This document shows, one piece after another, positions 1 to 36,402 of a DNA stretch of 36,402 bases. Each line of letters opens with the position of its first letter. The stretch's first letter is position 1. Below the pieces are notes generated by a model, which had not been told where the DNA came from, did no database searches, and saw only the letters and a program-made list of their open reading frames with translations. Source of the stretch: Methylocystis sp. ATCC 49242 (GTDB lineage Bacteria; Pseudomonadota; Alphaproteobacteria; Rhizobiales; Beijerinckiaceae); assembly GCF_000188155.2 (NCBI RefSeq), contig NZ_KE124771.1, forward strand, positions 1 to 36,402. Direction: 5' to 3'. Made by a program: the position numbers and the translations under genes.

Positions 1-2
1 TC

Positions 3-33
3 TTGCACCCGTAGTCGCTACAGGGTGCAGGAT
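3..33 (+). promoter_or_regulatory. MerR-type mer promoter/operator
   Basis: A -35 hexamer TTGCAC (3-8) and a weak -10 CAGGAT (28-33) are separated by 19 bp, the long spacing of MerR-activated promoters. The spacer holds a dyad: GCACCC and GTAG (5-14) against CTAC and GGGTGC (18-28), with one unpaired A. merT starts at 61. Through the circle junction, merR starts about 13 bases to the left on the other strand, so the site should control both genes divergently. Confidence 0.8.
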
Positions 34-60
34 AGCCCGACAGTCAAGCAAGGGTGAACC

Positions 61-492
61 ATGACCGTCAACGACGCTACGCCAGAAACGACGCCAATCG
101 GAGCGTCACATCCGGCCAAAACTGCCGCGCCAAAGTGTTTCGCGGCATTGGGACTCGTCACGGGCCTCGGCGCGGTCGTCGCCTCTTCGTGCTGCGTTAT
201 CCCGCTCGGCCTCGCCGCTCTCGGCGCAGGCGCAGGCGTCCTCGGCAGGCTGGCGACGATCGCCGAATGGCGCGTCCCGTTTTTGGCCGTCAGCGCATTG
301 GCCATAGTAGGAGGGTGGGGTGCCTGGTGGCGGACGCCTCCAGCTCCTTGCGTTTCCGGCTCGGCCTGCGCATCGCCACAGCGATCCCGCGCAACACTAG
401 GGCTGCTCCTGTGCGCCTCGCTCATCGCGATGCTGGCGGCAAGCTGGAGCTATATCGACCCCATGCTGCTGAAATTCTTGAAAGGGCGATGA
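61..492 (+). CDS. merT: Mercuric ion transporter MerT
   Basis: An inner-membrane protein of 143 residues that carries Hg(II) from the periplasm into the cytoplasm. It has about three hydrophobic segments. The first contains the vicinal cysteine pair in ASSCCVIPLG, the Hg-binding motif of MerT. A further pair of cysteines, in PCVSGSAC, lies in the loop after the second segment. The C-terminal helix ends in SYIDPMLLKFL, as in other MerT proteins. The start at 61 follows a purine-rich AAGGG. It is the first gene after the MerR-type promoter and is followed without a gap by the GDCCVxC gene. No merP or merA follows, so detoxification would need a reductase elsewhere. Confidence 0.9.
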   Translation: MTVNDATPETTPIGASHPAKTAAPKCFAALGLVTGLGAVVASSCCVIPLGLAALGAGAGVLGRLATIAEWRVPFLAVSALAIVGGWGAWWRTPPAPCVSGSACASPQRSRATLGLLLCASLIAMLAASWSYIDPMLLKFLKGR

Positions 493-717
493 GTGCAGCT
501 CGTCTCGACGATAATTTGCCCGCTTTGCGGCCATCAATCGACTGAAACCATGCCCATCGACGCCTGCCAGTTTTTTTACGAATGCAGGGGCTGCGGGGCG
601 CTGCTCAAGCCCAAAGCGGGCGATTGCTGCGTATTCTGCTCCTATGGTGACACGCCTTGTCCGCCGATTCAGGAAGCGCGGGAGACGGGCCGCCCCGCAT
701 CCTGCTGCGCCAAATAG
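493..717 (+). CDS. GDCCVxC domain-containing small protein
   Basis: A 74-residue cytoplasmic protein rich in cysteine. It has CPLCGH near the N-terminus, CRGCG in the middle, the family signature GDCCVFCSYGDTPCPP, and a terminal SCCAK. Proteins of this family are commonly encoded next to merT; a role in holding or passing thiol-bound metal is likely but is inference. A GTG start sits directly after the merT stop with AAAGGG just upstream, so the two are probably translationally coupled. The last codons and the stop lie in the transposon terminal repeat. Confidence 0.85.
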   Translation: MQLVSTIICPLCGHQSTETMPIDACQFFYECRGCGALLKPKAGDCCVFCSYGDTPCPPIQEARETGRPASCCAK

Positions 718-755
718 CGATCAAAAAACCGCGCCACTTATCGATAAAGGTCACA
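706..755. repeat. Right terminal inverted repeat of the mer transposon
   Basis: The reverse complement starts TGTGACCTTTATCGATAAG and matches the left end (32914-32963) at about 46 of 50 positions. Mismatches fall near positions 7, 25, 26 and 50. The stop codon of the GDCCVxC gene (715-717) lies inside the repeat. The resolvase at the other end likewise ends inside its copy, so both outermost genes use a TAG supplied by the repeat. The target duplication TGCCG follows immediately. Confidence 0.95.
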
Positions 756-819
756 TGCCGATCAAGCAATTGCGCTTGTCGAAAGATATGTCCGATATTC
801 AACGCCCAGAATGCCCTTA

Positions 820-1467
820 TTATGCTTCCCTCTCAATCGGAAGCGTTGCAAATCGGTTTTCTTTCTCGGCATCCTGACTGGTCCGCGCCGACGCCGCGAT
901 CAAGGATCGTTCCTGCGAGCGCTGAATTCGTTCCACGCGCTCATTTGGATCGCGACCGATCTTGTCGGCAAGATCGGCAAGATCGATGACTTCGTCTGCC
1001 TGACGTCTCAGTTCGTCGGCTAACATTGACGGCCGCGTTGTGATCGTAGAAACCACCGAGACTCGCACCCCCTTGCGCTGGACCGCTGCGACGAGCGAGC
1101 AAAAATCGCCGTCTCCAGAGAACAGCCACATGTGATCGATGTGGTCCGCCATTCCCATGGCGTCGACCGCGAGTTCGACGTCCATGTTGCCCTTGATCTT
1201 GCGGTGGCCCGTGGCGTCCACAAATGCTTTGGCAGGTTTAGTTACGACCGCATAGCCGTTGTAGTCGAGCCAATCGATCAGCGGCCGGATCGACGAAAAT
1301 TCCTCATCTTCGATCACCGCCGTGTAATAAAATGCGCGGATAAGGCGACCTCTCTGCTCAAATTCGCTCAGCAGCCTCCTGTAATCGATATCGAAACTCT
1401 GCGTTTTGGCGGCCTGATAGAGATTGGCTCCGTCGATAAACAACGCAATGCGTTCTTGACCAGACAT
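820..1467 (-). CDS. NYN domain (LabA/DUF88-type) protein
   Basis: A 215-residue protein with an N-terminal PIN-like NYN nuclease fold. The acidic residues expected of the family are present: FIDGAN (Asp12), GNMDVELAVD and SGDGDF. The tail after residue 170 (about 45 residues) is charged and probably disordered. NYN proteins are predicted or shown metal-dependent ribonucleases; the target here is unknown. The start is supported by AAAAGGA eight bases upstream. It sits between the transposon insertion site and the recombinase operon and is transcribed toward the transposon. A role in plasmid stability or RNA turnover is possible but unsupported. Confidence 0.8.
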   Translation of the reverse strand: MSGQERIALFIDGANLYQAAKTQSFDIDYRRLLSEFEQRGRLIRAFYYTAVIEDEEFSSIRPLIDWLDYNGYAVVTKPAKAFVDATGHRKIKGNMDVELAVDAMGMADHIDHMWLFSGDGDFCSLVAAVQRKGVRVSVVSTITTRPSMLADELRRQADEVIDLADLADKIGRDPNERVERIQRSQERSLIAASARTSQDAEKENRFATLPIEREA

Positions 1468-1521
1468 TTTTCACAATCCTTTTGTTAATATGAAAGGTTC
1501 AATCAGCTTAGGGATATAGGC

Positions 1522-2475
1522 TCAAAGCACCACGCGCTCAACCTCGTCGAGACTCATCTCGTCGCGCCGCCGGTCATAGAGTTGCGTGGTGCGCGTCGAG
1601 GCGTGATTGGCCATGCTGGCCGCCTTTTCGAGGGTGCCGCCGTTTTTGAGATAGGCGGTGATGCCCGTGGCGCGGAAGCTGTGGTTGCCGACCTTCGTGG
1701 CGATGCCGGCCGCCACGGCGCGGCGGCGGATCATGGCGTAGGCGTTGGCCTGGGGCAGAGGGGTGAAGGTCAACGCGCCGGCGCCACGCCCGATCGTCCG
1801 AAAGAGAGGCGCCTTCGGATCGCTCGCGAGTCCGCAGCCGTCGATATAGGCGTGCAGATAGGCCTCCAAATTGTGATGGCAGGGCATCTCATGGCGCTTG
1901 CCGCCCTTCTCATGCAGCCGCACCCAGAGGCGGCGGTTCTGCACGTAAACGTCTTCCACCTTCATGGCGAGCGCCGCGCCGACGCGCGCGAAGGAATAGA
2001 TCATCAGGCCAATCAAGGCGCGATCACGCAAGCCGACCGGCGCTGTGACGTCGATGCTGTCGAGCAGCGCCCGCGCCTCGGCGGGGTCGAGAACCGGCGT
2101 CTTGCCGACTTTGACGACATGTTTCGGCCCGCGCACGCTCGCAGCGGGATTGGTCGGGACAATCTGGCCGGTCACGAGCCAGTCGAACAGCATGCGGATG
2201 GCGGCGAGGCGCTGCTTCGCGGTCGGCGCGCTGTGGCTGCGGGTCATCGCCTCGACATACGCGCCGATGTGCAGCGGCTCGATATCGACGATCGACGCGA
2301 GGCCGCGCTGCTCGCACCAGGCGAGAAAATCGCCGATCGCGCGGCCATAGGCGCGCCGGGTGTGCGGGTTGCGGATGTTGGCGACGAAGAATTCCCAGAA
2401 ACGCGTCTGGGCGCGCGCGCCAGCGGAGCGAACGAGCGCGGGGACCTGGACGCGGAGGGGAGCAAGCTGGTTCAA
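1522..2475 (-). CDS. Tyrosine recombinase/integrase
   Basis: A full-length 317-residue site-specific recombinase. An N-terminal SAM-like core-binding domain (about 20-105) precedes a catalytic domain with Arg164 (SFARVG), Lys190 (HEKGGK), His265 and Arg268 (HSFR), His291 and the nucleophile Tyr300 (TTQLYDRR). All catalytic residues are present, so it should be active. Its ATG overlaps the stop of the upstream 72-residue gene by four bases (ATGA), which implies translational coupling. A perfect 11-6-11 palindrome heads the operon. A likely job is resolving plasmid multimers or integrating the plasmid. A doubly truncated relative lies at 11303-11414. Confidence 0.9.
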   Translation of the reverse strand: MNQLAPLRVQVPALVRSAGARAQTRFWEFFVANIRNPHTRRAYGRAIGDFLAWCEQRGLASIVDIEPLHIGAYVEAMTRSHSAPTAKQRLAAIRMLFDWLVTGQIVPTNPAASVRGPKHVVKVGKTPVLDPAEARALLDSIDVTAPVGLRDRALIGLMIYSFARVGAALAMKVEDVYVQNRRLWVRLHEKGGKRHEMPCHHNLEAYLHAYIDGCGLASDPKAPLFRTIGRGAGALTFTPLPQANAYAMIRRRAVAAGIATKVGNHSFRATGITAYLKNGGTLEKAASMANHASTRTTQLYDRRRDEMSLDEVERVVL

Positions 2476-2690
2476 GGGTTGGCTTTCTTCGCCATGGCCT
2501 TTTCCAGCTTCGCCAGATCGGTCTCCAGCTTCTTAATGAGAAGCGGCGTGGACGCCGCAACCAGTTCAAGCCCCTCGGTCGTCGGTTTCTCGGCGACTGT
2601 CTTGAGGAGCTCCTGGGCCCGTTGGATGGCCTCCTTGGTCTGCACGATCGCCGCCGTGAGCTTGTCCTCGTTCATCTTGCCATAGGCCAT
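2472..2690 (-). CDS. Small coiled-coil protein upstream of recombinase
   Basis: A 72-residue charged protein with no recognised domain. It is predicted to be mostly helix, with heptad-like leucines in its second half (LLIKKLETDLAKLEKAMAKK). A strong ribosome site GGAGGAGAG precedes the ATG. Its last bases overlap the recombinase start by ATGA, so the two are made together. It could be an accessory or directionality factor for the recombinase. That is inference from position only. Confidence 0.75.
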   Translation of the reverse strand: MAYGKMNEDKLTAAIVQTKEAIQRAQELLKTVAEKPTTEGLELVAASTPLLIKKLETDLAKLEKAMAKKANP

Positions 2691-2706
2691 GAAAGCTCTC
2701 CTCCGA

Positions 2707-2734
2707 ATATATGATAAAGGATATTATCATATAT
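2707..2734. promoter_or_regulatory. Perfect 11-6-11 palindrome, candidate recombination site or operator
   Basis: Arms ATATATGATAA (2707-2717) and TTATCATATAT (2724-2734) are perfect inverted repeats around the 6-bp spacer AGGATA. This is the geometry of XerC/XerD-type core sites, and the inner TAA/TTA ends resemble dif and pdif half-sites. It lies 17 bp upstream of the first start codon of the recombinase operon. A repressor operator is the alternative reading. Confidence 0.6.
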
Positions 2735-2794
2735 AGAGAACAGCAGAAGAGCCGCCTCGAAAGGCGACTCCAAATGACACAGAATTCCGGACCT

Positions 2795-2817
2795 GGTTTG
2801 TGGACGGATTTCGCCAT
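2795..2817 (+). promoter_or_regulatory. Candidate resolvase-binding motif upstream of broken resolvase
   Basis: The motif GTTTGTGGACGGATTT stands just before the resolvase start at 2818. Close copies occur twice at 17351-17377 and partly near 17425 inside the miniature Tn3-like element, which suggests a res-site repeat for a resolvase of this family. Confidence 0.45.
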
Positions 2818-3391
2818 ATGCCGCGCCTCTTCGTTTACGCTCGCGTCTCGACGGCCGATCAAACGCCCGAGAACCAGCTTCAGGAAATCGCCGCCGCCGG
2901 CTTTCAGGTCGATCCGCGCCGGGTGATCACGGAAACCGTCTCCGCTAGCGTCGCCATGGCGCGGCGCGCCGGCTTCTAGACAGGCTTGAGCCAGGAGACG
3001 TGCTGGTCGTGACGCGGCTTGACCGATTGGGACGGGACGCGATCGACGTGAGCGGCACGGTCGCGACGCTCGCGGACCTTGGCGTGCGCTGGGCGGCGCG
3101 GATTTGACCAGCTCGGCCGGCAAAATGACGATGGGCGTCATCAATACAGTGGCGCAGTTCGAACGCGATCTTCTCATCGAGCGCACCCAGTCCGGGCTCA
3201 AGCGCGCCAAAGCGCGGGGCAAACGTCTCGGGCGCCCGGCGTCGATCGACGCGGCCCGGCGTGCGGAAATTCTCGCGGGCCTGGCGCAAGGCGCGAGCCT
3301 GTCAGCGCTGGCCCGTCGCTATCGAACCAGCCGACAGACGGTGATGCGCATCCGCAATGCCGGGCAAAGCCATTCGAAAGATACGGAGTGA
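2818..3391 (+). pseudogene. Serine resolvase/invertase, frameshifted
   Basis: The sequence reads as a resolvase in three frames. 2818-2979 gives MPRLFVYARVSTADQ (catalytic Ser) and stops at TAG. About 2981-3112 gives RLEPGDVLVVTRLDRLGRDA. About 3104-3391 gives GKMTMGVINTVAQFERDL, the RAKARGKRLGRP linker and a C-terminal helix-turn-helix. A frameshift near 2975 and a small deletion near 3095 separate them. Either the gene is dead or two indel errors are present. An orphan res-like motif remains upstream. Confidence 0.8.
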
Positions 3392-3486
3392 ACTGCAATC
3401 AGGAGACGATCTACGCGCCTCGGCACGGCCAATGATCGTTTTCTACTCGGGCTCAAAGGAACCCTGATTGAACGACTTAAAAGCAA

Positions 3487-3514
3487 AAGGGCACTCCGTT
3501 TCCTGGGTGCCCTT
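3487..3514 (-). terminator. Rho-independent terminator of the HTH/DUF2975 operon
   Basis: Arms AAGGGCAC and GTGCCCTT (8 bp) enclose a 12-base loop. Read on the minus strand, the hairpin is followed by TTTTGCTTTT. It lies 46 bases after the stop codon of the HTH gene. Confidence 0.75.
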
Positions 3515-3559
3515 CCGTTCAGATCAGGCGAGTTAGAAATGCAATCACCGAAGTGACGG

Positions 3560-3784
3560 CTATTTCGTTTCGGTTGCTTCATCCGGTCTGTATTCTAGAA
3601 TATCGCCCGGCTGACAGTTGAGAATTTCGCAGATTTTTTCCAGCGTGTCGAAACGCACGCCCTTCACCTTGCCGGATTTGAGGAGGCTGACATTCTGCTC
3701 GGCGATGCCGATCTGCGCCGCAAGATCGCGCGAACGCATTTTGCGCTTCGCCAGCATCACGTCGAGATTGACGATGATAGCCAT
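3560..3784 (-). CDS. XRE/YozG-like helix-turn-helix regulator
   Basis: A 74-residue one-domain DNA-binding protein. It has the conserved core MAIIVNLDVMLAKRKM, then LAAQIGIAEQNVSLLKSGKVKG as the helix-turn-helix, and CEILNCQPGDILEY at the end. Small regulators of this type are usually encoded directly after a DUF2975 membrane protein, as here, where the DUF2975 stop and this start share one base (TGATG). It probably represses its own operon. A partial, decayed copy lies at 5510-5690 in the opposite orientation. Confidence 0.9.
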   Translation of the reverse strand: MAIIVNLDVMLAKRKMRSRDLAAQIGIAEQNVSLLKSGKVKGVRFDTLEKICEILNCQPGDILEYRPDEATETK

Positions 3785-4359
3785 CAGACGATCTGCGCGT
3801 TTTCGTCGGCGATGTCGGCCGCCGTTTTCTGGATGTGGGCAAGTGCGAGCAGCGTCGCGAGCAGCATGAGGGTCGAGAGGTCTTCGGGACGGAAATAAAC
3901 CGACACGATATGTTGGCCGGCCGCCTTATGGCCGGTGAGGATCAGGGACATGATCGGACGCGCGGGGATATCGACAAGCGCGGCGATGAGCCCCATCAGC
4001 GCCAGGCAGCGCAGCCATCCGGCGGCGGCGGGCGCGAAGATGCGACCTTCAAGATAGGCCGAAAACAGCCGCCAGCCGCTGTAGCAGGCGGCGACGAGCA
4101 GCAGCCAGATAACGCCGCTGACGCCGAAGCCGCCGAGGCGCTGCGCGGCGGAGAGGCCTTCGACATCGACCTTGAGCGTCGCGAAGTTCGCGACAACCCG
4201 CTCTTCATCGCTCCAGAACATCGCGATGGAGACGATCATCCAGAGACAGTAGCCGACAAGCGCAAAGCGCAGCGTCTGGCACAGCCAGCCAATGCGGCGG
4301 CGAAGCGCGGCGAGGCGAGAATCGTCGAGGGGCAGGACGGAATCAGGTAAGTCGGTCAT
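3784..4359 (-). CDS. DUF2975 family membrane protein
   Basis: A 191-residue inner-membrane protein. It has four hydrophobic segments: around residues 27-47 (LRFALVGYCLWMIVSIAMFW), in FGVSGVIWLLLVAACYSGW, in WLRCLALMGLIAALVDI, and near the C-terminus (LMLLATLLALAHI). The start at 4359 follows AGGAGAACGCC; longer in-frame extensions upstream have no comparable site. DUF2975 proteins pair with YozG-type HTH proteins and their function is unknown. The operon diverges from the lipoprotein gene across a 27-bp palindrome. Confidence 0.85.
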   Translation of the reverse strand: MTDLPDSVLPLDDSRLAALRRRIGWLCQTLRFALVGYCLWMIVSIAMFWSDEERVVANFATLKVDVEGLSAAQRLGGFGVSGVIWLLLVAACYSGWRLFSAYLEGRIFAPAAAGWLRCLALMGLIAALVDIPARPIMSLILTGHKAAGQHIVSVYFRPEDLSTLMLLATLLALAHIQKTAADIADENAQIV

Positions 4360-4394
4360 GGCGTTCTCCTTGTAGCGCTTATATTGACACGAGA

Positions 4395-4421
4395 ATATTT
4401 TAATGGCAAACATTAAAATAT
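4395..4421. promoter_or_regulatory. 27-bp palindromic operator between divergent genes
   Basis: Arms ATATTTTAATG (4395-4405) and CATTAAAATAT (4411-4421) are perfect over 11 bp around GCAAA. The site lies between the DUF2975/HTH operon and the lipoprotein gene, where both promoters must be. The HTH protein encoded by the operon is the natural candidate to bind it, which is inference. Confidence 0.65.
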
Positions 4422-4432
4422 AAATCCTAAAT

Positions 4433-5071
4433 ATGAGGCTTCCCGTGTCTTGCATTGTCTTTCGTCTCCCGGCGGTCGTGCTCGCGGCGTCGCTCGCCGC
4501 CTGTAGCCATATGCCTGTCTCCACCATGTGGGCGTTGCGCAATTTCGACGCGTCCACGGTCGATGCGCCGACGCTGCGCGCGGCCGTCCGTCTTCCCGAG
4601 GCGTTCGAGCCGCGCCGGGGCGGCGTGACGCTGACGGTGGGCTGGTGGCGCGATGGCGAGGACAAACACGAAGCGAAATTTGTTCTGAAGGAAACGACGG
4701 CGTCGGACGATCTCGCGCCGCTTGCGGGCGAAAGGAAGCCCGGAACGCGTCTCTTTGCCTATCGCGTCGATCCGGCGGATTACGCGGCGATCGGGGCGCG
4801 GCAGAAGGAGTTTCTCGAGGAGAAGGCGCGCAATCCCGCCAAAACGCATGGCTCCTTCGGCGTGGGCGCCGACGCCTGCCGGCGCGGCGAGCTGCCGGAC
4901 GGGCCAATTCTGACGACCAGCTTTCTGCGCACGCAGTCGGGCGGTCCGTATCTCACCTTGTTGAAGAACGTCGATCTGCGCGAGGCGGCGACGCAGGAAA
5001 AGCCTCTCGAGGAACTGCTGCCGCTCTGCGGGAAATTTGACGCCCGCGCGGAGCCGAGCGTTGCCGGATGA
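4433..5071 (+). CDS. Putative lipoprotein of unknown function
   Basis: A 212-residue protein with a type II signal peptide. A hydrophobic stretch ends in the lipobox LAAC with Cys24, so it should be lipid-anchored. The mature part is soluble, with no domain I recognise. A cysteine at about 152 (DACRRG) and one near the end (LPLCGKF) could form a disulphide. The start at 4433 lies only 11 bases after the palindromic operator and has no strong Shine-Dalgarno sequence, so expression may be low or tightly repressed. Confidence 0.7.
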   Translation: MRLPVSCIVFRLPAVVLAASLAACSHMPVSTMWALRNFDASTVDAPTLRAAVRLPEAFEPRRGGVTLTVGWWRDGEDKHEAKFVLKETTASDDLAPLAGERKPGTRLFAYRVDPADYAAIGARQKEFLEEKARNPAKTHGSFGVGADACRRGELPDGPILTTSFLRTQSGGPYLTLLKNVDLREAATQEKPLEELLPLCGKFDARAEPSVAG

Positions 5072-5197
5072 GCCTCACGCTGAACATCCGCTCGCCGCTG
5101 TAAGCGGCGCATCGCGACGCACATAACTCAAAGCCAACAACGCCGAAGCGCGCCGCTTCGACGAATGCTCGAATTTTGTCCTTCGTAGGAGACTGAA

Positions 5198-5509
5198 ATG
5201 AAATGCAGCAAGCTTGTCGTTCAAACCTGTCTCGCGCTGATTGGTTCCGCGCATGCCGCCAATCTGCCGGCGCGCTACGCGCCACAGGCGCCGCCCCAGC
5301 CGCCAGCCTTCCTGTTTCGGGGCGCTTGGATTCGCCGATCGCTCCAATGCGATCTTCGCGCCGACGAACGGCGTGCTCGCGCGCCATACTTCGCATGGCG
5401 GCAGTTTCACGGGCGGCGTACTCGCCGGCTATGACTGGCATGTCGGCCCCGTCGTTTTCGGCCCGCGCGGTGACCCGCTCGGTGCACATGCGGTCAATGC
5501 GGGCATGGA
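5198..5509 (+). pseudogene. Truncated, frameshifted outer-membrane beta-barrel protein
   Basis: A ribosome site GTAGGAGA precedes ATG 5198. The N-terminus MKCSKLVVQTCLALIGSAHA is a normal signal peptide, followed by proline-rich NLPARYAPQAPPQPP. The frame shifts near 5318, after which GALGFADRSNAIFAP and FTGGVLAGYDWHVGPVVFG look like the first strands of an Omp25/Omp31-type porin-like barrel. The rest of the barrel is missing and the sequence runs into a copy of the HTH gene. Confidence 0.55.
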
Positions 5510-5690
5510 ACCCGCAAAGCGCAAAATGCGTTCGCGCGATCTTGCCGCGCAAATCGGCATTGCCGAGCAGAATGTCAGTCTCCTCAAATCCGGCAAGGTG
5601 AAGGGCGTGCGTTTCGACACGTTGGAAAAAATCTGCGAAATTCTCCGGTGTTAGCCCGGCGACATTCTTGAGTATCGGCCCGAAGAAAAA
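5510..5690 (+). pseudogene. Partial duplicate of the YozG-like HTH gene
   Basis: The stretch encodes AKRKMRSRDLAAQIGIAEQN and then SLLKSGKVKGVRFDTLEKIC in line with the gene at 3560-3784, with very few base differences. It lacks the native start and has a TAG where the intact copy reads on to QPGDILEY. The homology continues past the stop (GACATTCTTGAGTATCGGCC), so this is an old inverted duplicate joined to the broken outer-membrane gene. Confidence 0.8.
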
Positions 5691-5831
5691 CCGACGCTCG
5701 AAAACCTAGCCTGCAAAGCCTCAGCCTACTTCCGCGCCTCTCCTGCGCCGCGAGCTGCCACATGGTCAGCTCTTTCTTCGCCGGCAGCCCCCGCGCGTCT
5801 CTGCACCGCATCCGCCAGGTGCGCTTCCTCT

Positions 5832-6100
5832 CGTGAAAAGACCGACCAATGCCGAGACTTCGGTATTGGCGCGGTGAGCCCTCCGCCGCGCTGGCGGAGG
5901 CCGGGTCACGGCCGCGAAGCGCCCCGGAGGGGTCGCTTTGAGGCATCCGCGACGGCGTGGCCCAACCCTTTCGTAAGAAATGAGTGGCGGGTTTCCGCCG
6001 CTTCCGATTCGGACAGGGTTTGTCCCCGTCCTGTGCTAAAATTCCCGACACGGGACAGCACGCGATGCGCGCGCCTTCATCAGCTGGAAAGATCGCGGCG
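5832..6100. repeat. Dispersed ~270-bp repeat, copy A
   Basis: The segment is about 85% identical by eye to the reverse complement of 29390-29661. It starts with GTGAAAAG and a hairpin (CCAATGCCGA against TTCGGTATTGG) and runs through CTCCGCCGCGCTGGCG and ACCCTTTCGTAAG to GGAAAGATCGCGGCG. No intact gene is seen in it. It may be the remnant of a mobile element. Confidence 0.75.
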
Positions 6101-6497
6101 TCCGTCCCTCAGCATAGCCGAGTTCGAGCGCGCTCATCCGGCAACGCACTCAGGATGGCCTCGTCGACGCCCGCGCAAGCTACGGCGCGCTCAGCAGGAG
6201 TGTGTTTCGGCGTGCAATTCTCTTATGACCATTTTCAAGCGCAATCTGCGTGCGCCAGCGATCCCGTGCCTGTCCGGCAAGGAGCACAAAATGTTCGGCG
6301 AGGCAGAGGTCAGGACGCCGGCGTGATTTCGACGGTTGAGCCGTTTCTCATGCGCGGATTGGCTACCGCATACGGAGCTTTCGTCGTAGGGGAGCCTCGG
6401 TCTGACTCACGGAGATCGGTCGTGCCGCTCCTAAAATTGCCGGAGGATCCCTTGACCGGCGCCGGCGCCCTGGCCGTTGCCTCGATGCTGTCGCGCG
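6101..6497. other. Gene-free flank of the IS110 element
   Basis: Between repeat copy A and the transposase stop I see no convincing gene. The part next to 6498 should include the right end of the IS110-family element, but these elements lack clear terminal repeats and the boundary cannot be placed by eye. Confidence 0.4.
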
Positions 6498-7610
6498 TTA
6501 CGCGGCGATCGTCTTTGGTTCGACCTGCCGCGCGATTGCCCAAATGAAGCCGAGGAGTTCCCGAGCGATTGCGGTGATGACGATCGGCGCCTTTTTGCCG
6601 CGCGCCAGCATGCGCCGATATCGGCCACACAGTCGGATCTGCGCCTTCCATGCGATTTCACGGATCGGGACGGCGATCGATTGCTGCCGCAGCAGCATCG
6701 CCTGACCGATCTTCGCCGGCATGCGATAGGCCCAGGCGGATTCTACGATCAGTCGCCGCGCGACGACGCTGCCTGCTTTGGTGATGCCGGTCAATTTGCG
6801 TCTGTTTCCACTCGAATGCTCTCCGGGGACGAGGCCGACGAACGCCATGAGCTGACGGGGATTGTCGAAGCGCCGCATGTCGCCGATTTCGGCCACCACG
6901 CCGGCGGCGACCACGAGCGCGACGCCGCGCAACGCCTGGAGAGCCTCGACGACCGGACCGAGGGACCATTCCGGCACGAGAGCTTCGATCTGCGCTTCGA
7001 CGAGATCCTTGCGGGCGATCGCCTGATCCATGGCGTTCAGATAGGTTTGAAAGGCGATCTGCTGTGCAGGGTGATCGAAGCTCTGATTGGCGAGCCAGAC
7101 TCTATGCCGCTTTTTCCATACGGCGCCGACATAGCGGCGACCGTAACGGAGGAGAAAACCCTGGATGCGCTGACGCGCCTGACGCACATCCTTCGTCGTG
7201 ACCTCGCGAGCTCGAATGAGATCCCGCATCGCTTCGTGTGTCTCGTCCGGAACCCAGACCGATGTGAGTTCGCCGGCGCGGGACAGGCGCGCCAACATGG
7301 CCGCGTCGCGTCGATCGGTTTTAACGTGATCGCCGGCGCGCTTCGGTGTGTGGGCCGGTGAGATGACATCGCAGGCATGACCGGCGGCGAGGATCTGGCG
7401 GTAGAGACCATAGCCGCACGGTCCGGCCTCATAGACGAAGTGTAACTTGCTGCGCCGGCCACCAAGTTTCTTCAGCAAGTTCGCCACCGCGTCCGGGTTG
7501 TTGGCAATTTCTCCGAAGAATCTGACTTCGCCATTTCGGCCTGCGTCTGCGATGGCTACGGCAATCGTTTCCTTATGGACATCGAGCCCGATGTAGCTGT
7601 TAAACTCCAT
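6498..7610 (-). CDS. IS110-family transposase
   Basis: An intact 370-residue DEDD transposase/recombinase. The N-terminal RuvC-like domain has GLDVHKETIAVAI (Asp10), VYEAGPCGYGLYR (Glu) and KTDRRDAAMLAR (Asp pair). The C-terminal transposase_20 domain has LRGVALVVAAGVVAEIGD and the serine motif GEHSSGNRRK. The start at 7610 gives the usual MEFNSYIGLDVHK. An upstream extension to 7673 is in frame but unlikely. Upstream, GGAGACGG and CCGTCTCC (7676-7698) form a hairpin in the non-coding end. IS110-type elements carry structured RNA in such ends in recent work, so this one could too. Confidence 0.92.
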   Translation of the reverse strand: MEFNSYIGLDVHKETIAVAIADAGRNGEVRFFGEIANNPDAVANLLKKLGGRRSKLHFVYEAGPCGYGLYRQILAAGHACDVISPAHTPKRAGDHVKTDRRDAAMLARLSRAGELTSVWVPDETHEAMRDLIRAREVTTKDVRQARQRIQGFLLRYGRRYVGAVWKKRHRVWLANQSFDHPAQQIAFQTYLNAMDQAIARKDLVEAQIEALVPEWSLGPVVEALQALRGVALVVAAGVVAEIGDMRRFDNPRQLMAFVGLVPGEHSSGNRRKLTGITKAGSVVARRLIVESAWAYRMPAKIGQAMLLRQQSIAVPIREIAWKAQIRLCGRYRRMLARGKKAPIVITAIARELLGFIWAIARQVEPKTIAA

Positions 7611-7721
7611 GGCGGTCCGTCTCCCTGTGCATGAGGATAGGCGCTTATGGCGTAACCCTCGCTGATTGCACATCGTGGAGACGGGCTACCCCGTCTCCCA
7701 CCCGCATGGTCATATCGTCTG

Positions 7722-7918
7722 GCTCTGACGCACATTTGATGAAGACCGAAGCAATCAGTTTTACTTAATCCATTGAAATGGCGTGCGGTAGGCGCTGTGC
7801 TCTGATCCCATGCGGACGTGACGAATATTTTGAGGCCGCAGAAAATCGAAAGTCGCGTCGCAGCAACGTGTTCCTACGCCCGCATGCCCATGGCCAGCAC
7901 CAAATATGCGTCAGACCC
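7722..7918. repeat. 197-bp MITE-like element, copy 1
   Basis: The sequence is about 97% identical to 11611-11807 in direct orientation, with five mismatches by eye. Its ends are inverted repeats: GCTCTGACGCACATTTGATG at the left and, read inward from the right, GGGTCTGACGCATATTTGGTG. No transposase is encoded. Size and ends fit a miniature inverted-repeat element; the parental IS was not identified. Confidence 0.75.
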
Positions 7919-8058
7919 AAACTTCAACGCCGATTGACAAGCAGGAGCTTGCCCTCGAACTCATCAAACAAGGGAAATCCGTCAGCTCTGTCGCCAAGAC
8001 CTTCGATGTCCATCCCGCGACTATCTATCGGTGTCTGGAAACGCGACAGGGCAAGTTG
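7919..8058 (+). pseudogene. Remnant of a serine recombinase C-terminal helix-turn-helix
   Basis: The reading frame entering from the MITE gives DKQELALELIKQGKSVSSVA and then KTFDVHPATIYRCLE. This matches the resolvase tail pattern (helix, KQGxSVxxVAKxFxV, xxTIYR). Nothing upstream encodes the catalytic domain; the MITE has replaced it. Confidence 0.5.
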
Positions 8059-8133
8059 ACCGGCTTACGCCACTTTTTCGTCCCTCTCATGCGCACAGGC
8101 CTTCTTGCAACAGAGCCGGCGCTCTTCCCATGT

Positions 8134-9561
8134 TCAGTTCACCGGGCAGGGGGCATTGACACCATCAGGGCTCGGTATCTCCACATTCTGGATACTGGCA
8201 AATTTCGCCAGTATGGGCGAAACTGCCACTTGGCTACCCGCGATGATTCCGGTACGCCAAAGTCGATGGTTTCCGCTTGGATCATCCCCGACAAACACGA
8301 CGCCGTTCGGCAGGCTGACCATGCGCCCCGAAACGCGAAGGCTCGTCGACAGTTTGCGTGTGCTTGTCGCCGTGCCGGCGGTGACGAAAGGCCGGATCAC
8401 GCGCGTCGAGCCTTCCGCCACATCGGCCGCAAAATAGAGCCGATTATTGAGCGTCGTGAACTCATAGAACTCCGCGCCGTTCACGCCTACGCCAAGCTGC
8501 GTAAACGGCAGCGTGCTCGCGGCCGTTCCCCGCGTCGCCCAAAGTTCACGACCGCCGGCGGCGTTTGTCGCCGGAAACAGCACCCTGTCGCCGATCTTGA
8601 AATAGGCGCCGTCATTTCCGTATTCGGTGATGCGGTAATAGGAGCCCGGCAGCGAATCAGCAGCGCCGGCGTTAATGTCTTTCAGTAGCCTGGTGCCAGC
8701 GACGGTTCCGTCGGTGATCCAGAGCTCCTTGCCCGTGGTCGGTGTGTAGGCGGAGAAAAGCGCATATGTCGTGCCCTTCACGCGGCTGACATTCTGGATC
8801 GCCTGAAAATTGCTAAAGTGAATCAGCATTTTTGTGCCAGCCACCGTTCCATCGGTGATCCAAAGCTCCTGTCGATTGACTTGCGAGAAAAGAATGCGAT
8901 TTCCGAGAATGCCGAAGGGCTGCGGCGCCCGAGACTCGGTCAATGTCTTGAGAAACCGCGTTCCGCTCGGTGTGCCATTCGTCGCCCATAGTGAATTGCC
9001 GCGAACAGAGTCCCGGACGGTGTAAATCGCAAATGCGCCATTCGAGAAGATGAATTCCGCAGGACCCGCGCCAACGCCGCTGGCGGTTCCGGGCATATGG
9101 TCCTTCAGAATGCGTGTGTTGCCGCTGGTTCCGGCGGACACCCAGAATTCGCGGCCTTGGCCAGCCGTTGTCGCTGCAAACAGGACCAAGCCGCCGATTC
9201 TTTGATAGCGCGACGTATAGGCTGTTCCACCGCCTGGACGAACGGCCAAATCCCAGGCGCTGCCAGGGTTCGAGGCTGCGACGCCCGTATTGACATCCCT
9301 CAACAGGCGCGTGCTTCCCGTTGTTCCGCGTGAAATCCAGAGTTCGCGTCCAGCAGTGTCGTCACTATTGGAAAACAGCACGCTGCCATTGCCAAGACCT
9401 GTAAAATAATAGACGTCCTTGCCAGCTCCGCTGGGCAGGTCGAGCAGCAGCCGCGTGGCCGCCCCGTTATTGGCGTACAGCGCCCGCCCGATCGTCGACG
9501 AATCCGCCTGAAACATTGCAACACAAGCCACCGCAGCCGCGGCGACGGCAGAAGTCCCCAT
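8134..9561 (-). CDS. Secreted ELWxxDGT-repeat protein
   Basis: A 475-residue protein built of about seven copies of a roughly 45-65 residue beta repeat with the core ELWxTDGTxxGTRLLKDI. Clear copies are ELWISRGTTGSTRLLRD, EFWVSAGTSGNTRILKD, SLWATNGTPSGTRFLK, ELWITDGTVAGTKML and ELWITDGTVAGTRLLKD. Such repeats are thought to fold as a propeller-like structure and occur in exported proteins. The start at 9561 gives a hydrophobic N-terminus (TSAVAAAAVACVAMF) that fits a signal peptide; an in-frame extension to 9693 looks like unrelated basic sequence. No enzyme motif is visible. It may bind a surface or polymer. Confidence 0.7.
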   Translation of the reverse strand: MGTSAVAAAAVACVAMFQADSSTIGRALYANNGAATRLLLDLPSGAGKDVYYFTGLGNGSVLFSNSDDTAGRELWISRGTTGSTRLLRDVNTGVAASNPGSAWDLAVRPGGGTAYTSRYQRIGGLVLFAATTAGQGREFWVSAGTSGNTRILKDHMPGTASGVGAGPAEFIFSNGAFAIYTVRDSVRGNSLWATNGTPSGTRFLKTLTESRAPQPFGILGNRILFSQVNRQELWITDGTVAGTKMLIHFSNFQAIQNVSRVKGTTYALFSAYTPTTGKELWITDGTVAGTRLLKDINAGAADSLPGSYYRITEYGNDGAYFKIGDRVLFPATNAAGGRELWATRGTAASTLPFTQLGVGVNGAEFYEFTTLNNRLYFAADVAEGSTRVIRPFVTAGTATSTRKLSTSLRVSGRMVSLPNGVVFVGDDPSGNHRLWRTGIIAGSQVAVSPILAKFASIQNVEIPSPDGVNAPCPVN

Positions 9562-9639
9562 ACCAAACCCCCATCTGTCGAATCTGCCCGCCCATCCTAT
9601 GCAATCGCGCTCATTATGTCGCGTGCGCTGGCATACAGA

Positions 9640-9992
9640 CGTAAAGGGGGAGATGTGCCGTTTCCGACCACGACGACGGCCTCGAGGTGACATCCCTTGA
9701 AGCCATCTTGACGCAGCGCTTTAGCTTTTCGACAGGGGCGGTCAGACTCATCTCGGCTCTCCGGTTCCGAGAATAAGATGACCGGCGTCGCGAATAGGAA
9801 TCGGCGCAGCGCCAGATGATGCCGCGCTCGCTGGTCGAGTCCTTCGAAATATCCCAACATGTGCATGCGGAAGTAGCGGCCCGGCGGCAACGACGGCGCG
9901 CCCAGACTTGCGTGATCGTTGGCGACTGACAAAGATACGGCGACCTGGCAGTTGTCCTGTTTGCCCAGTTGTCCGCAATATTGTCGCGTCAC
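9640..9992 (-). pseudogene. Decayed IS5/IS1182-like transposase fragment
   Basis: The minus-strand frame reads SVANDHASLGAPSLPPGRYF and then RMHMLGYFEGLDQRARHHL. This recalls the N-terminal DUF772 region of IS5/IS1182 transposases (PxRYFRMxLLGYFEGLDSERG). The downstream catalytic part is missing or shifted out of frame. The match is from memory of the family, so confidence is moderate. Confidence 0.45.
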
Positions 9993-10169
9993 GCCGTAAA
10001 ATTAACTGAAAGATTTTGCGACAATCCCGTTCGGCGGCCCAAAGCGCGCGGCGCGATGCGCCCGCGCACATCGCGAGCACGTTCTGCGAGCGAACATGGA
10101 CGTCGCGCGACTTTGTCCGCGCGCGAAACGCCTTTCCACCGACGCCATTCCCCGCATGGAGATCAAAAC

Positions 10170-10589
10170 TTGCGCATTCTCATTCGACTCGCCGCCAGCT
10201 CTTCGATTTTTTGCCTTGGGATCTCGCTTGCCTATGCGGGGTGCCAGGAGAATTTCACAACGAGCGGCGTTCCGATGGTGACCAAGCTCGAGGGCAAGAG
10301 TTTCGCCGTGTTTTCCAAAATCGACCCGAAGAACGCCGTGCAGAAGCTCGCCGGCGCCGTCCTCGCCGATGGCTACACGGACATGAAGGTCGATGAAAAA
10401 TACGGCGCGATCACCGCGTTGCAGGAGACGAGCGGATCGGGCAGGCCGCAAACGCTGCGCCTCGTCGCTCGCAAGACAGGCGGCGGCACGCGTGTCGATG
10501 GCGTATTCACGATGCAGGTCGGCCAGATCACATCTGACGCCGCCGTGCGCGAGGGGCTGTGCCGGCTCATCGATGCGGTAGGACAGTAA
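10170..10589 (+). CDS. Small exported protein of unknown function
   Basis: A 139-residue protein from a TTG start at 10170, with GGAG eight bases upstream. The N-terminus RILIRLAASSSIFCLGISLA is a signal peptide ending at AYAGC; the residue three before the Cys is Tyr, so lipidation is uncertain. The mature part has two cysteines (CQENF and LCRLID) and a mixed alpha/beta pattern around residues 40-130. In-frame codons upstream to 9969 are arginine-rich and look non-coding. It lies between insertion scraps and has no obvious partner. Confidence 0.6.
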   Translation: MRILIRLAASSSIFCLGISLAYAGCQENFTTSGVPMVTKLEGKSFAVFSKIDPKNAVQKLAGAVLADGYTDMKVDEKYGAITALQETSGSGRPQTLRLVARKTGGGTRVDGVFTMQVGQITSDAAVREGLCRLIDAVGQ

Positions 10590-10675
10590 TCAAGCTTCGG
10601 ATGGCCCATCCCATCCCGTCCCGGCATTCCCGGCATGGAACAGCGACGCGTCCCCGCGCATTCATGCTTCGGCAA

Positions 10676-10903
10676 TCAAAAAGCCAGCGCGGGGAGGCGG
10701 ATGGCGAGCGCGGCCTGGGCGGCGTTCTCGACCGTGCCCCACGAGGCCCGGTCGCGCTGGGCGCGGGCTCTCGTCCAGGAGTAGGCAAGGCAGCGCGAAA
10801 AGCTCCAGCCATGTCGGCCCATGACGCGGAACTGGCGATGCGCGTCGCGCAGGATCGCTGCATGATCGTAATCGCCGTCGACCCGAATGAGTTCGTTCCT
10901 CAA
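10676..10903 (-). CDS. Small hypothetical protein
   Basis: A 75-residue protein read from a TTG start preceded by AAAGGAGGGA. Its central motif, DYDHAAILRDAHRQFRVMG and then WSFSRCLAYSWTRAR, looks like real coding sequence with alternating conserved-type residues, but I cannot name the family. It lies 58 bases after the stop of the chimeric reading frame at 10962-11302 and may once have been in an operon with it. Confidence 0.5.
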   Translation of the reverse strand: MRNELIRVDGDYDHAAILRDAHRQFRVMGRHGWSFSRCLAYSWTRARAQRDRASWGTVENAAQAALAIRLPALAF

Positions 10904-10961
10904 ATCATGTCCCTCCTTTGCAAACCCGAACGGGGCGCTGCCGGCCACCGCCGCGTCGTCT

Positions 10962-11302
10962 TCACCATCCTGGTCCGCCGGGCGACCATGGATCGGTTTC
11001 GGGCGGCTGCGCCTGCTCCAGCCCGGCGATGGCGTCCCGAACGGTGGCCTGGATCTGCTCCAGCGCGGACTGCGCCGCTTCCAGCAGCTCGGCGTAGTCC
11101 TCGGCGCCGGCGCCGATCTGCCGTTCGGCCTCGACGATCGTCTGCGCGGCGGCGGCGAGCGCCGCCTCCCGCCGCCCCAGCTCGGCGAAGGCTTCCGCCT
11201 GCTCCCTCGCGACCCGCTTCAGATCGAACGCCGCGAGTTCTCTCCTGAAGCGCGCCCGCGCGGCTCTCATCTCCGCCACGAGCTTCAAGGCAGCGTCCGG
11301 CG
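10962..11302 (-). pseudogene. C-terminal part of a helical protein, 5' end lost
   Basis: About 110 residues of alanine/glutamate-rich helix (LKLVAEMRAARARFRREL, AELGRREAALAAAAQTIVEA) end in QPPETDPWSPGGPGW. The frame is continuous with an integrase scrap upstream, so any product would be a chance fusion. No start belonging to the helical protein remains. Confidence 0.45.
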
Positions 11303-11414
11303 CCGCGCCGACGCGGGCGAAGGAATAGACCATCAGGCCGATGAGCGCGCGATCGCGCAAGCCGACCGGCACCGACACATCGATGCTGTCGAGCAGCGTC
11401 CGCGCCTCCTGCGG
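11303..11414 (-). pseudogene. Internal fragment of a tyrosine recombinase
   Basis: The frame encodes PQEARTLLDSIDVSVPVGLR and then DRALIGLMVYSFARVGAA, nearly identical to residues 131-168 of the intact recombinase at 1522-2475 and including the catalytic Arg. It is cut at the 5' side by the IS21 relic and at the 3' side by the helical fragment. It marks a second, lost copy of the recombinase gene or an old recombination. Confidence 0.8.
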
Positions 11415-11610
11415 TGTTGATTTCCGCCTGGATTTGACCCGGGGAAGGAGAATTTTCCGCTGAGAATTGACCCATGTTTTGAACCCGCCCTGGCTGTTTT
11501 CAGCGGGGGCCAACGGAGTGATAGACATGGCGTTGTTGAGCGTTATTCGCCGCTGGGCGTTGCGGGACCTCCTTCCGTCACGACGCGCGCAACAGGGGGG
11601 TCAATTTTGA
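11415..11610 (+). mobile_element. IS21-family relic with istA N-terminus
   Basis: The left end starts TGTTGATTTCCGCC and holds two inward-facing repeats of the type GGGTCAAxTxCxxGCGGAAA (near 11420-11445 and 11450-11475). ATG 11527 follows GGAGTGATAG and reads MALLSVIRRWALRDLLPSR, the usual start of IstA. Only 27 codons remain before a stop next to the MITE copy at 11611. The rest of istA and all of istB are gone. Confidence 0.65.
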
Positions 11611-11807
11611 GCTCTGACGCACATTTGATGAAGACCTAAGCAATCAGTTTTACTTAATCCATTGAAATGGCGCGCGGTAGGCGCTGTGCTCTGAGCCCGT
11701 GCGGACGTGACGAATATTTTGAGGCCGCAGAAAATCGAAAGTCGCGTCGCAGCAACGTGTTCCTACGCCCGCATGCCCACGGCCAGCACCAAATATGCGT
11801 CAGACCC
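11611..11807. repeat. 197-bp MITE-like element, copy 2
   Basis: Direct repeat of 7722-7918 with the same length and inverted ends. It directly abuts the IS21 relic on its left. It supplies the available start codons and the first residues of the methyltransferase on its right. Confidence 0.75.
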
Positions 11808-12564
11808 TTATTTTGACCATCCCGTTAGCTCCTTCTGGCATCGCTTTGGACGGCAAACCGTCGAGCGCCTCGGCCTGCGTGGGGGTGAGACAGTTCTCGA
11901 TGTGTGCTGCGGAAGCGGCGGATCGGCCTTGCCCGCCGCCGAAGCGGTCGGGCCGCAGGGAAAGGTCGTCGCGGTCGATTTGGCCGAACGCCTCGTCCAG
12001 CTCGGCGAAGCGAAAGCGCTCGCCATGGGCCTCCGCAATATCGAATTCAAGACCGGCGACATGCTGGCGCTCGGTTATCCCGACGCCAGCTTCGATGTCG
12101 CGGTCTGTGTCTTCGGGATTTTCTTCGTCCCCGACATGGTGGCCGCCACCAAGGAGTTATGGCGCATGCTGCGCCCCGGCGGGCGGCTCGCCATCACGAC
12201 ATGGGGGCCGGACCTCTTCGAGCCCGCCAATAGCGCCTTTTGGGAAGCCATCCGCGCGGAACGCCCCGACCTCCTGAAGGGCTTCAACCCGTGGGAGCGG
12301 ATTTCGACGCCTGCGGGGCTGCGCGAGATGCTCAGCGAGGCGGGAATCGAGAGCACGGAATTTGTTGCGGAAGCCGGACGCGACCCGCTTAACGCCCCCG
12401 AAGATTGGTGGCTAATTGTCATGGGCAGCGGCTATCGCGGCACCCTCGCCCAGCTCGATGCCGCAACACTCGCGCGGGTCCGCGAGAAGAACCTTGCCGC
12501 ACTCCGCGATTGCAACGCCATCACCACCAATGTGGTTTACGGCTCGGCCGGAAAGGTCGCATAA
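11773..12564 (+). CDS. Class I SAM-dependent methyltransferase
   Basis: A UbiE/Methyltransf_11-like enzyme of about 263 residues. Motif I is VLDVCCGSGGSALPAAE, followed by the acidic VVAVDLAE, FKTGDMLALGYPDASFD and LWRMLRPGGRLAITTWGP. The fold is complete and the C-terminal half (FEPANSAFWEAIRAERPDLL) is typical of a proteobacterial subgroup of unknown substrate. Both possible starts, GTG 11707 and ATG 11773, lie within the MITE and neither has a clear ribosome site. The native start has therefore probably been replaced, and expression is doubtful. A peroxiredoxin-like gene follows convergently. Confidence 0.85.
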   Translation: MPTASTKYASDPYFDHPVSSFWHRFGRQTVERLGLRGGETVLDVCCGSGGSALPAAEAVGPQGKVVAVDLAERLVQLGEAKALAMGLRNIEFKTGDMLALGYPDASFDVAVCVFGIFFVPDMVAATKELWRMLRPGGRLAITTWGPDLFEPANSAFWEAIRAERPDLLKGFNPWERISTPAGLREMLSEAGIESTEFVAEAGRDPLNAPEDWWLIVMGSGYRGTLAQLDAATLARVREKNLAALRDCNAITTNVVYGSAGKVA

Positions 12565-12697
12565 GGCCTATTCTGTAAAACGCGTCCCGAAACTCTTGAC
12601 TTTTACCCACAGAAGGGGCGAACAGCCTTCCGCCAACATCGGACTGAAACAGCATTTCAATTCGATCAGCTGCGCGAGACCGCCTCTCACCCCCTCG

Positions 12698-13393
12698 TCA
12701 GGCGGTTCTCTCGCGTCGTTTATGCGATTGCTCATGCAAACGATCGATTACCGGCAGCAATTCCGACGGATCCGGGCGCTGCGTATAGTCAGAGTTGACT
12801 TCCGCGTAGGCGATAGTGCCGTCTATGCCGATGACGAAACGCGCCGGCATAGGCAGAACCCAGGCAGGATCGTCGTTGAAGGCAGGTAGGTCTGCCTTGA
12901 AGCCTTTGTATACTCCAATGAGATAATCCGGCAGCGAATAGCGCAGGCCGTAAGAAGCCGCGACCCGACTCTTCTCATCGCTCAAGATCGGGAAGGCCAA
13001 TTTGTTCTCGCGCTGCGATTTACGGCTATTGAGAGTCGTCTGCGGAGAGATGGCGACCAGGCCGGCGCCACGCGCTTCGATCTCAGGGAGAGCCGCCTGA
13101 AGCGCCCGGAGTTCCAAGTTGCAATAGGGGCACCAGACGCCGCGGTAAAATGAGACGATCAGTGGTCCCTTGGCCAGCAGTGCAAGGGACGAGACAGGAC
13201 GGCCATCTGGATCATTAAGAGTGAATTCTGGCGCTTTGTCCCCCGCCTTCTTTGCATGCAGCGCTTGGCCAGAAGCAACCAGCTCCGCGGTGCCGCGATG
13301 CATCATGTCAAGCGCCTCCGGCGAGGGTTTGATGGGGAGCTTGCCTCCCTCGAAATCGGCTTTGAGGGCATTGAGATGGTCTTGCAAGGCCAT
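12698..13393 (-). CDS. Peroxiredoxin-like AhpC/TSA family protein
   Basis: A 231-residue thioredoxin-fold protein. The core APEFTLNDPDGRPVSSLAL leads into FYRGVWCPYCNLELRAL, a CxxC active site typical of the peroxiredoxin-like 2-type group. LVAISPQ and FPILSDEKSRVA follow as in AhpC/TSA proteins. It probably reduces peroxides or acts as a thiol oxidoreductase in the cytoplasm. The start at 13393 matches the family N-terminus (MALQDHLNALKADFEGGK); an alternative ATG lies at 13432. It is transcribed away from the LysR gene, the usual layout for a LysR-controlled target. Confidence 0.88.
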   Translation of the reverse strand: MALQDHLNALKADFEGGKLPIKPSPEALDMMHRGTAELVASGQALHAKKAGDKAPEFTLNDPDGRPVSSLALLAKGPLIVSFYRGVWCPYCNLELRALQAALPEIEARGAGLVAISPQTTLNSRKSQRENKLAFPILSDEKSRVAASYGLRYSLPDYLIGVYKGFKADLPAFNDDPAWVLPMPARFVIGIDGTIAYAEVNSDYTQRPDPSELLPVIDRLHEQSHKRRERTA

Positions 13394-13493
13394 GGGTGTT
13401 GTCCGTTGGCTGTAGATGTGATGACCATCCATTGCCTCATTTGAAACCTGATGATAATCGTTGATTTATGGACATCAGTTATTTGTATTCAGA

Positions 13494-14381
13494 ATGAGTG
13501 ACCGGCTGCAGGAATTGGCGGTTTTCATTCGGGTGGGTGAACGAGGCGGCTTCAGCCGCGCCGCACGTGATATGAATCTCTCCCAGCCCTCTGTCTCCCG
13601 CATTGTCGGCGAGCTGGAGACGCGGCTGGGTGTGAAGCTTTTGCTGCGCTCGACACGCCGCTTGGCCCTGACGCCAGCAGGTGAACAGTTTCTGGCGCGA
13701 GCGCGGGAGATTTTAGCGGATCTAGAGAATGCGGAGGATGCTGCGCGTGGCGTGGATTCCTTGCGCGGCACGATCCGACTGGCAGTACCCGTTATTTATG
13801 GAATGCGGAGAATCATCCCCCGCCTCAAGGAGTTTCTCGACCGCCACCCGCAGCTGCGCATGGAGTTGCGCGTCTCGGATGCGCACCAGGATCTCGTCGC
13901 CGAAGGGGTCGATATAGCCGTCCGCGTGGGCAAACTGCGAGACTCCCCATTCGGCGCACGCAAGCTCGCTACGCTGCAAAGACTTCTCGCCGCCGCGCCC
14001 TCCTACCTCGAAACGCGCGGCACACCACGAACGCCCGCCGATTTGGCACAACATGATTGCATCTTCGGACCCAATAGCCTTGGCCTCGAGACCTGGATCT
14101 TCAGACGCCGCGACACAGTCGTCTCGGTGGAGGTGGCGGGCCGCATCCATGTCGATTCAGGCCCAGGCGTTTTAGCGAGCGCAATATCCGGACTTGGTAT
14201 CGCCGTCGTCCCATCCGCGATGGGCGAAGAAGAAATTCGATCTGGGGCGCTCGTGCCGCTTCTGACAAATTACACTCTCGAGCCTGTGGACGTGCACGCT
14301 ATCTTTCCGGGAGGCCCGCATCCGTCCCCGAAGGTCCGCGCGCTAACGGAGTATCTTGCAGACACGCTAAGCACGTCGTGA
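13494..14381 (+). CDS. LysR-family transcriptional regulator
   Basis: A 295-residue regulator. The N-terminal winged helix-turn-helix reads LAVFIRVGERGGFSRAARDM, LSQPSVSRIVGELE, LLLRSTRRLALTPAGE. A substrate-binding domain of the CrgA/AaeR-like subgroup follows (LRGTIRLAVPVIYG through GLGIAVVPS). ATG 13494 matches the family start; a TTG at 13461 is in frame but unlikely. It diverges from the peroxiredoxin-like gene across about 100 bases, so it most likely controls that gene in response to an oxidant or small effector. Confidence 0.9.
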   Translation: MSDRLQELAVFIRVGERGGFSRAARDMNLSQPSVSRIVGELETRLGVKLLLRSTRRLALTPAGEQFLARAREILADLENAEDAARGVDSLRGTIRLAVPVIYGMRRIIPRLKEFLDRHPQLRMELRVSDAHQDLVAEGVDIAVRVGKLRDSPFGARKLATLQRLLAAAPSYLETRGTPRTPADLAQHDCIFGPNSLGLETWIFRRRDTVVSVEVAGRIHVDSGPGVLASAISGLGIAVVPSAMGEEEIRSGALVPLLTNYTLEPVDVHAIFPGGPHPSPKVRALTEYLADTLSTS

Positions 14382-15088
14382 TCATTGCTGACCTCACCCG
14401 AATATTGAACGCCTCGTGCCTCGCGCCGAGGCCGCTTGAGTTGACGAAACACCGCCCATGTTCACGTCATATTCATCTCGTTTCATGATGCGAATCGCGT
14501 CGCGGTCTGCATGGCGCCAGTTTCGAAGAAAGATGTGTAATGGACGAAGCCAGTCGCCCCGTGTCAGCGACCAATTCAATACTTGCGGTTGTCATGACCG
14601 CGCGCACTTTCGACGCCCCTGACCGCGAGTGCGCCGGCTCATCGTGCTTTAACAGCACTGCGCAATCGTCAACGAACGCCTCGTTGAGCGGCACGAATCT
14701 GGATCAGCAGGATTTGCGGTTCGATATCGAAGAGGAATCTATTACCGTGGAAAAGCAGAGCTAGCCTCTGCTGGGTCTGTGATGACGAAGTGTGTGGGGT
14801 GCCTGAGGCCTGACTGAAAGCCCTTTCGAAATTCGTGAATTTTGAGAAATCGAGCCGATGGCAAAAGGAAGTCCTTTTGCAAGCGCAATTTCTGGATGTG
14901 ATCGGCCTATCGCGCAATTCAGGGTCGCGCCGCACATCGCGACGCTGACGCCCGTCGACGTCGTTCGTAGCAGCGCATGCGGGACGAGTACGCGGCCCGC
15001 GGCGCTACGGCGTGAAGACGCGCCGTGAGTCTTGAAAAGTGCGTGGCCTTTGTTGCGGGACTCTCATGGTTATGGCAACTGTCGATTC
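14382..15088. other. Gene-free region upstream of the trpS leader
   Basis: About 700 bases without a gene I can support. Short frames exist on both strands (for example 14473-14694 minus, with PLNEAFVDDCAVLLKHDEP), but none has a good start or a recognisable motif. Base composition between 14690 and 14900 is lower in GC than the neighbours, which could be decayed foreign DNA. The promoter of the trpS leader must lie near the right edge. Confidence 0.4.
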
Positions 15089-15139
15089 ATGACCGATCGC
15101 GCAAAGCCTATGACCGCTCGCTGGTGGCGCTCCTTCTAG
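15089..15139 (+). CDS. Tryptophan leader peptide, attenuator of trpS
   Basis: A 16-residue frame, MTDRAKPMTARWWRSF, has two consecutive Trp codons (15122-15127) near its end and a TAG at 15137. Tandem Trp codons in a short peptide just upstream of a Trp-related gene are the hallmark of ribosome-mediated attenuation. No good Shine-Dalgarno sequence precedes the ATG; rhizobial trpL can be leaderless. A second short frame, MVMATVDS (from 15066), overlaps its start by ATGA. The alternative start is the internal ATG at codon 8. Confidence 0.75.
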   Translation: MTDRAKPMTARWWRSF

Positions 15140-15239
15140 GGAGCGGCGCGTCGTCATTTTGAAATTTACGACCCCTGCCGCCGTCATTCGGCAGACATGG
15201 GTCGGCAATTTTCCGGACAGGTCTTTGATTGACGGCGGC
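15128..15239 (+). promoter_or_regulatory. Candidate attenuator RNA structures of trpS
   Basis: Directly after the Trp codons, CGCTCC (15128-15133) can pair with GGAGCG (15140-15145); a ribosome stalled on the Trp codons would block this. Farther on, CTGCCG (15175) can pair with CGGCAG (15189) or with CGGCA (15203), the latter followed by ATTTT. GCCGCCGTCA (15177-15186) is also perfectly complementary over 10 bp to TGACGGCGGC (15230-15239), which ends nine bases before the ribosome site. These structures exclude one another, as an attenuator requires. The exact scheme is inference. Confidence 0.5.
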
Positions 15240-15258
15240 TCCATCGCGGAGAAGCCCA

Positions 15259-16359
15259 ATGACCTTTCGGAAAGACGCCCGTCCCGTGATCCTCACGGGA
15301 GATCGCACCACCGGCCCGCTGCATCTCGGGCATTTTGTCGGTTCGCTGCGCAATCGCGTGGCGCTTCAGCACAGCCATCGCCAATATCTGCTCCTCGCCG
15401 ACGCGCAGGCCCTGACGGACAACGCTCACGATCCGGGGAAGGTCCGGCGCAACGTGCTCGAAGTGGCGCTGGATTATCTCGCGGTCGGGATCGATCCTGG
15501 CGTCACGACGATCTGTCTTCAGTCTGCGCTGCCGGCGCTGGCGGAATTGACGATGCTCTATCTCAACTTCGTCACCGTCGCGCGCCTTGAGCGCAATCCG
15601 ACGATCAAGGAAGAGATCCAGGCCCGCGGCTTCGGACGCGATATTCCCGCCGGCTTCATCTGTTACCCGGCGGCCCAGGCGGCCGACATCACCGCCTTCA
15701 GGGCGACGATCGTTCCGGTCGGCGAGGATCAGGCGCCGCTCATCGAGCAGACGAACGAGATCGTGCGCCGCATCAACCGCCAGGCGGGACGCGACATCCT
15801 GGCCGAGGCGCGTGCGCTTATCCCGGAGATGGGCCGGCTTCCCGGTGTCGACGGCAAAGCCAAGATGAGCAAGTCGCAGGGGAACGCCATTCCCTTATCG
15901 GCATCGGACGCCGAGATCGCGGAAGCGGTGAACCGCATGTACACGGACCCGGACCATCTCCGCGTGAGCGATCCTGGCCGCGTCGAGGGGAATGTCGTCT
16001 TCACCTATCTCGACGCCTTCGACGAAGACAGGGATGCGCTGAACGAGCTGAAGGCGCATTACCGGCGCGGCGGGCTTGGCGACATGACTCTCAAGCAGCG
16101 TCTCGCTTCCATTCTGCGGGAGATCGTCGGGCCGATCCGTGAGCGCCGCGCGGCGCTCGCACGCGATCCCGACCATGTGCTCGACATTATCCGAACGGGC
16201 ACCCTGGCCGGGCGGGAAAGAACGAAAGTCACGCTGGAAGAAATCAGCACGGCGTTGGGGTTGTTTTCCCTGGATGGGCAGGCAAACGGCTTCAGGGCCA
16301 GATCAGCGTTAGGTCTGGGGATGTCTCCGCCCACTTTGGGAGGAGAAGGCGGAGCTTGA
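15259..16359 (+). CDS. trpS: Tryptophanyl-tRNA synthetase, type II-like
   Basis: A 366-residue class I aminoacyl-tRNA synthetase that charges tRNA-Trp. The HIGH motif is HLGH (22-25) within [18 protein letters not shown] and the KMSKS motif is exact (202-206, KMSKSQGN). The arrangement [17 protein letters not shown] and [20 protein letters not shown] recalls the second-type TrpRS of Deinococcus and actinomycetes rather than the housekeeping E. coli type. Such second enzymes can confer resistance to indolmycin-like inhibitors. ATG 15259 has GGAGAAG at the right distance; the in-frame extension to 15229 does not. The leader peptide and dyads upstream imply regulation by Trp-tRNA charging, and a strong terminator follows. 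Confidence 0.93.
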
Positions 16360-16360
16360 A

Positions 16361-16404
16361 TATTGTGCGCCGCAACATTATGTTATTGCGACGCAGCATT
16401 ATTC
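16361..16404. repeat. Imperfect ~22-bp tandem repeat after trpS
   Basis: TATTGTGCGCCGCAACATTA is followed directly by the related TATTGCGACGCAGCATTATT. It lies between the trpS stop and its terminator. The function is unknown. Confidence 0.4.
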
Positions 16405-16444
16405 GCTTCGTAGCCCTCCTCCTTGGGCATTTCCTCCCTGACTT

Positions 16445-16473
16445 GGCCGCTGGAACCCCCAGCGGCCTTTTTT
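16445..16473 (+). terminator. Rho-independent terminator of trpS
   Basis: A perfect 9-bp stem, GGCCGCTGG with CCAGCGGCC, and a 5-base loop are followed by TTTTTT. It lies 86 bases after the trpS stop codon. Confidence 0.92.
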
Positions 16474-16839
16474 CCGGAACCAAGGTGAGGGTTCGCCGCC
16501 GGGCCTCGTCAAGCCGATGCGGGCGTGTGAGCAGGGCGAACAGTCTCCAGGAGCGGGCGAGATCGTCGGTTTCGGGATTTTGGGGCATAAAGCCGCTCCC
16601 CGGGCTTTCTCAGATGCATCAAGTCGACCGCGGGCTGGATGGACACGTACGTCGTTGTCGATGTGAATAACAGTCAATCGGATCGACGATTGGTGTGCCG
16701 ACGGGTGTTCCTGGGCAACTTGCGAATATGCTTTCGTGATAAAAATGCGTGTTAATTCAACATATTACAAGACGATGCCTGCTGCGCGATGCTGGAATGT
16801 CCAAGTGAATCGCTGGCCCGCTTTTGATAAAACCAAAAA

Positions 16840-16861
16840 CAATCAAATATCAATCAAATAT
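16840..16861. repeat. Two tandem CAATCAAATAT repeats, RHH module 1
   Basis: Two exact 11-bp copies of CAATCAAATAT lie about 80 bases upstream of the first ribbon-helix-helix gene in an AT-rich stretch. The identical pair occurs at 19947-19968 before the paralogous gene. Conservation between otherwise diverged flanks points to a protein-binding site, such as an operator, iteron or centromere. Confidence 0.65.
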
Positions 16862-16943
16862 AAAATACAGTAATACATTGATTTGTGTATGATTATGTAG
16901 CATGTATTATATTGTATCGCACTCTCAATCGAGAGGTGGGATT

Positions 16944-17213
16944 ATGAAAGCTGTGTCGCGCCCTGAAGACGCCTATTGCAGCGGGGCTGAGACAGACACG
17001 AGTGGGGGGAGGGATATTGTCTCTTTTTTCAAACCCCTCCGCCGGAGGCGGAACGGGGACGAGCCGACGTACCAAATGAGTATCCGTCCGCGCGTGTCAG
17101 TGGTGGTCAGGTTCAACAAATTGGCGGAAGAGGGTCGACTCTCGAATCCGGAGCTACTGGAGTTGCTACTCGACACATACGAACGAGAAAAATCCGTCGC
17201 GAGAACGATTTAG
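16944..17213 (+). CDS. Ribbon-helix-helix-like small protein, copy 1
   Basis: An 89-residue protein with a basic middle (FFKPLRRRRNGDEPTYQ) followed by a strand and two helices, MSIRPRVSVVVRFNKLAEE and RLSNPELLELLLDTYER. This layout fits a ribbon-helix-helix DNA-binding fold. It is a clear paralogue of the gene at 20054-20329. ATG 16944 follows GAGGTGGG; the longer frame from 16902 reads through AT-rich promoter sequence. It probably binds the tandem repeats upstream, which is inference from the duplicated arrangement. Confidence 0.7.
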   Translation: MKAVSRPEDAYCSGAETDTSGGRDIVSFFKPLRRRRNGDEPTYQMSIRPRVSVVVRFNKLAEEGRLSNPELLELLLDTYEREKSVARTI

Positions 17214-17275
17214 CGGCTAGGACGGATTAAATTTTCGCCTTCCGCCGGGGAAGAACTTCAGCGAAGACGCCTACC

Positions 17276-17505
17276 GGGGTCATCGCAGGATCTGTTCTAG
17301 ATCGTACGCTTAGGATCGTCCACCGATCGCATGGCATCGGACGCCAGTCAGTTTGTGGACGGTTTATGGACGGATTTTCGAGTGATCTTGATGCTTCGCG
17401 CCGTCAGTCCAGAGAAGGAGCGGTTTGTGGACGTTGTTGCAATGCGCTGATTTACACCGATTTTCGGCTTAGCGTACGTTGCAGAACAGATTCTGCGATG
17501 ACCCT
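17276..17505. mobile_element. Tn3-derived miniature inverted-repeat element (TIME-like)
   Basis: A 230-bp segment is bounded by 37-38 bp inverted repeats. The left starts GGGGTCATCGCAGGATCTG and ends ACGCTTAG; the right, read inward, starts GGGTCATCGCAGAATCTG and ends ACGCTAAG. Length, the GGGG start and the ACGCTAAG end are those of Tn3-family termini. Inside, TTTGTGGACGG and TTATGGACGGATTTTCG (17351-17380) and GGTTTGTGGACG (near 17422) look like resolvase-binding repeats. No gene is present. It sits downstream of the first RHH gene; the corresponding place after the second RHH gene lacks it. Confidence 0.75.
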
Positions 17506-17543
17506 ATGTTCTTGCGCCCTGCTTGGGTGCAGGTGATTTTTCA

Positions 17544-17984
17544 TTATGCCGCGCCGTCCGGCCAGAACTCGGGGTCCATTGCCTGCTCGAAGATCCATGG
17601 ACAGTTCGGCGGGAAGGTCGTTTCCGCGAGCTTTGTTTCATCAGCCGCCTCAAGGCGGGCGACACGATAGGCGGAAGACAGATACTCCGTTAAATTCGCC
17701 TTGAGGCTCGGATTATCCTCCATGTGCTCCCTAGTCTGAATGCGCTGAATCTTGATGCGCGTCTCCCAGCTTGAGCCGCGCCATTTCGGCTGAAAACGCC
17801 ACTTGAGCAGATGGAGCAGCAGCACGGTCAGACGGTTCACCAACTCCCGTTTTTCTGCCTTGCCCATGCTCTCTATTTCCCCGGCAATGTGCTCGATATC
17901 CGCCTCGGCCAGCTTACCCGCGCGCAACAGCGCGGCCTGTTCGTTCGCCCAAGCGTAGAAATCTGTCTCGTAGGTCGTGCTCAA
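17544..17984 (-). CDS. DUF29 family protein
   Basis: A 146-residue protein of the DUF29 family, common in cyanobacteria and alphaproteobacteria. Typical features are YETDFYAWANEQAALLRAG at the start, IEHIAGEIESMGKAEKREL in the middle, and LLLHLLKWRFQPKWRGSSWE. The start is a TTG at 17984 with GGAGG seven bases upstream; the in-frame extension to 18122 lacks family features. The role is unknown. Confidence 0.85.
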   Translation of the reverse strand: MSTTYETDFYAWANEQAALLRAGKLAEADIEHIAGEIESMGKAEKRELVNRLTVLLLHLLKWRFQPKWRGSSWETRIKIQRIQTREHMEDNPSLKANLTEYLSSAYRVARLEAADETKLAETTFPPNCPWIFEQAMDPEFWPDGAA

Positions 17985-18133
17985 AGGTGAGCCTCCAATT
18001 TCCGCCGGGGCTATGGCCTTGGTCAGTCCCATCGCTGCTTCGCGGTGGGTCAGCGCCGATTTTCCATTCACTCTTGCCGCGCTCTGGATTGTCGAACGCC
18101 GCGCCCCCAATACGGGCGGCAAGCGCCCAGCGT

Positions 18134-18214
18134 CCTTTGCTCGCGCATGTCGCGCAGGAAGTCGCGGAGCAGCTGGAGCACCAGATTATCAGGCTCGTCC
18201 GCCACCGTTTCCCT
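18134..18214 (-). pseudogene. Possible fragment of a small helical protein
   Basis: The minus-strand frame contains ETVADEPDNLVLQLLRD followed by DMREQ, a short motif with the look of a conserved small protein. No complete gene surrounds it. It may be the remnant of a gene once upstream of DUF29. Confidence 0.3.
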
Positions 18215-18257
18215 TTGGGTTGCGTCGGCGCAGGGTCCATGTATGCAGCTTACAGCA

Positions 18258-18548
18258 CTACGGCCATTTCTGGGCGCCGTGGAGGACACGCAGGATTTCG
18301 ACCCGCGCGGGTCGGGCGCGCAGGCGGTAGATGACGACGAAGGGCGTGCCCGTGACCACGAGCTCGCGGGTTCCGCGCCGGCGTCCTGGACGCCCGGCAT
18401 TGGGATGGTCGCTCAAGAGCACGTCGGCGCCCTGACGAATGGCGAGCGCCATCGTCAGCGCGCCGCGGGGGCTCTCCTGTTCGATGAAGTCGATGCTTCC
18501 ATGAAGCTCCGCCAAGGCGCGCGGCAGCCAGACAACCGGCGCGCTCAC
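18258..18548 (-). CDS. ParE/RelE-family toxin
   Basis: A 96-residue protein. The helical N-terminus ALAELHGSIDFIEQESPRGA and the beta-rich end, with GTRELVVTGTPFVVIYRL and VEILRVLHGAQKWP, define the RelE/ParE fold. ParE toxins poison gyrase and RelE toxins cleave mRNA on ribosomes; the ending with HGAQKWP fits the ParE subgroup. Its start overlaps the antitoxin stop by ATGA. It is the third gene of an overlapping operon. Confidence 0.9.
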   Translation of the reverse strand: MSAPVVWLPRALAELHGSIDFIEQESPRGALTMALAIRQGADVLLSDHPNAGRPGRRRGTRELVVTGTPFVVIYRLRARPARVEILRVLHGAQKWP

Positions 18549-19012
18549 GCGCGCGTCTTGAGGCGGGCGATGCGCGCATCGAGTCCAGCCATGGCCTCTT
18601 CATGCGGAATCCACTTGGTGTTGGGATCGTCGGCTTCCCTGAGGCCGATCTCGACCTCGGCGCGGAACCAGGCGTCGTGCTCGGCCGCCTCGTGCCGGGC
18701 CTTCATGCGTGCGGCCTGGTCGGGGCGCCGGCGCGCGCCGGCGTCGGGCTCGTGCGCCTGCGCGTCGACGTCGAAGCGAGCGAGGCCGAGTTCGTCGCGC
18801 ACGAAAGCGGCGGCGGTGGCGAGGTTGCGCCACAGGCGGGGCGTGCGGCCGCGCTGGGCGGCTACGGCGCGCTCGAGGGCGCCGTAGCGCACGAGCACCG
18901 CCCAGCCGCCTCGCTGGCCGAGCACGGTGGCGCCGCGAATGGCGTGCGCTTCGGCGAGGCTCTGCACAGCCTTGCCGTCGATGATTTCGGGATGAGCGAC
19001 CGTCGGTCTCAT
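18545..19012 (-). CDS. Antitoxin with extended N-terminal domain
   Basis: A 155-residue protein directly before the ParE-type toxin. The last 45 residues, WFRAEVEIGLREADDPNTK and then WIPHEEAMAGLDARIARLK, are the toxin-binding tail of ParD/StbD-like antitoxins. The first 80 (IIDGKAVQSLAEAHAIRGAT, LGQRGGWAVLVRYGALERA) form a separate domain that recurs on plasmids and may bind DNA or another partner. It overlaps both neighbours by four bases, so the three products should be made in fixed proportion. Repression of its own operon is likely. Confidence 0.8.
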   Translation of the reverse strand: MRPTVAHPEIIDGKAVQSLAEAHAIRGATVLGQRGGWAVLVRYGALERAVAAQRGRTPRLWRNLATAAAFVRDELGLARFDVDAQAHEPDAGARRRPDQAARMKARHEAAEHDAWFRAEVEIGLREADDPNTKWIPHEEAMAGLDARIARLKTRA

Positions 19013-19419
19013 CGTGGGTCTCCGCAGAATTTGTAACTCGCGCCGTCCATTGCGAACGAGGTCGGGGAGGCGACGACAACCGTCGTCTCGAACTGGGCAT
19101 GATCAGGGTCGGCGAGCAGCTGCGCCCGCGACGCCGTGGCGAGCCGCTGACGCGTAGGGTCTTGGGATTCGACGCAAAGCTGGGAGAAGACGTGCGGCCT
19201 GCCGCCTGGAGTGGTGCGGCAAATCTGGTAATGCGGCGAGAGGTTCGCGCCGTCGAATTCGGTTGTGCCGGCGCCGCCGGCCGCCTTGCAGTCGGGCGCA
19301 TAGACGCCGGGCCGCAGGCGGGCGAGTTCGTCCGCGGCCTGCGCAGGCGGCGCCCCCGCGAGCGCCAGAGCGGCGACGGCGGCGCGGCGCGAAAACCCGG
19401 AGTTCGACGCTGTAGTCAT
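19009..19419 (-). CDS. Tat-exported protein heading the toxin-antitoxin operon
   Basis: A 136-residue protein. The N-terminus has a twin-arginine signal (FSRRAAVAALALAG, cleavage after PAQA). The mature part contains three cysteines and no domain I recognise. Its stop overlaps the antitoxin start by ATGA, so an exported protein is translationally coupled to a cytoplasmic toxin-antitoxin pair, which is unusual. AAGGAATTGG precedes the start. It may be an unrelated passenger or sense something outside the cytoplasm; the sequence does not decide. Confidence 0.7.
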   Translation of the reverse strand: MTTASNSGFSRRAAVAALALAGAPPAQAADELARLRPGVYAPDCKAAGGAGTTEFDGANLSPHYQICRTTPGGRPHVFSQLCVESQDPTRQRLATASRAQLLADPDHAQFETTVVVASPTSFAMDGASYKFCGDPR

Positions 19420-19538
19420 TGCCGGCCAATTCCTTTTATAGAGCGGCGCATGATTATTTAGTGTTCATGCGTGGAAATCCAGCAAAAACTGCATTTTGCG
19501 TTCCATAACCCCGTTACGCGACAAAAAGGGGCACGGCT

Positions 19539-19700
19539 ATGATGACCAAAAGAGACCTTCTCGCCGCAAAAAACGAGATCGAGGCGACGATCGAAACGAC
19601 CACATCTGCTCAAAAAGTCGAGCTTTTGAGGTGGCTCATTGTAATTCAAAGCGCGCTAGCCGGATTTATTGCCGGGATCGTCAAGCTGATCCACGGCTAA
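19539..19700 (+). CDS. Small protein with coiled coil and one membrane segment
   Basis: A 53-residue protein: MMTKRDLLAAKNEIEATIET (charged helix), then LLRWLIVIQSALAGFIAGIV (membrane helix) and KLIHG. The layout resembles small DUF1640/CCDC90-like membrane proteins on plasmids and prophages, but the match is loose. The start follows AAAAAGGGG with a spacing of eight. It stands alone, divergent from the toxin-antitoxin operon. Confidence 0.65.
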   Translation: MMTKRDLLAAKNEIEATIETTTSAQKVELLRWLIVIQSALAGFIAGIVKLIHG

Positions 19701-20053
19701 GCGGCCGGCGCCGAGCGTCGCGTCCGATTTTTCGTCCCTCTCAGGTGCACAGACAAGCCGAATATCAATCAATGCGATCAGACGATCGCAGCCCATGCGG
19801 GGGTTCGTAGTCAACGCAAAAATGCGATAGCGTGACAGGAACGCACACAAATTCAATATATTGGGAGACGGCACGTGCTGGGCGGTTGGAACAAAACGCT
19901 GCAACGTTTCAGCACATTGTCGGCACGCTTTTGACAAAACCCGCAACAATCAAATATCAATCAAATATAAATATAGGCAGTTCATTGATACTTCTTGACT
20001 ATTATAGTATATAATTTTGATGCCATCATTGGTCGCAATCGCGAGGCGGTATT
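19701..20053. other. Upstream region of RHH module 2
   Basis: No gene is seen. The region is partly similar to 16673-16943: CGCTTTTGACAAAACC against CGCTTTTGATAAAACC, then the same tandem CAATCAAATAT pair, then an AT-rich stretch and a GAGG ribosome site. It looks like the promoter and binding-site half of a duplicated module. Confidence 0.6.
19947..19968. repeat. Two tandem CAATCAAATAT repeats, RHH module 2
   Basis: The same two exact 11-bp copies as at 16840-16861, again about 85 bases before the ribbon-helix-helix gene. See that entry for interpretation. Confidence 0.65.
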
Positions 20054-20329
20054 TTGAGAGACGAGCAGCGCCATCCCCAGCACGACGAGCCCATAGCGGA
20101 TGGGATTAAGCTTTCGAGTAGGGCGGAGGAGCGCGATGATACGGTCTTCTTCATCAAACCCCGGCGCCAGAGGCGGACCGGAGGCGAGCCTAAATATCAA
20201 ATGAGTATTCGTGCGCCCGTGTCAGTGGTGGCCCGTTTCCACGGATTGGCGGACGAGCGTCGACTCTCGAATCCCGAGCTTCTCGAGCTGCTGCTCGATA
20301 TCTACGACCGACAAAAGATCCCTTCGTGA
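20054..20329 (+). CDS. Ribbon-helix-helix-like small protein, copy 2
   Basis: A 91-residue paralogue of the protein at 16944-17213. The shared core is FFIKPRRQRRTGGEPKYQ, MSIRAPVSVVARFHGLADE and RLSNPELLELLLDIYDR. The start is a TTG preceded by GAGGCGG, in the same position relative to the repeats as ATG in copy 1. The N-terminal 30 residues differ between copies. The gene lies about 460 bases before the replication gene, so a role in copy number or partition is plausible. Confidence 0.7.
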   Translation: MRDEQRHPQHDEPIADGIKLSSRAEERDDTVFFIKPRRQRRTGGEPKYQMSIRAPVSVVARFHGLADERRLSNPELLELLLDIYDRQKIPS

Positions 20330-20611
20330 GAAAGATTTCGTGGGAGAGAGACGGATTAAATATTTCTGCCTTCCGCCGAGGGAAGGACATCGGCGAAGAC
20401 GCCTACCGTTGATGTTCCGGCTTCCACGGGCGTGCGGCCCCTCGCCCGGAAGGAATGACGGTCGATCATCACGCTGCCAGGAGAGCTGCAAAAGGCAATC
20501 GTGGCGGAGACTCTTGCCGTGAATCACTGAAAGTGTGACGCTACCGCGTTGCGCTGTCTTGAGTCGCAGCGCGATTTTTTTGGAGAAAAGGAACCCCAGA
20601 AAAGCAAAACC

Positions 20612-20780
20612 CGCCACGAGGGCGGGCTCACTTTCCGGCCGAGGCCAGGGAATTCGTTGTCTCAGCAACTCCGAATTTCCCTGAAATCAGGCCCCTCGTC
20701 AAGCGGAAACAGCGTTTCCGCTAACGGGAGCGTTTGTGCCGGTTTTGGCCCCTTTCGCGGCGGTTTGAGCGATCAAACCG
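20612..20780 (+). promoter_or_regulatory. Structured leader of the replication gene
   Basis: Four inverted repeats stand in series: CCCGCC with GGGCGGG (near 20612), GGGAATTCG with CGAATTTCCC (20647-20685), AGCGGAAAC with GTTTCCGCT (20702-20722), and CGGTTTGA with TCAAACCG (20761-20780). The last ends directly before the AAGGAGAGG ribosome site. Such a leader could hold an antisense-RNA or attenuation control of replication; no antisense promoter was identified. Confidence 0.5.
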
Positions 20781-20791
20781 AAGGAGAGGTC

Positions 20792-21583
20792 ATGTCTTTT
20801 GACGCCATTTTGTCGAATCAGGGCGCGTTGTTCAGTGATTTTGCCGCCTGCGATTTTCCGGGCCCGCGCGCGAAGTCGCCGCGCAGCGCCAACCGCGCCG
20901 CCGCGTGGGAACGAGACCTTGCGCGCAGCGTGTCCTATCTCATGGGCCAATGCCGCAACGACGAGGAGCGCGCCTTCGCCGAGCGGCTCTATGAGGAGGC
21001 CGCCGAACGCGGCCCGGATTTCATCAATTACCGCAGCAACAGCGCCTTTCAGGCCGCCCCGAAACTCGGCATCGACCGCAACGCCTATGCGCGCATCTTG
21101 AACGCGCTCGAGGCCATCGAGCGGGGCACCTACAGGCGCTGCCGGGCAAAGGGGAAGCAGGGCGTCCCGCGCACCGTGGCGCGCGTGCTGAAAGCTTTGC
21201 TCAATCTCGCCCTGCAATATGGCGAAGTGCGCCCCTCGCTCGAAGGCATCGCCAAACTCGCCTGCGTTTGCAAGCAGACGGTCGTAAATTGCCTCAAGGT
21301 CTTGCAGCTCTACGGCTTCGTCGTCGTGCATCGGCGCATCAAGCGCATCCGCACGCCGCTCGGCTTCAAGGTCGTGCAGGACACGAACGCCTACACCATC
21401 CAGGAGCCACAGGGGCTGGGAGCCATGGCCTTGCGCCTCTTTCAGCAGGCGTCCGAGTCTAGAAAATCATCACCATCATCTAAAGATTCTTCATTCGATA
21501 AGAGCAGTCGGCAAAATTCAGCTCAACGCAGCCCAATAGGAGGGGCGTGGGGCGATTTACGAGAGGTATGGGAGACCTTCTAG
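20792..21583 (+). CDS. Plasmid replication initiator-like protein
   Basis: A 263-residue protein. Residues 40-145 are helical (DEERAFAERLYEEAAERGP, SAFQAAPKLGID). Residues 148-180 form a winged helix-turn-helix, PSLEGIAKLACVCKQTVV and NCLKVLQLYGFVVVHRR, followed by a basic strand. This architecture matches helix-turn-helix replication proteins of alphaproteobacterial plasmids. The tail after residue 220 is serine-rich and disordered. ATG 20792 has AAGGAGAGG seven bases upstream; the in-frame extension to 20549 crosses the structured leader and is not used. It is the only candidate for the replication function here. Confidence 0.7.
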   Translation: MSFDAILSNQGALFSDFAACDFPGPRAKSPRSANRAAAWERDLARSVSYLMGQCRNDEERAFAERLYEEAAERGPDFINYRSNSAFQAAPKLGIDRNAYARILNALEAIERGTYRRCRAKGKQGVPRTVARVLKALLNLALQYGEVRPSLEGIAKLACVCKQTVVNCLKVLQLYGFVVVHRRIKRIRTPLGFKVVQDTNAYTIQEPQGLGAMALRLFQQASESRKSSPSSKDSSFDKSSRQNSAQRSPIGGAWGDLREVWETF

Positions 21584-21820
21584 CCCCTACCCTCCCCTTT
21601 CTCACAGGCCAATACAGCCGGTTAGCGTCCCCTTCCGCGAGGGGAGCGGCGGAGCCATGCCCTCGCGTTCCCGACCGCAAGAGTTCCACACGGCGCGACG
21701 CGCTCAAGGTCGCTACGCGCCGCTTTATGTGGTGTTCTGAAATTATCGGGCCGAGGGGCGTCAGTTTGCCTGCCTTGCGACAGTTTCGACGGCCTGCGGC
21801 CCGTCGAACAAGGTTCAATA

Positions 21821-21856
21821 CCATGATACCATTACACCACTGTAATGGTATCATGG
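21821..21856. promoter_or_regulatory. Perfect 16-bp inverted repeat at the end of brnA
   Basis: CCATGATACCATTACA and TGTAATGGTATCATGG are perfectly complementary around the loop CCAC. The right arm covers the brnA stop codon. No T-run follows on either strand, so it is a weak terminator at best. Its core TGTAATGGTAT recurs around parA (22512-22527, 22600-22680, 23620-23645), which suggests a partition-protein binding site. Confidence 0.65.
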
Positions 21857-22111
21857 TTTGGCATGCTGCAAGGCTTTCTCTAAAGCCAAGCGGATAAAGC
21901 GTTGATAGGGCATGTTTTCCCTTTGCGCCTGTTCCCGCACAGCCGTCAAAAGATCGTCCGGCAAACGCAGATTGACCGACTTGTCCTTGCGCTTCAGTTC
22001 GAAGCGGACAGGGACCAGCTTCGACAGGTCGAATTCCGTCACATCGGACTCTGCAACAAAGGCCTCGGCTTCAGCGTCACTTTTTAGTGTGGGGAGCTGT
22101 TGCTTTTTCAT
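21851..22111 (-). CDS. brnA: BrnA-family antitoxin
   Basis: An 86-residue antitoxin for BrnT. The C-terminal half, KDKSVNLRLPDDLLTAVREQ and PYQRFIRLALEKAL, is the ribbon-helix-helix DNA-binding and dimerization domain; the N-terminal half binds and masks the toxin. It overlaps brnT by 35 bases, the usual toxin-first arrangement. BrnA typically represses the operon; the direct repeats GGCATTTG upstream of brnT may be its operator. Confidence 0.9.
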   Translation of the reverse strand: MKKQQLPTLKSDAEAEAFVAESDVTEFDLSKLVPVRFELKRKDKSVNLRLPDDLLTAVREQAQRENMPYQRFIRLALEKALQHAKP

Positions 22112-22385
22112 AATGCGCGACCTCCTTCTTGTGCATGTAGCGGGCGCTTATCGGCCTCAAAAACGTCTCGCCGTCCTTCTGGCGATGCGTGAAGACCACC
22201 AAGAGTTTGCGACCGTGCCCGGTTGTGCCAAAGCCTATGAACCGCTCTTCCCGCTCAGAATGTGCGGGATCCGGGCCGACCATGACCGTCCCGAAAAACA
22301 GGCTTTCGATTTCGTGGATCGAAACCCCATGCTTCTGGCACTTCTCCCGGTTGCCCTTGTCCCAATCGAACCCCGAAAATTCCAT
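22077..22385 (-). CDS. brnT: BrnT-family ribonuclease toxin
   Basis: A 102-residue toxin of the RelE-like BrnT family. It starts MEFSGFDWDKGNREKCQKHG and has the family signatures VSIHEIESLF and FIGFGTTGHGRKLLVVFT, with RPISARYMHKKE at the end. BrnT cleaves RNA and stops translation when free of BrnA. The upstream region (22400-22440) holds two GGCATTTG repeats overlapping a likely promoter. It stabilizes the plasmid by post-segregational killing or acts in stress. Confidence 0.92.
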   Translation of the reverse strand: MEFSGFDWDKGNREKCQKHGVSIHEIESLFFGTVMVGPDPAHSEREERFIGFGTTGHGRKLLVVFTHRQKDGETFLRPISARYMHKKEVAHYEKATAPHTKK

Positions 22386-22507
22386 GCGGCCTCAGTTCAA
22401 TAAAGTAGGCAAATGCCTATACAAATGCCACCATAAACGAAGCCATGCAGCCGGTTACGCAAAAGCGGCGCAATGTTATTGCAAAGATGAAGGTGTGCGC
22501 GAAAACT

Positions 22508-22676
22508 TTGCAATGGTATAATGGTATCCATGCGTCATGGCGCGGCGGCAGGGTTTTTCCGGGTTCTGCCTTGAAATCAAGGGGAATCTTAATCTTGCTT
22601 TAATGGTAACATATTAAGCCATTATGCAATGATCCCCTGATGCAATGATGCAATTATACCATTACAATGGTGCGCA
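22508..22676. repeat. AATGGTAT-type repeats upstream of parA, candidate centromere
   Basis: Copies on both strands include a direct pair AATGGTATAATGGTAT (22512-22527), TAATGGTAAC (22602), TATACCATTACAATGG (about 22655-22670), and related GCAATGAT words at 22627, 22641 and 22675. Type Ib partition loci place the centromere directly before parA, where a ribbon-helix-helix partner binds such short repeats. Confidence 0.6.
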
Positions 22677-23327
22677 ATGATGCAAGTCATCTCCTTCGTC
22701 ACCCAGAAAGGCGGCAGCGGTAAGAGCACAACCGCCGCATCCGTCGCCGTGGCCGCCTTCGAGGAAGGCCGTCGCGTATTCATGCTTGAACTCGACAAAC
22801 AGGGGACCTTGACCGACTGGACCGAAAGCCGGGCCACCGAAGAAGGCCCGGAATTCGAGCGCATCGACTCGACGATGCTTGAGAAAGCCCTCTCGACCCT
22901 GAAAGAGGCGGGCTATCAGTTGGTGGTCATCGACACGCCCGGCGCGGATAACCCCCATATTAACGCCGTGATGCGCGTTTCAGACTTTTGCCTTATCCCG
23001 TGCCGTCCGACCGCGACCGACCTCAAAGGCTGCTTGCCGACCGTGCAAAGCCTTATCCGGCTCGACAAGCCGTTTGCCTTCGTTCTCACCCAATGCCCGC
23101 CCCGGTCCGGGCGGGTTGACGAGGCGAGGGCAGGTCTCGCTGCTCTAGGCCTCATCGCGGAGCCGCCGATTGTCAGCCGCGCCGATCATCAAGATGCTAT
23201 GGCCGCGGGCATGGGCGTTACCGAATTCAACGCGAATGGAGCCGCCGCCTTCGAAATCCGTCAACTCTGGAATTGGATTGACCATAAGCTACAGCCCAAG
23301 GTGAAAAAGAATGTCAAAGCCGCGTAG
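22677..23327 (+). CDS. parA: ParA-family partition ATPase, type Ib
   Basis: A 216-residue ATPase that moves plasmids to daughter cells. The deviant Walker A is QKGGSGKSTT with the signature Lys11. The ELDKQGTLTDW motif replaces the usual DPQG, and VVIDTPGAD is Walker B. The short length and lack of an N-terminal helix-turn-helix mark the type Ib group (ParF-like). The start at 22677 has a second ATG directly after it; the ribosome site is weak. It overlaps the downstream partner gene by 17 bases. AATGGTAT repeats lie on both sides. Confidence 0.92.
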   Translation: MMQVISFVTQKGGSGKSTTAASVAVAAFEEGRRVFMLELDKQGTLTDWTESRATEEGPEFERIDSTMLEKALSTLKEAGYQLVVIDTPGADNPHINAVMRVSDFCLIPCRPTATDLKGCLPTVQSLIRLDKPFAFVLTQCPPRSGRVDEARAGLAALGLIAEPPIVSRADHQDAMAAGMGVTEFNANGAAAFEIRQLWNWIDHKLQPKVKKNVKAA

Positions 23328-23616
23328 GACCGTTTTATCGGGTATCGTCACGCCGCTTGTCCGCGAAGCCGAGCACATCGAGATTCCACAAGTCGTGAAT
23401 AGTGAAACCGCGCCGCCTTCATCCCGTCGCCGCAGCGCGACGAAGGAGGCGACCATTCAGCAGACGGTCTATTTGCCGCCCGCTGTTCACGACCAGCTGC
23501 GCGAGCTCGCTTTTTCTGAACGGGTGAAGATGCACGCCCTCATCATGGAGGGGCTGGACGCGGTGTTTCGCGCGCGAGGCCTCAAGTCGATTGAGGAGCT
23601 GACCCCTAAAAGCTGA
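23311..23616 (+). CDS. Ribbon-helix-helix partition partner (ParG/ParB-like)
   Basis: A 101-residue protein. A flexible basic N-terminus of about 45 residues (SRRRSATKEA) precedes a ribbon-helix-helix domain, IQQTVYLPPAVHDQLRELA and ERVKMHALIMEGLDAVF. A disordered arm before such a domain is typical of ParG-like proteins, which stimulate ParA and bind the centromere. The gene overlaps parA by 17 bases. Two further repeats (TGTAATGGTATCC, TGTAATGGCATAA) follow its stop. Confidence 0.8.
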   Translation: MSKPRRTVLSGIVTPLVREAEHIEIPQVVNSETAPPSSRRRSATKEATIQQTVYLPPAVHDQLRELAFSERVKMHALIMEGLDAVFRARGLKSIEELTPKS

Positions 23617-23650
23617 TACCCCTGTAATGGTATCCTTGTGTAATGGCATA
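23617..23650. repeat. AATGGTAT-type repeats after the partition operon
   Basis: TGTAATGGTATCC and TGTAATGGCATAA are spaced about 18 bases apart in the same orientation. They match the repeats before parA and the core of the palindrome at 21821. Confidence 0.55.
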
Positions 23651-23762
23651 AATGAAAGGGCTGGACGGACGCGCCGCCAGCCCCATCACCTTGATGGTCA
23701 TCGTTCGCAGCTAAAGCGACAAGGATGGGGCGGGGCGAAATCCCACCGGGTCGTCCGTCGCC

Positions 23763-23957
23763 CTATTGATCGCGCTCGATCGTGTCGAGCCAGGCCTGGA
23801 GACGCTGCTTAATCGCGGCTTCGATGTCGGCGAGACGAATGCCGTGATCGGCGAGGGCGAAAACGAGATCAGCGATTTCGCTGTCCCGGGGACCATAGAA
23901 CGGCCAGTCCATCAGGCCTTCGTAAAAATCGGGATGGGATGGCTTACGGTCTTTCAT
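23763..23957 (-). CDS. Small hypothetical protein
   Basis: A 64-residue protein, MKDRKPSHPDFYEGLMDW then FYGPRDSEIADLVFALADHG, ending in a helix AAIKQRLQAWLDTIE. Its ATG overlaps the stop of the 41-residue gene before it by ATGA. No family was recognised. The coupling is the main argument that both are genes. Confidence 0.5.
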   Translation of the reverse strand: MKDRKPSHPDFYEGLMDWPFYGPRDSEIADLVFALADHGIRLADIEAAIKQRLQAWLDTIERDQ

Positions 23958-24079
23958 GAGCCAATCGAACGCCGTCGTCGGAACGGATGCAATAGTAAAT
24001 CCCGTCGCCGCTGGACCTCGAGGAGGAACTCCTCGTCCTCGACCCTCTCCCCGGCGCTCATTATCCGAGTCTGAAACAT
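23954..24079 (-). CDS. Very small hypothetical protein
   Basis: A 41-residue frame, MFQTRIMSAGERVEDEEFLL then EVQRRRDLLLHPFRR. It is acidic in the middle and basic at the end. It overlaps the next gene by ATGA. The ribosome site is weak, so the start could be the internal ATG at codon 7. Confidence 0.4.
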   Translation of the reverse strand: MFQTRIMSAGERVEDEEFLLEVQRRRDLLLHPFRRRRSIGS

Positions 24080-24181
24080 GGCGGGATGCAAACCCGGACC
24101 TCACGGCGATCGGGCTGCAAAGCGGCGCCGGCAGCCCCAATCCAATCCCAATCGCGATCACCCGCCCTGGATGATGCTGAG

Positions 24182-24775
24182 TCAGCCGGCCCGTCCCAAG
24201 GCAATCGCCGACCCAGTGAATGGCAGCACGATGTCATAGCCAGGCGGCGGCGGTGTGACTGGCGTAGCTGCGGCGGCGCCAAACTGGGTGACGCCGTGGC
24301 CGATATGGCGTTCGAGATCATGTCGGGCGCCACCGAACTCGAACGGGCTGCTGGCGACCAGAAGCGCCGAAAACACGTTGGCGCCGATCGCCGGCGCCAG
24401 GGTTGCGTCGACAGAAACATCGATCGTCGTGCCCACCACCAGGCTGATGCGACGGAAGGTGGCGATGCATTCACCCTGCGCGAACGAAGCCGGGTCGTCG
24501 AAGGAGCCAGCCGGCCGGCGCTGCAGATACAGCGAGAACTCCCCGACCGGGTCGAGGCCGAGCGACAGGGCGCCGTTGTCGACCTCCTGCGCCATGAACG
24601 GCTTGGCGGCGAAGGTGAAGTGCGCAGCCCTCTCGCCTGGCCTGCCGTCGAACATCGGCACGCCGGGGAAAGGCAGGTGCAGAAAATATCCGTAATCAGC
24701 CTGTGCGCCATCGCTGGCGCGGTAGAAGCGACCGGCGGCGTACCAGGCGAGTTCGGCGGGGAGCAGCGCGACCAT
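24182..24775 (-). CDS. Hypothetical beta-rich protein
   Basis: A 197-residue protein that starts MVALLPAELAWYAAGRFYRA and ends PGYDIVLPFTGSAIALGRAG. It alternates short hydrophobic strands (HFTFAAKPFMA, EFSLYLQRRPAG, IDVSVDATLAP), which suggests a beta-sandwich. Conserved-type turns make it a credible gene, but the function is unknown. AAGGGTGG precedes the start. Longer reading frames on either strand here are shadows. Confidence 0.55.
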   Translation of the reverse strand: MVALLPAELAWYAAGRFYRASDGAQADYGYFLHLPFPGVPMFDGRPGERAAHFTFAAKPFMAQEVDNGALSLGLDPVGEFSLYLQRRPAGSFDDPASFAQGECIATFRRISLVVGTTIDVSVDATLAPAIGANVFSALLVASSPFEFGGARHDLERHIGHGVTQFGAAAATPVTPPPPGYDIVLPFTGSAIALGRAG

Positions 24776-26560
24776 AGGGCCACCCTTCGTTGGAGTGATA
24801 GATTATCCGCCAGTGAGGGAGCGCCGAGAGAAGGCCACTGTCCGCGCGGCGTCCCGACCCTCGGGTACTCGAACTTTTTCATCCACGCGGCCGGAACTGC
24901 GTGAAGCTCCAACCGAGATATTTTCACCGTCAGGCGCAGCTTTTCAGGCCGATAGAAAATCGGCCCGGAGATCGCATTGCTGCGACCGACTTCGGTGCGA
25001 CCTCCTCGATAGGAGGCCGCTAACCCCACATCCAATTGATCGGGCGACCGTTGATCCTATCGAGGGCCAATTCCGACATCGACTCCTTCGATAATTCCCT
25101 CAACGCAGGCGCAAAGAACCCGACGACACCCGTACCGCATTCACGAGCTCATTCGAGACATCCAGCGAGCGCTCATCCGGTATCTTATCGGCCACCAAAA
25201 TCCTCGTGCAACAATGACCCTCACAATGTTCGAAAAGCACTCAACTTAACATCTGATCTCCGAGCTATTTCAAACCTTCCCACATGCGGGAAGCGCACTG
25301 AAGACCCCAACCTCGATTGTTCGACCGTCGCACGCACAAAGAAGGCGCTTTGGGACGGGGCAATCCGGGCAGGCATCTTCACCCATACGTCAGCCAAAAA
25401 ATCTGCCGACCACGCTCAGTTTCCGCACCACACCGACAGGGTGGGCGGCGCCATCTGTCGTATCCCTCCGATCCGGATCGTTCACCACCGGCCATCGCAT
25501 TTCATACCGACGAGAAAACAGCGTGAGGATCAGAACCCATCCCCGTCGCTGCACACGATGTTTCACCGTCGCGCCCACCAACCGTCCACCACATCCGGAG
25601 GCGCTCCCCATCGAGCCTGCTGACGAACTCCGACGCTAATCACTCGCCCATACCAGGACAGAAGCGGCGATCCGTGACCGACGAGATTCTGCCCCGCGAT
25701 CGACTCGGAACTCGACACGAAAGTGAATCCGAAACCTCCTGCAACAACGACGGTCTCCGGAGGCCACCAGGTTCCCCATCTCCGGGTATTCGAGTCTCAG
25801 CACATTCCGGCCGGAAGCGCCCATCAAAAAAAACAGTCGACACCAATCGGTTTCCGTAACGCCATCGACGTGGTTGCCCGCACCATCCATACCGACGAAA
25901 AAACAGTCCGAGGATCGGAACTCACCCCCGATCCGGCACACGATGTTTCACCGTCACGCCCACCAACCGTCCACCACATCCGGAGGCGCGTTCCCCACCG
26001 AGCTTGCTGACGAACTCCAGCGGCAATCACTCGCCCATATCGCATCCTTCCCATCCGGATTTTTCACCGCTGGCTGCACATCTCTGACCGACGAAAAAAC
26101 AGCCCGGTCATCAGAACCCGCCGCGGACCCGGCAGATGTAATTTCACCATCGCGCCCGCAAACCGTTCACCACATCCGCACGCATTCCGATCCTGCTCGG
26201 CGGCAAACTCCAACACCAGTCATTCCCCCATATCAGAGCAGAGGCGTGAACCGGGCGAACAACAACCGCATCAAACCGCCGAACGAGATATCCGGCCATC
26301 CGGATATCACTGGCCTCATCTGCGCAGATCCTTCGCGAGAAATTTTCCGCGCACGAGTCAGCGCACGCCCACATGCGCCGAACATGGCGGAACGGTGGCA
26401 AAGTTTCGAGTGAGAGGGCGCAAACATGTGCTCCAACATCGGTCAGCATGCGTCCTTTATGGCTTTTTGACGGCATTTGGCGGATCGGGCACGAGTCTCC
26501 TCGGCATAAGTGGTTGAGGACGTGACGTTGACGGGATTGGCGAACCTGTGAGAGGTTGAA
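24776..26560. other. Long non-coding, C-rich region before oriT
   Basis: About 1.8 kb contains no gene I can support. The plus strand is strikingly poor in G between about 25080 and 26230, with frequent CC, AC and ATCC. The frames present are short, lack ribosome sites and derive from repeats. The region leads into the mobilization origin. Confidence 0.6.
25476..26230. repeat. Degenerate tandem repeats of about 190 bp
   Basis: Units are anchored by ACCGACGARAAAACAG at about 25507, 25892 and 26087, with a weaker copy at about 25678. Three share the stretch CACGATGTTTCACCGTC then CGCCCACCAACCGTCCACCA and CATCCGGAGGCGC, the last unit in diverged form. Spacings are roughly 171, 214 and 195 bases. 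Units differ by substitutions and indels. Confidence 0.65.
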
Positions 26561-26596
26561 ACGAATAGCGCACTTTAGCAATCCCTCCGGGATTGC
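26561..26596 (-). promoter_or_regulatory. oriT: Origin of transfer (oriT), RSF1010-like
   Basis: On the minus strand an inverted repeat, GCAATCCC and GGGATTGC with a 3-base loop, is followed directly by TAAAGTGCGCTATTC. RSF1010-type origins have the same layout: a hairpin then TAAGTGCGCCCT, nicked after GTGCG. The site is about 100 bases before the relaxase start. By analogy the nick is expected near 26569 on the minus strand. Confidence 0.75.
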
Positions 26597-26695
26597 GTGC
26601 GCAGAGAACAAGACCCGCGACTTCTAAAGCGGCGACAGGGGCGAGGAACGGCGTCAAAAGGCGCGCGAAGAGCATGAGGATCGAAGCGAGAAACG

Positions 26696-28858
26696 ATGGC
26701 GATTCCGCACCTGACCGTTAAATGCCTGTCGCGCACCAAAAACTACAGCGCAACGGCGGCGGCGGCGTATCGAGCCGGGACGCGGATCGTGTGCGCGCGG
26801 GGCGCCGTGACGCACGACTACACGCGCAAGCGTGGCGTGGCTTACACAGAGATCATCGTACCGCCGGCGGCGGCCTGGGCGCGTGACCGATCCGTACTGT
26901 GGAACGCCGCCGAGGAAGCTGAAAATCGGAAGAACTCGGTCATCGCGCGCGAGTACGAGCTGGCCTTGCCGCACGAGCTGTCTGCGCAGGGGAGGGTGGC
27001 CCTGGCGCGAGAATTTGCGGAGCATGTGAGCGGGCGTTTTGGCGTGGCGGCGGATGTGGCGATTCATGCACCGCACCGGCGCGGCGACGCGCGCAATTGG
27101 CATGCTCACATACTGACCACGACCCGGGTCGTCGTGAGCGGCGGGCTCGGCGCCAAAACCCGGGTTTTGGACGACAAGACGACCAGCAGCCGCGAGGTCA
27201 TGGCGCTGCGGCTGGCGTGGGAGCGGATGGTCAACGAGGCGCTGGAACGGGAGCAGCTGGCGGCGCGGATCAGCATGCGGTCACTGCAGGCGCAGCGGCG
27301 GGAGGCGGAGGCGCGCGCGGCGGCGCACAGGCGACAGGGCGAGGCCGACCGGGCGCGTCTGGCGGAGGCCGAGGCGATAGCGCTCGACCGGCCGCGGGAG
27401 TCGCATGTCGGGGTGGCGGCGATGGCGATCGAGCGACGCGCGCAGCAGGAGGCGGCGCAGGCTGGCGTCGCCTACACGCCGGCGACGCGATTTGGCGCTC
27501 TGCGGGAAATTGTTCGCGGCCGCCGCGCGGCGGCGGAAGAGGCGGCGCGTCGGCATGTGGCGGCGCAGAAGGAGCCCGTCGTTTCGGCTGATCCTGAGGC
27601 GGTGTTTGAGAGGACAATGGACGGCGGGCGCGACGTGACGCGGGTGGAAATTTTGCCCGTCGCCGATGCCGAAGCACGACGCGAGAGCGTCGTGGATGAC
27701 GCGAAGAATGTCCTCTCCGAGGGCGCGCCGGCAGCGCATCCGGAGGGTGAGCAGGAGGCGATCCACGAGCGGCCGGTGGCGTCCCTGACGCGCGCCGAGC
27801 GGGTTGTTCGGGCGGCTAACATTCGGTCGCGAAAAGACGAGCTGGAAAATACCTGGCGGAGGCAGCGCAGTCTGGTACCGGAGTGGTTTTTTGAGCAGCA
27901 TGGAGACCTCGCCGCTGCGCAGCAGCGCGTAAGACTGGCGCGCGAAAAGCTGGCCGAGCGCGACCGACGGCTCGATGCGCTGCGTGCGATGGTTTTGGAG
28001 TTCATCGCGAAGCTTCGTGGGGAGAGTTCGGGCGAAGAGTCGGGTTCAGACGCCGCGCCGGCGGCGGTTCTGGAGTTCGCCTATGTCACTGGTAAGGACG
28101 GCGCACGGCAGCGACCATCGTTCACCGTGGACGATCTCTGGAAGGCGCTCGTTGCGATTGTCGGTGAACTGAAAGCGGCGTTGACCGGGTGGAGGCTGGT
28201 GGCGAACTGGCGGGCGGGGAAAGAGATCGACGCGCGTCTGAGAGCACTGGAGCCGGAGGCGGTAAAAGCCGGCGAGGAGCAGCAGGAGATCTGGGGCGAC
28301 GCGGCACTGGCGAACGCGGCCGAAAATCTCGCGACGGCGGATCAGGCGGTTTTGACAGCGCGTTCCTGCGCGCGGCGGGAATGGGCGAAGAGCGTCGCCG
28401 AACCGGACGAGTTGGCATGGCTGCGCGACCTGCCTGCGGACGAGATCGAAGAGGCGGAGGCGCTGGTAAAGAAGCAGCGCGCCGCTGAGGCGGAGGAAAG
28501 GGAGCTCGCCGAGCGCCGCGAGAAGGCGGCGACGACGCTCAAGGAGTTGCGCGCCGAGGCCGACCGGGCGCGCGAGGCGTTCGAGGGGTGGCTCGGCGGC
28601 GCCAGCTATCGCGGCCTTCGCAACGCCCGTCATGTCTCGCAGGAGGATCGCGCGCGGCTGGACGAACTCGTGGAGGAAGCGCGGCGTCAACTGCGGGCGT
28701 TGAGGACGCAGCCGGTCGACCGGAAAACTGACGCCATCCAGATTCTCGAGGCCGAGCAGTCGGCGATGGCGGCGTTCAGGGAGGCCCGGAGCGCAGCCTA
28801 CGCCATGGCGGCCGGGCTGATGCGCGACGAAGGGCCGGGCGTCGATTTCGGGTTCTGA
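26696..28858 (+). CDS. mobA: MobA/MobL-family relaxase (MOBQ type)
   Basis: A 720-residue mobilization protein. The N-terminal relaxase domain (about 1-190) has MAIPHLTVKCLSRTKNYSA, a candidate catalytic tyrosine at 25 (AAYRAG), and the metal-binding histidines 127, 136 and 138 (HRRGDARNWHAHILTTTR). The rest is long charged helix, rich in Arg, Glu and Ala, with coiled-coil character, and contains no helicase motifs. It nicks oriT and pilots the strand through the conjugation channel of a helper plasmid. No mating-pair genes or coupling protein are present, so the plasmid is mobilizable but not self-transmissible. Confidence 0.9.
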   Translation: MAIPHLTVKCLSRTKNYSATAAAAYRAGTRIVCARGAVTHDYTRKRGVAYTEIIVPPAAAWARDRSVLWNAAEEAENRKNSVIAREYELALPHELSAQGRVALAREFAEHVSGRFGVAADVAIHAPHRRGDARNWHAHILTTTRVVVSGGLGAKTRVLDDKTTSSREVMALRLAWERMVNEALEREQLAARISMRSLQAQRREAEARAAAHRRQGEADRARLAEAEAIALDRPRESHVGVAAMAIERRAQQEAAQAGVAYTPATRFGALREIVRGRRAAAEEAARRHVAAQKEPVVSADPEAVFERTMDGGRDVTRVEILPVADAEARRESVVDDAKNVLSEGAPAAHPEGEQEAIHERPVASLTRAERVVRAANIRSRKDELENTWRRQRSLVPEWFFEQHGDLAAAQQRVRLAREKLAERDRRLDALRAMVLEFIAKLRGESSGEESGSDAAPAAVLEFAYVTGKDGARQRPSFTVDDLWKALVAIVGELKAALTGWRLVANWRAGKEIDARLRALEPEAVKAGEEQQEIWGDAALANAAENLATADQAVLTARSCARREWAKSVAEPDELAWLRDLPADEIEEAEALVKKQRAAEAEERELAERREKAATTLKELRAEADRAREAFEGWLGGASYRGLRNARHVSQEDRARLDELVEEARRQLRALRTQPVDRKTDAIQILEAEQSAMAAFREARSAAYAMAAGLMRDEGPGVDFGF

Positions 28859-29008
28859 TCAGGCCAGGGGCTGCGGGCCCGCCGCCGCTCTATTCGCCGG
28901 ACAGCGGTTTGGCGGGGCGACCGCGATGCTGCCCGTAGGGATCGACGCGGCCAGCGGGGCGACAGGACGGCGGCGGTGAGGATGCTGTGAGGCCCGGGAC
29001 AGACCGCC

Positions 29009-29275
29009 TCAGGACGCCCTGTTTCGATCGCGCCGGATGTAATCGAGCGCCTCTGTGGCGTCGATCAGTCCACGGACGCCGAGAAGACCGAGAAGCCTGA
29101 CGAATGGCGCCATCTCATTGCCGGAGCCCTGCATGATCGCGAACACGGCTACGGCGTTATCGTCCGACATGGCGCGAATATACGGGGCGAGCATCGCCGC
29201 GTTGCCGCTTGCAAGATAGTGGTCGAGGAGGTCGATCGCCTCCGTATGGCTGGCGATCTGAGGCTGTGACGACAT
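29009..29275 (-). CDS. Small hypothetical protein
   Basis: An 88-residue soluble, helical protein, MSSQPQIASHTEAIDLLDHY, then YIRAMSDDNAVAVFAIMQGS, ending LIDATEALDYIRRDRN. GGAGAGAC precedes the ATG at 29275. The in-frame extension to 29470 overlaps the dispersed repeat and is not used. It converges on the relaxase gene. The function is unknown. Confidence 0.6.
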   Translation of the reverse strand: MSSQPQIASHTEAIDLLDHYLASGNAAMLAPYIRAMSDDNAVAVFAIMQGSGNEMAPFVRLLGLLGVRGLIDATEALDYIRRDRNRAS

Positions 29276-29389
29276 TGTCTCTCCGGCAGCGAAGCTGCAG
29301 CGACCATCATTGTAACCAAAGGCAGGCCGGGAAGCGATCATCATGGTCGCCATGGCGGACCTGCGACCAGTGTTCCGGCTTCGCTTGGG

Positions 29390-29661
29390 CGCCACGATCT
29401 TTCCAGTTGGTGAAGGCGAGCGCATCGCGTGCTGTCTCGCGTCGGGAATCCTGGCCCAGGACGGGGACAAACCACATCCGAATCGGAAACGGCGGAAATC
29501 CGCCGCTCATTCCTTACGAAAGGGTTAGGCCACGCCGTCGCGGACGCCTCAAGGCAACCCCTCCGGGGCGCTTCGCGGCCTTGACCCGCCCGCGCCAGCG
29601 CGGCGGAGGGCTTACCGCGCCAATGCCCAAGTCTGGGCTTTGGCACATCTTTTCACGCGGG
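29390..29661. repeat. Dispersed ~270-bp repeat, copy B
   Basis: Inverted relative to copy A at 5832-6100. It starts CGCCACGATCTTTCCAG and ends with a hairpin (CCAATGCCCA against TGGGCTTTGG) and CTTTTCACG. Two bases of the stem have changed in step between the copies (CCGA/TCGG in A, CCCA/TGGG in B). It lies just before the nucleosidase gene and may contain its promoter. Confidence 0.75.
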
Positions 29662-29745
29662 ATACGCACAATCCGCCACTGCGGAATGGTGGAGAACGGA
29701 AAAAGAACAGTTGTCCGCCGTTTATCAAGGCAGTATGCCGAAACG

Positions 29746-32700
29746 ATGACCACAAAAGACAAGCTTCCTGAGTATTTCGACATCGGCTTGGTAGTGCCAC
29801 TTGAGGAGGAACTGCTTCAAGTCATAGACCAGTTCCCGAGCGTGGACGATCGGAGCACCGACACGGTCTTCTGCCATGCCGTCAACAGCGGGAAGCCCAA
29901 CATCCGCATGATCGTGGTGCAGCAGCAAGGCATGGGGAGGACGCACGCGATGAACGCGGCGAACTTCCTTCTAGAGCGCTATGACATCGGTTTGATGATG
30001 TGCCTCGGCATCGCGGGCAGCCTGAGCGACGATATGCGCCTTGGCAGTGTCTGCTACAGCGGGAAGATCGCTGACGTCCTCGATAACAACAAAATAACCG
30101 ATCTTGACGACGACAGTTCGGACACAGAGTTCTCGCCCACGCACTACGATACGCCGGACAAGTTTACTCATGCCTTCGGCTACATGCGCACGCAGCCCCA
30201 TCTGCGTCCAATTTACCTGCAGTGGCAGGAACAGCGGAAGTCAGTCGCCGAGAAACTGGTCGCCGACGAGGTGCCCGCTCCCGGTGGCAAGACTGAACGG
30301 ATCGCCGAACCGAAGACGCAGAATGGCGTGATCGTGTGCGGGATGGTGAGCAAGAGCGAGACCTACAACAAGAAACTCCGGGCAGTTGACCGTGCTCTTC
30401 TCGCTATCGAAACCGAGTCCGGAGGCGTGTTCTCGCAGGCCAGATACCACGGCGAACGTCCGGCGATGACGGTCCGCGGCATCTCCGACTACGCAGACAA
30501 GGGCAAGAAAAAGCTTGAGTACGCCAGCAAGGGCGGCGTTCGCACCCTTGCGGCGGCGAACGCCGCCAGCTTCCTGCATCTCCAGATCACCAGAAACCCT
30601 TACTTCGAGAAGGCGTTGCAGGAGCGTCGGAGCGGTAACCAAGAGACGCTCCTGCTGACAGCCAGCCCGGTCGAGAAGGATCTGATCACTGAAAGCATAG
30701 AGTTGGTGACCAAGGAAATCGACGAGGCTCTCCGCAAGCTGTCGCCGGAGTACAAGCTGCAGCATAAGGGTTACAGACTCCCGATGCCGCGCGTCCGGCG
30801 TTCTGCCGAGGACGCTCTGGTCCAAAGAGATGACACACCAGTTGACGTTCGCGACGTTCTCAAAACCCGTGACCGGATTGTGCTCAGCATTCCCCGCACC
30901 TATCCGGACCAGAGTCTGCCGTGGGTCATCGCGAGCGATCTGCTGACAACCGAACTCGATGATCGGCAGACTATGCCCGTCGTCATCGATGGCGAAAACA
31001 TCCGCGGCAAAAAGACTACCTTCGCGGAGATCGTCTCGCCCGACCTCGCCCAGATTAATGACCACGCGGGTGCGCGCCTGGTCTTCATCATCGAGAACAT
31101 GCCGTTCACCTCGAAGCATCGAGTTGAGGCGATCCTGGACGAGGTGGAAAAATATCATGACGCGAAATGCATCTTCATCGTCCAAGGCGATGACGCTCTG
31201 ATCGGGGAGTCGAACTTCGCTAGTAGGTCGGCCGCCGTGCATTACGACAGCTGCGAAATCTCATTTCTCGAGATCGCCCACTTCATTGAGAAAAATTTCG
31301 GGATGAGTGGCGATGAGTCCGAGGTCATCGCCAAGAGGCTGCGGGATACATTCTATGAATTCAGCCTGGATGCCCACCCAACCTACTTTGCGGGCATCCC
31401 GCGCGAAACCCTCTCGGCTTTGCTCCAAGCCAACCGGCGTTCAGAACTCATCCAGCTTGCGGTCGATGGCTTTCTCACGTTCATCGTTGCGGGTGACAAG
31501 GCCGATGTGGCTTTGGGCAAAAAGGCCCGCTCCCGCTTTTTGCGGAACCTCACCGTCGAGATGATGCTTGAAAAGCGCTCGTTCGACCAAGCCGAGCTCA
31601 TCGCCTTCACCAAGGTGTTCGCCGATCGTCATGACTTCGACATCGACCCCTTGGCGTTCATCAACGGGTTCGTCGATCAGGGTATCATGCACTTTGAATC
31701 CGGGAAGGCGCGAATCTCCCTGCCGTTCATCGAGTCGTACCTACTCGCGGCCGAGCTCGCGGCGAAGCCTGAGCTGGCCAAGCGCTACTTCGTCATCGAC
31801 CAAGATTTCGATTTCGCAACGTTCGATCTGTACGCAGAAATTGGAGCGGCACCCGACATAATAATCCGCATTAAGGACGCCTTGGAGGCGTCAATTGCGG
31901 AACTGAGGGCGAAGAACCCCGGAGAGAACATTCTCCTCGGCGAATGTATTTTCCCGGCCACCGTCCGACGCCAGGAATCCACCAACCGCCTCAAGCAGCG
32001 TCTCCAGGACGCAACCAGGGCCGTGCGCGATGGCGCGCGCAATGCGGTCGAGAAGCAGAAGGTTCTGGACCAGTCCGATCGAATTCGCGAAGCGGTCGGC
32101 CGGCAGCGCGGAGCCCAGATGGGCGAAGAGGACGAGGCCTGGACGAAGAAGTTTGAGCCCCTCGAACAGGCCTGGCTCTCCTGGACCGTTGCCACAGTCC
32201 TTCTTGGGGCCGGTGCCGAACATCTAGAAGCCGACGACAAACGCTGCCTGAGCACATTCCTGGTCACAGGCGCGGCGGCGGTGATCGATGAATGGTGCCG
32301 TCTACAGCTTGAGATCGACTTCGAGGCAATGAAGCGGGCTCTCACAGCCGATGAGGCCCTTGCGAATATGCCTGGGCCCGGCGAGCTCGAAGAAAAGCGT
32401 CAGTTCGTCAGCGATGTTGTCGACATCATCGAATATACCTCGATGGCCGTGCCGGTGCAGCGCGTGATGCACTTTCTGTCGGAGCAGGCGCGACACCGCG
32501 TCCTATCGCCGAGCGTCGACAAGGCGGAGGTTGAGGGGGTCCTTGAGCAGGTCCTCCGCAGCACCTGGCTGATCGACATTGATCCGGAAAAGGGTCGCAA
32601 GCCGCTGCGGGAGGCCATAAAGAAACTACCCAGCGCCACTTTCTTCCGTGTCATAATGGTCGGCCACTATATGACTCGTGTCTACTGGTCCCATTGGAAG

Positions 32701-32820
32701 AAGAAAGACAGGCTCACGCTGCTCGATGCCGCTGAGGAGATTCTGCAGCAGCTTGAGATCGATATCGACAAGGCCAAGATAAAGCGGCTGATTGAGGAAG
32801 ACGAGAAGAAGGTCACCTGA
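29746..32820 (+). CDS. PNP-type nucleosidase fused to STAND-like region, putative antiphage effector
   Basis: A 1024-residue protein. Residues 10-285 form a purine nucleoside phosphorylase/MTA-SAH nucleosidase-type domain: IGLVVPLEEELL with an acidic residue at the MTAN Glu12 position, MCLGIAGSLSDDMRLGSVCY, AIETESGG (catalytic Glu) and VRGISDYAD (catalytic Asp). Residues 375-510 look like a decayed NTPase: PVVIDGENIRGKKTT resembles a Walker A (GxxxxGKK) and LVFIIENM a Walker B. The remaining 500 residues are helical, likely a sensor. Nucleosidases of this fold act as immune effectors that cleave ATP after phage infection. ATG 29746 begins the domain; it lacks a good ribosome site, so an upstream in-frame ATG near 29686 is possible. 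Confidence 0.8.
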   Translation: MTTKDKLPEYFDIGLVVPLEEELLQVIDQFPSVDDRSTDTVFCHAVNSGKPNIRMIVVQQQGMGRTHAMNAANFLLERYDIGLMMCLGIAGSLSDDMRLGSVCYSGKIADVLDNNKITDLDDDSSDTEFSPTHYDTPDKFTHAFGYMRTQPHLRPIYLQWQEQRKSVAEKLVADEVPAPGGKTERIAEPKTQNGVIVCGMVSKSETYNKKLRAVDRALLAIETESGGVFSQARYHGERPAMTVRGISDYADKGKKKLEYASKGGVRTLAAANAASFLHLQITRNPYFEKALQERRSGNQETLLLTASPVEKDLITESIELVTKEIDEALRKLSPEYKLQHKGYRLPMPRVRRSAEDALVQRDDTPVDVRDVLKTRDRIVLSIPRTYPDQSLPWVIASDLLTTELDDRQTMPVVIDGENIRGKKTTFAEIVSPDLAQINDHAGARLVFIIENMPFTSKHRVEAILDEVEKYHDAKCIFIVQGDDALIGESNFASRSAAVHYDSCEISFLEIAHFIEKNFGMSGDESEVIAKRLRDTFYEFSLDAHPTYFAGIPRETLSALLQANRRSELIQLAVDGFLTFIVAGDKADVALGKKARSRFLRNLTVEMMLEKRSFDQAELIAFTKVFADRHDFDIDPLAFINGFVDQGIMHFESGKARISLPFIESYLLAAELAAKPELAKRYFVIDQDFDFATFDLYAEIGAAPDIIIRIKDALEASIAELRAKNPGENILLGECIFPATVRRQESTNRLKQRLQDATRAVRDGARNAVEKQKVLDQSDRIREAVGRQRGAQMGEEDEAWTKKFEPLEQAWLSWTVATVLLGAGAEHLEADDKRCLSTFLVTGAAAVIDEWCRLQLEIDFEAMKRALTADEALANMPGPGELEEKRQFVSDVVDIIEYTSMAVPVQRVMHFLSEQARHRVLSPSVDKAEVEGVLEQVLRSTWLIDIDPEKGRKPLREAIKKLPSATFFRVIMVGHYMTRVYWSHWKKKDRLTLLDAAEEILQQLEIDIDKAKIKRLIEEDEKKVT

Positions 32821-32913
32821 CAGTAACCAACCTTGTTGGCAATCTCTTCGGAGCTCGTTGACGCGCTTTTTGCAAAAATTAAGACTTTCGAAGAATTTCC
32901 TTGATCGTTGCCG

Positions 32914-32963
32914 TGTGACTTTTATCGATAAGTGGCGGTGTTTTTTGATCGCTATTTGGCGCG
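32914..32963. repeat. Left terminal inverted repeat of the mer transposon
   Basis: Starts TGTGACTTTTATCGATAAG and matches the right end at about 46 of 50 positions. The resolvase stop codon (32952-32954) lies inside it. Confidence 0.95.
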
Positions 32964-33524
32964 ACCGAGGGTGCGGTAGACGGTCGGGCGGGAGATGGAA
33001 AACACCTCGGCCAAGTCGCTGATGGAGTAGTCGCCGGTATCGTGCATGCGGCGCAGCTCGTTTTGCTGCTTGTCGGAGAGCTTCGGCTGCTTGCCGCGCA
33101 ATTTCCCTTTGGCGCGGGCGACCGCCATGCCCTCGCGGGTGCGCATCCGAATAAGATCGGCCTCGAACTCTGCGAAGGTGGCGAGGATGTTGAAGAACAT
33201 TTTGCCCATGGGGTCGGCAGGGTCATAGACGCTCGCCCCTAGAGCGAGCCTGACGCCCCGCTTGGCCAGATCGTCGGCGATCGCGCGCGCGTCCGGGACG
33301 GAGCGCGCCAGCCGGTCCAGTTTCGGCACGACGAGCGTGTCTCCGGAGCGGACGGCGGCAAGCGCCTGGTCGAGTCCGGGCCGCGCGCGGTTGGTCCCTG
33401 TCAGACCATGGTCGGTGTAGATGCGCTCCGGGCGGACGCCGAGCTTTTCCAGTGCCGCCCTTTGGGCGGCGAGGTCCTGCTTGTCGGTCGAGCAGCGGGC
33501 ATAGCCGATTGTGATGGTCGTCAT
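32952..33524 (-). CDS. tnpR: Serine resolvase of the transposon
   Basis: A 190-residue resolvase/invertase. The catalytic domain has IGYARCSTDKQDLAAQRAAL (Ser12), PKLDRLARSVPDARAIADDL and NILATFAEFEADLIRMRTRE. The hinge RAKGKLRGKQPKLS leads to a C-terminal helix-turn-helix YSISDLAEVFSISRPTVYRTL. It should resolve cointegrates at the res site in the region before the transposase gene. It diverges from the transposase gene, as in Tn552. The gene ends within the terminal repeat. Confidence 0.92.
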   Translation of the reverse strand: MTTITIGYARCSTDKQDLAAQRAALEKLGVRPERIYTDHGLTGTNRARPGLDQALAAVRSGDTLVVPKLDRLARSVPDARAIADDLAKRGVRLALGASVYDPADPMGKMFFNILATFAEFEADLIRMRTREGMAVARAKGKLRGKQPKLSDKQQNELRRMHDTGDYSISDLAEVFSISRPTVYRTLGRAK

Positions 33525-33529
33525 GGCGA

Positions 33530-33660
33530 AAACGTACGATTAAGGTACCGCTCTTGAGAGAATCATCGTACCATCTCATTGAGACGAGTGCAGCCCCGGA
33601 TTTGAGGGGGTGCGCCGTCGAGGCCAGACTGTCCGTTGAACGATCCTCTTACGGACAGAA
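33530..33660. promoter_or_regulatory. Candidate res site between resolvase and transposase
   Basis: The 170-bp divergent intergenic region holds GTACGAT (33534) facing ATCGTAC (33564) and the 30-bp dyad CTGTCCGT (33629-33636) with ACGGACAG (33651-33658). Spaced dyads of about 30 bp are the form of resolvase subsites. The promoters of both genes must lie here too. Confidence 0.55.
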
Positions 33661-33695
33661 TCTTGACCAATCCGCCCGCGTGAAAGGACGAAGCG

Positions 33696-35156
33696 ATGAG
33701 CGAGTCCACGCCCCCGCCATCCCTCGCTTGCCTGTCGGAACAGCAGCGCAAGGACGCCATGGGGCGGCTTGCGATCCTGCGGCCTCATCTTGAGCAACAG
33801 GTTTCGCTCGCCCGCGCCGCCCGACAAGCTGGCGTCGCCGCGCGCACGGCACAACGCTGGCTCATGCGCTATCGCGCCGATGGCCTCGCCGGTCTTGTCC
33901 GGCCCGTGCGCCGCGACGCCGGAACCCGTAAGCTGTCCGCTGATTTCGTCGCGCTGGTTGAAGGGCTGGCCTTGCGCAAGCCGCGCCCTTCGGTCGTGGC
34001 AATACACCGCGAGGCCGTGAAGATTGCGAAGGAACGCAACGCCAAAGCGCCGTCCTACGCGACCGTTCACGCCATTGTTCGCGGTCTCGATCCGGCGCTG
34101 ACGACACTGGCGCATGAAGGCGCTGCGGCCTTTCGCAATCGCTATGAACTCATTCACCGGCACCGTGCCGAAACGCCAAACGCGCTTTGGCAAGCGGATC
34201 ATACCTTGCTCGACATTTTGGTCGTCGATGCGAACGGCAAACCCGCGCGGCCTTGGCTCACCGTCGTTCTCGACGATCATTCCCGCGCGGTCGCCGGATA
34301 TATGGTCTTTCTCGGCGCGCCGTCCGCGCTGCATACGTCGCTGGCGCTGCGGCAAGCCATTTGGCGCAAGGCGAACCCGGCATGGCCGGTTTGCGGTATT
34401 CCCGACGTTCTTTATGTCGATCACGGCAGCGACTTCACGAGCATCCACCTCGAACAGGTCGCGGCGGCGCTTCGGATCGAACTCATTCATTCGACCGTGG
34501 GCAGGCCGCAGGGACGCGGCAAAATCGAGCGCTTCTTCGGCACCATCAATACGGAGCTTTTGCCACAACTGGCCGGACGGCTGATCGAAGGAAAACCCGT
34601 AAGCGCGCCCGCGCTGTCGCTTTCCGAACTCGACGCGGCGATCGGCGCTTTCATCGTCGGCGTCTATCACGCCCGCCCGCATAGCCAGACAGAGCAAGCG
34701 CCGCATGCGGCATGGCTTGGCGCGGGCTGGTTGCCGCGCATGCCCGAGAGTCTAGACGACCTCGACCTGCTTTTACTGACGGTCGCCAAGGCGCGCACCG
34801 TGCGCCGTGATGGCATAAGCTTTCAGGGGCTGCGCTACCTCGACACGACATTGGCGGCCTATGTCGGGGAAGCCGTCACCATCCGCTACGATCCCCGCGA
34901 CCTCTCGGAAATCCGCGTCTTTCACCAAAATCGCTTCCTATGCCGCGCGGTCAGTCCCGAGCATGCCGGGCGCACCGTGACGCTCAAAGACATTGAGACT
35001 GCGCGCACCGCCTATCGCCGTTCCTTGCGCACGCAAATCCGCGAGCGCGTCGCGCGCGTGACGGATTTTCTGCCAGCCGTCGAAGCCGCGCCAGCGCCAC
35101 TACCCGCCGCCCCCGCGAAAAAACCAAAGCTGCGAACCTATGCCGATAGCGATTGA
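33696..35156 (+). CDS. tniA: DDE transposase (Tn552 p480/TniA type)
   Basis: A 486-residue transposase. An N-terminal helix-turn-helix (about 30-75, ARAARQAGVAARTAQRWLMR) is followed by an integrase core with Asp168 (WQADHTLLD), Asp242 (LYVDHGSDFTS) and Glu278 (GRGKIERFFG), and a Mu-type C-terminal beta-barrel region around 375-430. All catalytic residues are present. AAAGGA precedes the start. The ATPase gene begins three bases after its stop, so the two are an operon. Confidence 0.93.
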   Translation: MSESTPPPSLACLSEQQRKDAMGRLAILRPHLEQQVSLARAARQAGVAARTAQRWLMRYRADGLAGLVRPVRRDAGTRKLSADFVALVEGLALRKPRPSVVAIHREAVKIAKERNAKAPSYATVHAIVRGLDPALTTLAHEGAAAFRNRYELIHRHRAETPNALWQADHTLLDILVVDANGKPARPWLTVVLDDHSRAVAGYMVFLGAPSALHTSLALRQAIWRKANPAWPVCGIPDVLYVDHGSDFTSIHLEQVAAALRIELIHSTVGRPQGRGKIERFFGTINTELLPQLAGRLIEGKPVSAPALSLSELDAAIGAFIVGVYHARPHSQTEQAPHAAWLGAGWLPRMPESLDDLDLLLLTVAKARTVRRDGISFQGLRYLDTTLAAYVGEAVTIRYDPRDLSEIRVFHQNRFLCRAVSPEHAGRTVTLKDIETARTAYRRSLRTQIRERVARVTDFLPAVEAAPAPLPAAPAKKPKLRTYADSD

Positions 35157-35159
35157 ACC

Positions 35160-35987
35160 ATGGAGCACAACGGCCGTCTTTTAGGAACATTCATCGCCAC
35201 CAAAGAGCATCGCCGCTTTGTGGAGTTTGCGAACGCCGTCCGGAAACATCGCTACATCGGCCTCTGCTACGGTCCGGCGGGCGTGGGTAAAACCCTGTCG
35301 GCGCGGCGTTACGCGCACTGGGATTTGATCGAGCCATTCATTGAACAGGGTGCGCGGGAGCATCCTGAACGCGCGGAAATCTGCGCGACCTTGGCGCGTT
35401 CGCGCGCCGTCTTCCATACGCCGACCGTGCTTGGAACCTTGCGCGACCTGCGCGAAACTCTGGATACGCGCATGTTCCACGTCAACACCTGCATCGACGG
35501 GCATTTGCACCAGGACGAAACCGGCTTCCAAGTGATCGATCTTGGCGCACGCCATATCGAGATGCTGATTTTCGACGAGGCCGAGCGCCTGTCGGTGACG
35601 GCGATCGAATTCATCCGCGACATATACGACCGCACCGGCGTCGGCGTCATTCTCATCGGCATGCCCGGCATGGAAAAGCGGCTGGAGCGCTACCCGCAGT
35701 TCTACAGCCGCGTCGGGTTCGCGCACCATTACCGGCCCCTCACCGGCGACGAGCTTTCCTTCGTGCTTACCCGCCACTGGCGCGCGCTTGGCGTCGATCT
35801 CGACGGCGCGGATTTCACAGACGCCCAAGCCGTAGCTTCGATTGCCCGCATCACCGGCGGCAATTTTCGGCTCCTGCATCGCCTGTTCACGCAAATCGAG
35901 CGCATCATGAAAATCAACGAACTCACCGTCATCACCGACGATGTGGTCGAAGCCGCCCGCAGCACCCTCGTCGTCGGACTCGCCTGA
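35160..35987 (+). CDS. tniB: Transposition ATPase (Tn552 p271/TniB type)
   Basis: A 275-residue AAA ATPase that selects targets and activates the transposase. Walker A is GPAGVGKT (38-45), Walker B is MLIFDEAERLS, and the sensor region reads VGVILIGMPGMEKRLE. Homologues in Tn552, Tn5053 and Mu (MuB) bind DNA as filaments. The start follows the transposase stop by three bases. No tniQ follows; merR lies convergent just downstream. Confidence 0.92.
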   Translation: MEHNGRLLGTFIATKEHRRFVEFANAVRKHRYIGLCYGPAGVGKTLSARRYAHWDLIEPFIEQGAREHPERAEICATLARSRAVFHTPTVLGTLRDLRETLDTRMFHVNTCIDGHLHQDETGFQVIDLGARHIEMLIFDEAERLSVTAIEFIRDIYDRTGVGVILIGMPGMEKRLERYPQFYSRVGFAHHYRPLTGDELSFVLTRHWRALGVDLDGADFTDAQAVASIARITGGNFRLLHRLFTQIERIMKINELTVITDDVVEAARSTLVVGLA

Positions 35988-35993
35988 GCCGCA

Positions 35994-36392
35994 CTACGGG
36001 GACGCCAGCATATCGAGCACCGGACATGAAGGAGCGGCGTCGCCGGAACAGCGGGCGACAGTCTCAACCAGAATACATTCGAGCTTGGCGAGATCAACGA
36101 GCTTCGCCCGCACCTCGTCAAGGTGCGTTCGCGCGATCTCTCTCACCTCGGCGCACGACGCACGAGACGGCTCGGCGAGAGCCAAGAGCGCGCGGATTTG
36201 CTCGATGCTGAATCCAAGCTCGCGGGCGCGACGGATAAAGGATAGTCTTCGGACGTGCGGCTGTTCGTAAGCTCGATGTCCGCTCGCTGTCCGTCCGGGC
36301 GGCGACATTAAACCAATGCGCTCGTAATAGCGCACGGTCTCTAAATTGACGCCCGCCGCCGCCGCCAGTCGCCCAATCGTCAAAGGCTGCAT
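35994..36392 (-). CDS. merR: Mercury-responsive regulator MerR
   Basis: A 132-residue MerR-family regulator. The N-terminal winged helix-turn-helix is TIGRLAAAAGVNLETVRYYER followed by GLMSPPGR, and a long coiled coil follows. Cys80, Cys115 and Cys123 (SCAEV and CSGDAAPSC) are the ligands expected for Hg(II), although the last two are one residue closer together than in Tn501 MerR. It both represses and activates the mer promoter. Its ribosome site AAGAGGA is completed only by joining the window end to its start, where merT diverges. Confidence 0.88.
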   Translation of the reverse strand: MQPLTIGRLAAAAGVNLETVRYYERIGLMSPPGRTASGHRAYEQPHVRRLSFIRRARELGFSIEQIRALLALAEPSRASCAEVREIARTHLDEVRAKLVDLAKLECILVETVARCSGDAAPSCPVLDMLASP

Positions 36393-36402
36393 GGATTTTT
36401 CC

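Follow-up and report, generated by a model that had tools for sequence, protein, structure and literature searches.

A 2010 study by Vecchione and Sello reportedly describes, in the words of its title, the 'ribosome-mediated transcriptional attenuation' of an auxiliary antibiotic-resistant tryptophanyl-tRNA synthetase (TrpRS). The enzyme encoded by pheST is presumably the housekeeping synthetase. The gammaproteobacterial pheST operon, which encodes the Phe enzyme, is controlled by leader-peptide attenuation like that considered here, and an attenuator of Streptomyces trpS2 was predicted in 2005, as described in the available passages of one paper (PMC1262725). According to the passages of another, the Streptomyces auxiliary TrpRS is indolmycin-resistant (PMC9437257). 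In Sinorhizobium meliloti, the alphaproteobacterial trpLE(G) attenuator carries consecutive Trp codons, its transcript starts at the ATG of the leader trpL, and it controls Trp biosynthesis and ends in a terminator, as far as the available passages describe it (PMC7298713).

The locus reported here is compared with these systems by their descriptions. It shares the auxiliary TrpRS, the Trp-codon leader and probable attenuation with the Streptomyces TrpRS1/trpS2 system, and the alphaproteobacterial setting, the consecutive Trp codons and the probable start at the leader ATG with S. meliloti. In contrast to the classical attenuator of Actinobacteria, it occurs in Proteobacteria and on plasmids, its leader mRNA is probably leaderless, an extra element (element 5) lies beside the Shine-Dalgarno (SD) sequence, and no intrinsic terminator is present in its class. 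The sequence-only reading had placed a Trp-codon leader on a spare synthetase; the leader proves to be conserved upstream of homologues, whereas the principle is already known, given the Streptomyces precedent. The proteobacterial and plasmid spread, the leaderless ORF, the five-element RNA and the codon-swapped relatives look new. Searching titles, abstracts and passages, with few subscription papers covered, we found no paper that describes a comparable trpS leader from Proteobacteria. We consider it likely that the auxiliary TrpRS of this locus is inducible and under the control of a ribosome-mediated attenuator.

The window, meaning the whole stretch of 36,402 nucleotides analysed (G000:C3:1-36402), belongs to a genome of 4.7 Mb in 6 contigs. 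Its genes for a MobQ relaxase and for a partition ATPase of the ParA type make it likely that the replicon is a plasmid, in agreement with the earlier description of the synthetase as plasmid-borne. A 1203-codon ORF at 29209–32820 also lies in the window, and the Pfam match in this large protein is limited to a phosphorylase-superfamily (PNP_UDP_1) domain. The predicted 16-residue leader with tandem Trp codons is present ahead of trpS at 15089–15139, with TGG TGG at 15122–15127, and the trpS SD sequence GGAG is at 15248–15251. The features, all on the forward strand, are given below.

15053–15081, forward strand: predicted promoter, -35 TTGCGG at 15053–15058 and weak -10 at about 15076–15081, placed by position alone in the window.
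15089–15139, forward strand: leader ORF of 16 residues (MTDRAKPMTARWWRSF, then stop), ending in WWRSF-stop and conserved 5' of homologues.
15128–15133, forward strand: element 1 (CGCTCC), partner of element 2, with 97.6% of cells paired and both-side changes in 3 of 6 pairs.
15140–15154, forward strand: element 2 (GGAGCGGC..GTCGT), partner of element 1 or 3.
15168–15186, forward strand: element 3 (ACGACCCCTGCCGCCGTCA), whose core at 15177–15186 is complementary to elements 2, 4 and 5.
15189–15203, forward strand: element 4 (CGGCAGACATGGGTC), partner of element 3 in a probable OFF hairpin.
15230–15239, forward strand: element 5 (TGACGGCGGC), a perfect 10-bp complement of 15177–15186 that adjoins the SD hairpin.
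15239–15251, forward strand: CTCC..GGAG hairpin over the trpS SD sequence, assessed by the duplex test.
15259–16359, forward strand: trpS, an auxiliary TrpRS II-like enzyme of 366 aa starting at ATG 15259, with Gln50 at the position of Bst His43.
16406–16482, forward strand: RF00519 suhB/mmgR-type sRNA containing the terminator stem 16445–16467, probably an unrelated neighbour.

By WW leader we mean a short ORF that carries WW close to its stop codon and ends about 60–220 nt 5' of trpS. Such a leader precedes 62 of 114 homologous trpS loci (80 species-genome loci, 26 from further genome searches, 7 plasmid loci and the window). Six loci were excluded before the count: two copies of the window locus (L001, L091), the sRNA locus L090, a different TrpRS (L002), and L085 and L086, whose upstream region resembles that of L084. 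One counted locus, L109, has the same leader region as L035 and is absent from alignment A1 and the promoter count. The controls gave 0/114 on the reverse strand, 17/5700 in dinucleotide shuffles and 47/6308 in flanking windows, and on these controls we rejected coincidence. Conservation upstream of other trpS genes, which the sequence-only reading had made one of its two tests, is thus found. Among the 52 misses, some are single-Trp leaders (L036, L049, L050, L052, L083, L093, L102, L117) and others longer-tailed leaders (L003, L047, L055, L064), while many of the remaining misses, including the Acinetobacter loci, show no leader. The leader tail varies by lineage: Hyphomicrobiales have WWRSF or WWRST, Rhodobacterales and some other groups have WWLA, and Oxalobacteraceae have WWRR. 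An in-frame ATG stands 9–12 codons 5' of WW in 63/65 loci, and the leader peptide otherwise diverges.

The gene is patchily spread and is also carried by plasmids. It occurs in 6/101, 7/385 and 16/397 genomes in three counts that each include the host, and 127 plasmid records cover 80% of the query. In the seven plasmid loci examined from these records, WW is present in Rhizobium ruizarguesonis, Roseibium, Agrobacterium, Bosea and one E. coli plasmid, and lacking in Acetobacter (one Trp) and the R. leguminosarum plasmid L115 (none). The E. coli plasmid (L119, NZ_CP090457) carries trpS-II with the leader MNRNVVISHLRRWWLPA and a terminator hairpin, and an IS26-type transposase gene lies upstream. 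A trpS homologue is also found on the M. rosea plasmids CP034087 and CP034088, and at the same coordinates in the same-genus genome G018.

The leader goes with auxiliary status. TrpRS genes were counted in 69 genomes and the host, using 64 of the 80 species-genome loci (nine Acinetobacter loci and L042, L053, L056, L062, L068, L073 and L074 were left out), and five WW leaders whose tail is longer or whose spacing differs were added (L003, L047, L051, L055, L064). On this basis, a WW leader precedes 40 of the 51 auxiliary loci, compared with 2 of the 19 that encode the sole detected TrpRS (Fisher 3e-7), seven of the 19 being from Acinetobacter and four from Cupriavidus, and 'sole' being weak for L054 and L070 because both are draft metagenome bins. 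Counted by genus, the figures are 27/34 and 2/9 (p 0.003). Independent pairs on the gene tree average 2.8 in the expected direction against 0.2, too few for significance. Cupriavidus shows the same division: the leader is present where there are two TrpRSs (L012, L075) and absent where one is detected (L008, L009, L011, L015). Eleven auxiliary loci have no WW leader; five of them have a single-Trp leader (L036, L049, L050, L052, L083), the codon is lost in L004, and no leader was recognised at L028, L058, L061, L067 and L069.

Alignment A1, with 42 sequences of the window's class (class S), reveals the paired elements. Helices 1:2 and 3:5 together have 95.3% of cells paired and 8 of 16 pairs changed on both sides. 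The number of both-side-changed cells is 47, compared with 13.2 ± 3.0 in shuffles (0/500), and the signal falls sharply when the partner is slid; 3:5 alone has 94% of cells paired and both-side changes in 5 of 10 pairs. In the duplex test, each arm is set against its own partner and those of other sequences, using 33 non-redundant sequences. Here 3:5 (z -7.7), 1:2 (-6.1), 3:4 (-6.1) and the SD hairpin (-3.2) stand out, 2:3 does not (z -1.3, p 0.097), and three control pairings over the 33 sequences give no significance; pairings 2:5 and 1:5/SD are likewise unsupported. The SD hairpin has a mean energy of -6.8 kcal/mol over the 42 sequences and -5.3 in the window. By fixed columns, 3:4 is weak and barely above shuffles, and 2:3 shows no covariation in A1, its core being nearly invariant and hence neutral. 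Among ten alphaproteobacterial sequences of the terminator class, 3:5 gives p 0.06. By these comparisons, element 3 has one well supported partner and two probable alternatives. Mutually exclusive pairings had been proposed for this RNA: 15177–15186 is indeed complementary to three other segments, while 3:4 covaries in one of two tests and 2:3 in neither. An Rfam 15 search over 14900–15300 gave no match at the gathering score and three weak matches far below it.

The leader stop falls in the 1:2 loop or within 3 nt of it in 40/42 aligned sequences, except in L003 and L004, so the codons and the stop are placed for a ribosome to mask element 1 or 2, as an attenuator demands. TGGTGG adjoins element 1. 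From this position, one might regard the WW leader as a by-product of RNA structure, TGGTGG being kept as an RNA or protein-binding site at the border of the conserved 1:2 hairpin. We think this very improbable, since the TGG columns lie outside the 1:2 helix, the in-frame ATG is kept while the peptide diverges, the promoter signal ends at that ATG, and relatives before tyrS carry TAT TAT in place of the Trp codons. The position outside the helix and the in-frame ATG likewise led us to reject a leader forced by RNA pairing alone.

That promoter signal is a TTG at -36 ± 1 of the leader ATG in 53/64 loci (mean at other positions 2.6), taking as leader ATG whichever in-frame ATG came closest to a distance of 11 codons from WW on its 5' side. 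An SD-like sequence precedes the leader ORF in just 4/64 loci, and a sigma-70 consensus scan of the window gave no site at the leader promoter. The conserved TTG spacing and the rarity of an SD sequence make a probable transcription start at the leader ATG or close to it, and a leader mRNA that is probably leaderless.

As an observation, the sequence-only reading largely holds. It also gave trpS its own strong terminator, and here it fails as described: the stem at 16445–16467 belongs to the RF00519 sRNA. We examined this downstream terminator as a part of the attenuator and rejected it, as it lies inside a separate sRNA, and RF00519 was not found in the stretches examined from 16 relatives. 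The host genome has a second RF00519 copy at C6:2545110-2545184. A terminator scan of the window found none in the leader region. In T-class relatives, however, 3:4 is an intrinsic terminator (18/26 sequences, 10/520 shuffles), compared with a terminator-like hairpin in 2/42 sequences of class S, to which the window belongs, which equals the shuffle rate (15/840); since we assigned sequences to S or T by eye, according to whether a terminator was present, 18/26 and 2/42 characterise the division and are no test of it. Class T comprises the WWLA alphas, L094, L096, L118, L119 and many betas and gammas, and alignment A2 holds 26 of its 27 sequences, L077 being omitted for a misassigned start.

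On the basis of these elements, we propose the following switch. The transcript would begin with the leader ATG or close to it, and translation of the leader would need no Shine-Dalgarno sequence. When Trp-tRNA is plentiful, the ribosome would reach the stop in the 1:2 loop and cover element 2, leaving element 3 to pair with element 4 as the OFF hairpin. When Trp-tRNA is scarce, because Trp runs short or the housekeeping TrpRS is inhibited, the ribosome would stall at the Trp codons and cover element 1; element 2 would then capture element 3 and keep element 4 off, which is the ON state. The ribosome footprint extends about 12 nt from the start of the A-site codon. With this footprint, element 1 is masked while the ribosome waits at the first Trp codon, and element 2 once it has reached the stop. 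Helix 3:4 is an intrinsic terminator in the terminator class (WWLA-type alphas, many betas and gammas) but not in the window's class, where control is probably exerted on trpS translation, the later pairing 3:5 probably loosening the SD hairpin in the ON state.

Folding an RNA that ends just after element 3, we find the core 0.76 paired with the ribosome at Trp and 0.32 with it at the stop. In the full RNA at equilibrium, region 3 is paired with elements 4 and 5 at 0.75 when stalled and 0.84 in the stop state (p 0.0007). SD accessibility at equilibrium is about the same in the two states in most sequences, the window included; it rises by at least 0.2 or nearly so in 5/64, for example L023, L042, L084 and L088. 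Equilibrium folding thus failed as proof of SD switching. Given this small contrast, the switch, if real, would be mainly kinetic.

We also compared SD freedom with helices forced. Over 33 sequences it is 0.284 with 3:5 and 0.175 with 3:4, and forced 2:3 leaves the SD as closed as 3:4 does (0.167 against 0.175). One example setting gives 0.29 and 0.17 (p 0.0035), and eight settings with 24–25 sequences give 0.25–0.35 for 3:5 and 0.16–0.22 for 3:4 (p 0.0002–0.14). We dropped 3:5 as a candidate SD sequestor, as forcing it made the SD slightly freer. The SD being freer with 3:5 than with 3:4, and 2:3 resembling 3:4, the models favour 3:4 as OFF, 3:5 as late ON and 2:3 as just keeping 3 off 4, with a modest effect.

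With the same sensor, the output in the window's class might instead be premature transcription termination at 3:4, by a weak U-run or Rho. The terminators of T-class relatives at this helix, its covariation in the duplex test, AATTTTCC soon after 3:4 in the window and the nearly equal SD accessibility of the two states all fit such an output. It would nevertheless leave the covariation of 3:5 and of the SD hairpin unexplained, and terminator-like hairpins in class S stay at the shuffle rate. We regard termination as a real possibility, though less likely than not, and keep translational control by 3:4 and 3:5 as the preferred reading.

Meanwhile, the same RNA is found before other genes. When 397 genomes of the order were searched with model R1, 25 strong and 12 weak matches came up. 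Sixteen strong matches precede trpS-II, and these, or an identical sequence, built R1; the sole match in the host genome is the trpS leader. One more strong match, in G696, precedes a trpS-II that reads in two frames. This locus (L153, G696:C1:3311000-3315500) represents a decayed gene or a sequencing error. The other eight precede an isochorismatase-family gene (L150:1470-2129, L151:1338-1970, L135, L136, L139, L141, L142, L144), assigned by Pfam for two and by 50–97% identity to one of those for six. All eight leaders have Tyr-Trp and four Phe-Tyr-Trp, ending in (F)-Y-W-R-F-L or G-Y-W-R-F-R.

Two weak matches (E 5e-4 and 1e-3) precede tyrS, at L152:1928-3190 (G774) and G830:C1:3141866-3143125. 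The leader, MIKNAPIAANYYATLP, lies about 95 nt upstream, carries tandem Tyr codons (TAT TAT), and is accompanied by a terminator-like hairpin. Both genomes have a second tyrS (51–52% identical), so the copy with the YY leader is auxiliary. None of 50 other tyrS loci read has a YY leader; one tyrS search matched 106 genomes, and 30 of those loci were read. As the two genomes are close relatives, the Tyr-codon version is, on these sequences, one lineage. The weak matches read, of the 12, are L145–L149 (the two tyrS leaders and three chance-like) and L155–L157, in which no trpS or isochorismatase match was found. The leader codons follow the gene, tyrS copies of the same architecture carrying Tyr-Tyr.

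The trpS product has the Pfam domain tRNA-synt_1b. Its closest solved structure is Deinococcus radiodurans TrpRS II (PDB 1yi8, 2a4m; E 8e-115), where a Gln aligns with Gln50, consistent with the earlier naming of a type II-like trpS. A second TrpRS on another contig (C6:1595576, 29% identity) matches ordinary bacterial TrpRS structures, so the window enzyme is indeed a spare, as had been supposed. Gln50 aligns with the His of this other TrpRS, equivalent to His43 of the Bacillus-type enzyme, a residue that contacts indolmycin; the numbering comes from aligned ranges (query 7 to chain 3), with no gap assumed before. His43 to Asn confers indolmycin resistance, and Asp132 and Gln147 are further determinants, by the available passages of PMC4899734. 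Asp132 and Gln147 are kept in the window enzyme, the numbering map being our own reading.

Gln occupies the His43 position in 114/114 relatives, sole TrpRSs included, among them the sole detected TrpRS of Acinetobacter and some Cupriavidus. We therefore take Gln to mark the enzyme family rather than selection for tolerance, and predict indolmycin resistance via Gln50 as a family trait. The attenuator could then be real and serve a purpose other than antibiotic tolerance, such as ordinary Trp starvation or another role of TrpRS II, as in Deinococcus, whose enzyme has a reported role related to nitric oxide in the passages available (PMC9437257). We give this purpose serious weight, a little under an even chance. 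The absence of a drug-selection sign at Gln50 speaks for it, as does the Deinococcus enzyme being the nearest solved structure, whereas the patchy spread and plasmid carriage fit a horizontally moved tolerance gene, and a second TrpRS by itself would be no cure for Trp starvation. Tolerance of TrpRS inhibitors may still be what the spare enzyme provides.

More broadly, and more tentatively, we suggest that modular proteobacterial RNAs with leaderless leaders sense loaded aromatic tRNAs through a tri-stable element 3, which would pair with 2, 4 or 5. In Hyphomicrobiales, the control would be translational, and 3:5 would form late to free the SD sequence from its sequestering hairpin. The codons would match the gene (Trp-Trp for auxiliary trpS, Tyr-Tyr for auxiliary tyrS, Tyr-Trp and often Phe-Tyr-Trp for the isochorismatase family), and mobile spare synthetases would bring the RNA along as a ready, drug-inducible backup.

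Our findings would take inducible target-bypass synthetases beyond Streptomyces, to plasmids and chromosomes of Alpha-, Beta- and Gammaproteobacteria, and add a covariation-supported RNA to those that Rfam 15 does not match. In one lineage, the leader before an auxiliary tyrS has Tyr codons instead, and this codon swap made by nature supports the logic of the sensor. The locus makes it a testable proposition that a spare synthetase moves together with a device sensing its own substrate.
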